Shown piece by piece: positions 1-36,964 of a stretch of DNA of 36,964 nucleotides (its first letter is position 1; each line of letters starts with the position of its first letter). This DNA is from a virus. Under the pieces are notes generated by a model. That model was not told the origin of the DNA. It ran no database searches and saw nothing but the letters and a program-made list of their open reading frames with translations. A program made the position numbers and the translations under genes. Location: IMG/VR virus record IMGVR_UViG_3300017748_000030, positions 1 to 36,964 of that record. One strand, written 5' to 3'.

Positions 1-132
1 GATTTAAAAAATAAACAAGGTCGACTCAATTTTGAGCTTGATCAAATAAACGCATCTTACAGTGTGTTTGAAAATGCTTTTAAGGAATCTTTTAAAGAAG
101 ATGATGAAGAAGCACCAACTGAGAAAAAATAA
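1..132 (+). CDS. C-terminal end of an unidentified protein (partial)
   Basis: An open frame enters at base 1 and stops with TAA at 130-132, giving the last 43 residues of a gene that begins outside the window. The tail is hydrophilic, with an acidic run (KEDDEEAPTEKK at the end) and no recognisable domain, so no function can be assigned. It is followed one base later by the micro-ORF at 134, which suggests both belong to one rightward transcript. Low-complexity acidic C-termini like this are common in phage structural and scaffold proteins, but that alone is not diagnostic. Confidence 0.6.
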   Translation, partial: DLKNKQGRLNFELDQINASYSVFENAFKESFKEDDEEAPTEKK

Positions 133-133
133 T

Positions 134-241
134 ATGGACATATTAATACCTGTAGTAATTATTGTAGCAATCGTAGGGTTGTCTATAAAAAAATTCAAAC
201 CTGAACTTTGGACTAAAGCAGTATCTAAATTTAAAAAATAA
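134..241 (+). CDS. 35-residue single-pass membrane micro-protein
   Basis: ATG at 134 opens a 35-codon frame. Residues 2-18 are strongly hydrophobic (ILIPVVIIVAIVGLSI) and are followed by a lysine-rich tail (KKFKPELWTKAVSKFKK). This is the shape of a small inner-membrane protein with its C-terminus inside. It starts one base after the preceding stop. No clear ribosome binding site is visible, so it may be translated by coupling to the upstream gene. The family is not recognised. Small hydrophobic phage proteins of this kind include holin-like and host-membrane-modifying proteins, but neither role is shown here. Confidence 0.45.
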   Translation: MDILIPVVIIVAIVGLSIKKFKPELWTKAVSKFKK

Positions 242-262
242 AAAACCCCTCATAAAGAGGGG
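241..262 (-). terminator. Rho-independent terminator for the leftward gene 284-613
   Basis: On the minus strand a perfect six-base GC-rich stem (CCCCTC/GAGGGG, 246-262) with a five-base loop is followed by a run of five T. It lies 22 bases past the stop of the leftward gene. On the plus strand no T tract follows the stem, so termination of rightward transcripts would be weaker. Confidence 0.75.
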
Positions 263-283
263 CTTATCAAAAGCGACTTGTAA

Positions 284-613
284 CTAGAAGTCAGCCTTGT
301 CAAACAACTCATCAATCATAATGAACTGACCTGCAAAGTCACCGACCTTGGTTCTCTTGTCAATGCGAGTTGCATCTTCAATCACCTTGTAAATCTTTTT
401 GGAATATTCCCAGTCAGGATTTAAGGTATCAATCTTACCTTGGTCAAGCATAATCGCTACAGGCGTAACATTGGTCCCACCGCCATCTTTATCTATAACC
501 AAGATTACAGCAGGCTCGCCATTATCAAACTTTCCTGCCATCAACCTTAGTTGATCAGAATTGTGCTTGATCATAGCCATTTTTTCGTAACACTTTTGTA
601 GTGTAGTTTTCAT
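284..613 (-). CDS. Unidentified small protein, lone leftward gene
   Basis: The preferred start is the ATG at 613, giving 109 residues, because AGGAG sits about 7 bases upstream; a longer frame to 652 has no such site. The protein is soluble and mixed-charge, with a central segment rich in Gly/Asp (DKDGGGTNVTP) between beta-like stretches (AVILVIDKD, PVAIMLDQG) and a C-terminus rich in Ile/Phe/Asp. I do not recognise the family. It is transcribed alone, against the neighbouring operon, with its own predicted promoter (670-698) and terminator (241-262). That layout fits an independently regulated early or host-modulating gene. The promoter carries the AAGTGTT motif shared with the 30.4-kb control region. 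Confidence 0.75.
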   Translation of the reverse strand: MKTTLQKCYEKMAMIKHNSDQLRLMAGKFDNGEPAVILVIDKDGGGTNVTPVAIMLDQGKIDTLNPDWEYSKKIYKVIEDATRIDKRTKVGDFAGQFIMIDELFDKADF

Positions 614-669
614 ATTGATTCTCCTATATGAAGTTTTATGATAAAGAACCACTTCTTTACCTATAGTTA

Positions 670-703
670 ATCTTACACTAATAAAGTGTTAAAGTCAACA
701 CTT
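670..703 (-). promoter_or_regulatory. Leftward promoter with AAGTGTT inverted repeat
   Basis: On the minus strand TTGACT (693-698) and TAAGAT (670-675) are separated by 17 bp, a good sigma70-like layout for the gene at 284-613. An AAGTGTT motif (697-703) overlaps the -35 box. A second copy in opposite orientation (684-690) lies in the spacer, so the pair forms a dyad with a 6-bp centre. The same motif marks the promoters near 30.4 and 31.67 kb. Confidence 0.55.
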
Positions 704-718
704 ATAGATAAATAAATT
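683..718 (+). promoter_or_regulatory. Possible rightward promoter of the curli/lysis operon
   Basis: AAAGTGTT (683-690) runs into TTAAAG (689-694), followed after 18 bp by TAAATT (713-718), about 20 bases before the ATG at 738. The layout (AAGTGTT overlapping a -35, then TAAATT) matches the promoter at 31670-31698, but the boxes are weaker. It would be divergent from, and share operator bases with, the leftward promoter at 670-698. Confidence 0.35.
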
Positions 719-737
719 AATATGTTATATTGGCAAC

Positions 738-1088
738 ATGAATGAATTTACTCAAATAATTAACGAGGTAGGATTTCCAATAGCATCCGCTTTGGGTTTG
801 GGTTTTTTTATATGGAAACTTATTAATAGAATTATTGATGGCATGGAAACCAAGCTTGAAACCCTAGATGACAAAGTACAAACAAGTTTGGATACAATGG
901 AAGAAAGAGTATCTACCAAATTAGATAGCCAGTATGGAATTATTGTAGCTTTGATTGATAGGGTCAGAGCCTTAGACAATCAAAGCATTAGACAGGATGT
1001 TTTATTAAAAACTTTATTAGGTGTACCCAATCTAATAGACATAGATAAATTAGCGAAAGCAGACAGAGATGATCAAAGAAAAGACTGA
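738..1088 (+). CDS. Small membrane protein with coiled coil, YvrJ/holin-like
   Basis: The 116-residue product has one hydrophobic segment near the N-terminus (residues 10-30, VGFPIASALGLGFFIWKLI). A long amphipathic helix rich in heptad Leu/Met/Val follows (about 32-85), and the C-terminus is polar. The NEVGFPIA start and the membrane-then-coiled-coil shape resemble the YvrJ/BhlA type of small phage and bacteriocin-associated membrane proteins, some of which are called holin-like. This assignment is tentative. It is the first gene of the operon that carries the curli-like genes and the lysis genes, and it overlaps the CsgF gene by 20 bases. No clear Shine-Dalgarno precedes the ATG. It could be a holin, an antiholin or an inner-membrane partner of the CsgG/F pore. 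Confidence 0.65.
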   Translation: MNEFTQIINEVGFPIASALGLGFFIWKLINRIIDGMETKLETLDDKVQTSLDTMEERVSTKLDSQYGIIVALIDRVRALDNQSIRQDVLLKTLLGVPNLIDIDKLAKADRDDQRKD

Positions 1089-1542
1089 TTGGATGTTTAT
1101 ATTTGGTATTATTGGATTGATAATAACCATTATTATTTCTATGTTTGCTCATGGTGATGAAATGGTGCATAAATTCAAAAGCCCAAGCTTTTCGGGTATA
1201 GGCACTTCTGCTCATTATTTAACAATAGAGAATCAAGAAACAAGCAGAAAAGAAGCTATTAAAGCTGAAATAAAAGCTTATCAGGAAGACCTAGAAAGAG
1301 AAGCCAACAATACAACACTAGCTAGATTTATAAGAAATTTAGAAAGCAGAATTTATGCACAGCTTAGTAGACAGCTTGTGGATAATTTATTTGGTGAAAC
1401 TGCTAATACTTCAGGCACACTTGAACTAGAAGGTAATACAATAGAGTATTCAACCGATGGTGAATACATAACTTTAAACATAACAGATGCAGATGGAAAC
1501 ACGACAGAAATTACTTTGCCTATTGGGGATTTTTCTTTCTAG
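1069..1542 (+). CDS. csgF: CsgF homologue, curli secretion accessory protein
   Basis: In bacteria CsgF is a small secreted protein that plugs into the extracellular side of the CsgG pore, forms a second constriction, and couples secretion to fibre nucleation. The 157-residue product has an N-terminal hydrophobic export signal (residues 9-28). It then has FKSPSFSGIGTSAHYLTIEN (36-55), the counterpart of the mature N-terminus of E. coli CsgF (FRNPNFGG...LLNSAQAQN) that binds inside CsgG. The C-terminal half also fits: a helix ending LARFIRNLESRIYAQLSRQL (85-104), then a beta region (EYITLNITDADGNTTEITLP) like the [20 protein letters not shown] end of CsgF. It overlaps both neighbours, the downstream csgG by 56 bases. 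A phage gene of this family is unusual. Confidence 0.85.
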   Translation: MIKEKTDWMFIFGIIGLIITIIISMFAHGDEMVHKFKSPSFSGIGTSAHYLTIENQETSRKEAIKAEIKAYQEDLEREANNTTLARFIRNLESRIYAQLSRQLVDNLFGETANTSGTLELEGNTIEYSTDGEYITLNITDADGNTTEITLPIGDFSF

Positions 1543-2284
1543 CTGTAGCACCCTAGACAATTACGCCATACCCTTTACTAGCGTCAAACAATCAGAGGTT
1601 GGACAACTAATCAACCAAGACTTAGCTAATACAGGCGTGCCTTTTGTAAAACTTATTGTTGCCGTCTATCCCACAAGCTTTATTGATCATACAGGACAAC
1701 GAAGAAGCAACAGTTCCTTTGCAACCTTTAGCACAGCAGTAACTCAAGCACCTTATGCATATTTAATTAGAGCTTTAAAACACGCAGGTAACGGTAATTT
1801 TTTTGATGTGGTAGAAAGAGTTGGGTTAGATAATTTAACCAAAGAAAGACAGCTTATTAGATCAACAAGAAAAGACTTTGATGAAAAAAAAGATTTGTTA
1901 CCTTTAGCCTTTGCAGGATTGCTTATGGAAGGTGGTGTGATAGGATATGAAAGTAATCTTAAGTCAGGTGGTCTTGGTGCAAGATATTTAGGTATTGGAG
2001 CCACAAAAGAGTACCGACAAGATACAGTAACGGTTTCACTAAGAACTGTTTCTGTTAGTACGGGCAAAGTTTTAACAGAAGTATTGGTTACCAAAACCAT
2101 ACTTAGCGTTTCGCTAAATCAAGATGCCTTTCGATTTATTTCTGATAATACAGAGTTAATTGAAATAGAAAACGGCATCACCGAAAACGAATCTATAAAT
2201 ATTGCCTTACAAAACGCAATAGAAACCGCAGTTTTGGAAACAATTAAGCAAGGAGTTGTATTAAATTATTGGAACATAAAATGA
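1487..2284 (+). CDS. csgG: CsgG homologue, outer-membrane curli secretion channel lipoprotein
   Basis: CsgG is the nonameric outer-membrane lipoprotein pore that secretes curli subunits. The 265-residue product (E. coli CsgG has 277) begins with a lipoprotein signal and lipobox LSSC at residues 17-20. Core similarity to E. coli CsgG is strong by eye: FSTAV at 81-85, then VERVGLDNLTKERQLIR (109-125), IGYESNLKSGGLGARYLGIG (152-171), then LRTVSVSTGKVL (185-196) and KTILS (203-207). The loop that forms the pore constriction differs. By my alignment E. coli Phe56 is kept (F81), but Tyr51 and Asn55 become S76 and T80, with one extra residue in the loop. The start lies 56 bases inside csgF, so the pair is probably translationally coupled. 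CsgE, CsgC and CsgD homologues are not seen in the window. Confidence 0.95.
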   Translation: MQMETRQKLLCLLGIFLSSCSTLDNYAIPFTSVKQSEVGQLINQDLANTGVPFVKLIVAVYPTSFIDHTGQRRSNSSFATFSTAVTQAPYAYLIRALKHAGNGNFFDVVERVGLDNLTKERQLIRSTRKDFDEKKDLLPLAFAGLLMEGGVIGYESNLKSGGLGARYLGIGATKEYRQDTVTVSLRTVSVSTGKVLTEVLVTKTILSVSLNQDAFRFISDNTELIEIENGITENESINIALQNAIETAVLETIKQGVVLNYWNIK

Positions 2285-2979
2285 AAAAATTATTAGCATT
2301 GTTTTTAATAGGTTCTGTGTATGCAGACAACGAGGTGTATGTGGATCAGGTCGGAGCTACCTTCAACCTTGATATAGAACAACTTGGCTCATCTAATATT
2401 ATAGGGGGTGCTATAGCTTCAGCAGGTTCCATGACTGCACTTGATCTTGATGGCGGAACAATGACTTTGGACATCAATCAAATAGGTGATAGTAACAAAT
2501 TTCTTGGAGATATAACCGCAAGCACTTTTACAGGTTTTTTTGAATTTGATGGCGATAGCAATACCTTTAATATACAAGTCGACCCCACAAATACTTATGG
2601 TGCAAATAGTGGTAACTTTAATGTAGATGTAACAGGAGGTAGCAATACTTTTACCTTAGATGTTGCAACCAATGATCTTGCTAGCACTTTAGATTTAGAC
2701 TGGATAGTGCAAGGAGATAGCAATACTTTTGATTTTGATATAGATTATGATTTGGCAACCAACTATGTTGATGTGGATGGAGATAGCAATACAGTTAATT
2801 TTGATGCTGATGGTAAGAGTGGAGGATATTTTAAACTTGAGCATGACGGCAACTCAAGAACATTTAACATTGATCAACAAAGTGAATTAGCAAGTGACTG
2901 GCTCCGCATTATTTCTAACGGTAACAGTGGTACTGTTTGCGTCATTCAAAACGATGGCGGAACAAGCACCTCATGTTGA
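2281..2979 (+). CDS. Secreted protein with curlin-like repeats, candidate CsgG substrate
   Basis: The ATG at 2281 overlaps the csgG stop by four bases (ATGA) and gives 232 residues; an upstream TTG at 2269 is less likely. A clean signal peptide (MKKLLALFLIGSVYA) is followed by a repetitive, Gly/Asn/Asp/Thr-rich beta protein. Near the N-terminus are curlin-type steps Q-x-G-x-x-x/N (Q23-V-G, Q34-L-G-S-S-N, Q67-I-G-D-S-N). Further on, variants recur about every 20-30 residues: DGDSNTFN, TGGSNTF, QGDSNTF, DGDSNTVNF, DGNSRTFN, NGNSGT. Curlin subunits (CsgA/CsgB) use Q-x-G-x-x-N strand-turn-strand repeats to build amyloid fibres. Here most repeats are Asp-rich and lack the second Gln, so this is a divergent relative or look-alike. 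Two Cys lie near the C-terminus. Confidence 0.75.
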   Translation: MKKLLALFLIGSVYADNEVYVDQVGATFNLDIEQLGSSNIIGGAIASAGSMTALDLDGGTMTLDINQIGDSNKFLGDITASTFTGFFEFDGDSNTFNIQVDPTNTYGANSGNFNVDVTGGSNTFTLDVATNDLASTLDLDWIVQGDSNTFDFDIDYDLATNYVDVDGDSNTVNFDADGKSGGYFKLEHDGNSRTFNIDQQSELASDWLRIISNGNSGTVCVIQNDGGTSTSC

Positions 2980-4003
2980 TGTAGGAGAAATCTCAGAACT
3001 AAACGGTGTTGCCCGTATTGTGCGAGATGAAGCAGAAACAGCAAAGTTAAAAGCTGACATAAGATCATACGACACCCTTGAGACCTCTAATGGTCGCATG
3101 GCTGTTACTTTTCTTGACGATACACTTATACGCCTTACCGAACACTCGCAAGTATTAATTGATGAGTTTGTTTTTGACCCTGACCCAAACAAATCAAAAA
3201 TGGCACTTAATTTTGCTAAAGGGACTGCTAGGTTTGTTACTGGCAAATTAAACAAGGTTGCTAAAAAAAACATAACAATTAGAACTAACAGTGCAACTGT
3301 AGGCATTAGAGGCACAGATTTTACTATCACAACCAATGAGATTGGTGAGTCATTAATAATTCTGTTGCCCAATAAAGATGGTACAGCAAGCGGTGAAATA
3401 GAGGTCATGACCGCTATGGGTACTGTAATCTTAAATAAACCCTATCAATCTACCGTTACCACGGTTTTTGAATCTCCTCCAAGCAAGCCAGTCATTTTAG
3501 ATTTAACTCTTGACCTTATTGATAACATGTTAATTGTTACCAATCCACAAGAAAATAAAACCGCAAATGAAGAGGTTACAGATCAAAGTAGCAATGTACT
3601 GGATGTAGATTTTTTAGAGTTTGATGAGTTAGAACAAGACTACTTAGCAGAAGATGATTTGGAGTTTACAGAGCTAGATATTAACTTTTTGGATGTTAAT
3701 TTTTTTGAAGATATGTTAAAAATAGTTAACGAATTAGATAAACTAAAAGAAGATGATCTAAAACAAGATCAGACAGTAACAAGAATTATTGGCACTAAAA
3801 TTGGTCAAGATACAGAAACACAAATAATTACCTTGGTTACTGGAGATTTAATAAGTTTAAGAAGAAAGGTTGAACAGTCAGTACAAGTAGATTTAAACTC
3901 TAGTCAAGGATATACTGTTATTTTTATACAAAACGGTGTTTCTAATACTATAAAAATAAATGGTGGAGGAGACTCAGTTATAACCATTAAACAAAGTTCA
4001 TAG
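2894..4003 (+). CDS. Secreted FecR-domain protein with acidic linker and curlin-like C-terminus
   Basis: The frame opens with GTG at 2894, inside the preceding gene (86-base overlap). This start is chosen because residues 4-18 form a hydrophobic export signal ending near TMA-EQ; a start at ATG 2954 would lose it. Residues about 60-155 match the FecR domain (GRMAVTFLDDTLIRL, then FAKGTARFVTGKL, then NSATVGIRGTDF). Then comes a very acidic stretch (about 235-292) with repeated F-L/E-x-D-x-L units. The last about 25 residues contain IQNGVSNTIKI and GGGDSVITIKQ, which resemble one curlin repeat and a half. FecR domains occur in sigma-factor regulators and in cell-surface or peptidoglycan-associated proteins. 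With an export signal and no cytoplasmic domain, a surface or periplasmic role is likelier here, perhaps as anchor or nucleator of the upstream repeat protein. Confidence 0.75.
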   Translation: MTGSALFLTVTVVLFASFKTMAEQAPHVDVGEISELNGVARIVRDEAETAKLKADIRSYDTLETSNGRMAVTFLDDTLIRLTEHSQVLIDEFVFDPDPNKSKMALNFAKGTARFVTGKLNKVAKKNITIRTNSATVGIRGTDFTITTNEIGESLIILLPNKDGTASGEIEVMTAMGTVILNKPYQSTVTTVFESPPSKPVILDLTLDLIDNMLIVTNPQENKTANEEVTDQSSNVLDVDFLEFDELEQDYLAEDDLEFTELDINFLDVNFFEDMLKIVNELDKLKEDDLKQDQTVTRIIGTKIGQDTETQIITLVTGDLISLRRKVEQSVQVDLNSSQGYTVIFIQNGVSNTIKINGGGDSVITIKQSS

Positions 4004-4010
4004 GATTAAA

Positions 4011-4496
4011 ATGAAATTTAATTTAATAAAAAATGTAGTAGGAGCCATAGCACCGACACTAGGCTCTGCTTTGGGTGGACCATTAGGTGGACAGGCAGCT
4101 TCTGTTGTGGCACAAGTTCTTGGTTGTTCTCCTGAGCCAAAAGCCATCAATCAAGCCATTCAATCAGCCACGCCTGAACAAATGCTTGAACTAAAAAAAG
4201 CAGAACAAAACTTTGAAGTGCAGATGAAAGAATTAGATGTAGATGTATTCAAGCTAGAGGTTCAAGACAAAGCAGATGCTAGAGGAAAATTTAGCAAAGA
4301 TTGGACAGCTAGAATCATGGGTACTGCTGTGGTCGGTGGATTTCTAGGCTATATATTTTTGGTTACTTTACAGCCACCTGAACAAAATTCTGAAGCTTTA
4401 ATCAATTTGGTGTTAGGATATCTAGGTGGGTTGGCATCAGCAGTTATATCGTTTTACTTTGGGGCTTCAAACACGCCTGAAAAAAAAGATGACTAG
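4011..4496 (+). CDS. Holin-like membrane protein, GTA_holin_3TM type
   Basis: The product has 161 residues. A Gly/Ala-rich hydrophobic N-terminus (APTLGSALGGPLGGQAASVV) is followed by a charged helical region (about 50-95, ELKKAEQNFEVQMKELDVD) and two C-terminal membrane segments (about 105-122 and 130-152). This order matches the 3TM holin family of gene transfer agents and marine phages, which permeabilises the inner membrane and lets endolysin reach peptidoglycan. It follows the FecR-domain gene by 7 bases and overlaps the next gene by 8 bases. It is directly upstream of an XhlA-like gene and the endolysin, which supports the lysis role. Confidence 0.8.
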   Translation: MKFNLIKNVVGAIAPTLGSALGGPLGGQAASVVAQVLGCSPEPKAINQAIQSATPEQMLELKKAEQNFEVQMKELDVDVFKLEVQDKADARGKFSKDWTARIMGTAVVGGFLGYIFLVTLQPPEQNSEALINLVLGYLGGLASAVISFYFGASNTPEKKDD

Positions 4497-4707
4497 CAAG
4501 CCAACAGTACAATCTGTTTCATCGGATTTAAAATCACACGAGGCACAATGTGCTGAAAGATGGAAAACAATATTTCGAGAAACAGAAGAAATAAAAGCAG
4601 AAGTTGCAGATTTAAACAAAACTTTAAAAATGGCGGTGTTTGGATGTTTCGGATTTTTAGGAACCTTGCTAATAGCATTAATATCAATACTCTTTCCCCT
4701 AAACTAA
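4489..4707 (+). CDS. XhlA-like small membrane protein of the lysis cassette
   Basis: The ATG at 4489 gives 72 residues; a frame opening at 4426 is longer but runs inside the previous gene. An N-terminal charged helix (residues 12-47, ending EVADLNKTLKMAV) precedes one C-terminal membrane helix (about 50-69, FGCFGFLGTLLIALISILF). This is the typical layout of haemolysin XhlA-like proteins that cooperate with holins and endolysins. It overlaps the upstream holin-like gene by 8 bases and the downstream endolysin by one base, so all three are likely co-translated. It lacks the signal peptide or lipobox expected of a spanin. Confidence 0.65.
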   Translation: MTSKPTVQSVSSDLKSHEAQCAERWKTIFRETEEIKAEVADLNKTLKMAVFGCFGFLGTLLIALISILFPLN

Positions 4708-5150
4708 TGCAAATATCAAAAGAAGGCATTTGCCTGATTAAAAAGTTTGAAGGCTGTGAGTTAGAGGCTTATCAAGATGCTGTAGGTGTTTGGACAATTG
4801 GCTATGGTCACACCAAGAATGTGCAAGAAGGACAAAAAATATCAGAAGAAGAGGCTGAATCCATGCTTACGCATGAGCTTATGGAATACTGCAAGTATGT
4901 AGAAGATGCTGTAGAAGTGCCATTGCACCAAAATCAATTCGATGCTTTGGTTTCATGGACTTATAATTTAGGTCCATCCAATCTTAACAAATCAACCATG
5001 TTAAAAGTTTTGAATAGAGGTCACTACGAGGAGGTGCCTGCACAAATATGTAGGTGGAATAAAGCAGGGGGTAAGGTGCTAGAGGGATTGACCCGAAGGC
5101 GAAACGCTGAATCTCTACTTTTTGAAGGCAAGGAGTGGGGTAAAATCTAG
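4707..5150 (+). CDS. Endolysin, GH24 (T4-type) lysozyme
   Basis: The ATG at 4707 shares its A with the upstream stop and gives 147 residues, a normal size for phage GH24 muramidases, which cleave the MurNAc-GlcNAc bond of peptidoglycan. The catalytic triad spacing of T4 lysozyme (E11-D20-T26) is reproduced as E15-D24-T30 in KKFEGCELEAYQD and WTIGYGHT. The conserved downstream motifs FDALVSWTYNLG and a late GLTRRRNAE are present. There is no N-terminal hydrophobic signal-anchor, so it probably depends on a holin for release. A frame extending upstream to 4560 is rejected because it runs through the XhlA-like gene. Confidence 0.95.
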   Translation: MQISKEGICLIKKFEGCELEAYQDAVGVWTIGYGHTKNVQEGQKISEEEAESMLTHELMEYCKYVEDAVEVPLHQNQFDALVSWTYNLGPSNLNKSTMLKVLNRGHYEEVPAQICRWNKAGGKVLEGLTRRRNAESLLFEGKEWGKI

Positions 5151-5158
5151 GAGACAGT

Positions 5159-5623
5159 TTGCCACATGCCACTACACGCATAGCGTTAGCAGGTGAATAT
5201 TTGGCAGCATCTTACTTGCTGAGATTTTGCGACTCTGTAATTCTTGCACCCCAAGCTCATAGAAGCGATTTAATTTTAGATCATCAAAATAAGTTATACA
5301 GAGTACAAGTTAAAACTACCAACTCTACATATTTGCGAAGGGGTAAAGATTATTATCGTTGGGAGTTACGCAGTGGTAGAAGAACGGCAAAGAAAGAAAG
5401 ACAAGATTCAGGCGAAAGATATGGCAACGGTCAGATAGATTTATTTTGTTTGGTAGCCCTGCCTTTAGATAAGGTAATTTTTATGCCATTCCATAAAGAA
5501 AAAAATTTAACAGAGTTTGCAAAAACAGAAGAAAGGCTTTTAGAAATAGACACCAAAGAATCTTTGCAAGCATGTTTAGATCAAGCAAACAAAAGTCCAA
5601 AATTAACACCTTTAGATTTGTAA
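5159..5623 (+). CDS. PD-(D/E)XK endonuclease-like protein
   Basis: The start is a TTG at 5159 with GGAG five bases upstream; the nearby ATG at 5166 is out of frame. The 154-residue product matches the small PD-(D/E)XK nuclease type: GEYLAASYLL (with E13), RSDLILD (D37) and then YRVQVKTTN with Q50 and K52 as the (D/E)-x-K-like motif. A C-terminal beta segment follows (GQIDLFCLVAL, KVIFMPF). Such proteins are related to archaeal Holliday-junction resolvases and intron-type endonucleases, and cut or resolve DNA. It sits between the endolysin and terminase, where resolvase-like nucleases can process concatemers before packaging; that role is inferred. Confidence 0.75.
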   Translation: MPHATTRIALAGEYLAASYLLRFCDSVILAPQAHRSDLILDHQNKLYRVQVKTTNSTYLRRGKDYYRWELRSGRRTAKKERQDSGERYGNGQIDLFCLVALPLDKVIFMPFHKEKNLTEFAKTEERLLEIDTKESLQACLDQANKSPKLTPLDL

Positions 5624-5629
5624 TAAAAT

Positions 5630-5647
5630 AAGTTAGAATCAACACTT
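5630..5647. promoter_or_regulatory. AACACTT motif upstream of gene 5664
   Basis: A copy of the AAGTGTT motif (as AACACTT, 5641-5647) lies just before the AGGAG ribosome site of the next gene. It is the right half of an imperfect dyad whose left half is AAGT at 5630-5633. A TAGAAT box lies inside it (5634-5639), but I see no convincing -35. It may be an operator, though on this evidence the match could be chance. Confidence 0.3.
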
Positions 5648-5663
5648 AATACAGGAGATCGTT

Positions 5664-5978
5664 ATGAGCAAACTTAAAAGTAATACCTTTGTCTTAGAGA
5701 CTGCATTAATTAAATTACAGCAAACTCTTGAAGACAGAGATGATGATTACGGTAGCTCTGATGATTTTTTTGACAACCTAGCAAACATGATCAATGCCAT
5801 ACTGGGCAACAAGATAGCAGAGCCGATAACAGGTAGCGATGCTTGTAATATTATGCTTTGCATGAAATTAATTCGCATATCACAAAATCCACAACATTTA
5901 GACAGTTGGATCGATACAGCAGGATATGCCATTCTAGGACTATTAAAACAAGATTATCTGTGTGAAAATGAGGAATGA
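5664..5978 (+). CDS. DUF6378-like phage protein
   Basis: The 104-residue product starts at an ATG preceded by AGGAG. It is helical and has the features of DUF6378: RDDDYGSSDDFFDNLANMIN, then GSDACNIMLCMKLIRISQNP and DSWIDTAGYAILG. This family is common in tailed phages. By sequence style it resembles the all-alpha nucleotide pyrophosphohydrolases (MazG-like), which would suggest a role in nucleotide pools, but the activity is not established here. It is followed by a 108-base gap that contains an inverted repeat and then the terminase gene. Confidence 0.75.
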   Translation: MSKLKSNTFVLETALIKLQQTLEDRDDDYGSSDDFFDNLANMINAILGNKIAEPITGSDACNIMLCMKLIRISQNPQHLDSWIDTAGYAILGLLKQDYLCENEE

Positions 5979-6033
5979 CATGTTTCTTGTGGGTATTATT
6001 CAATATCTCCTCTCTCTCATAATTACATGTCTA

Positions 6034-6081
6034 GGGAAGTTGGTATTACTCCCCCCTAAGAAAGATGTTTTCCAACTTCCC
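6034..6081. repeat. 10-bp perfect inverted repeat just upstream of terL
   Basis: GGGAAGTTGG (6034-6043) and CCAACTTCCC (6072-6081) form a perfect 10-bp stem with a 28-base loop that contains a C6 run. It ends 5 bases before the ATG of terL, whose start has no clear Shine-Dalgarno outside this structure. In RNA it could fold over the start region; in DNA it could be a packaging recognition site or operator. No T tract follows, so it is not an ordinary terminator. Confidence 0.6.
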
Positions 6082-6086
6082 ACCTT

Positions 6087-7571
6087 ATGCTTGATTTAGA
6101 CAAAATAAAATCTTTTGAAATTCTATCTAAGGATGAGCAGATAGAAGCCTTGGCTTTGATTGATAAATGGAAAAACATCAAAGCAAGAACCAAATGCAGA
6201 GATGATTTTTTAGAGTTTGTACAAATGATGTGGCAAGGCTTTATTATGGGTAGACACCACAAAATACTTGCAGATAAGTTTAATCGCATAGCACAGGGCA
6301 AACTTAAAAGACTGATTGTGTGTTTACCACCAAGACATTCTAAATCTGAATTTGCATCAACATTTTTTCCTGCATGGATGATGGGACTCAATCCATCACT
6401 TAAAATTATTCAAGCAACTCACACCGCAGAACTAGCTGTAAGGTTTGGTCGTAGAGTTAGAAACATAATTGACTCAGAAGATTATCAAACAGTTTTTCCA
6501 AATATTAGCTTATCAGGAGATAACAAGTCAGCAGGTCGATGGACAACCAATGATGGCGGTGAAGCTTTCTACTCAGGGGTGGGTGGTGCTATTACAGGTC
6601 GTGGTGCAGATTTGTTAATTATTGATGATCCACATTCTGAGCAAGATGCCATGTCACCAACTGCAATGGATGGAGCTTGGGAGTGGTACACATCAGGTCC
6701 ACGCCAAAGGCTACAGCCGGGTGGTACTATCATTTTGGTAATGACACGATGGTCAACCAAAGATTTAGCAGGTCGATTGCTTAAAAGACAGTCAGAAGCA
6801 CACGCTGATCAGTGGGAGCTTGTAGAATTTCCTGCAATCATGCCTGAATCTGATGAACCTTTGTGGGCGGAGTTTTGGAAGAAAGAAGAACTTTTAGGTG
6901 TAAAAGCATCTTTACCAGTATCCAAGTGGAATGCTCAATGGATGCAAAATCCAACAGCAGAAAGTGGATCAATCATCAAAAGAGAGTGGTGGCAAACTTG
7001 GGAGAGTGAAGAAATTCCTGCGTGTGAATGTATTATACAAAGCTATGACACCGCATTTAGTGCAAAAGAAACGGCTGACTACTCGGCTATAACGACATGG
7101 GGCATATTTTATCCTGAAGAAGGCGATGAAGCTTCTGTTATATTATTGGATGCATCAAGGCATAGAGTAGACTTTCCTGAATTAAAAAATATAGCTTTAG
7201 AAGAATATAAATACTGGGAACCTGATATTGTTTTGATTGAGGCAAAAGCCAGTGGCACGCCTTTAACACAAGAACTTAGAAAGATAGGCATACCCGTACA
7301 ATCTTATTCGCCAAGCAGAGGGCAAGACAAGATAGCAAGAATGAACTCTGTCTCACCCATGTTTGAAAGTGGCATGGTGTGGGCAACAGAAGATGCGTTT
7401 GCCGAAGAAGTTATTGAAGAAATGGCTTCTTTTCCTTACGGAGAAAACGATGACTTTGCTGACTCCGCTACCATGGCGTTAATGAGAATTAGACAAGGAG
7501 GCTTAATTGAGCTAGGCACAGACTATGAAGATGAGGTATCATTTGATAGAAGAAAGCTAAGTTATTACTAA
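6087..7571 (+). CDS. terL: Terminase large subunit (TerL)
   Basis: TerL is the ATP-driven DNA packaging motor and cuts concatemers at the portal. The 494-residue product has a deviant Walker A (CLPPRHSKSE, about 79-88), Walker B LLIIDD (176-181) and a coupling motif region near VMTRWS (218-223). The C-terminal RNase H-like nuclease has acidic residues at D321 (QSYDTAF), E385 (VLIEAKASG) and D459 (DDFADSATMAL). This is the Terminase_6 type with a C-terminal nuclease. No small terminase is recognisable next to it. The following 58-codon gene overlaps its stop by one base. Confidence 0.95.
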   Translation: MLDLDKIKSFEILSKDEQIEALALIDKWKNIKARTKCRDDFLEFVQMMWQGFIMGRHHKILADKFNRIAQGKLKRLIVCLPPRHSKSEFASTFFPAWMMGLNPSLKIIQATHTAELAVRFGRRVRNIIDSEDYQTVFPNISLSGDNKSAGRWTTNDGGEAFYSGVGGAITGRGADLLIIDDPHSEQDAMSPTAMDGAWEWYTSGPRQRLQPGGTIILVMTRWSTKDLAGRLLKRQSEAHADQWELVEFPAIMPESDEPLWAEFWKKEELLGVKASLPVSKWNAQWMQNPTAESGSIIKREWWQTWESEEIPACECIIQSYDTAFSAKETADYSAITTWGIFYPEEGDEASVILLDASRHRVDFPELKNIALEEYKYWEPDIVLIEAKASGTPLTQELRKIGIPVQSYSPSRGQDKIARMNSVSPMFESGMVWATEDAFAEEVIEEMASFPYGENDDFADSATMALMRIRQGGLIELGTDYEDEVSFDRRKLSYY

Positions 7572-7747
7572 TGAAAATATTTGTTACAAAATTCATTCAT
7601 GACGGTCAAGAATATTGTGGTCCTAACATACACGCTGAAGACTTTGAGGTAGCTCAAGCTATAGCAGAAATAGATGGATACATAGTACAAGGAGAGTTAA
7701 CAGACTTAGTACAATTCAAAGAAGACGAGAAAAGGGTCTTACATTAA
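7571..7747 (+). CDS. 58-residue hypothetical protein between terL and portal
   Basis: The ATG at 7571 overlaps the terL stop and the TAA at 7745-7747 overlaps the next ATG, a tight operon position that supports the gene despite its size. The product (MKIFVTKFIHDGQEYCGPNI at its start) looks like a small alpha/beta protein with a beta hairpin first and an acidic helix (HAEDFEVAQAIAEID). No known domain is recognised. Short proteins between terL and portal are common in podoviruses and are usually of unknown role. Confidence 0.7.
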   Translation: MKIFVTKFIHDGQEYCGPNIHAEDFEVAQAIAEIDGYIVQGELTDLVQFKEDEKRVLH

Positions 7748-8136
7748 TGCTTGAGAACAAAGGAAACAACAATAGATTTGTAAAAAATAAACAATTTTTA
7801 CAGTCGTACCATAATGATGTTGTAAAAACAGGCAACCAAGGCATTGAGGCAACGCCTGAAGGTGGCAAAACCGTAACAATGAAAATTGTTGGCTTAAATA
7901 TAAATGGAAAAGAATACTTATTGCCCAGTTATGACATTGACACAAAAACAATAATGAACAAGCAACAAATTGTAGAAAAGTTTAAACCCTTAATTGAGTC
8001 GGGTGTTATTGAGGGATATCAAAATCCCGATGAGGCTGAATTAGATCGAAAAATAATGTATCCTACAATTGTTGGCAATATGCCATCAATGAACGAAAAT
8101 ATACAAAAACTATCAAAATCATTAATGGCAAATTAA
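7747..8136 (+). CDS. Hypothetical protein upstream of portal
   Basis: The 129-residue product starts with a very polar N-terminus (LENKGNNNRFVKNKQ). A beta-rich middle follows (KTVTMKIVGLNINGKEYLLP) and then a segment that resembles a short helical tail (EAELDRKIMYPTIVGNMPSMNEN). It overlaps the upstream gene by one base and ends one base before the portal ATG. I do not recognise the family. The position suggests a head-assembly accessory or a minor virion protein. It does not show the DNA-binding helix-turn-helix expected of a small terminase. Confidence 0.7.
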   Translation: MLENKGNNNRFVKNKQFLQSYHNDVVKTGNQGIEATPEGGKTVTMKIVGLNINGKEYLLPSYDIDTKTIMNKQQIVEKFKPLIESGVIEGYQNPDEAELDRKIMYPTIVGNMPSMNENIQKLSKSLMAN

Positions 8137-8137
8137 T

Positions 8138-10618
8138 ATGGCAATTGAAAGAAAATTAGGCACAGAAGACAATCCTGACATTGTTGATCAGGGTAAAGCT
8201 GTTGATATAGAAGCAGAAGCACCTTCGTTTGAAGAGCAACTTATGGACTCTTTAGAGGTTACTATTAATGATAACGAGATTATTATTGATGAAGCTGAAG
8301 AAGAAGTAGAACAAGAAATGCCATTTGACGCTAACTTAGCCGAATATTTGGATGATTATGTTTTAGGCTCTATATCCAAAAAACTAATAAACGATGTAGA
8401 AAACGACAAAGAATCTCGTAAAGAGTGGATGAAGACTTACACAGATGGTCTTAAGTATCTTGGCATGAGATTTGATGAACAAAGAAGCCAACCTTTTGAA
8501 GGTTCTAGTGGAGTTATTCACCCTATCTTGGCTGAATCTGTAACTCAGTTTCAAGCACAAGCTTACAAAGAACTCTTGCCTGCACAAGGACCCGTAAAAA
8601 CACAGATAGTTGGACAAAGAGATGCCAACACAGAAATGCAAGCAGAAAGAGTTGCTGAGTTTATGAACTATTACATCATGAACGAAATGCCTGAATATGA
8701 TCCTGAGTTGGATCAATTGTTATTTTATCTACCATTATCAGGTAGTGCATTCAAAAAAGTTTATTACGATGCTTCCATAAGAAGACCAGTATCAAAGTTT
8801 GTACCTTCTGAAGATTTATTAGTCCCATATGAAGCAACTGATTTATTAAGTGCAGAACGAGTCACGCACATTGTTTCTATGAGCAACAATGAAGTAAGAA
8901 AATTACAGCTTTCAGGTTTTTATGCAGACATAGAATTAACAGGCAGTGAAGTTGAAACACGAGATACGGTCACAGAAGAGATAGACAAAATACAAGGTGT
9001 TGAGCCTGAGTATAACAACGATGAACAAAGACGATTGTATGAAATACATACAGTTGCAGAAATAGAAGGCTTTGAAGACATAGACGAAAATGGTGAGCCA
9101 ACAGGATTAAAATTACCTTACATTATTACCATTGATGAGTCTTCACAAAAAGTTTTATCTGTGAGAAGAAACTACGAGCCAAATGACCCAGTAAAAAATA
9201 AAATTAATTACTTTGTACAATACAAGTTCTTACCGGGCTTAGGATTTTATGGTTTAGGTCTATCACACATGATTGGTGGTTTATCTAAAGCCACAACATC
9301 TATTTTAAGACAACTTATAGACGCAGGCACATTATCTAATTTACCCGCAGGTTTTAAAGCTAGAGGCATAAGAATTAGAGATGAAGCATCTCCATTACAA
9401 CCGGGTGAGTTTAGAGATATAGACGCACCGGGTGGTGCTTTGCGTGATGCATTGATGCCATTGCCTTACAAAGAACCAAGCAATGTATTGTTTAGCTTAC
9501 TTGGATTATTAGTAGACAGTGGTAAAAGATTTGCATCTATAGCCGATATGAATATTGGTGATAGTAATGCGGCTATGCCTGTAGGTACAACTGTAGCTTT
9601 ATTAGAAAAAGGTACAAAAGTCATGAGTGCTATTCACAAAAGATTGCACTACTCACAAAGAACAGAGTTTAAAATATTAGCTAGAGTTTTTGGTGAATTC
9701 TTGCCACCTGTTTACCCATATGAAACAGGTAGTGGTACAAAAGAAGTTAAGCTTGAAGACTTTAGTAAGAAGGTAGATGTCATACCTGTTTCTGATCCAA
9801 ACATATTCTCCATGAGTCAAAGAGTGGTAATGGCACAAGAACTATTAACCATGGTTCAATCTAATCCTGAAATACATGGACCACAGGGTATATATGAGGC
9901 TTATTACAGAATGTATTCTGCACTGGGTGTAGACAACATTGAAGCTTTACTATTGCCACCACAAGACATGACACCAAAACCTGTAGATGCAGGTATAGAA
10001 AACAGTGGTTTATTACAAGGTGTTCCTGCTAATGCTTTTGCAGAACAAAATCATGAAGCACACATAGAAGCACATAAGAGTTTGTTTTTAACACAAAGCG
10101 TGCAAATGAACCCACAGTTGCAATCTATAATTATTGCTCATGTCATGCAACATTTACAATTCTTGGCTAATCAAATAGCAGAACAACAAATGCCACCTGA
10201 AGCACAACAACAAATAGAACAAATGATGCAACAGGCACAAACACTTGATCCACAATCACAAATGATGGTGCAACAACAAGTGCAAGGCATTATAGAAAGC
10301 ATGAGTTCTCCAATCTTGGCACAACTTTCAAGTGAGTTCTTGGCTTCAATTCAACCACCACCACAGCAAGACCCATTGGTCGCTATTAGACAACAAGAAC
10401 TTGGCTTGCGTGATAAAGAGATAGAGTTGAAAAACCAACAGTTCGCCTCTAAAGAGCAACAAGATGCCATGGAAACATCTGCTGAACTGCAATTACAACA
10501 ACAAAAAGCAGATCAACAGGCAATGAATGCATCAGAAAAAAATGACATTGCAAAAGAAAGACTTAGACAACAGGCTGAGTTAAAATTAATCGACTTACAA
10601 GCGAGGATGAATAAATGA
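8138..10618 (+). CDS. Portal protein
   Basis: The portal is the dodecameric ring at the capsid vertex through which DNA is packaged and ejected. At 826 residues it is large, as in P22-type podovirus portals with a long C-terminal barrel. Features include an acidic N-terminus (1-65) and the SQPFEGSSGVIHPILAE segment. A core contains YKFLPGLGFYGLGLSHMIGG, a stem-like region IGDSNAAMPVGTTVALLEKG, and HKRLHYSQRTEFKILARVFG. From about residue 660 onward the protein is Gln-rich and helical with coiled-coil character (QQMPPEAQQQIEQMMQQAQ). Position after terL and before scaffold and capsid supports the call. The stop overlaps the next start (ATGA). Confidence 0.9.
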   Translation: MAIERKLGTEDNPDIVDQGKAVDIEAEAPSFEEQLMDSLEVTINDNEIIIDEAEEEVEQEMPFDANLAEYLDDYVLGSISKKLINDVENDKESRKEWMKTYTDGLKYLGMRFDEQRSQPFEGSSGVIHPILAESVTQFQAQAYKELLPAQGPVKTQIVGQRDANTEMQAERVAEFMNYYIMNEMPEYDPELDQLLFYLPLSGSAFKKVYYDASIRRPVSKFVPSEDLLVPYEATDLLSAERVTHIVSMSNNEVRKLQLSGFYADIELTGSEVETRDTVTEEIDKIQGVEPEYNNDEQRRLYEIHTVAEIEGFEDIDENGEPTGLKLPYIITIDESSQKVLSVRRNYEPNDPVKNKINYFVQYKFLPGLGFYGLGLSHMIGGLSKATTSILRQLIDAGTLSNLPAGFKARGIRIRDEASPLQPGEFRDIDAPGGALRDALMPLPYKEPSNVLFSLLGLLVDSGKRFASIADMNIGDSNAAMPVGTTVALLEKGTKVMSAIHKRLHYSQRTEFKILARVFGEFLPPVYPYETGSGTKEVKLEDFSKKVDVIPVSDPNIFSMSQRVVMAQELLTMVQSNPEIHGPQGIYEAYYRMYSALGVDNIEALLLPPQDMTPKPVDAGIENSGLLQGVPANAFAEQNHEAHIEAHKSLFLTQSVQMNPQLQSIIIAHVMQHLQFLANQIAEQQMPPEAQQQIEQMMQQAQTLDPQSQMMVQQQVQGIIESMSSPILAQLSSEFLASIQPPPQQDPLVAIRQQELGLRDKEIELKNQQFASKEQQDAMETSAELQLQQQKADQQAMNASEKNDIAKERLRQQAELKLIDLQARMNK

Positions 10619-10851
10619 CAAGTTCAATCAACAAAAAAATTCAGGAGCAGATAAAAGAAAAGAAAATGCTTCAAAAGGCTAAAGAGCAAAATGCAGAAGC
10701 TATGTTAAAAAGCATTGAGGTTATGGAACCTGAAGTAGAGGTGGTTGTAGAAGAAGCACCTAAGCCAAAAGCTAAAAAAGCTCCTGCGAAGAAAAAAACA
10801 GTTGCGAAGAAAAAAACAGTTGCAAAGAAAAAGCCTGCTACTAAAAAGTAA
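10615..10851 (+). CDS. Small protein with lysine-rich H1-like tail
   Basis: The 78-residue product has two halves. The N-terminus is a Lys/Glu/Gln-rich helix (to about residue 35) followed by an acidic valine patch (EPEVEVVVEE). The C-terminus is a histone H1-like KAKKAPAKKKTVAKKKTVAK repeat. At DNA level the tail contains a tandem 18-base unit around 10785-10820. Such tails bind nucleic acid non-specifically. It overlaps the portal gene by four bases, so it is probably made with virion proteins and may help condense or tether DNA; this is inferred. Confidence 0.75.
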   Translation: MTSSINKKIQEQIKEKKMLQKAKEQNAEAMLKSIEVMEPEVEVVVEEAPKPKAKKAPAKKKTVAKKKTVAKKKPATKK

Positions 10852-10885
10852 ACAGGTATAATTAATTTATTAACAGGAGTAAACA

Positions 10886-11047
10886 ATGAAAGCAAAAACT
10901 AGCCTAAAAATAAAAGGTCAAGGAAGCATTCCATTGTCTCAGCCAAAAAAGGTCAAGGTTGAACCATTCAAACCGGGCAGTGGTAAAGGCAAAAGCAGAG
11001 GAAAAGGAGCTGCTTTAAGAGGCAATAATTTTAGTGGAGTGTATTAA
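10886..11047 (+). CDS. 53-residue basic hypothetical protein
   Basis: The ATG at 10886 is preceded by a good AGGAG site 7-8 bases upstream. The product is basic and Gly/Lys-rich (KPGSGKGKSRGKGAALRGNN) with a short beta-like start (MKAKTSLKIKGQG), and is probably disordered. Its position between the portal-linked basic protein and a conserved small phage protein suggests a minor virion or DNA-associated role. The family is not recognised. Confidence 0.65.
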   Translation: MKAKTSLKIKGQGSIPLSQPKKVKVEPFKPGSGKGKSRGKGAALRGNNFSGVY

Positions 11048-11050
11048 TCT

Positions 11051-11251
11051 ATGGACAAGTATGATTTTATTCATGCTCTGAGAAAAGATTTAAAAAGTAG
11101 AGAGGAGCAAGTTCACGATATTGTCCTGTCAGGTGGGGTTAAAGACATGGAAAATTATCAATTTTTAATGGGAGAAATCTCAGCAATATCCTATATTCAT
11201 GATAAGATAAAAGAACACTTACATGACGAAGGAGATATTGTCGATGACTAA
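11051..11251 (+). CDS. Small helical phage protein of the head operon
   Basis: The 66-residue, all-helical product (DKYDFIHALRKDLKSREEQV, then GGVKDMENYQFLMGEISAIS) resembles a short protein type often found next to portal or capsid genes in tailed phages, with a conserved pattern L-x-x-D-L-x-x-R/x-x-V-x-D-x-x-x-x-G-x-V-x-D-x-x-x-Y. Its function is unknown. It starts three bases after the previous stop, and its stop overlaps the start of the GroES-like gene by 8 bases. Confidence 0.75.
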   Translation: MDKYDFIHALRKDLKSREEQVHDIVLSGGVKDMENYQFLMGEISAISYIHDKIKEHLHDEGDIVDD

Positions 11252-11693
11252 AGAAGTTAAAGTAGAGAAAGAAGAGGATACAATAAGTTTAGATGAGGCT
11301 TTTGTAAAAGAAGATGACAGGGTTTTAGACCCATCATTGATTGACAAAAGTGTTGTCGAAAGAATGCCTCAACCAACTGGTTGGCGTATTTTGGTTTTAC
11401 CTTACAGAGGTAAAGGTGTTACCGAAGGTGGCATATTACTGACAAAGGAAACCATAGAAAAGGAAACCTTAGCGACTGTAGTTGCTTATGTAGTAGCCAT
11501 GGGTCCTGAATGTTACCAAGATGAAAGAAGGTTTAGAGATAAAACTCCTTGGTGCGAAAAGGGTCAGTGGGTGCTTATAGGTAGATATGCAGGCTCTAGG
11601 TTTAAATTGGCGGATGATAGCGAAGTCAGAATTATTAATGATGATGAAGTCATTGCTACCATTCTTAACCCTGATGACATCGTTTCAGCATAG
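11244..11693 (+). CDS. GroES-like co-chaperonin (Cpn10 fold)
   Basis: Cpn10 proteins cap the GroEL chamber; some phages carry their own (T4 gp31, for example) to fold large capsid proteins. The chosen ATG at 11244 has GGAG upstream; an in-frame ATG at 11223 lies inside the previous gene. The 149 residues have an acidic N-terminal extension (about 35) and then the Cpn10 pattern. That pattern is PTGWRILVLPYRG, a mobile-loop equivalent VTEGGILLTKETIEKE whose GGILLT corresponds to GroES GGIVLT, then VVAYVVAMGP and a late CEKGQWVLIGRYAGSRF. No GroEL gene is present, so it would work with the host GroEL. It lies between portal and scaffold, which fits capsid folding. Confidence 0.85.
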   Translation: MTKEVKVEKEEDTISLDEAFVKEDDRVLDPSLIDKSVVERMPQPTGWRILVLPYRGKGVTEGGILLTKETIEKETLATVVAYVVAMGPECYQDERRFRDKTPWCEKGQWVLIGRYAGSRFKLADDSEVRIINDDEVIATILNPDDIVSA

Positions 11694-11701
11694 GAGATCA
11701 T

Positions 11702-12640
11702 ATGATTGAAGAAACAAACGAAGAACTTCAGGTTCAACTTGACGATCAACAGGAAGCTACAGAATCTGTAGAAATTCCTGAAGAGACTCAAGAGGCATCA
11801 ACCGACTCAGGCGGAGATGATGAACTTGATAAATACACCCGTGGTGTAAGCAAAAGAATAAACAAGTTAAACGAAAGAATTCGTTTGGCTGAAGAAAGAG
11901 CTTCACAAGCGGAAAACAAATATTATTCACTAGCCAGTGAATACAACACAGTGAAAACCAAAGCATCAGCCTTGGATAAAAGCTACACCGATGAATATGA
12001 AAATCGTGTGAAGTCCCAAAGGCAACAAGCAGAAGACTTGTACAAAAAAGCAAGAGAAACTAATGATGCCGAGCTTGAGCTAAAAAGCGTTGAATTATTG
12101 AACAAAGTGTCCCTTGAAGAAGAAAGGGTCAGATTGGCAAAAATGCAACAAGAACAACACAGCTTTCAAGCGGAACAACCTGTGCAACAACCAACACAAC
12201 AAAGTGTTCCAAACAATCAAACTTCAGTGTATGATAAACCTAAGCCTGACTCTAAAGCGTTAGCTTGGGCAGAGAAGAACACATGGTTCCAAAAAGACAG
12301 AGTAAAAACTTACACTGCCATGGGAATACATGAGGACCTCGAAGCTGAAGGTTACGATGGCTCTAGTGAAGAGTATTACGAAGAGTTAGACAACAGATTA
12401 AAGAAGGTTTACCCTGATATGGTTGAACCTAACGACAGCAAGGAAGCGAACTCATCTGTGCAGAGAGTAGCTTCAGCTTCTACTGGAAGCCGTCAAAAAG
12501 CACAAGGGAAGAGAAGCGGAATTAGGATTAATTCTAACCATGCTTCTGTTAAAAGCAACTTAAAGCCTTATGGCATGAGTAACGAAGAGTGGCTCAAGCG
12601 TGTAGGCAAAGAGATGATGAAAATAGAAGGAGCAAAATAA
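11702..12640 (+). CDS. Scaffolding protein candidate
   Basis: The 312-residue product lies between portal and capsid genes, the classical scaffold position. It is highly charged and mostly coiled coil. An acidic N-terminus (1-45, Glu/Gln/Asp-rich) is followed by a long helix (RINKLNERIRLAEERASQAE and onward to about 160) and a Gln-rich linker (about 160-185). A basic C-terminus (ASTGSRQKAQGKRSGIRINS) could contact the capsid lattice. No protease gene is visible nearby. Family similarity was not tested, so the assignment rests on composition and position. Confidence 0.8.
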   Translation: MIEETNEELQVQLDDQQEATESVEIPEETQEASTDSGGDDELDKYTRGVSKRINKLNERIRLAEERASQAENKYYSLASEYNTVKTKASALDKSYTDEYENRVKSQRQQAEDLYKKARETNDAELELKSVELLNKVSLEEERVRLAKMQQEQHSFQAEQPVQQPTQQSVPNNQTSVYDKPKPDSKALAWAEKNTWFQKDRVKTYTAMGIHEDLEAEGYDGSSEEYYEELDNRLKKVYPDMVEPNDSKEANSSVQRVASASTGSRQKAQGKRSGIRINSNHASVKSNLKPYGMSNEEWLKRVGKEMMKIEGAK

Positions 12641-13116
12641 TGGATTTAGATGCGATTGATAATGTAACCCGTACATCTCGTGACGAAGAGCAACACGATA
12701 AAAATGCTAGAAGAAAGCCTTGGCAACCTGCAAGGATGTTAGAGACTCCACCTGCACCCGATGGTTATCAATACCGTTGGATAAGGGCAGAGTATGTAGG
12801 AGTAGAGGACAGGAACAATGTTTCTGCCCGAATGAGAGAAGGATGGGAGTTTGTCCGACAAGACGAAATGCCTGATTTCCCTTTACCTACAATCGAACAT
12901 GGAAGACATGCAGGTGTCATAAGCGTAGGTGGTTTGATATTGGCTAAAATACCAACAGAAACTGTCAAAGAACGGAACGAGCATTACAAGAACAGAAATG
13001 TTCAACAGAACCAAGCTCTTGATAATACAATGTTCAGTGAAGTTCAAGGCAATAACAAGTATGTGAAGTATTCTTCCGATAGAAAATCGAATGTATCATT
13101 TGGAAAAAAAAGGTAG
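12640..13116 (+). CDS. Conserved phage protein before the capsid genes
   Basis: The ATG at 12640 overlaps the scaffold stop by one base and gives 158 residues; an earlier frame start at 12589 lies inside the scaffold gene. The protein is hydrophilic with a Trp/Arg/Tyr-rich middle (RKPWQPARMLETPPAPDGYQ, then YRWIRAEYVG and MREGWEFVRQDEMPDFP) and a polar Asn-rich tail. I recall this composition, including the APDGYxYRWIR core, from conserved proteins next to capsid genes in marine phages, but the function is unknown. It may be a minor capsid component. Confidence 0.75.
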   Translation: MDLDAIDNVTRTSRDEEQHDKNARRKPWQPARMLETPPAPDGYQYRWIRAEYVGVEDRNNVSARMREGWEFVRQDEMPDFPLPTIEHGRHAGVISVGGLILAKIPTETVKERNEHYKNRNVQQNQALDNTMFSEVQGNNKYVKYSSDRKSNVSFGKKR

Positions 13117-13125
13117 GTAACTAAC

Positions 13126-13710
13126 ATGGCGAATAAAGACGCTTCATTTGGTCTGAAACCTGTAAGAATGATGGGTGGCTCACCCTATTCAGGCGGACAA
13201 AGCCGTTATAGAATTGCTGCAAACTACGGAACTTCAATCTTTCAAGGCGACATCGTGAAACAAGTCACAGGTGGAACCGTTGAAAGAGCTGCTGCTAGCA
13301 GTAGCGTTCCTGTTGTAGGAGTTTTTAATGGCTGTATGTACACAGACCCAACAACATCCGAGCAGATATTTAGCAACTACTATCCTGCAAGCACTAATGC
13401 TTCAGATATAATTGCATTTATCGTAGACGACCCTGAAACAGTATTTGAAGTTCAGGCAGACGACACTTTCCCAGTGGCTGATCTGTTTGGTAACTTTGAT
13501 ATTGTTGACACTAACTCAGGAAGCACCTATACAGGTATTTCAGGAGTAGAACTAGATGTCACAACAGGTGCGACAACAACAACTCTTCCTTTGAAGGCTA
13601 TTGACATTTCTCAAGACCCTGACAACGAAGATGTAGGTAGTGCTAATACTAATGTATTATGCGTAATTCAAAATCATATCTGTGGCGTAAAATCCGCAGG
13701 TCTAGCATAA
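13126..13710 (+). CDS. Capsid decoration-like / minor head protein
   Basis: The 194-residue, beta-rich product begins ANKDASFGLKPVRMMGGSPY, a start typical of a marine-phage structural family that lies immediately upstream of the major capsid gene. It continues with GDIVKQVTGGTVERA and VVGVFNGCMYTDPTTSEQIF. There is no signal or membrane segment. Position and fold pattern suggest a head decoration or stabilisation protein made in high copy. The ribosome site (AGGTAGG) is about 8 bases upstream of the ATG. Confidence 0.75.
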   Translation: MANKDASFGLKPVRMMGGSPYSGGQSRYRIAANYGTSIFQGDIVKQVTGGTVERAAASSSVPVVGVFNGCMYTDPTTSEQIFSNYYPASTNASDIIAFIVDDPETVFEVQADDTFPVADLFGNFDIVDTNSGSTYTGISGVELDVTTGATTTTLPLKAIDISQDPDNEDVGSANTNVLCVIQNHICGVKSAGLA

Positions 13711-13722
13711 GGTAGGTGACAA

Positions 13723-14640
13723 ATGGCTATAAGTAGATCGCAACTTGCGAAAGAACTAGAACCGGGTCTAAATGCTTTATTTGGGCTAGAATATGACGAA
13801 TACAACAACGAGTATGAAGAACTGTATTCTGTAGAAGACTCTGAAAGAGCCTTTGAAGAAGAAGTATTGGTTGTTGGATTCGGTGCTGCTCCTGTCAAGG
13901 AAGAGGGTGCAGGCGTTAACTTTGATAATGCTTCAGAAGGCTATACTGCAAGATATACACACGAAACTGTGGCTCTTGCTTTTGCATTAACTGAAGAAGC
14001 AATCGAAGATAACTTGTATGACCAATTAGGCAGAAGGTATACAAAAGCCTTAGCTCGATCCATGCAACACACTAAAGAAGTAAAAGGTGCAAATGTATTA
14101 AACAATGCGTTCGATACTGATTACACTATTGGTGATGGTCAAACATTGATTTCTACTGCTCATCCGCTTGCGGGTGGTGGTACTGCTGCTAACAGAGCAA
14201 CAACAATGGCTGACTTGAACGAAACTTCTTTAGAAGACAACATAATTGACATTTCAACTTTTGTTGATGACAGAAATCTTACTATTGCAGTAAGACCTGA
14301 CAAGTTAATTGTTCCACCTCAACTCACATTTGTAGCTGATAGGCTATTAAATACTCCGGGTAGAGTAGGAACTTCTGACAATGACATCAACTCAATTAGA
14401 AATCAGTCTTCTGTACCTAACGGTTTCTCAGTAAACCATTATCTAAACGATCCTGATGCATATTTCATTATGACATCTGTGAACGCTGATGGTGAAGGTT
14501 TAAAAATGTTCCAAAGAACTGGAATGGAAACCACAATGGAACCTGAATTTTCAACAGGTAACATCAGATACAGAGCTAGAGAAAGATACTCATTCGGTGT
14601 CTCTAACTGGCGTGGTGTTTTCGGATCACAAGGAGCTTAA
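13723..14640 (+). CDS. Major capsid protein
   Basis: The 305-residue product fits an HK97-fold capsid protein of the Mu-like group. An acidic N-arm (ALFGLEYDEYNNEYEELYSV) is followed by an E-loop-like stretch (APVKEEGAGVNFDNASEGYT) and the spine helix (RYTKALARSMQHTKEVKGAN). Then come P-domain elements (LIVPPQLTFVADRLLNTPGR) and the C-terminal RYRARERYSFGVSNWRGVFG strand that is typical of these proteins. There is no N-terminal delta domain, consistent with a separate scaffold gene upstream. A strong terminator follows 19 bases after the stop. Confidence 0.9.
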   Translation: MAISRSQLAKELEPGLNALFGLEYDEYNNEYEELYSVEDSERAFEEEVLVVGFGAAPVKEEGAGVNFDNASEGYTARYTHETVALAFALTEEAIEDNLYDQLGRRYTKALARSMQHTKEVKGANVLNNAFDTDYTIGDGQTLISTAHPLAGGGTAANRATTMADLNETSLEDNIIDISTFVDDRNLTIAVRPDKLIVPPQLTFVADRLLNTPGRVGTSDNDINSIRNQSSVPNGFSVNHYLNDPDAYFIMTSVNADGEGLKMFQRTGMETTMEPEFSTGNIRYRARERYSFGVSNWRGVFGSQGA

Positions 14641-14659
14641 GTTTCTTCAGAACCGTAAA

Positions 14660-14682
14660 GGGAGCTTCGGCTCCCTTTTTTT
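14660..14682 (+). terminator. Rho-independent terminator after the capsid gene
   Basis: GGGAGC (14660-14665), a TTCG tetraloop and GCTCCC (14670-14675) are followed by seven T. The stem is perfect and the loop is the very stable UUCG type. It closes the packaging/head operon just downstream of the major capsid gene. Confidence 0.95.
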
Positions 14683-14698
14683 GTGCTAAAATTTTGTT

Positions 14699-14866
14699 AT
14701 GAGATATTACCTAGAACTATTAATCAAAGCCAAAGGCATGTTAGAAACTGTTGGTCATGTATTTTTACAAGACTCAATCAAAAACGATCAGAACAAAGAA
14801 ATATACGGTCACATCTACGAAGCCTTCAAACACCTAGAAGAAGCCATAAAAAAACTAACTAAGTAA
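14699..14866 (+). CDS. 55-residue helical hypothetical protein
   Basis: The ATG at 14699 opens a 55-codon frame just after the capsid terminator. The product is all-helical and amphipathic (YYLELLIKAKGMLETVGHVF, then HIYEAFKHLEEAIKKLTK), with no recognised family. No clear ribosome site is visible. Because it lies between a terminator and a predicted promoter, its own transcription would need read-through of the terminator. Support is therefore moderate. Confidence 0.5.
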   Translation: MRYYLELLIKAKGMLETVGHVFLQDSIKNDQNKEIYGHIYEAFKHLEEAIKKLTK

Positions 14867-14869
14867 ATC

Positions 14870-14898
14870 TTGAGACCTTGGTTGATAAAGAGTATAGT
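14870..14898 (+). promoter_or_regulatory. Predicted sigma70-type promoter for the post-capsid genes
   Basis: TTGAGA (14870-14875) and TATAGT (14893-14898) are separated by 17 bp; each box matches the consensus at five of six positions. It follows the capsid terminator and precedes the virion genes from 14984 onward, which would otherwise have no visible promoter. No AAGTGTT motif is present, unlike the early promoters. Confidence 0.5.
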
Positions 14899-14904
14899 TA
14901 TCTA

Positions 14905-14983
14905 AACCGAGGTAACTCGTTGCCCCAACTGATTCGGCAGACTTACTCCAAGATGGTGCAACATATTTAGTTAGGAGCAAATA
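14905..14983 (+). promoter_or_regulatory. Structured 5' leader before gene 14984
   Basis: About 80 bases lie between the predicted promoter and the next ATG. They hold a CGAG-GTAA-CTCG mini-hairpin with a GNRA-type loop, directly followed by GTTG-CCC-CAAC, and end in a good AGGAG site. The two hairpins are short, so this may only be a stable leader for strong translation. No riboswitch class is recognised. Confidence 0.3.
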
Positions 14984-15493
14984 ATGGCTAAATCAACTTT
15001 TTCAGGTCCAGTCAAATCATTGGCAGGATTTATTTCAGCAGGGGTTAATAACTCTGTTTCTTTAACCGCAGATACTACATTAACAGTAGATGCACATGCA
15101 GGAAAAATCTTGTTGTGTAACGATGCAGACGGTAAATTTACTTTGCCTTCTATCTCAGCAACAACTCCAAGTGATCCTACAGACCCAAACCAAGCTAACA
15201 ACATTGGTGCTTCATTCTTTTTCTATATTGAAACACTGGCTTCTGATCTTGACATCAAAACTGATGGCACAGATAAGTTTAAAGGTGCAGTAATTATAGC
15301 TATTGATGACAGCACAAAGAAAGCTTTCGTTCCAGCGGCGACTAATGATGTCATGACTTTAAATGGTACAACCAAAGGTGGTATTGTTGGAAGTGTTGTA
15401 CAAGTAACAGCTATTGATTCAGCTACTTATCTTGTTCACAATTCATTGTTAATAGGATCAGGAACTATAGTAACACCATTTGCTGACGCTTAA
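14984..15493 (+). CDS. Small beta-rich virion protein candidate
   Basis: The 169-residue product starts AKSTFSGPVKSLAGFISAG, a start shared, as far as I recall, with structural proteins of many marine phages. It continues as a Thr/Ala/Asp-rich beta protein (LTVDAHAGKILLCNDADGKF) without signal or membrane segments. It is the first gene after a predicted promoter and leader, so high expression is likely. Head fibre, decoration or tail component are all possible. Confidence 0.7.
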   Translation: MAKSTFSGPVKSLAGFISAGVNNSVSLTADTTLTVDAHAGKILLCNDADGKFTLPSISATTPSDPTDPNQANNIGASFFFYIETLASDLDIKTDGTDKFKGAVIIAIDDSTKKAFVPAATNDVMTLNGTTKGGIVGSVVQVTAIDSATYLVHNSLLIGSGTIVTPFADA

Positions 15494-15508
15494 TTTTAGG
15501 AGCTAATT

Positions 15509-15916
15509 ATGGCAGATGCAGTAACTTCAACAACTATAGTAGATAGTGATAGGCTCGCTGTAATCCAACTCACTAACACATCAGACGGTACAGGCGAAAC
15601 AGCAGTTACCAAAATCGATGTAAGTGGCTTGAATACAAGTAGCAATGGGCAGGTTTGTACAGGCGTACGTCTTGCAAAAATTTGTTATTCGACCTTTGGG
15701 ATGAGTGTAAAACTCTTATGGGATGCAACAACCGACACTATTTGTTGGGACTTAAATGCAAACTATGCAGATTCAGAAGATTTTACTGAGTTTGGCGGTC
15801 TAGCAAATACATCGGGCAGTGGTAAAACAGGTGATATAAACCTGACTACCGCAGGTGCAAGCAGTGGTGACTCCTACGTTATCGTGCTTACGCTGATCAA
15901 AAACTATGGTAGTTAA
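15509..15916 (+). CDS. Small beta-rich virion protein candidate
   Basis: The 135-residue product has a Thr/Ser/Asp-rich beta composition (SDRLAVIQLTNTSDGTGETA, VKLLWDATTDTICWDLN, SYVIVLTLIKNYG). It starts with an ATG preceded by AGGAG. The sequence resembles small virion proteins found downstream of capsid genes in marine phages; the exact role is unknown. A perfect 10-bp hairpin with a TTCG loop follows 8 bases after its stop. Confidence 0.7.
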   Translation: MADAVTSTTIVDSDRLAVIQLTNTSDGTGETAVTKIDVSGLNTSSNGQVCTGVRLAKICYSTFGMSVKLLWDATTDTICWDLNANYADSEDFTEFGGLANTSGSGKTGDINLTTAGASSGDSYVIVLTLIKNYGS

Positions 15917-15924
15917 TATTTAAA

Positions 15925-15954
15925 GTAGCAATGCTTCGGCATTGCTACGCTTTT
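15925..15954 (+). terminator. TTCG-loop hairpin, terminator or attenuator
   Basis: GTAGCAATGC (15925-15934), TTCG, GCATTGCTAC (15939-15948) form a perfect 10-bp stem followed by GC and four T. It is a plausible, if T-poor, terminator. It lies only 10 bases before the ATG of the next gene, which has no Shine-Dalgarno, so it may also limit transcription or translation of the basic-protein block. Confidence 0.7.
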
Positions 15955-15958
15955 GGAT

Positions 15959-16267
15959 ATGGCTGAAAAAAAGAAAAAAAAAGCTAAAAGCATACCCAAA
16001 ACCACAAAAGGTAAGGGAGCTAATTATCGCCCTACTAAAAAGGGTGCAGGCATGACGAAAAAGGGTGTTAAGGCTTACAGAAAAGCTAACCCCGGTTCTA
16101 AATTAAAAACAGCCGTAACTGGTAAAGTTAAAAAAGGAAGCAAAGCGGCAAAAAGGCGTAAGTCTTATTGTGCTAGATCGCTTGGACAACTTAAACGCAG
16201 TTCGGCAAAAACTAGGAATGATCCTAACTCAAGAATACGCCAAGCAAGGCGAAGGTGGAAATGTTAA
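15959..16267 (+). CDS. Highly basic small protein, DUF6321-like
   Basis: The first ATG is at 15959, giving 102 residues; a TTG at 15953 is in frame but unnecessary. Lys and Arg dominate. The signature GAGMTKKGVKAYRKANPGSK, then KTAVTGKVKKGSKAAKRRKS, YCARSLGQ and a C-terminal RIRQARRRWKC is a pattern I know from small proteins of marine phages and of some giant viruses. Its role is unknown; charge and size suggest DNA binding in the virion. There is no clear ribosome site because a hairpin (15925-15948) occupies that space. Confidence 0.8.
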   Translation: MAEKKKKKAKSIPKTTKGKGANYRPTKKGAGMTKKGVKAYRKANPGSKLKTAVTGKVKKGSKAAKRRKSYCARSLGQLKRSSAKTRNDPNSRIRQARRRWKC

Positions 16268-16621
16268 ATGGCAGTACCTGACAATGTAAAAAATCCAAGT
16301 CTTTATAGTAAAGCTAAGTCTAAAGCAAAGGCTAAGTTTGATGTTTATCCATCAGCTTATGCAAATGCTTGGATGGTTAAAGAATACAAAAGAATGGGCG
16401 GTCAATATAAAGCTAAAGGTGGAATTATGGAAAAAAGTCTAAAACCAATACCCAAAGGCAACAAGGGGTTACCTAAGTTACCTAAACAAGTACGCAACGA
16501 GATGGGCTTTATGGCAAATGGTGGCACAGTTAAAAAGGGTGCAGGCGTTAAAAGTTTTATAGCTCGTGGTTGTGGTGCGGTTATGAATGATCGCAGAAAG
16601 AAAACCAAGATGCGTGGCTAA
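16268..16621 (+). CDS. Highly basic small virion-type protein
   Basis: The 117-residue product starts directly after the previous stop. The N-terminus has VPDNVKNPSLYSKAKSKAKA and then YPSAYANAWMVKEYKRMGG, resembling a small cationic phage protein family. The C-terminus holds IARGCGAVMNDRRKKTKMRG, a motif that I have seen on its own in many marine phage proteins (RGCGAVM-x-x-RRKKT). It may be two modules fused by a Lys/Pro linker. A packaged, DNA-associated protein is the best guess. Confidence 0.75.
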   Translation: MAVPDNVKNPSLYSKAKSKAKAKFDVYPSAYANAWMVKEYKRMGGQYKAKGGIMEKSLKPIPKGNKGLPKLPKQVRNEMGFMANGGTVKKGAGVKSFIARGCGAVMNDRRKKTKMRG

Positions 16622-16890
16622 TGACTAAGCGATCAGGCGGACTCAAGAAATGGTTCAAGGATGAGTGGGTAGACATTGGATCACCAAAAAAAGGTGGTGG
16701 GTTTAAGAAGTGCGGAAGAAAATCTGCAAAAGGATCAAAAAGAAAATATCCTAAATGTGTACCTAAATCAAAAGCACGGTCAATGACCAAATCACAAATC
16801 AAATCAGCAGTCACAAGAAAAAGATCAAAGAAACAAGGTGTTGGTGGCAAACCAACCAATGTAAAAACTTTTGCCAAAAGAAAAAAGTGA
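16621..16890 (+). CDS. Highly basic small protein, DUF5872-like
   Basis: The 89-residue product shares one base with the previous stop. Its sequence LKKWFKDEWVDIGSPKKGGG, KCGRKSAKGSKRKYPKCVP and RKRSKKQGVGGKPTNVKTF is the pattern of DUF5872, which to my knowledge occurs in phages and in giant viruses. The two Cys and the W-F-x-x-x-W-V-D-I core are conserved features. The function is unknown. It is the third consecutive very basic gene of this block. Confidence 0.85.
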   Translation: MTKRSGGLKKWFKDEWVDIGSPKKGGGFKKCGRKSAKGSKRKYPKCVPKSKARSMTKSQIKSAVTRKRSKKQGVGGKPTNVKTFAKRKK

Positions 16891-16919
16891 TAGAATAAGT
16901 ATTTTAATTAGGAGCAATA

Positions 16920-17102
16920 ATGCACAAGAAAACTAAAGGATATGCTAGCGGTGGTATGGTCAAATCCAAAGGCATGAAAAAAGGTGGCATGATGAAATCA
17001 AAGGGCATGAAAAAAGGCGGTGCGATGAAATCTAAAGGCTACAAAAAAGGCGGAAAAATAAGCACAAAAGGTTACAAGAAGGGCGGAAAAGTAAGTAAGT
17101 AG
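16920..17102 (+). CDS. Lys/Gly repeat protein (KSKGMKKGG units)
   Basis: The ATG at 16920 follows AGGAG. The 60-residue product is almost entirely repeats of about 10-11 residues: KSKGMKKGG twice, KSKGYKKGG, and STKGYKKGG. It has no acidic residue and is certainly disordered. At DNA level this gives an approximate 33-base tandem repeat. It would bind nucleic acid or other polyanions. It ends the basic block and shares one base with the next gene. Confidence 0.8.
   Translation: MHKKTKGYASGGMVKSKGMKKGGMMKSKGMKKGGAMKSKGYKKGGKISTKGYKKGGKVSK
16965..17090 (+). repeat. Approximate 33-base tandem repeats inside a coding gene
   Basis: Units around AAATC-AAAGGC-ATGAAAAAAGGCGG recur about four times at roughly 30-36 base spacing. 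They encode the KSKGMKKGG units. They are coding repeats, with no CRISPR-like spacers. Confidence 0.7.
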
Positions 17103-17776
17103 TGTCTTATTTATACAGTAATATCCCACACTTTAAGTGTTGGGTGAGAAGAGAGTACACACATAACCATGAGCAATATCATGGTGAGTTTTTGCACGCT
17201 ATGGCTATAGGCGTTACTACTATGCCAAATCGTTGCTTAGGATTTCATTTAATCTTCACTGGCATAGAAGCAGACGGTGAGCCTGAAGATACAGCACACG
17301 GTGGAGCTATGTGGGCAAGAATGCCAATAACCGCCTTGGTTGCAGACACACCATTTGAAGAATGGGCAGAACCTATGGCAGTGCATGATGCACAACCATG
17401 GGATTGTTCATCACATCATAATTCTGTTTATGTTATAGATAGAGCAACACCCTGCCCTTGGCTTGCAAAGATAGATGGTAAGATGTTTCCTGCAAAGTAT
17501 TATTTCACTGTAGATTATGCAGAAAGCGAAATAGCTGATGATCCTGCACAACACAAAAGCAGTCATGTATTAGAGTTATTAGACGCAGGTGAGTGGACTG
17601 GAAATATTGTAGCGTTGCCCAATAATAGGGTAAGGGTTACACACCCTGCTTGGTTTGAAACAGGCAGTGATGCACCTGATTTTAAACCTTCTGCACATAT
17701 ACATTACTCTAAATCTGATTTAGACTATACATTGGATGTAAATCGAGTTTTCGATAATTTATACAACGAGGATTAG
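17102..17776 (+). CDS. Conserved marine-phage virion protein of unknown role
   Basis: The GTG start at 17102 overlaps the previous stop by one base. The 224-residue product is rich in Trp and His with strongly patterned motifs: YTHNHEQYHGEF, HGGAMWARMPITALVADTPF, AQPWDCSSHHNSVYVIDRAT, QHKSSHVLELLDAGEWTGN and then ALPNNRVRVTHPAWFETG. I recall close relatives in many marine phages and cyanophages, where they are uncharacterised and probably structural. The His/Asp/Trp density makes metal or sugar binding possible. No enzyme motif is certain. Confidence 0.8.
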   Translation: MSYLYSNIPHFKCWVRREYTHNHEQYHGEFLHAMAIGVTTMPNRCLGFHLIFTGIEADGEPEDTAHGGAMWARMPITALVADTPFEEWAEPMAVHDAQPWDCSSHHNSVYVIDRATPCPWLAKIDGKMFPAKYYFTVDYAESEIADDPAQHKSSHVLELLDAGEWTGNIVALPNNRVRVTHPAWFETGSDAPDFKPSAHIHYSKSDLDYTLDVNRVFDNLYNED

Positions 17777-17778
17777 GC

Positions 17779-18471
17779 GTGGCAACTTCAGGAAGTAAAA
17801 ACTTTGAGCTAGATGTAGCTGAATACATAGAAGAAGCATTTGAAAGATGCGGTCTTGAGCTACGCACAGCATACGATTTAAAAACTGCAAAACGCAGTTT
17901 AAATTTATTGTTGGCTGAATGGGCTAACCGTGGGTTGAATCAATGGACTATTTCACAAACATCGATTGCTTTAACACAGGGAACAACATCTTATGATTTA
18001 GATGCAACAAACCCATCGGCTGTTATTGATGTGTTGGATGCTTTTATAAGAAGAACAACCAATGGTACGCCAAGTGATTTGCAAATGAATCAAATCTCAA
18101 GAAGTGAATATGCCGCTGTTCCTGATAAAACTGCACAAGGCAGACCGTCTCAATATTTTGTAGACAAACAAATAACGCCAAAAATTTATTTATACAATGC
18201 CCCTGAAAACTCAACAGATGTTTTGTATGTAAATAGGATTATGCGTATGGATGATGTTGATGCATCAACAAATACAGTACAAATGCCTTTTAGGTTCTAT
18301 CCTTGCCTAAGTGCAGGATTGGCTTACTATTTATCCTTAAAAAAAGCTCCTGAAAGAACGGGCATGTTAAAACAACTTTATGAAGAAGAGTTTGAAAGAG
18401 CTTTAAGCCAAGATGAAGATAGGGCATCATTTAGAGCAACCCCTGATACTAGGGCATACGATTACGCATAA
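17779..18471 (+). CDS. Head-tail adaptor, P22 gp4-like
   Basis: The GTG start at 17779 gives 230 residues. The pattern matches gp4-like neck adaptors that extend the portal. It has an N-terminal helical bundle (FELDVAEYIEEAFERCGLEL, then YDLKTAKRSLNLLLAEWANR and GLNQWTI), a beta part with IYLYNAPENSTDVLYVNRIM, and a C-terminal helix (LYEEEFERALSQDEDRASFR). Position among neck genes supports this. In P22 gp4 also has peptidoglycan hydrolase activity; no such claim is made here. Confidence 0.75.
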   Translation: MATSGSKNFELDVAEYIEEAFERCGLELRTAYDLKTAKRSLNLLLAEWANRGLNQWTISQTSIALTQGTTSYDLDATNPSAVIDVLDAFIRRTTNGTPSDLQMNQISRSEYAAVPDKTAQGRPSQYFVDKQITPKIYLYNAPENSTDVLYVNRIMRMDDVDASTNTVQMPFRFYPCLSAGLAYYLSLKKAPERTGMLKQLYEEEFERALSQDEDRASFRATPDTRAYDYA

Positions 18472-18788
18472 TGGCATTCGCATCGGAAAAGAATGCGTAT
18501 GGTATCTGTGATAGATGTGGTTTTAGGTATGGCTTGCGTGAGCTTAGAAAAGAATGGAATGGTTATAGAACCTGTCCTGAATGTTATGAGCCAAAACATC
18601 CACAGTTAGAAACAAGAAGAAATTTAGCTGACCCTGAAGCCTTAAACAATCCAAGAGTTGATACTAGCGTAGTACCAAGCAATTTTACGGTTTATACAAA
18701 TTGGGATTTGGGTATAATAGGAACAGCACTTACAGTTCCTGATGCACTAGAGTCTGCATTGGGTACGGTTACGGTAACAAACACATGA
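18471..18788 (+). CDS. Zinc-ribbon-containing virion-associated protein
   Basis: The 105-residue product has two Cys pairs, C13-DR-C16 and C35-PE-C38 (ICDRCGFRYGLRELRKEWNG, then RTCPECYEPKHPQLE), which should bind one zinc ion. After residue 50 the chain is polar with no domain that I recognise. Genes of this type sit between neck genes in many marine phages and the role is unknown. It overlaps its upstream neighbour by one base and its downstream neighbour by four. Confidence 0.8.
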   Translation: MAFASEKNAYGICDRCGFRYGLRELRKEWNGYRTCPECYEPKHPQLETRRNLADPEALNNPRVDTSVVPSNFTVYTNWDLGIIGTALTVPDALESALGTVTVTNT

Positions 18789-19432
18789 GTTTTACATTAG
18801 CAACATTAAAAACAGCCGTTCAAGATTATCTTGAGACTGACGAAACAACTTTCGTAAATCAACTTGATACATTTATTACACAGGCTGAAGAAAGAATATT
18901 CAAAGTAGTTCAACTACCCGATCAAAGAAAAAATGTTCAAGGAAACCTTTCTGCAAGTAACAGGTTCTTAGCAACACCAACTGACTGGCTAGGTAGTTTT
19001 TCTTTGGCTGTTATTGATAGCAATGAATATACCTATTTAGATTTTAAGCATAATTCTTTTATTAAAGAGTATTCTTCAAATGCAACAACCACAGGAAAGC
19101 CAAAGTATTATTCTATTTTTGATCAATCAAGCTTTGAAGTATCTCCTGTGCCTGATCAAGGGTATACCGTTGAATTGCATTATTTGGCACGACCTGCATC
19201 ATTAACAGCAGGTGCGTCTGATGGTACCACTTATTTATCAACAGAAGCTCCTGATACGCTTCTATACGGTTGTTTGGTCGAGGGTGCTATATTTTTAAAA
19301 TTGCCCCAAGCAGAAATAGGCATATTAGAATCTAAATTCAAAGAAGCCTTGGCTAGACTTAAGAACCTAGGTGAAGGCAGAGATACAAGGGATGAAATGA
19401 GGTATGATTCGCTAAGAATTAATGTAACTTAA
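18785..19432 (+). CDS. Neck/tail adaptor-like structural protein
   Basis: The 215-residue product starts SFTLATLKTAVQDYLETDE and has a helix IDTFITQAEERIFK-like pattern (LDTFITQAEERIFKVVQLPD). A beta-sandwich follows (TDWLGSFSLAVIDSNEYTYL, SFEVSPVPDQGYTVELHYLA) and then a C-terminal helix (ESKFKEALARLKNLGEGRDT). This is the usual layout of tail adaptor or tubular proteins that follow the gp4-like protein. It overlaps the zinc-ribbon gene (ATGA). Confidence 0.7.
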   Translation: MSFTLATLKTAVQDYLETDETTFVNQLDTFITQAEERIFKVVQLPDQRKNVQGNLSASNRFLATPTDWLGSFSLAVIDSNEYTYLDFKHNSFIKEYSSNATTTGKPKYYSIFDQSSFEVSPVPDQGYTVELHYLARPASLTAGASDGTTYLSTEAPDTLLYGCLVEGAIFLKLPQAEIGILESKFKEALARLKNLGEGRDTRDEMRYDSLRINVT

Positions 19433-19454
19433 TTTTCTTTTTGAGAGGAGAAAA

Positions 19455-20186
19455 ATGAAGAGAATAAAAAAACTTGAGGGCAAGACTGTAGCCATTGTTG
19501 GCTTGGGTCGAAGTTGGTTTGACTATAATTTAGCTGCATCTCATGGCGATCACTTTGACGAGGTGTGGGGCATTAATGCTGTAGGCTCTGTTATATATCA
19601 CGATAGAACTTTTATGATGGACCCACCATCTAGGTTTTTAGACACAGATGATGCAGGGGGTCAAACCACTGGCATGAAAAGAATGCTTACCACGGGTGAT
19701 AAGCCGATATATACATGCGAATTAGATGAAAGAGCTAAAAATTTAGTTTTATATCCAATTAATGAAATTGTGGCTGATCTTAATTGTTGTTACCTTAACA
19801 ACACTGTTGCTTATGCAATAGCTTTCGCCTTATGGAACAAGGTTGGAACTTTAAAAATTTATGGCGTTGATTTTACTTATAAAGGCAACTTACATTTTGC
19901 TGAATCGGGCAGAGCTTGCGTAGAATTTTGGTTATCAAAATGCATGCACGCAGACATGCAGGTTGGTGTAGCAGGATCATCAACATTATTAGATACAAAT
20001 GTAGAAACTCGTGAAAAGCTTTATGGTTATCACAGATTAAAAGACCCATTGGTGCCTTTGTTGGATGGCAAGAAGATGATTGTAAAAAAAATGAGTGAGT
20101 TAGCAGTAAACAGAATGCCAGTTGAGCCACAATTGATTGGTAGGCATGATGATAAAACAAATCCTGTAGAGCCAAAGGAGTGGTAA
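19455..20186 (+). CDS. MptE-like Rossmann-fold protein
   Basis: The 243-residue product opens with a nucleotide-binding strand and loop, KTVAIVGLGRSWFDY, and continues with DEVWGINAVGSVIYHDRTFM, a mid-domain NNTVAYAIAFALW and GTLKIYGVDFTYKGNLHFAE. This is the pattern of the MptE-like/DUF115 group, related to pterin pyrophosphokinases and often found near sugar-modification genes. The substrate is unknown. It stands out because it interrupts a run of structural genes. It has a strong ribosome site (GAGAGGAG) and may be under separate translational control. Confidence 0.65.
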   Translation: MKRIKKLEGKTVAIVGLGRSWFDYNLAASHGDHFDEVWGINAVGSVIYHDRTFMMDPPSRFLDTDDAGGQTTGMKRMLTTGDKPIYTCELDERAKNLVLYPINEIVADLNCCYLNNTVAYAIAFALWNKVGTLKIYGVDFTYKGNLHFAESGRACVEFWLSKCMHADMQVGVAGSSTLLDTNVETREKLYGYHRLKDPLVPLLDGKKMIVKKMSELAVNRMPVEPQLIGRHDDKTNPVEPKEW

Positions 20187-20477
20187 ATGATTGAAGATAC
20201 AACTTTAACTAATTTAGGAATGATTGAAGTACACACCACCACAGAAGGTGGGCATCCTGTAGATTTTTGGGCTAAAAGATGCATCGAAAGAATTATTGCT
20301 GTCAGCGATGAAGCACCTGATGATGTAAAAAAACAGGTTCGGGAGTTCAAAGATAATATTGAAAAAGTAATAGAACTGTATATGCAAAATGCTATAAAAA
20401 GTGATAGGATTACCATTAATAACAAATTAGAAAAAGCAGGATTCAAAGACTCTGCTGATTTAATTAGGAAACTATAA
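20187..20477 (+). CDS. Conserved small helical phage protein
   Basis: The 96-residue product starts directly after the previous stop. Its core HTTTEGGHPVDFWAKRCIER and IIAVSDEAPDDVKKQVREF, then YMQNAIKSDRITINNKLEKA and GFKDSADLIRKL, is a pattern common to small uncharacterised proteins of marine phages. It is helical and soluble. It forms a pair with the upstream MptE-like gene; whether they interact is unknown. Confidence 0.75.
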   Translation: MIEDTTLTNLGMIEVHTTTEGGHPVDFWAKRCIERIIAVSDEAPDDVKKQVREFKDNIEKVIELYMQNAIKSDRITINNKLEKAGFKDSADLIRKL

Positions 20478-20479
20478 TT

Positions 20480-20911
20480 ATGGCAATTACATCAACACTT
20501 ACAACAAGTTTTAAAAAAGAGTTACTTGAAGGCAAGCACAATTTCTTGGCTTCGGGTGGAAATTCTTTTAAATTAGCTTTGTACACAAGTTCAGCTACTT
20601 TGGGTGCTACCACAACTGCTTTTACTACAACAGGTCAAGCAAGTGGAACAAACTATACTTCAGGCGGAGCAGCTCTAACAAATATTAATCCAACAAGTTC
20701 AGGAACCACTGCGTTTACTGACTTTGCTGATTTAACTTTTGGTACAGCTACTGTTACTGCTAGAGGATGCATGATCTACAATGATACTGCTTCAGGCGAC
20801 CCATCCGTAGCAACCATTGACTTTGGTGGAGACAAAACCTCTACAGCAGGAGACTTTACAATTGTATTTCCTGCGGCAGCTTCAGGTACAGCTATTATCA
20901 GAATCGCTTAG
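20480..20911 (+). CDS. Small virion structural protein candidate
   Basis: The 143-residue product is Thr/Ala/Ser/Gly-rich and beta-like (ITSTLTTSFKKELLEGKHNF, FKLALYTSSATLGATTTAF, then TARGCMIYNDTASGDPSVAT). Its start pattern, T-x-x-x-K-x-x-L-L-x-G-x-H-x-F, is familiar from phage structural proteins located between neck and tail-hub genes. No enzyme motif is seen. Confidence 0.75.
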   Translation: MAITSTLTTSFKKELLEGKHNFLASGGNSFKLALYTSSATLGATTTAFTTTGQASGTNYTSGGAALTNINPTSSGTTAFTDFADLTFGTATVTARGCMIYNDTASGDPSVATIDFGGDKTSTAGDFTIVFPAAASGTAIIRIA

Positions 20912-20923
20912 TAGCAATGAAAC

Positions 20924-22813
20924 ATGCCATACGCAAAGTTTCAGTTTAAAGCAGGAATAGATAGAGAAGGAACCGACTACACAAATGCAGGTGGTTGGTT
21001 CGATTCTTCTCTTGTTCGTTTCAGAAAAGGTTTTGCTGAAAAAATAGGCGGTTGGGCAAAAAATACTACCACATCTTTTTTAGGCACATGTAGAAATTTA
21101 TTTGCGTGGATTTCTTTGGCAGGCACTAAATACTTATTTCTAGGAACTAATTTAAAGGCTTATGTACAGGAAGGTTCGGGCTTTTATGATATAACCCCTA
21201 TACGACTTACAACAAGTGCAGGGGATGTAACATTTTCTGCTACCAATGGTGATGCTACTATCACTGTAAGTGATACAGCACACGGTGCGGCACAAAACGA
21301 CTTTGTAACTTTTTCAGGATCAGCCAGTCTTGGTGGCAACATTACTGCTACTGTACTCAATCAAGAATATCAGATTGCAACCATTGTTAATGCTAATTCA
21401 TATTTGATAGAAGCCAAAGATACAAATGGCGATGCTGTATTAGCAAATGCTAGTGACACGGGCAATGGAGGCAGTAGCGTAGTAGGTGCTTACCAACTTA
21501 ATACTGGGCTTGATAATTTTGTAGCATCAACTGGTTGGGGTATTGATGGTTGGGGTTCGTCTGCATTTGGTTCTGCAACCTCTTTGGGTTTTACAAACCA
21601 GTTGCGACTATGGGCTTCAGATAATTTTGGTGAAGACCTAATATTGCATCCAAGAGGCGGAGGCATTTTTTACTGGGATCAATCAGGTGGCACATCCACA
21701 AGAGCCGTCAATATAACATCTTTATCAGGAGCAAACTTAGCTCCCACCGTAGGCTTACAAAGCATTGTTTCTGAAACAGACAGACATGTTTTTGTTTTGG
21801 GTGCCGATCCAATTAATGACGCAGGAACAGCTAGAACGGGAACTATTGATCCTATGCTTGTGGCTTTTTCAGATCAAGAAAGCATTACTGAGTGGGAGCC
21901 ACAAACAACAAACACAGCAGGATCGGTTAGACTTTCAGTTGGTAGTGAGATCATTGGTGGCATAAGATCAAGGCAAGAAACCCTTGTATGGACTGACTCA
22001 GCTTTATATTCAATACAGTTCGTAGGACCACCATTAACATTTGCTGTTAATTTAATAAATCAAGGCGTGGGAATGGTTGGACCTAACGCATGCATTAATG
22101 CACCCAATGGTGTTTACTGGATGACTGAAGATGGTTTTTATCGTTACAACGGTAGCGTGCAAAGTTTGGAATGTACTGTGCTGAATTATGTGCAAGAAAA
22201 TTTAAACTTATCACAACTGTTTAAATGTTTTGCATTGGTTAATAAACAATACAACGAAGTTTGGTGGTTTTATCCATCAACTCAAGATAATACAGGCGAG
22301 ATATCACGCTACGTTATATATAACTATTTAGAAAATACATGGAGCATAGGTGAGTTAGTTAGAACTGCTTGGCTTGATGAAGATGTATTTGTTGCACCAC
22401 TGGCTACTGAAAATGGTTATTTATATAACCAAGAAACAGGAGAAGATGCAGACGGCTCTCCAATGGATAATGTCTTTATTGAAAGCTCTGACTTTGATTT
22501 ACAAGAAGGCAACGACTTTGCTTTTATTAGCAAAATTATTCCTGATCTTAAGTTTTATGGGACCAATACATCCAGTGGCGGACCTTTAATTAATATGCAA
22601 ATAAAAACAAGAAACTTCCCTGCTGAAAGTCTATCAACCAAAGTAACTAAAGATGTTTCTAATAATACCAACGAGTTAAATGTACGAACTAGAGCAAGAC
22701 AGGCTGTGTTAAGACTGCAAAGCGATGATGATGCAGACGCAGGAAACAGACTAGGAGTGCAATGGAGACTAGGATATACTAGAATGTATATACAGCCTGA
22801 TGGTAGAAGATAA
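20924..22813 (+). CDS. Large tail-hub / DNA-stabilisation protein candidate
   Basis: The 629-residue product has GIDREGTDYTNAGGWFDSSL and VRFRKGFAEKIGGWAKNT at the N-terminus, then strand-rich blades (KYLFLGTNLKAYVQEG, LRLWASDNFGEDLILHPRGG, WFYPSTQ). An apparent inserted beta domain of about 90 residues lies near 95-185. The description as a list of coordinates, gauge and state checks resembles the P22 gp10-type plug proteins with a beta-propeller that seal the tail hub. The match is by pattern only. It follows the neck genes, consistent with a hub. Confidence 0.6.
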   Translation: MPYAKFQFKAGIDREGTDYTNAGGWFDSSLVRFRKGFAEKIGGWAKNTTTSFLGTCRNLFAWISLAGTKYLFLGTNLKAYVQEGSGFYDITPIRLTTSAGDVTFSATNGDATITVSDTAHGAAQNDFVTFSGSASLGGNITATVLNQEYQIATIVNANSYLIEAKDTNGDAVLANASDTGNGGSSVVGAYQLNTGLDNFVASTGWGIDGWGSSAFGSATSLGFTNQLRLWASDNFGEDLILHPRGGGIFYWDQSGGTSTRAVNITSLSGANLAPTVGLQSIVSETDRHVFVLGADPINDAGTARTGTIDPMLVAFSDQESITEWEPQTTNTAGSVRLSVGSEIIGGIRSRQETLVWTDSALYSIQFVGPPLTFAVNLINQGVGMVGPNACINAPNGVYWMTEDGFYRYNGSVQSLECTVLNYVQENLNLSQLFKCFALVNKQYNEVWWFYPSTQDNTGEISRYVIYNYLENTWSIGELVRTAWLDEDVFVAPLATENGYLYNQETGEDADGSPMDNVFIESSDFDLQEGNDFAFISKIIPDLKFYGTNTSSGGPLINMQIKTRNFPAESLSTKVTKDVSNNTNELNVRTRARQAVLRLQSDDDADAGNRLGVQWRLGYTRMYIQPDGRR

Positions 22814-23121
22814 TGGCAAAGCTATTACCGACAAGGTTACCGCAGGCTTTAGACGAAGTAACACCTGATGTTTTTAATAGATTAGTCAGGATACTTGAGT
22901 TAAACTTAGGACAGTTCGACCCTAATCGAACCCCGCAGTTCAACCAATCCGAATTAGGTGAACTGAACTTTATAGCAGGTGATATAGTGTTTAATACGAC
23001 ACTAGAGATTCACCAAGCGTATGACGGGAATGCTTTTCGTGATTTATATAGTCACCAAACATATTTGAGTGGCGTGAGTGGAACAGGGGCAGTAGGCTCC
23101 GTAACAGTTACAACGAGTTAA
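22813..23121 (+). CDS. Small virion-associated protein
   Basis: The 102-residue product shares a base with the previous stop. It has a short helical start (LPQALDEVTPDVFNRLVRIL) and a beta-rich second half (GELNFIAGDIVFNTTLEIHQ) ending in Gly/Thr/Val-rich residues (GVSGTGAVGSVTVTTS). No family is recognised. It lies between the hub candidate and the large internal proteins and may be a small tail component. Confidence 0.65.
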   Translation: MAKLLPTRLPQALDEVTPDVFNRLVRILELNLGQFDPNRTPQFNQSELGELNFIAGDIVFNTTLEIHQAYDGNAFRDLYSHQTYLSGVSGTGAVGSVTVTTS

Positions 23122-23122
23122 T

Positions 23123-25141
23123 ATGGCAGAATTAAATTTAACAGACAGAGTTCAAAACCTTTTAACAGACATGGAAAGACCTGACTCTCTTCCCTTGTTT
23201 CAGGCAAGTATGAACTTCAATCAGGGAAGACCATCCTTTAATGCTAGCAGTCCTTTGATGGATATGATGCCAAGCAGAGACACTATAGGTTCAGGCGTTA
23301 TGTCTGACAACGACATGGTAAGAATTAACAAAGCTCTTTTAAGTGGTGTACAAGACCCAATGATGGCAAATGTAGACACAAGTGTGATGCAACCATTGGT
23401 TGATCTTGGTTTTGAACAACAAGTTAGAGCCATAATGACATATCCGCAGAACTCACCTGAGTCGATGCAAGCTCAACAAGAAATACTTAACGAAATGGGT
23501 ACAGGCATGGATGTAGACGCATTTGTGCAAACTGTAAAAGAAGTCGCACCCAAAGAAATTCAAGAAGAAATTTTACAAGACAGAATGATGCCAGTTAGCG
23601 GTGAAGTTGATGAAGGTATTACCCAGTTATTAAAATTTAACGCACAACAACAAGCAGAAGAATCAGGCAATCCATTATTAAAACTTGGTGCCGAATCAGG
23701 AAGAATGGATGACACTACCTTGGGTCATCTTGCAGAAGGTGAGGTTGTAATACCTGCCCCTGTGTTAGAGGCAAATCCACAAGCATCTGATATGTTAGAA
23801 GAAACCATGATGCAAATGGGCATAGACCCAAAAAGCAGAGTAGTAGATTCAACAGGTCAGCTAGGTGGCATTGCATCAATTAATCCTCAAACTGGATTAC
23901 AAGAGTTTGGTTGGCTGTCTAAAACTTGGAAAAAGGTAAAAGACAAAGTTATCAAGCCAGTGGCTAAGGTAGCTAAGTTTGTACCCGGTCCTTGGCAAGC
24001 ACCAGCAGCTTTAATAGATACTGCAAGCACTGTATATGATGTAGCTAAAGGCAGAGCCAATCCCTTGGCTTTATTGTCTGTTGCAGGACCTTTAAGAACA
24101 GGTCCCTCAATTGGAGATAGTTTTGGTGCTATTAAAGAAGCAGGCAAAGGTAGCTTTTTGAGTGGCTTAGGCGAATCTTTTAAAGCTATACCGGGTGCTA
24201 TTGGCAGTGGAATTAAAAATTTAGTTACAAGCCCAATAGATACAGTAAGTGGTTTGTTTAAACCACAAGAAGGTTTAGAGGGCGGTAGATTCGGCTCAGG
24301 CATTACAGGTTTGTTTGGTATGGGCGGTGAACAAACCCTACCTGAAGATATACAAGCATTTGACAACTATGAAACTGGCGAGGTTGAATATGTAAACACT
24401 AAAACTGGAAAAACATTGTCAGCCGAAGAAGTAAAAGCATTGCAACAAGGCGGTAGTTTTATTGGAGGAACTAAAACCCCTTCTTTCATAAAGGGCATAG
24501 AAGACACTTTAAAAGGACAAACAGACCCTTCTAGTAGCAGTCTTTTTGCTAAAGACGATCAAGGCGGTCTTGGCATGATGGGTAAATTAGGTATTGCAGG
24601 ACTTGCTGGCTTAATTGGTAAGTTGGCTTATGAAGAAGCCAAAGATCAAAAAGGTGTCCCCTTAACTCCACTTACACAAATGGACCCACTGGGTAGATAT
24701 AACATAGAAGCAGAAATAGCTCGTAGAACAGGAGCAGAAATGCCATCTCGTGTAGAGTTTGGTCTAAACCCTGAAGGCATGCCTGCACTAAGCGGTGGTA
24801 AGCCAAGAAACGCAAGATACGGTGGCATTATGGCTTTTGCTGATGGTGGTGTCGTAGCTATGGCAGAGGGCGGTGACATGGATGTTGCTATCAATGTAGA
24901 AGAGTTTCCTGTCAGAGATGGACAAATCAATGGAGCAGGCACTGAGACATCAGACGACATTCCTGCAATGCTTTCAGACGGTGAGTTTGTAATGACTGCC
25001 AAGGCTGTAAGAGGAGCAGGTTCTTTTGATGTCAACAATAACAATGGCATACTAACGCTAACTCCAAACGGAGAGCCAACAAGAGAGTCAGGCACTAGAG
25101 TTATGTATAAACTAATGGAACATTTTGGGAACATGGCATAA
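23123..25141 (+). CDS. Large virion protein with GTETSDDIPAMLSDGEFVM motif
   Basis: The 672-residue product is mostly low-complexity helical, and Gln/Met/Pro-rich at first. It has a HLAEGEVVIPAPVLEANP segment (about 205-225) and a marine-phage type block WLSKTWKKVKDKVIKPVAKV (about 265-285) with hydrophobic Ala/Leu helices after it. A Gly/Met-rich stretch (YGGIMAFADGGVVAMAEGG) and the motif DIPAMLSDGEFVMTAKAVRG near the end are widespread in phage structural proteins. It is likely an ejected internal or tail-tip protein; a lysin-type domain is not visible. It starts two bases after the previous stop and shares a base with the next gene. Confidence 0.7.
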   Translation: MAELNLTDRVQNLLTDMERPDSLPLFQASMNFNQGRPSFNASSPLMDMMPSRDTIGSGVMSDNDMVRINKALLSGVQDPMMANVDTSVMQPLVDLGFEQQVRAIMTYPQNSPESMQAQQEILNEMGTGMDVDAFVQTVKEVAPKEIQEEILQDRMMPVSGEVDEGITQLLKFNAQQQAEESGNPLLKLGAESGRMDDTTLGHLAEGEVVIPAPVLEANPQASDMLEETMMQMGIDPKSRVVDSTGQLGGIASINPQTGLQEFGWLSKTWKKVKDKVIKPVAKVAKFVPGPWQAPAALIDTASTVYDVAKGRANPLALLSVAGPLRTGPSIGDSFGAIKEAGKGSFLSGLGESFKAIPGAIGSGIKNLVTSPIDTVSGLFKPQEGLEGGRFGSGITGLFGMGGEQTLPEDIQAFDNYETGEVEYVNTKTGKTLSAEEVKALQQGGSFIGGTKTPSFIKGIEDTLKGQTDPSSSSLFAKDDQGGLGMMGKLGIAGLAGLIGKLAYEEAKDQKGVPLTPLTQMDPLGRYNIEAEIARRTGAEMPSRVEFGLNPEGMPALSGGKPRNARYGGIMAFADGGVVAMAEGGDMDVAINVEEFPVRDGQINGAGTETSDDIPAMLSDGEFVMTAKAVRGAGSFDVNNNNGILTLTPNGEPTRESGTRVMYKLMEHFGNMA

Positions 25142-26295
25142 TGGCAGAACCAATCGCAACAGATATTCAACAACAGTTTAGAACCCTAGACCCTACTACA
25201 AGAGAATTATTCTTTGGATCAGGTATACCGGGTACTTCTAGCTACTCACCGGGCTTTATGCAACAAGCATTTAGAGCTTCGGAGAGAACATTTTATGACG
25301 AGCAAGGCAACCCAGTTGTCGTGCCACAAAAGATTGCAGGACTTTCTCCTGAACAATTAAAAGCCATTGGCTTATCAAGAGAAAAGATTGGCGTTCAAGA
25401 CCCTTACTTGTTTGGAACAGACACACAAAAAGGTGCAGAACAATATTTTGGTCAAGGTCTTGAAAGTTTGTTTGGAAGACAAGAAGTTGATGCAGAGGGA
25501 GTTGCAACAGGTCGAAGGCTCGGAGGTTTAGACGAATCAGAACAATTGTTAAGGGAATATGCAGACATTGGCTATGATCCAACAAAAATGATTGGACCTG
25601 AAGGCGAAGAAAGAACTTACATTTCAAAATTTTATGACCCCTATCAAGAAGAGGTTATTGACCAAACAAGAAAAGATATACTTGAAAGGGGAGCCATGGC
25701 TGACATATCAGCTAGAGCTTCTGACATCGCTAGAGGCGGTGAATCAGCCTTTGGCTCAAGAGCTAGATTGGGTGCAAAAGAACGCACTGAGGCTCTCGGT
25801 AGAGGCTTGGGAGAGGCTTTGGGTGGGCTTAGAAGCCGAGGCTATCAACAGGCTCAACAAGTGGCTTTGGGCGAAACTCAAAGGCAACAACAAAATCTTG
25901 CAAATTTATCATCAGGCATTGGAAGCCTTGCACAGGCTAGGTCAGCAGGACAAATAGGTCTTGGCGGACAATTAATGGGTCTTGGCACACAAGCACAACA
26001 AGCCGCTCAAGCTGACATACAAAGACAGTTAGGTTTGGGTCAAATGACACAGACACAACAACAAAGACAATTAGACGCATCAAGACAAAATGCATTAATG
26101 CAACAACAAGCCCCAATGCAACAAATGCAATCATTGTTACCGTTTGTACAAAGTGTCCCTGCGGGATTTAGTCAGATTGGTACAACTTATGGAGTTCAAC
26201 CATCAGCCTTGCAAACAGGCTTAGGAGTTGGATTATCAGCACTTGGTGGTTTAGGTAGCTTTATGAATCCACCACAATATAGAACATACGGATAA
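25141..26295 (+). CDS. Gln/Ala-rich internal virion protein candidate
   Basis: The 384-residue product has a polar N-terminal half (FGTDTQKGAEQYFGQGLESL, FYDPYQEEVIDQTRKDILER). The second half is a long helical region of Ala, Gln and Gly (RSRGYQQAQQVALGETQRQQ, QIGLGGQLMGLGTQAQQAAQ). This is the kind of sequence seen in podovirus ejection proteins that form a channel across the cell envelope. The middle RARLGAKERTEALGRGLGEA region is basic. The role is inferred from composition and gene order, since the gene lies between two other large internal candidates. Confidence 0.65.
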   Translation: MAEPIATDIQQQFRTLDPTTRELFFGSGIPGTSSYSPGFMQQAFRASERTFYDEQGNPVVVPQKIAGLSPEQLKAIGLSREKIGVQDPYLFGTDTQKGAEQYFGQGLESLFGRQEVDAEGVATGRRLGGLDESEQLLREYADIGYDPTKMIGPEGEERTYISKFYDPYQEEVIDQTRKDILERGAMADISARASDIARGGESAFGSRARLGAKERTEALGRGLGEALGGLRSRGYQQAQQVALGETQRQQQNLANLSSGIGSLAQARSAGQIGLGGQLMGLGTQAQQAAQADIQRQLGLGQMTQTQQQRQLDASRQNALMQQQAPMQQMQSLLPFVQSVPAGFSQIGTTYGVQPSALQTGLGVGLSALGGLGSFMNPPQYRTYG

Positions 26296-27659
26296 TGCCA
26301 ATGAGCAGAACAGGTTTGTCATCGTTAATGGGTTACCAAGAGGGTGGCGATCCATCTTCTCCAACCACAGGAACACCGACTGGTTTAGACGCACTAGCTA
26401 GTCTTATGACCCCAAAAACTTTTGATTTTGATGCTAGCGTTGAAAAGTATGAAGATAGGCTTTCGCCATTTATAAACCAACAGCCTCCAGTAACAGGATA
26501 TGAAGCTGCTTCTCTTGTTGGCTCAAACATACTTGCACAACAGGCAGAAAAATTTCCATCTTTGGGTCGAGGCGTTGGAATGGGCTTTCAAGCGTTAAGT
26601 GCCGAAATAAAAAAACGCAGAGAATCTAAAAGAAAAGAAAAACAAGCTGTAGCAATGAAAGCTATCGAAATGGCATCAGAAGACGAGCAATCAGCGAAAA
26701 AGTTTTTAAATGACTACTCGTTAAAATTAATTGATTTGGCTAACAAAGAAATACCAAGAGTAACATTGCAATATCAAGACGAATCAGGTGAAAAAATAGA
26801 ACAAACCTTTTATCACAATGATCCGCAGGTAAGCACAATACTTGCAAATGGTGGTGTAGAAATCAAATCACCACAAAGCGTGACCAACATTGACATGGGT
26901 AACGCCAGTGATCTCGATAAAGAAAGAGCAAAAAATATAGCCAAAACAGAACAAACTTGGCAAGTTGAAGCCGATGGAGCAACTGGAGTGAGAGATCAAA
27001 TTCTGTACGCTAGATCAGTGGCAGAGGAGTTAGGTCCTGATGGTTTTGGACCTGTAGAACAATTCACCGCACCCATAAGAACTGCTTTGGTTGATTTGGG
27101 TTTTGGTAATATTATTGATATAAGCAAGCTATCTGATCAACAATTGCTAGGACAGCTTGGTACAAGTTTTGCTATGGCTTTGGTTGGTAAAACCAAGGGT
27201 GCTATTTCAAACAGAGAAATGGACATGTTCTTAAGAGCATCACCTACATTGGGTGCAACCTACGAAGGTTTTATGAAAATGTTAACTTACCTAGATAGGA
27301 TTGCAGAAAGATCAGAAAAATTTAACGAACAGTGGAATCAAAAATCTATAGAGTTAGCAAAAGCAAATGCATCAATTGCTGAGATACAAGGAGCTTTAGC
27401 TTCATTCAAATCAGAGTTTAGGGGTGCAAACCCTCTTTTTGACGAACAAGAGTTTGCAGAATTAGAGTCCATCAAAGATGACAAAAACTACAGCGAAGTA
27501 AACAAAGGCTATACAAGTGTAACTGCACAACGGGCTGTCAATAACCAACTTAATGACAGAGCTACAAAATTAATTGAAGACATTGAGAATGATGACAGTT
27601 TAAGTCCAACGCAAAAAGCAGAAGAAATCCAAAAAATACAAAATATTTTGAGTTCATAA
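26295..27659 (+). CDS. Internal virion / ejection protein candidate
   Basis: The 454-residue product is mostly alpha-helical. It has a Gly/Pro/Thr-rich N-terminus (GYQEGGDPSSPTTGTPTG), a basic coiled-coil (EIKKRRESKRKEKQAVAMKA) and a hydrophobic helical core (LSDQQLLGQLGTSFAMALVG, GAISNREMDMFLRASPTLGA, YEGFMKMLTYLDRIAERSEK). The C-terminus is acidic. I recall this core from internal proteins of marine phages, but have not tested the match. It overlaps the upstream gene by one base and is followed two bases later by the largest internal candidate. Confidence 0.65.
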   Translation: MPMSRTGLSSLMGYQEGGDPSSPTTGTPTGLDALASLMTPKTFDFDASVEKYEDRLSPFINQQPPVTGYEAASLVGSNILAQQAEKFPSLGRGVGMGFQALSAEIKKRRESKRKEKQAVAMKAIEMASEDEQSAKKFLNDYSLKLIDLANKEIPRVTLQYQDESGEKIEQTFYHNDPQVSTILANGGVEIKSPQSVTNIDMGNASDLDKERAKNIAKTEQTWQVEADGATGVRDQILYARSVAEELGPDGFGPVEQFTAPIRTALVDLGFGNIIDISKLSDQQLLGQLGTSFAMALVGKTKGAISNREMDMFLRASPTLGATYEGFMKMLTYLDRIAERSEKFNEQWNQKSIELAKANASIAEIQGALASFKSEFRGANPLFDEQEFAELESIKDDKNYSEVNKGYTSVTAQRAVNNQLNDRATKLIEDIENDDSLSPTQKAEEIQKIQNILSS

Positions 27660-27661
27660 TT

Positions 27662-29911
27662 ATGTCTGAAAGTAAATATGATGCACAAATAGAGAGCTTA
27701 AGAAATTTAGCCAACAAACAACAAGACCTAGAAACTGAGTATGTAACAAAAAAAACAAGAGCCAACATGTTCTTTGACGATGATGCAAAGATTGATTACT
27801 TAGCATCTTTAAGATTTCCTGATGACCCATTAGCATCGTATCGATATCAGTTCAAAGACGGTGAATTGGTTTATAGAAACGATGATGGTACTTTGGAAAA
27901 AGAATTTGTTTCACCAACTGATGTCGGTGTTTTTGGAGAGTATGTGCAACCTAATTTAGTTCCTGCCACCACATTTATGGCTGATGTTGTTGGTGGTATA
28001 GAGGGGGCAAAAAGAGGATTTCAAAGAGGCTTAACCCAAGCAGTTACATCTCCTGCTAAACATCCATTGGCACAACTTGGTATAGTTTTGGGCAATACCG
28101 CAATGGGTGGTTTTGCAGGTAATGTGGTTGTCGGTGGTGTGGCTAGAGGTGGCAGAGAGTTGATGATAGATCAATTTTACAACATGCCTCCTGAAGAATT
28201 AGTAGCCGCAGGCAAAGACCTTTTAATTTCAAGTGGCTTTTCAGCCATACCTTTTGGTGTTGGCAAGACAAGGCAAGTATTTAATAAATTTGTTGGTAGA
28301 AAAGATGCTTTGCAAAAAATTATGAATTTGCGATTAAATCAAGCTGACACCATAGCCGAAGCAAAAAAACTGGGCATTGATTTAACTCCTGCTGAGGCAG
28401 ATGTGTTGGCAACTAAAGCTCAAAACATACAATACTTTCTTACAAGACAGCCTGAGTCTGACAAAATATATAATTTTTACAACTCAAGAGCCAGTCAAGT
28501 AAGAGAAGCTATTGAAGTTTTTGCATCTGAAATCGGATCAGGTAAAGGCGGTGATATAGGAAGAAGGGTTCAAGAAGCGTCTAAAAAAGCTATAGACGAG
28601 CTAGCCAAAAGAAGAAAGGTGCGTGCAGGTAAAATTTACGACACAATTAAAAATTCTGACGAGCCATTTCAAATAAACACAAATGAAATTATAGAAAAAA
28701 TAAACGCAAAACTTGCTGATCCAAAGCTAGACCCTAATGAAGTAGAGGCTATTACTAAGTTTAAAGATTTATTATTTGATGCAAACGGTGAGGTTATAAC
28801 TGACCTTATGGCTATACATGGTAGACGAGCAGGATCAATTAATGATCTGATTACCAATACAGGTGGATACGCACAAAAAGTTATTATTAATCTTAAAGAT
28901 GATATGACTGCTTTGATGGATGAAGCAACTCCATTATACAATCTTGCAAGAAGAGTATATGACCCATCAAGAGGACCATTGCAATTGGTAGAAAAGAGTG
29001 CAATTGGCAGAATGTCGAAACTTATAAGAGATGAGCAATCTGCAAAAGCCTTGCAAACATTCTTTAATCCAAATGTTTCTGCTCAATCTTTAAGAAACTC
29101 TAAAAGAATATTACAAGCAGTCGACCCTGTGGTTTTTCAAGATGTAAAAAAAGAATTTTTATTACAACAGTTGGATAAAGTTACTAAAGAGGCTTTATTA
29201 GAAAAAGGGTTGCCACAATTTAAAAACTATTTCTTGCAAGGCAACACTAAGAAAATGATGGAGGAAATATTGGAGCCTGAAGAGTTTGATAACTTTTACA
29301 AGCTTGTGGATATTATGAACAAATCATTTTCAGTCGCCAAATCAGGCTCCCCAACAAAACCGTTAATGATAATGGAAAAAGAACTAGTTGATGAGGCACA
29401 GGGGATTGGTTCTAAGTCTTTAGGTCTATTGCTTTCTGCCATAAGGTTACCGGGCAGATTGGTTACAGGTACTTTTGGTGATGATGTTATGAAAAGAATA
29501 GCAATGACACAGGCTGATACATACTACCGTGCATTGACTGATGCTTTATTTGATCCTGATGCTGTAAATACTATAAACAAAGCTTATGATTACTTTGCTC
29601 CGCTTGAGTTTGGTATTAAGCAAACAGTGACAAGAGGTGGTGCAGAAGCTGTGGAAGGTGTGACTGAGCCACAAGAACAGCCATACGAAGGTCAAGCTTT
29701 TGAAAGAGAGGTGGAGAGAAGAGACAACCTTAGCTCACAACTAGACTCAGCACTACAGAGTTTCCAACCATCAAACATCCCACTGGTTCCACCTGCTACT
29801 GCTGTTAGACCACAGGATATGTTATCTGAAACGATCTTACCCAATCCAAAAGACCGAGAGTTGGCTGAACGCCTAGCTATGGGTTCTTCAGGGATTGGCT
29901 CTCTAACTTAG
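27662..29911 (+). CDS. Largest internal virion / ejection protein candidate
   Basis: The 749-residue product begins with a coiled-coil (IESLRNLANKQQDLETEYVT) and has a Gly/Val/Ala-rich hydrophobic segment at about 135-165 (PLAQLGIVLGNTAMGGFAGN, VVVGGVARGG) that could enter a membrane. A long helical body follows with charged repeats (AKKAIDELAKRRKVRAGKIY-like stretch, DQLDKVTKEALLEKGLPQF-like stretch). It is the last gene of the late block. Large helical proteins at this place in podoviruses are ejected with the DNA. There is no visible lytic transglycosylase motif. It ends two bases before the end of a convergent leftward gene, with no terminator hairpin seen between them. Confidence 0.65.
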   Translation: MSESKYDAQIESLRNLANKQQDLETEYVTKKTRANMFFDDDAKIDYLASLRFPDDPLASYRYQFKDGELVYRNDDGTLEKEFVSPTDVGVFGEYVQPNLVPATTFMADVVGGIEGAKRGFQRGLTQAVTSPAKHPLAQLGIVLGNTAMGGFAGNVVVGGVARGGRELMIDQFYNMPPEELVAAGKDLLISSGFSAIPFGVGKTRQVFNKFVGRKDALQKIMNLRLNQADTIAEAKKLGIDLTPAEADVLATKAQNIQYFLTRQPESDKIYNFYNSRASQVREAIEVFASEIGSGKGGDIGRRVQEASKKAIDELAKRRKVRAGKIYDTIKNSDEPFQINTNEIIEKINAKLADPKLDPNEVEAITKFKDLLFDANGEVITDLMAIHGRRAGSINDLITNTGGYAQKVIINLKDDMTALMDEATPLYNLARRVYDPSRGPLQLVEKSAIGRMSKLIRDEQSAKALQTFFNPNVSAQSLRNSKRILQAVDPVVFQDVKKEFLLQQLDKVTKEALLEKGLPQFKNYFLQGNTKKMMEEILEPEEFDNFYKLVDIMNKSFSVAKSGSPTKPLMIMEKELVDEAQGIGSKSLGLLLSAIRLPGRLVTGTFGDDVMKRIAMTQADTYYRALTDALFDPDAVNTINKAYDYFAPLEFGIKQTVTRGGAEAVEGVTEPQEQPYEGQAFEREVERRDNLSSQLDSALQSFQPSNIPLVPPATAVRPQDMLSETILPNPKDRELAERLAMGSSGIGSLT

Positions 29912-29912
29912 A

Positions 29913-30152
29913 TTAAAGCTGATCTACATCAAACTGAACATTCATTGTATTCCCATAAAACTTAGAAGTTTGCACTCCTAGATTTATAAAATACTCAGCC
30001 ATCTTTCTTGGGCATTTATTCTTCGCACTGGCAAGTGCAAACAACTGATCAGACAAATGCTTATCAATGGCTATAGGAGTAATGTCCTGTTCAACTCTTT
30101 GTGAGCCTTTTATTTCTTTGACAATATCTTTAGGAAAATGTCCTGCTAACAT
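29913..30152 (-). CDS. Ribbon-helix-helix-like small protein
   Basis: The leftward ATG at 30152 is preceded by AGGAG and gives 79 residues. From about residue 25 the pattern fits a ribbon-helix-helix: beta strand ITPIAI, first helix HLSDQLFALASAKNKC, second helix PRKMAEYFINLGVQ. The N- and C-terminal ends are extra. RHH proteins are dimeric DNA-binding repressors or antitoxin-like regulators. It is co-transcribed with a second RHH-like gene upstream (30166-30336). The pair is ideally placed to act on the AAGTGTT repeats in the adjacent control region. Confidence 0.65.
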   Translation of the reverse strand: MLAGHFPKDIVKEIKGSQRVEQDITPIAIDKHLSDQLFALASAKNKCPRKMAEYFINLGVQTSKFYGNTMNVQFDVDQL

Positions 30153-30165
30153 AATTGTCTCCTAG

Positions 30166-30336
30166 TTATACAGCTTCCCCCTCTTGCTGTTGCATTACTT
30201 TTTTGTGATTGGTCTCCACCATTAAACGGATTTGATCAATCTTCTTTCTTCTTTCTAAAGAACAAATCTCTTGCAATAACTCGTAGGTTGCTAGATCGAC
30301 TGTCAAGGTTCTGTAGCCCTTGTTGTAGTCACCCAT
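30166..30336 (-). CDS. Ribbon-helix-helix-like small regulator
   Basis: The chosen start is the ATG at 30336, with AAGGAG about 6 bases upstream, giving 56 residues; a longer frame to 30387 would run through the predicted -10 box. The chain is almost minimal for an RHH: beta strand RTLTVD, helix ATYELLQEICSLERRKK, helix IDQIRLMVETNHKKVMQ, then a Gln-rich end. It lies next to the control region that has three predicted promoters and several AAGTGTT motifs, so autoregulation is a good guess. The resemblance is by pattern and was not searched. Confidence 0.7.
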   Translation of the reverse strand: MGDYNKGYRTLTVDLATYELLQEICSLERRKKIDQIRLMVETNHKKVMQQQEGEAV

Positions 30337-30375
30337 ATCAATCTCCTTTATGTACTTAAAACTGAATTGTAACTG

Positions 30376-30412
30376 ATTATAATACATTTGAACACAATAT
30401 TAACACTTTATT
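30376..30412 (-). promoter_or_regulatory. Leftward promoter of the RHH-like genes with AAGTGTT motif
   Basis: On the minus strand TTAATA (30398-30403) and a perfect TATAAT (30376-30381) are spaced 16 bp. AAGTGTT (30402-30408 in reverse) overlaps the -35 box, and a partial second copy (TTGTGTT) starts 10 bp further on. The arrangement repeats that of the other AAGTGTT promoters. Confidence 0.6.
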
Positions 30413-30442
30413 AGCATATAAAAAAACATCAATAAAAGTGTT
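30402..30442. repeat. Inverted repeat of the AAGTGTT operator between divergent promoters
   Basis: AACACTTTATT (30402-30412) and AATAAAAGTGTT (30431-30442) form an inverted repeat (one extra A on the right arm) with an 18-base AT-rich centre. It lies between the leftward and rightward promoters and could serve as a shared operator. Confidence 0.6.
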
Positions 30443-30489
30443 GAAAAGTGTTGTAATTATCTGACAGTTTGTTATTATTAAAGTATAAA
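30435..30489 (+). promoter_or_regulatory. Rightward early promoter with tandem AAGTGTT motifs
   Basis: Two AAAGTGTTG copies (30435-30443 and 30445-30453) are spaced exactly 10 bp. Two overlapping promoters are possible: TTGTAA-16-TATTAT (30451-30478), where the second motif overlaps the -35 as at 31670, or CTGACA-17-TATAAA (30461-30489), with boxes each matching five of six. Either would drive the gene at 30514. Confidence 0.65.
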
Positions 30490-30513
30490 TTCATTAATTA
30501 ACAGGAGAATCTA

Positions 30514-31395
30514 ATGAAAACAGAAAAAAAATATTACATATCTAGTGGTGATCTTACTGCTATGTATACTCTTTGTTTCGGTTATGGGCATGACTCAAAA
30601 GGTGATTATATTGTAAACCTTTCTACTGACTCTGAAAAAGCAGTAAGCAAGGCTATGGAGTATGTCGAAAAGGCTAATGACATTTATCCTCTTGAGACAT
30701 CATATGCTGATGTAAGTCTTAATGAAATTGTTAGAAGAAAGCAAGAGCAAATTGAGGCTGACAACCTAAAAAGAAAGGAAGAAAATATTGCTAATTGGGT
30801 TGTAGCTTCTAAAGAGTTAATTTCTCAAGGCAAAAATCCTTTTGATAAAATTTGGGCAAATGGTCATGTGGTAGGTCATTATTTTATTGATGACATGTCT
30901 CAAGAAACCATTAACTATTGGGCAAATATTACTGAGTACAAAAGTGAAATTCATGAAGCCATAAGCAACATATGTAAGCCAAGAGCTATTTACATTCCTA
31001 AGAATGCCAACAAACATTTTGGTTCTGTTGGTGACAAGGTTACTGTTAAAGCCTTTGTTCTAAGCCAAGATCATTACGAAAATAGTTTTGGTTACAACAA
31101 TTATTCTGTAAAAATAAAATACATCACAGAAGATGGTGAAAGGTTGGTAACCAATGGTGGTGATGAAACTAAGTTTAATGAGGCTATTTGGGATTCTGTC
31201 AATACTTGGGTTGAGTTAGAAGCTACAGTAAAATCTCATAATAAATTTACACCAAAGATAGACTATACAGAAGTTTGTGAAAAAACTGGTCAACTTATTG
31301 ACAAAGAAAAAGACGGTGACAAGACTTGGAATACCACTTCACTTATTAGACCAAAGCTTATCAAAGTGTTTGGTCAAGAACAGGAGGTAGCGTAA
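30514..31395 (+). CDS. Early protein with OB-like phage domain (TVKxH motif)
   Basis: The 293-residue product starts after AGGAG. The N-terminal half is helical (KAVSKAMEYVEKANDIYPLE, RRKQEQIEADNLKRKEE). Residues about 165-260 have a beta-barrel-like pattern: HFGSVGDKVTVKAFVLSQDH, FGYNNYSVKIKYITEDGERL, then WVELEATVKSHNKF. The last motif (T-V-K-x-H) and the G-x-x-G-x-K start are found in a domain of unknown function common in phages and plasmids. It may bind nucleic acid. The gene is first after the tandem AAGTGTT promoter, so an early role is likely. Confidence 0.7.
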   Translation: MKTEKKYYISSGDLTAMYTLCFGYGHDSKGDYIVNLSTDSEKAVSKAMEYVEKANDIYPLETSYADVSLNEIVRRKQEQIEADNLKRKEENIANWVVASKELISQGKNPFDKIWANGHVVGHYFIDDMSQETINYWANITEYKSEIHEAISNICKPRAIYIPKNANKHFGSVGDKVTVKAFVLSQDHYENSFGYNNYSVKIKYITEDGERLVTNGGDETKFNEAIWDSVNTWVELEATVKSHNKFTPKIDYTEVCEKTGQLIDKEKDGDKTWNTTSLIRPKLIKVFGQEQEVA

Positions 31396-31655
31396 TGGAA
31401 TTTTTAGTAGTATGGAACGAAGAGGCTTATGGCGATGTTGAGCCAAGAACTGTAAACATGCAAGAGTTTGTCGATGATGGTATCGAGGGCGACTGGGGTA
31501 TAGAAGAAGATGAGGATGGCGAGTTTACTCTTGAGCATCTTGAAAACCTTAAGGTCGGTGACTCACATACAACCTACGGTCCTTGGGGATGGAGTGTAAA
31601 ATTTACAAGAATAGCAAATGTGCATTATCCGTCTTATCCTAATGTATCGGGATAA
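31395..31655 (+). CDS. Small acidic early protein
   Basis: The 86-residue product begins at an ATG overlapping the previous stop by one base, with AGGAGG about 7 bases upstream. It is very acidic in the middle (EGDWGIEEDEDGEFTLEHLE) and aromatic toward the end (YGPWGWSVKFTRIANVHYP). No family is recognised. Small acidic early phage proteins often inhibit host enzymes or mimic DNA; this is speculation here. Confidence 0.65.
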   Translation: MEFLVVWNEEAYGDVEPRTVNMQEFVDDGIEGDWGIEEDEDGEFTLEHLENLKVGDSHTTYGPWGWSVKFTRIANVHYPSYPNVSG

Positions 31656-31698
31656 AGTGTTCACAAGTGTTGACATTCAATGCTTGTGAGAGTAAATT
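31654..31698 (+). promoter_or_regulatory. Second rightward promoter with tandem AAGTGTT motifs
   Basis: TTGACA (31670-31675) and TAAATT (31693-31698) are spaced 17 bp. Two AAGTGTT copies (from 31655 and 31665) are spaced exactly 10 bp, and the second overlaps the -35 box. Same design as the 30.45-kb promoter. Confidence 0.7.
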
Positions 31699-31730
31699 TA
31701 AGTTTGTTCATTTAAACAAGGAGAATCAAA

Positions 31731-32030
31731 ATGGCAAGAACAAGAAAAGAAGAGACTTACGATCAAATGATTGCAAGATATAGAAAAGACCTTGGAGAGG
31801 ATATTCATGAGACATACACAGGGCGTTGTGTCCTTGGTGATCATGGTGAGTTTACATCTACCTTTGAAGGATTCCTTAATAACCCAATTGGTTGCAACTC
31901 TTGTCAAAGAGAAGGCATGATCACTTGGGACAGAGACTTCAATCAAGCATTAGTTTGGGAGGCAATAAAGAAAGTTATTGCAGATAAAAATAAACCTAAA
32001 GTAGAGGAGGCAGAAAGTGACACAGTATAA
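31731..32030 (+). CDS. Small protein with HGEF/CxxC zinc-binding motif
   Basis: The 99-residue product starts after AAGGAG. It contains CVLGDHGEFTSTFEGF (C33, H38) and IGCNSCQREG (C55, C58). This is a degenerate form of the C-x-x-H-G-x-F...G-C-x-x-C motif seen in many phage proteins, often next to nucleases or DNA-binding modules. One zinc ion could be bound. A helical C-terminus (LVWEAIKKVIADKNKPKVEE) follows. It is the first gene after the second AAGTGTT promoter. Confidence 0.7.
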   Translation: MARTRKEETYDQMIARYRKDLGEDIHETYTGRCVLGDHGEFTSTFEGFLNNPIGCNSCQREGMITWDRDFNQALVWEAIKKVIADKNKPKVEEAESDTV

Positions 32031-32214
32031 AGATGTTGTAGAAAAGCAAAATCAAAAGCTCAAAGAAGAGAAAGACGCAAACACAATTATAGAGCTTGGT
32101 TGGCAAAGAGAAGAAATAGGTAAAGCCAATGTTGTCAGACACAAAAGATATCGAGATAGAGTAGAATATGAATATTCTGATAAACGCAAAAAGCCACACA
32201 CAGAATGGAGATAA
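32017..32214 (+). CDS. Small charged helical protein
   Basis: The GTG start at 32017 overlaps the end of the previous gene and has AGGAGG 7 bases upstream, which decides the start. The 65-residue product is a charged helix (TQYKDVVEKQNQKLKEEKDA) followed by a very basic second half (RHKRYRDRVEYEYSDKRKK). No family is recognised; charge suggests nucleic acid contact. Confidence 0.6.
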   Translation: MTQYKDVVEKQNQKLKEEKDANTIIELGWQREEIGKANVVRHKRYRDRVEYEYSDKRKKPHTEWR

Positions 32215-32270
32215 ATTATCCATGCGGTTGGTTTGATGCAGAGCAACTACCAAAGGAAGATGATGAGTGA
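32205..32270 (+). CDS. Possible 21-residue micro-ORF
   Basis: An ATG at 32205 inside the end of the previous gene opens 21 codons (EINYPCGWFDAEQLPKEDDE after the Met) and ends inside the next gene. It fills the only gap between two good genes and its composition is protein-like, but its size gives little statistical weight and no ribosome site is clear. Confidence 0.3.
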   Translation: MEINYPCGWFDAEQLPKEDDE

Positions 32271-32406
32271 TCCAACAAAAGATTTATACGACTACAAGGG
32301 TAACTTCTATGACGATGTTACTGGAAAATTATACAAGTGGTCAGAGTTTAGAAAACTATTAAAAGAAAGAAACGAGGGGGAGAAAAAGGATGGTGCCAAC
32401 AAATAA
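32260..32406 (+). CDS. 48-residue hypothetical early protein
   Basis: ATGATG at 32260-32265 follows AAAGGAAG. The product (SDPTKDLYDYKGNFYDDVTG, then KLYKWSEFRKLLKERNEGEK) is Tyr/Asp/Lys-rich with a short beta hairpin and a basic helix. Its end overlaps the next gene by 17 bases. No family is recognised. Confidence 0.55.
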   Translation: MMSDPTKDLYDYKGNFYDDVTGKLYKWSEFRKLLKERNEGEKKDGANK

Positions 32407-32599
32407 ACCTATAAGCTTTGAGCAAGCTTTGTATGCTTACAAATGTCATTACCAAGACATGTACAACATGAGTAATGTAGAGATGCCCGACATTGTATCT
32501 TCATATGTGGATGCAAAAGGCGGTTGGTTTTTAAGAACCCACAACGATGAGAAATTAGCTCATGTATTAAAGTCGGGTTATGTTAAACTAAATTATTAA
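32390..32599 (+). CDS. Small hypothetical early protein
   Basis: The ATG at 32390 has a purine-rich site (GGGGGAG) upstream within the previous gene. The 69-residue product is alpha/beta (SFEQALYAYKCHYQDMYNMS, then GGWFLRTHNDEKLAHVLKSG). It is cytoplasmic and of unknown family. It belongs to the rightward small-gene operon. Confidence 0.6.
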   Translation: MVPTNKPISFEQALYAYKCHYQDMYNMSNVEMPDIVSSYVDAKGGWFLRTHNDEKLAHVLKSGYVKLNY

Positions 32600-32612
32600 G
32601 AGAGGACCCTAA

Positions 32613-32837
32613 ATGTTATTTAAAAAGAAAGACGATATCTTGTTGAACACTAGCAAGATGACAGCCAATGAAGTGATAGAAACTTACGCTAGGCTTAACC
32701 TGTTTCAAAAGGCAGGACTGCTTAGGCTATTGGTTAGAGATGTGATCTTTGAACACAATGATGAGCAGATCAGTGGACTGGAGTTCAATAGCATTGAAGT
32801 AGACGGAGCTATTATTACAGCTAAATCAGAAGACTAA
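32613..32837 (+). CDS. Small hypothetical protein ending the early operon
   Basis: The 74-residue product starts at an ATG with AGAGAGGA upstream. A helix (MTANEVIETYARLNLFQKAG) leads into a beta strand region (EHNDEQISGLEFNSIEVDGA). No family is recognised. The last four bases overlap the end of the convergent leftward nuclease gene, so the two operons meet tail to tail with no terminator in between. Confidence 0.6.
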   Translation: MLFKKKDDILLNTSKMTANEVIETYARLNLFQKAGLLRLLVRDVIFEHNDEQISGLEFNSIEVDGAIITAKSED

Positions 32838-33358
32838 AGGCGGTTGGGTATTTTGGCAACCCTTTTCATGGTCATAAACTTCCACAGTTCAGGTATAGGT
32901 CTTAGATCGTTATAACCCATAGCAACACTAGGACCGCTACCAAAATCTACATCTTGGGCTTTCTCTAAAAACTCTTTTCTACCTATCCACCCTGCAACCA
33001 TAACTGAATCGGGTATATCGTGTGGTGTTACAAGAATGGCTACATCAGCCTTGAAGTATTTCTTTTGTTTAAATAATAAATGCCCTGCTTGGGTAAAGGT
33101 AGCCTTCACATCAAAGGACACATCGTTGTCCCACATGTCGATGTTCATATCAATGCCACCCTTGTGAATGTCATGGTCTATTTGAAAGATTCTAGCCACA
33201 GCTAACTCACCTTTCACACCCAAGAGATCAATGTCGTGATCGGTGCGAGACTTATCTTTTCTTTGATTCGCAACGCCACTGGCTCTTGCCAATTGCCACC
33301 GCAAAGATGCCGCTTGTTCGCATTCTGATAAATCCTGTCTTGAAAATCTAACTATCAT
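32834..33358 (-). CDS. PD-(D/E)XK nuclease-like protein
   Basis: The leftward ATG at 33358 overlaps the upstream stop by four bases, giving 174 residues. The core matches a PD-(D/E)XK nuclease: helix LGVKGELAVARIF with E51, strand GGIDMNID with an acidic residue (D70 or D74), then VSFDVKATF with D83 and K85. This fold is shared by restriction-type, resolvase and repair nucleases. It is the last gene of the leftward recombination block, after a RecE-like exonuclease, so a role in phage DNA processing is likely. Confidence 0.75.
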   Translation of the reverse strand: MIVRFSRQDLSECEQAASLRWQLARASGVANQRKDKSRTDHDIDLLGVKGELAVARIFQIDHDIHKGGIDMNIDMWDNDVSFDVKATFTQAGHLLFKQKKYFKADVAILVTPHDIPDSVMVAGWIGRKEFLEKAQDVDFGSGPSVAMGYNDLRPIPELWKFMTMKRVAKIPNRL

Positions 33359-33642
33359 AATAATCCTTTTTTCTTTTTGTAACTGTGAATGCCAACCCTA
33401 AACATGGTTCTAGCTGTGTCATTCGGTAAGTCGTGATATGCCAAGTTCAATAACCTGTTTGAAAGCATGTACATACGCTGAGGCAACCACGCCACTGCAA
33501 GGTGGGTGATTGTCTCAATACGCTTTTCCTCAAAGCCATACTCTCGTAAAAAGTCCTCTCTTTCTTTTTGAGTGTTAAACTCTGAAGCTTTACCTGCCCA
33601 GTACATGTGATCATGAATCGGTCTAGGTAAACTTTTAGCCAA
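33355..33642 (-). CDS. Small hypothetical protein between two nucleases
   Basis: The frame opens with TTG at 33642, directly abutting the exonuclease stop, for 95 residues; an ATG at 33606 (residue 13) is an alternative, and neither has a ribosome site, so coupling is likely. The product is helical and basic at the end (IHDHMYWAGKASEFNTQKER, LPQRMYMLSNRLLNLAYHDL). No family is recognised. Confidence 0.6.
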   Translation of the reverse strand: MAKSLPRPIHDHMYWAGKASEFNTQKEREDFLREYGFEEKRIETITHLAVAWLPQRMYMLSNRLLNLAYHDLPNDTARTMFRVGIHSYKKKKGLL

Positions 33643-34461
33643 TTACAAATCTGTAAGTTTGATTGGCACAATTTGATTGTGTAAATTGTATGGGGTGTAG
33701 ATACCTGTTTGCTCACACTTCAACAATAAGTCCAGTGCTTGTTCATTCAGAGATCGACCATACTCTACAGCTTCAGGTTCCAACTCATAAACCACATATG
33801 GATATGGATGAGTCTTTTCTATTGCAAGAAACTGAAACCTATCAACCTCAGTCAGACCTACATTTTTAGCGGCATCAAGATAGAAAGCTGCCTGTTGATG
33901 ATAGCCAAATGTTTTGACTGAATGTTTAAAGCCTCTTGGTGAAGCGTCACGACAGGTTTTAAGATCAACAATCACATTGTCTTGCAACATATCGAAACGA
34001 GCTTTACACAAATGCCCAAAGTAATCGAAGACCACTGATAGCTCAGTCTTGTCCTCGCCCCTTGGTTTAAATGCATCAAGAACCTCACAACGAGCTACAC
34101 AAGTGTCATACAAGTCTTGTGAGACAACGCTACGATTACCAACAGAAGAAAGAAAGTCTGCATACTCTTCTTTGCCTGCCTTGGTTCTTTTGTCGACCTT
34201 AGGTGCTATGACGAACTCATCGTCAAACACATGAGGTTCTAAAAATAAACAATGTTGCAATCTACCCTCAACAAAGAATGAAGCCTCGCTGTCAGGCTTC
34301 TCTTCGTATTTATATTTATAAGGGTCTTTCATGATGGCTGAGAGATCGTGTGATCTAAAAGCACCAAGATCATTGTATTCAGGGAAAGGCATGTCGTCAT
34401 ACACTCCCTCTTCGTAGACCACGACATCGAAGCGTGGTTCAAAATCTATTACATCACCCAT
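33643..34461 (-). CDS. RecE-like 5'-3' exonuclease (PD-(D/E)XK)
   Basis: RecE/lambda-exo type nucleases resect duplex ends to give 3' single strands for annealing. The 272-residue product has the family order: RLQHCLFLEP with H70, E140 (DKTELSVVFD), CKARFDML with D157, VIVDLKTCRDA with D166 and K168, and GYHQQAAFYLDA with Q189/Q190. A late FLAIEKTHPYPYVVYEL segment is also typical. Size and motif order fit the RecE C-terminal nuclease. It lies next to an SSB-like gene. No annealing protein such as RecT or Red-beta is recognised in the window, so the SSB-like protein or a host protein may act as partner. Confidence 0.85.
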   Translation of the reverse strand: MGDVIDFEPRFDVVVYEEGVYDDMPFPEYNDLGAFRSHDLSAIMKDPYKYKYEEKPDSEASFFVEGRLQHCLFLEPHVFDDEFVIAPKVDKRTKAGKEEYADFLSSVGNRSVVSQDLYDTCVARCEVLDAFKPRGEDKTELSVVFDYFGHLCKARFDMLQDNVIVDLKTCRDASPRGFKHSVKTFGYHQQAAFYLDAAKNVGLTEVDRFQFLAIEKTHPYPYVVYELEPEAVEYGRSLNEQALDLLLKCEQTGIYTPYNLHNQIVPIKLTDL

Positions 34462-34473
34462 GGTATAAAAGGG

Positions 34474-34537
34474 GGGCTACTAAATCTATTTGTTATGGAG
34501 AATCAAATATGAAATATATATCATGACCTAGTAGCCC
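34474..34537. repeat. 9-bp perfect inverted repeat between SSB-like and exonuclease genes
   Basis: GGGCTACTA (34474-34482) and TAGTAGCCC (34529-34537) flank 46 bases that are AT-rich and contain a small palindromic ATATAT region. It is the only sizeable gap in the leftward block. In RNA it would form a large hairpin just upstream of the exonuclease gene, which has no good ribosome site. It could reduce exonuclease expression relative to the SSB-like gene or protect mRNA ends. Confidence 0.5.
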
Positions 34538-34543
34538 AAACCG

Positions 34544-35197
34544 TTAAAACGGGATTTGTTCCTCGATTGATTTCTTGTCATCAGCCAAGTTATCAAGAGA
34601 AGAAAACTCTGTTGACTCTTCTTTTTGGTATTTAGCACTTTCAGCTTTATTAGATGCTACCACCTCAAAAGATTCATCAATCTTATTTTGTACCCATTCA
34701 GGTAAATTTACAAACACATCGCACATATCTTTGTTGTCTTTTGCATACTCATCAACATCAAAAGCTATTTGCTCATTGGTTGTTGCAACTTTCTTAACAC
34801 CACCTTCAGGGTGATAGACAGCCGTTACTTTAGGATTGCCACCCGAAGTATATTCAACCTCAAGCTCACAAGTGCATCCTAAGATGTTGGTTAAATCAAA
34901 ACCTTTAAGCTCATCATCGGTAAACTTTTTGTTACGCCATGAACATAAATGTAAAAACAAAGCAGACTTCTCATTGAGAGACAATGTGTATTGTTTCATG
35001 ATTGAGAAAGGTTTGCCGTCTGACATCTTCTCATCTAGTTCCCAGTATAAGAAGACACTGTGACGCTTCTTGGTTTCACCTTCATAGGTTTCGTTGTGTG
35101 TTCCCACATCAACAATTCTATAACAGGTTGCTTTATATCTACCCTTGGCAATGGTCTCAAAGTTACCGCTACCGCTATCGCTTATTGTTAAAGCCAT
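34544..35197 (-). CDS. SSB-like protein with IPF tail
   Basis: The chosen start is the ATG at 35197, with GAGGAG 7 bases upstream, giving 217 residues; an earlier frame start at 35212 is in the leader. The N-terminal part is a beta-barrel-like domain (GNFETIAKGRYKATCYRIVD, RHSVFLYWELDEKMSDGKPF, LGCTCELEVEYTSGGNPKVT). The C-terminus is acidic and disordered and ends SIEEQIPF, close to the DDDIPF tip by which bacterial SSB recruits partners. It probably binds single-stranded phage DNA and recruits replication or repair proteins. It is the first gene of the leftward block with the exonuclease. Confidence 0.75.
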   Translation of the reverse strand: MALTISDSGSGNFETIAKGRYKATCYRIVDVGTHNETYEGETKKRHSVFLYWELDEKMSDGKPFSIMKQYTLSLNEKSALFLHLCSWRNKKFTDDELKGFDLTNILGCTCELEVEYTSGGNPKVTAVYHPEGGVKKVATTNEQIAFDVDEYAKDNKDMCDVFVNLPEWVQNKIDESFEVVASNKAESAKYQKEESTEFSSLDNLADDKKSIEEQIPF

Positions 35198-35251
35198 ATT
35201 TTTTCTCCTCAATAAAAATAATTATTGTTTATTTATTCCAAACAAAGTATA

Positions 35252-35301
35252 TTGTAAGGTATTCAACACAACATAATATAGAAGTTTCACAGAGAGGGCA
35301 A
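35252..35301. promoter_or_regulatory. Divergent promoter region of SSB-like and primase genes
   Basis: The 106-base AT-rich gap has a leftward candidate: TTGCCC (35296-35301) and TATTAT (35273-35278) spaced 17 bp, whose -35 overlaps the ribosome site of the rightward gene. A rightward candidate is TTGTAA (35252-35257) with AATATA 17 bp away. Neither has a clear AAGTGTT motif. Transcription in both directions is required by the gene layout. Confidence 0.4.
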
Positions 35302-35303
35302 GT

Positions 35304-36964
35304 ATGGGGATCAAAAATATTAAAGGCGGAGGCAAGGAATACGACAAACCCTTGACCATGGAGTCAATGGGTAAGTTCACAGAGTTCTTAAAACAACATG
35401 GATTTGAACCTAAGAATGAAACACTGGAACCTAATCCCGAAAAACCACAAAGAGCTTATACCAGTGTCAATGGCAAAAGAGCCATGTCAGGTTACTATGC
35501 TTACTATGATAACTTTGGCACACCTATTGGTTTTGCCTCTGATTATCGAACAGGACAAACTCATAACTTTAAATTATCTTCACGGAAATCTTCCGAGGTT
35601 AACTATGAAGCACTGGAGAAATTTAGAGAACAAGCAAGACAAGACCAAGAGCAGAAACATTTAAAGGTCGCAAAGAAAGCCAAAATGATTTGGGATGCAG
35701 GCAAACCCTGTGACTCACATCCATACTTGGATTCTAAAAATGTACGCTCACACAACTTGAGAGAACACAATGGCAAACTCTTGATACCCATCATCGATGA
35801 GAAAGGCAAGATGTGGTCGTTGCAGACGATCATGCCTGATGGATCGAAACGCTTTCTTTCGGGTGGTCGAACAGGTGGTTGTTTCTTTTTAATAGGTACA
35901 CATTTAATAAAGGAATCCAAGAAGATAGGATTTGGTGAGGGTTACGCAACTTGTGCAACAATTTTTGAAGATCAAAACATTCCCATGGTGGTTTGTTTTA
36001 ACGCAGGTAACTTGTTGTCTATTAATACCAAGTTCATGGAATCCATTCCAAACAAAGAGTTTATTATTTATGCAGACAATGATGCCAATGGTATTGGTGA
36101 AAAGAAAGCAATAGAAGCCGCTCAACAATCCAATGCTGAGGTGGTCATGCCAACAGAAGAAGGCATGGACTTCAACGATCAAAAAGCAGTCACTGGTGAG
36201 ATCATTACCAAGAAGGTGGATGTTCCTGACCTAGTAGAGTTTGAGAAAACTACGCAAGGTCGGATCATGGCTACCACAGATAACTATCATGCACTCATGA
36301 AGACCTATGACATTGAATGTTATTACGATGTTATTAAGAAACGCATTGAGATAGAGATACCTAACTTCAAACCCATAGCAGATTTAAAAGATGAAGCACA
36401 CTTAGTTGAATTAGAAAACTTGTGCATTAAGAATTTTGTACCCCATCAAAGAGTCCGTGATGCGATGAAAATCATCGCCCAAGAACACAATCCTGTTGCC
36501 CGTTGGATTGATAGTAAGCCTTGGGATGGTGTGTCTCGTGTCACGGATTTCTGCGATACCGTCACAGCAGAGGATGAGAGACTCAAACACATGCTGATGA
36601 GAAAGTGGTTGCTATCTTGTGTAGCGGCGGCATTTGAAGTTGACGGTGTATCGCTAGAAGGATTGTTGGTCTTCCAAGGCAAGCAGGGACTAGGTAAAAC
36701 CCTTTGGTTCAAACGCTTGGCTGAGTTCAACAAAGGTTGGTTGCTAGAAGGTGCTACCCTTGATCCAAAAGATAAAGACAGCGTGAAGAAAGCTGTTAGT
36801 CACTGGATTGTAGAGTTAGGAGAGTTGGAGTCTACCTTTAAGAAAGCAGACATCAACCAACTCAAAGCTTTTATTACTTCTAAGTCTGATGAGATGCGAT
36901 TGCCATATGACAGAACCTTTACCAATTATCAAAGACGCACAGCATTCTTTGCGTCAGTCAACGA
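35304..36964 (+). CDS. Toprim-VapE primase-helicase (partial, runs off the end)
   Basis: The ATG at 35304 follows AGAGGG; 553 codons are present and the frame is open at the window end. An N-terminal part contains a Toprim domain: GFGEGYATCATIF with E212, and IIYADNDANGIGEK with D258 and D260. A VapE/D5-like ATPase region follows from about residue 370: RVRDAMKIIAQEHNPVARWI, DSKPWDGVSRVTDFCD, Walker A GKQGLGKT (459-466), then KAVSHWIVELGELESTFKKA with probable Walker B and sensor residues. Such fused proteins prime and unwind DNA for phage replication. It probably is the main replication initiator of this phage; a polymerase would lie outside. Confidence 0.9.
   Translation, partial: MGIKNIKGGGKEYDKPLTMESMGKFTEFLKQHGFEPKNETLEPNPEKPQRAYTSVNGKRAMSGYYAYYDNFGTPIGFASDYRTGQTHNFKLSSRKSSEVNYEALEKFREQARQDQEQKHLKVAKKAKMIWDAGKPCDSHPYLDSKNVRSHNLREHNGKLLIPIIDEKGKMWSLQTIMPDGSKRFLSGGRTGGCFFLIGTHLIKESKKIGFGEGYATCATIFEDQNIPMVVCFNAGNLLSINTKFMESIPNKEFIIYADNDANGIGEKKAIEAAQQSNAEVVMPTEEGMDFNDQKAVTGEIITKKVDVPDLVEFEKTTQGRIMATTDNYHALMKTYDIECYYDVIKKRIEIEIPNFKPIADLKDEAHLVELENLCIKNFVPHQRVRDAMKIIAQEHNPVARWIDSKPWDGVSRVTDFCDTVTAEDERLKHMLMRKWLLSCVAAAFEVDGVSLEGLLVFQGKQGLGKTLWFKRLAEFNKGWLLEGATLDPKDKDSVKKAVSHWIVELGELESTFKKADINQLKAFITSKSDEMRLPYDRTFTNYQRRTAFFASVN

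Follow-up and report, generated by a model that had tools for sequence, protein, structure and literature searches.

Type VIII secretion cassettes have been described in marine phages. In 2022 the gene order csgF-csgG-csgA/B-fecR was reported from podophages of the HTVC023P type and from pelagimyophages (PMC9599517). According to the available text of that paper, the first gene of the cassette is named HK, a second curlin gene and a cyclase gene follow fecR frequently but not constantly, and an iron-citrate-type regulator role is suggested for the FecR protein. In the available part of PMC9004378, the N-terminal segment of CsgF enters CsgG in the complex, CsgGF is put forward as a lysis-timing device for the phage Melnitz, and no clumping was seen with Melnitz. 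FecR-domain genes near CHASE2 genes also occur in bacteria, as in the Burkholderia BiofilmReg operon, which encodes a LysM-FecR protein and a CHASE2 kinase; the ligands recognized by CHASE2 domains were not known as of 2016 (PMC5192318, in the text available).

The 36,964-nucleotide stretch of viral DNA analysed here (the window) carries a cassette of this kind (Table 1). It shares with the pelagiphage cassettes the gene order, the small gene before csgF and the phage type as judged by the terminase, which is 62.9% identical to that of 023Pt_psg01, 57.6% to that of HTVC027P and 55.1% to that of HTVC023P. It is a marine phage, with SAR11 bacteria as the probable hosts. The myophages Melnitz (OM43) and HTVC008M have the same four genes in the window's order, with CsgG proteins 40-44% identical to that of the window; they possess a second curlin-like gene and a cyclase gene in addition. 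In the window the next gene follows fecR after 7 nt, so neither a second curlin nor a cyclase is present at that place, and its FecR is the cyclase-less allele, unlike that of the cyclase-bearing pelagiphage cassettes. The locus is, with moderate confidence, the cyclase-less form of the published pelagiphage cassette, in which rep would be the substrate and the FecR core would be of a kind partnered elsewhere to a CHASE2 cyclase. The first-pass annotation mentioned reports of CsgG and CsgF homologues in some marine phages and could not vouch for a full set with a candidate substrate. That full set is already published (PMC9599517, in the text available) and its genes are annotated in Melnitz; the csgF-csgG-rep-fecR cassette is not new.

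Table 1. Features of the cassette and its surroundings in the window.
Feature	Position	Strand	Basis
tm738, holin-like, 116 aa, upstream neighbour of csgF	738-1088	+	
csgF	1069-1542	+	ORF; Pfam CsgF PF10614
csgG, outer-membrane lipoprotein pore	1487-2284	+	ORF; Pfam CsgG PF03783, PDB CsgG, lipobox
rep, curlin-like repeat protein	2281 (ATG) or 2269 (TTG)-2979	+	ORF; fold and distant profile matches
fecR, exported-type protein, cyclase-less allele	2894 (GTG)-4003	+	ORF; Pfam FecR PF04773
7-nt gap, site of the CHASE2-cyclase gene in sister phages L003 and L004, none in the window	4004-4010	.	
Small protein, phrog_1544 (no function assigned), context	4011-4496	+	
Phage lysozyme, context; lysis gene beside the module	4560-5150	+	Pfam 8.3e-50
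Terminase large subunit	6087-7571	+	Nearest HTVC023P-type podophages

Four adjacent overlapping genes, each with an export signal, had been proposed for positions 1069 to 4003. The ORF coordinates agree, with overlaps of 56 nt (csgF/csgG), 4-16 nt (csgG/rep) and 86 nt (rep/fecR), and all four N-termini have a strongly hydrophobic stretch. The identity of CsgG is confirmed by Pfam (3e-45, 154.5 bits against a cut-off of 20.8), by solved CsgG chains in the PDB (1.9e-43), and by the lipobox LSSC and the conserved central YESNLKSGGLGARY block. The lipobox pattern is present in 53 of 55 non-redundant CsgG relatives; the patterns used for YESN (19/55) and F56 (17/55) were too strict and those figures are set aside. 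For CsgF, a profile match had been named beforehand as the test, and Pfam gives one at 2.9e-18 (66.7 bits, cut-off 25.8). Its DEMVHKFKSPSFSG aligns with bacterial GELVYQPVNPSFGG, and its SPSFSG with NP[ST]FGG in three of four bacterial rows (alignment A4), which is the CsgG-binding segment of bacterial CsgF. The protein falls far below the cut-off of the NCBIfam equivalog PRK10050.1 (15.4 against 171 bits), and a search of PDB sequences found no CsgF. CsgE and CsgB had no match in a Pfam scan of ten window proteins.

The third product, Rep, is strongly acidic, with a signal-like N-terminus and a C-terminal pair of cysteines at a spacing of 12 that is conserved in 19 of 19 sequences. The Q-x-G-x-x-N-type repeats claimed for it are there in degenerate form: G[DSNGT][STGND]N occurs six times at spacings of 22-33 residues, a number reached in none of 20,000 shuffles, but the strict QxGxxN only twice, at positions 34 and 67 (shuffle P 0.002). 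Whereas CsgF, CsgG and FecR exceed their Pfam cut-offs, Rep exceeds none, Curlin_rpt included; of 19 relatives, no more than 4 give a Curlin_rpt match when E values up to 1 are allowed, the best being 0.0017. In bacterial curli-type regions the Rep profile matched a curlin-type ORF beside csgG in one of five (1.3e-4, the search space being the ORFs of that one region). Pairwise hhalign to 12 bacterial QxGxxN ORFs gave E values from 3.4e-5 to 0.13 and probabilities from 0.4 to 72%. With a 22-residue curlin-repeat HMM derived from bacterial ORFs, neither Rep nor FecR could be told apart from shuffled sequences. A PDB profile search returned weak E values only, for five antibody heavy chains and one cell-surface protein. 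The AF2 model is all-beta (pLDDT 80.9), and its top BFVD matches are named Curlin associated (2.6e-4 and 6e-4); Foldseek found nothing in the PDB at 1e-3. VIA-align matched the model to beta-helices, SufD-like ones among them (for 5awg_A, Z 16.9 and rmsd 4.1 over 203 residues), with no curli fibril structure named among the PDB rows listed; these matches are taken as shared solenoid shape only. Rep is probably a distant curlin, with a predicted beta-solenoid fold. Because the relationship is only distant, Rep stays a candidate for an amyloid-export substrate. The proposal of a phage pore that exports its own repeat protein is still the best reading, given the CsgF and CsgG profiles and the synteny, with this reservation about Rep. 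Egress, superinfection exclusion and host aggregation, the purposes named in the first-pass annotation, are candidate roles only; bearing on the last, no clumping was seen with Melnitz (PMC9004378).

The four genes travel together. Among loci with enough flanking sequence, rep adjoins fecR at 201/201 fecR loci and 211/211 rep loci, csgG accompanies rep in 206/206, and csgG lies upstream of fecR in 174/174; the 219 fecR loci comprise 179 distinct fecR DNA sequences. The expectation that the same order would recur among viral relatives is borne out by these counts and by HTVC008M and Melnitz, and loss of rep and fecR with retention of csgFG was not found: every csgG locus retrieved with enough sequence around it has both. 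Cassettes are widespread among viral contigs, with at least 594 and at least 592 confirmed places in two IMG/VR profile scans. Values of dN/dS for csgF, csgG, rep and fecR lie between 0.03 and 0.17 (8 pairs by 4 genes, 9 of the 32 values not being computable as synonymous sites are saturated), apart from the near-identical pair of the window and L002 (csgF 0, rep 0.27). The cassette genes are under purifying selection.

These observations bear on the suggestion that the CsgGF pore times lysis, as a gated channel or in pinholin-like fashion, with Rep and FecR as accessories. In the window the module has a holin-like gene upstream and a lysozyme gene downstream, and in L024 fecR is followed by a spanin-like pair (by eye). 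The product of the holin-like gene, tm738, has a single hydrophobic segment at its N-terminus and a helical tail (by eye). Of 228 sequences examined, 183 contain a relative of it, and many of the 228 stop short of its position; 18 of 18 relatives match phrog_18771 and 8 of 18 the holin family phrog_4898. This gene is probably the one named HK in PMC9599517, matched by position only; unlike that name, a Pfam scan of the window counterpart reveals no kinase family. A bare pore would need neither rep nor fecR, yet both are never absent where there is room and are under purifying selection, and in HTVC008M and Melnitz no annotated lysis gene occurs within about 6 kb of the module, where hypothetical genes are present. 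A lysis-timing role for the pore is considered unlikely.

The FecR domain recognized in the fourth gene is upheld by Pfam (1.8e-11, 44.7 bits, cut-off 24) and by its fold, which matches the signalling domain of PupR (Z 15.8, rmsd 2.4 over 138 residues). The protein consists of a core (about residues 56-150), an acidic linker (221-290) and a C-terminal tail (291-369), and its AF2 model is poor outside the core. The domain and the PupR-like fold are what an iron-citrate-type regulator of the module would have. Against this, Pfam gives only FecR above cut-off, with no sigma-binding domain, and the hydrophobic N-terminus is export-like. In bacteria, 18 of the 20 best FecR places listed are in open frames of more than 400 aa that match the core only, and 4 of 11 bacterial FecR regions contain, in addition, a gene whose product matches a part of the phage cyclase profile. 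The regulator reading is very improbable; FecR is more likely to be the extracytoplasmic partner of the cyclase. Unlike the phage cassette, the 11 bacterial regions have no csgF, csgG or rep profile match. Conversely, the bacterial curli-type regions L097, L098 and L100 (class of G001) share csgF and csgG with the window and have ORFs with QxGxxN repeats near them, and no phage FecR profile match occurs among the ORFs kept from five such regions, of which L096 says little because the choice of ORFs also hid csgF and csgG. A scan of genome contigs for bacterial FecR yielded no close bacterial donor: its five loci all lie in MAGs and are accompanied by phage cassette genes. In bacteria, 24 of the 150 CHASE2 places listed have a listed FecR place no more than 5 kb away, a raw fraction uncorrected for chance.

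The first-pass annotation gave FecR no role, yet the strongest new signal comes from this protein: the form of its core tracks the presence of the optional cyclase gene downstream. This gene encodes CHASE2 and Guanylate_cyc domains in 10 of 10 relatives scanned, and its profile has no match among the ORFs of the window, whose record is a fragment. Loci were scored as cyclase-less (AC-) when no cyclase profile match started within 2.2 kb after fecR and more than 0.9 kb of sequence was available there. FecR types assigned by regular expression give 24 loci of type N without cyclase, 160 of type P with cyclase (AC+) and none crossed; 19 AC+ and 2 AC- loci are untyped, and the state of 14 is undetermined. 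A set of 142 rows was retained after exclusion of duplicates, of undetermined cyclase states, of FecR sequences that contained X or were shorter than 350 aa, and of CsgG sequences that contained X or were shorter than 245 aa. Since the rows were drawn from three scans sorted by resemblance to the window, the allele frequencies should not be read as those of a population. Lysine or arginine at residue 109 is found in 18/18 AC- rows against 1/124 AC+ rows, and isoleucine at residue 79 in the same proportions. Columns with MI/H above 0.5 against cyclase state number 29/368 in FecR, 2/232 in Rep, 0/266 in CsgG, 0/146 in CsgF and 0/94 in tm738. On the CsgG tree, core form and cyclase state change in concert in all 8 independent pairs (median p 0.0078, up to 0.0156). 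That FecR tracks the neighbouring cyclase suggests that the two proteins work together. There is one exception, L137, in which an apparently intact cyclase accompanies a core of the cyclase-less type (22 of 36 diagnostic columns), and HTVC008M and Melnitz have mixed core residues. This co-variation appears to go beyond the account of the cassette in the available text of PMC9599517.

Exchange of fecR and the cyclase gene as one recombination block, with linkage rather than partnership and a separate role for FecR, would also pair the two, and is possible though not probable. The genes are adjacent, the two alleles are old and strictly paired, and pairs with identical CsgG (window/L003, L075/L074, L023/L009) differ across most of FecR, beyond the core. 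Changes of cyclase state number 11 on the CsgG tree and, along FecR, 5 (residues 26-55), 2 (core), 4 (151-220) and 8 (tail), and are rough counts, as the trees were made from protein sequences by a quick method, and segments as short as the core (95 residues) and the tail (79) are poorly resolved. Their gradual rise is in keeping with block exchange, yet the tail, which lies between core and cyclase, needs 8 changes where the core needs 2. The tail of the window is also nearer to that of cyclase-bearing L005 (88/93%) than to those of cyclase-less L023 (82/83%) and L014 (82/86%), near-identical L002 aside. A separate loss of the cyclase in L219 and L221 is likewise hard to fit to a block: on a background 90% identical to cyclase-bearing sister L222, they show convergent point changes at the same sites. 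In the core, 5 and 3 positions have moved to the AC- residue and none away from it, S109R arose in that lineage, and residues 151-369 have no change either way. Compared with L240 there is also one core change away from the AC- residue, and against the more distant L220 and L224 there are 9-11 towards and 3 away.

The end of the FecR tail resembles about one and a half curlin repeats. Of 68 non-redundant FecR proteins, which are related sequences, 48 have QxGxxN within their final 45 residues, against 2.3 expected in shuffles. In the window tail the motif has P 0.047, and P 0.004 when followed after 6-12 residues by [ST]xxxxxQ, a pattern chosen after sight of the sequence. A curlin repeat was not supported by other comparisons: 20 tails scanned had no Pfam curlin match, no curlin was found in the PDB, hhalign to Rep gave E 0.03 (probability 1.7%), one of 68 control windows reached a higher score, and comparison with bacterial curlins produced no firm match (best 0.007). 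It is speculation that the tail could cap or nucleate a fibre, in a CsgB-like role.

By homology, CsgG would make a pore in the host outer membrane during infection, with the N-terminus of CsgF as plug and guide, and Rep, as a curlin-related beta-solenoid, would pass through it to the cell surface. FecR, which accompanies the csg genes in all relatives tested, would be exported too. To judge from the co-variation, its core may in most relatives face the CHASE2 sensor of the membrane adenylate/guanylate cyclase that the adjacent gene encodes, and the pair may report curlin export or envelope state to the cytoplasm; the window lineage would have an altered core matching its lack of cyclase. More tentatively, secretion could monitor itself: the FecR tail would engage the curlin or the pore, the core would signal to the phage cyclase, cyclic nucleotide levels would shift, and lineages that drop the cyclase, the window included, would re-tune the core at the same few sites. 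With FecR linked to the cyclase, a signalling pair that is open to test and has named residues takes the place of the iron-regulator reading; if true, the link would bear on the FecR/CHASE2 gene neighbours of bacteria as well.

The viral record is linear (36,964 bases), and its terminase is nearest to that of 023Pt_psg01 (62.9% identity), other identities being 58.5% to Phage DSL-LC04, 57.6% to Pelagibacter phage HTVC027P and 55.1% to HTVC023P. The four overlapping genes described in the first-pass annotation are borne out: the window's CsgF, CsgG and FecR score far over their Pfam cut-offs, FecR having no second Pfam domain above cut-off, and the repeat protein (rep) matches nothing above cut-off.

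Features of the window
Feature	Position	Remarks
tm738, small membrane-protein gene	738-1088	upstream of csgF
csgF, csgG, repeat gene (rep), fecR	1069-4003	four overlapping genes
rep/fecR overlap	2894-2979	86 nt; conserved rep C-terminus with Cys pair and FecR export-like N-terminus in different frames
phrog_1544 gene, then lysozyme		downstream of the four-gene set
PD-(D/E)XK endonuclease family protein	5159-5623	lysozyme on one side, terminase on the other
Tandem repeat	16950-17050	33-base unit, 3.1 copies, 79% matches
Exonuclease VIII-like gene	33643-34461 (-)	right end, primase-helicase nearby

In the sections available, PMC9599517 lists a histidine kinase, CsgF, CsgG, CsgA/B and FecR, frequently accompanied by a further curlin plus an adenylate cyclase, for HTVC023P-type phages and gives the same set for myophages; PMC7029224 describes pelagimyophage csgF and csgG, claiming the first report; and PMC9004378 proposes a role in lysis for the genes of Melnitz, a phage of OM43, stating that csgA and csgB are absent. 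The four-gene cassette as first noted is therefore already known. Unlike that last statement, the Melnitz record (6842-9636 of the retrieved locus) annotates two curlin associated repeat proteins, both matched by the rep profile (1.3e-18 and 1e-10). Judged by position, the gene before csgF is probably the published histidine kinase. Its product has 116 aa and a single hydrophobic segment; among 18 relatives Pfam found no kinase family, and 8 of the 18 match a holin family. We question two published labels, histidine kinase for this gene and FecR.

The synteny set comprised 228 sequences: the window, 80 found through CsgG, 5 from genome contigs, 2 myophage records and 140 more from FecR and rep scans. 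Counts are limited to loci with enough flank, and several loci share one contig; the 219 fecR genes represent 179 distinct DNA sequences. Rep adjoined fecR in 201/201 and 211/211 testable loci; csgG was followed by rep in 206/206 and lay upstream of fecR in 174/174. The rep/fecR overlap is precisely 86 nt in 125 of 201 loci. Where computable, dN/dS was 0.03-0.17 for csgF, csgG, rep and fecR, a range that excludes 9 of 32 comparisons that could not be computed and the near-identical pair of the window and L002. Five loci (L082-L086) carry the phage cassette within MAG contigs labelled Maricaulis, Neomarinimicrobiota and Pelagibacter, which are probably phage DNA binned with bacteria. An unannotated Salmonella phage record of 1,499 bases (OR851715.1) has a CsgG match (41.6%) that is possibly host DNA.

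We class rep as a probable distant curlin with putative amyloid behaviour. Among 19 relatives, Pfam gave matches to Curlin_rpt at E up to 1 in 4 (best 0.0017) and to DUF3060 in 8, and all 19 have a C-terminal Cys pair with a spacing of 12. The protein is strongly acidic (net -30 across 217 residues); its AF2 model is all-beta (pLDDT 80.9), and the two BFVD matches below 1e-3 are both named Curlin associated (2.6e-4 and 6e-4). The rep profile found no match in 4 of 5 bacterial csgF regions; the sole match is an ORF adjoining csgG in L097 (1.3e-4, the search space being the ORFs of that region only). Pairwise hhalign comparisons of rep with 12 bacterial QxGxxN-bearing ORFs gave E-values of 3.4e-5 to 0.13 and probabilities of 0.4 to 72%. 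With one bacterial ORF (L098, 5530-6480) the N-termini align at 1.6e-4 and share ADN followed by YxDQxG.

Of the 164 loci that extend far enough beyond fecR, 145 have a CHASE2-cyclase family gene following it, and both domains are present in all 10 members scanned. No cyclase was found among the window's ORFs, and fecR lies 7 nt from the next gene. A sister phage (L003), its CsgG 100% identical to the window's over 243 columns, has the cyclase. In another locus (L024, 6846-7602) a spanin-like pair, recognized by eye, directly follows fecR in the place of the sisters' cyclase.

The co-variation of the FecR core with cyclase state is a new observation. Over residues 56-150 the window's FecR is only 58-60% identical to that of L003 and 76-82% identical to that of a cyclase-less phage (L075), with CsgG identity of 69% to the latter. 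The 205 loci of known state comprise 24 cyclase-less loci of regex-defined type N, 160 cyclase-bearing loci of type P, and 19 cyclase-bearing and 2 cyclase-less untyped loci; 14 further loci of undetermined state lie outside this set. Among 142 non-redundant rows, Ile at residue 79 and Lys or Arg at residue 109 each occur in 18/18 cyclase-less and 1/124 cyclase-bearing sequences. The CsgG tree has 11 cyclase-state changes, 8 of them forced by starred branches; on it residues 79 and 109 switch with cyclase state in 8/8 independent pairs (median p 0.0078) and FecR type in 7/7 (p 0.0156). Columns holding more than half of the possible information on cyclase state number 29/368 in fecR, 2/232 in rep, and none in csgG (266), csgF (146) or tm738 (94).

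Exchange of FecR and cyclase as one block could create this association; in its favour, the switched pairs diverge over much of their FecR, and one locus (L137) has a cyclase-less-type core alongside an apparently intact cyclase. Against such exchange, cyclase state changes 2 times on the FecR-core tree versus 8 on the tree of the C-terminal tail, which is nearer the cyclase (5 for residues 26-55, 4 for 151-220). Two cyclase-less loci of a separate clade, L219 and L221, also argue against it: relative to cyclase-bearing L222 their cores differ at 13 and 12 residues, with 5 and 3 changes to the cyclase-less residue and 0 away, versus 18-19 differences over residues 151-369 with 0 in either direction. 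Both have Arg in place of Ser at residue 109. One core change runs the opposite way relative to L240, and relative to the more distant L220 and L224 there are 3 opposite and 9-11 towards the cyclase-less state. Ribonucleotide reductase genes, read by eye, lie downstream in L221.

The FecR core fold resembles the PupR signalling domain (Z 15.8). FecR profile matches at 1e-10 occur in 120 of 385 genomes from the class of a record titled Maricaulis sp.; 18 of the 20 best bacterial places are in open frames of >400 aa, and these match the core and none the tail. An encoded protein matches the phage cyclase profile in 4 of 11 bacterial FecR regions, two in the catalytic half only, and among the matches listed for both families 24 of 150 CHASE2 places lie within 5 kb of a FecR place. 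The available part of PMC5498481 reports that in Sinorhizobium the cAMP regulator Clr targets a FecR-domain protein, and describes CyaD1 as a cyclase that includes a CHASE2 part. Searches of open-licence PMC found, among the entries listed, no title or abstract on FecR-cyclase coupling in phages, and FecR, adenylate cyclase and curli together in PMC9599517 alone, as far as its available text goes. We propose that CsgFG would export rep, and that FecR would be an exported partner whose core may have evolved against the CHASE2 sensor.
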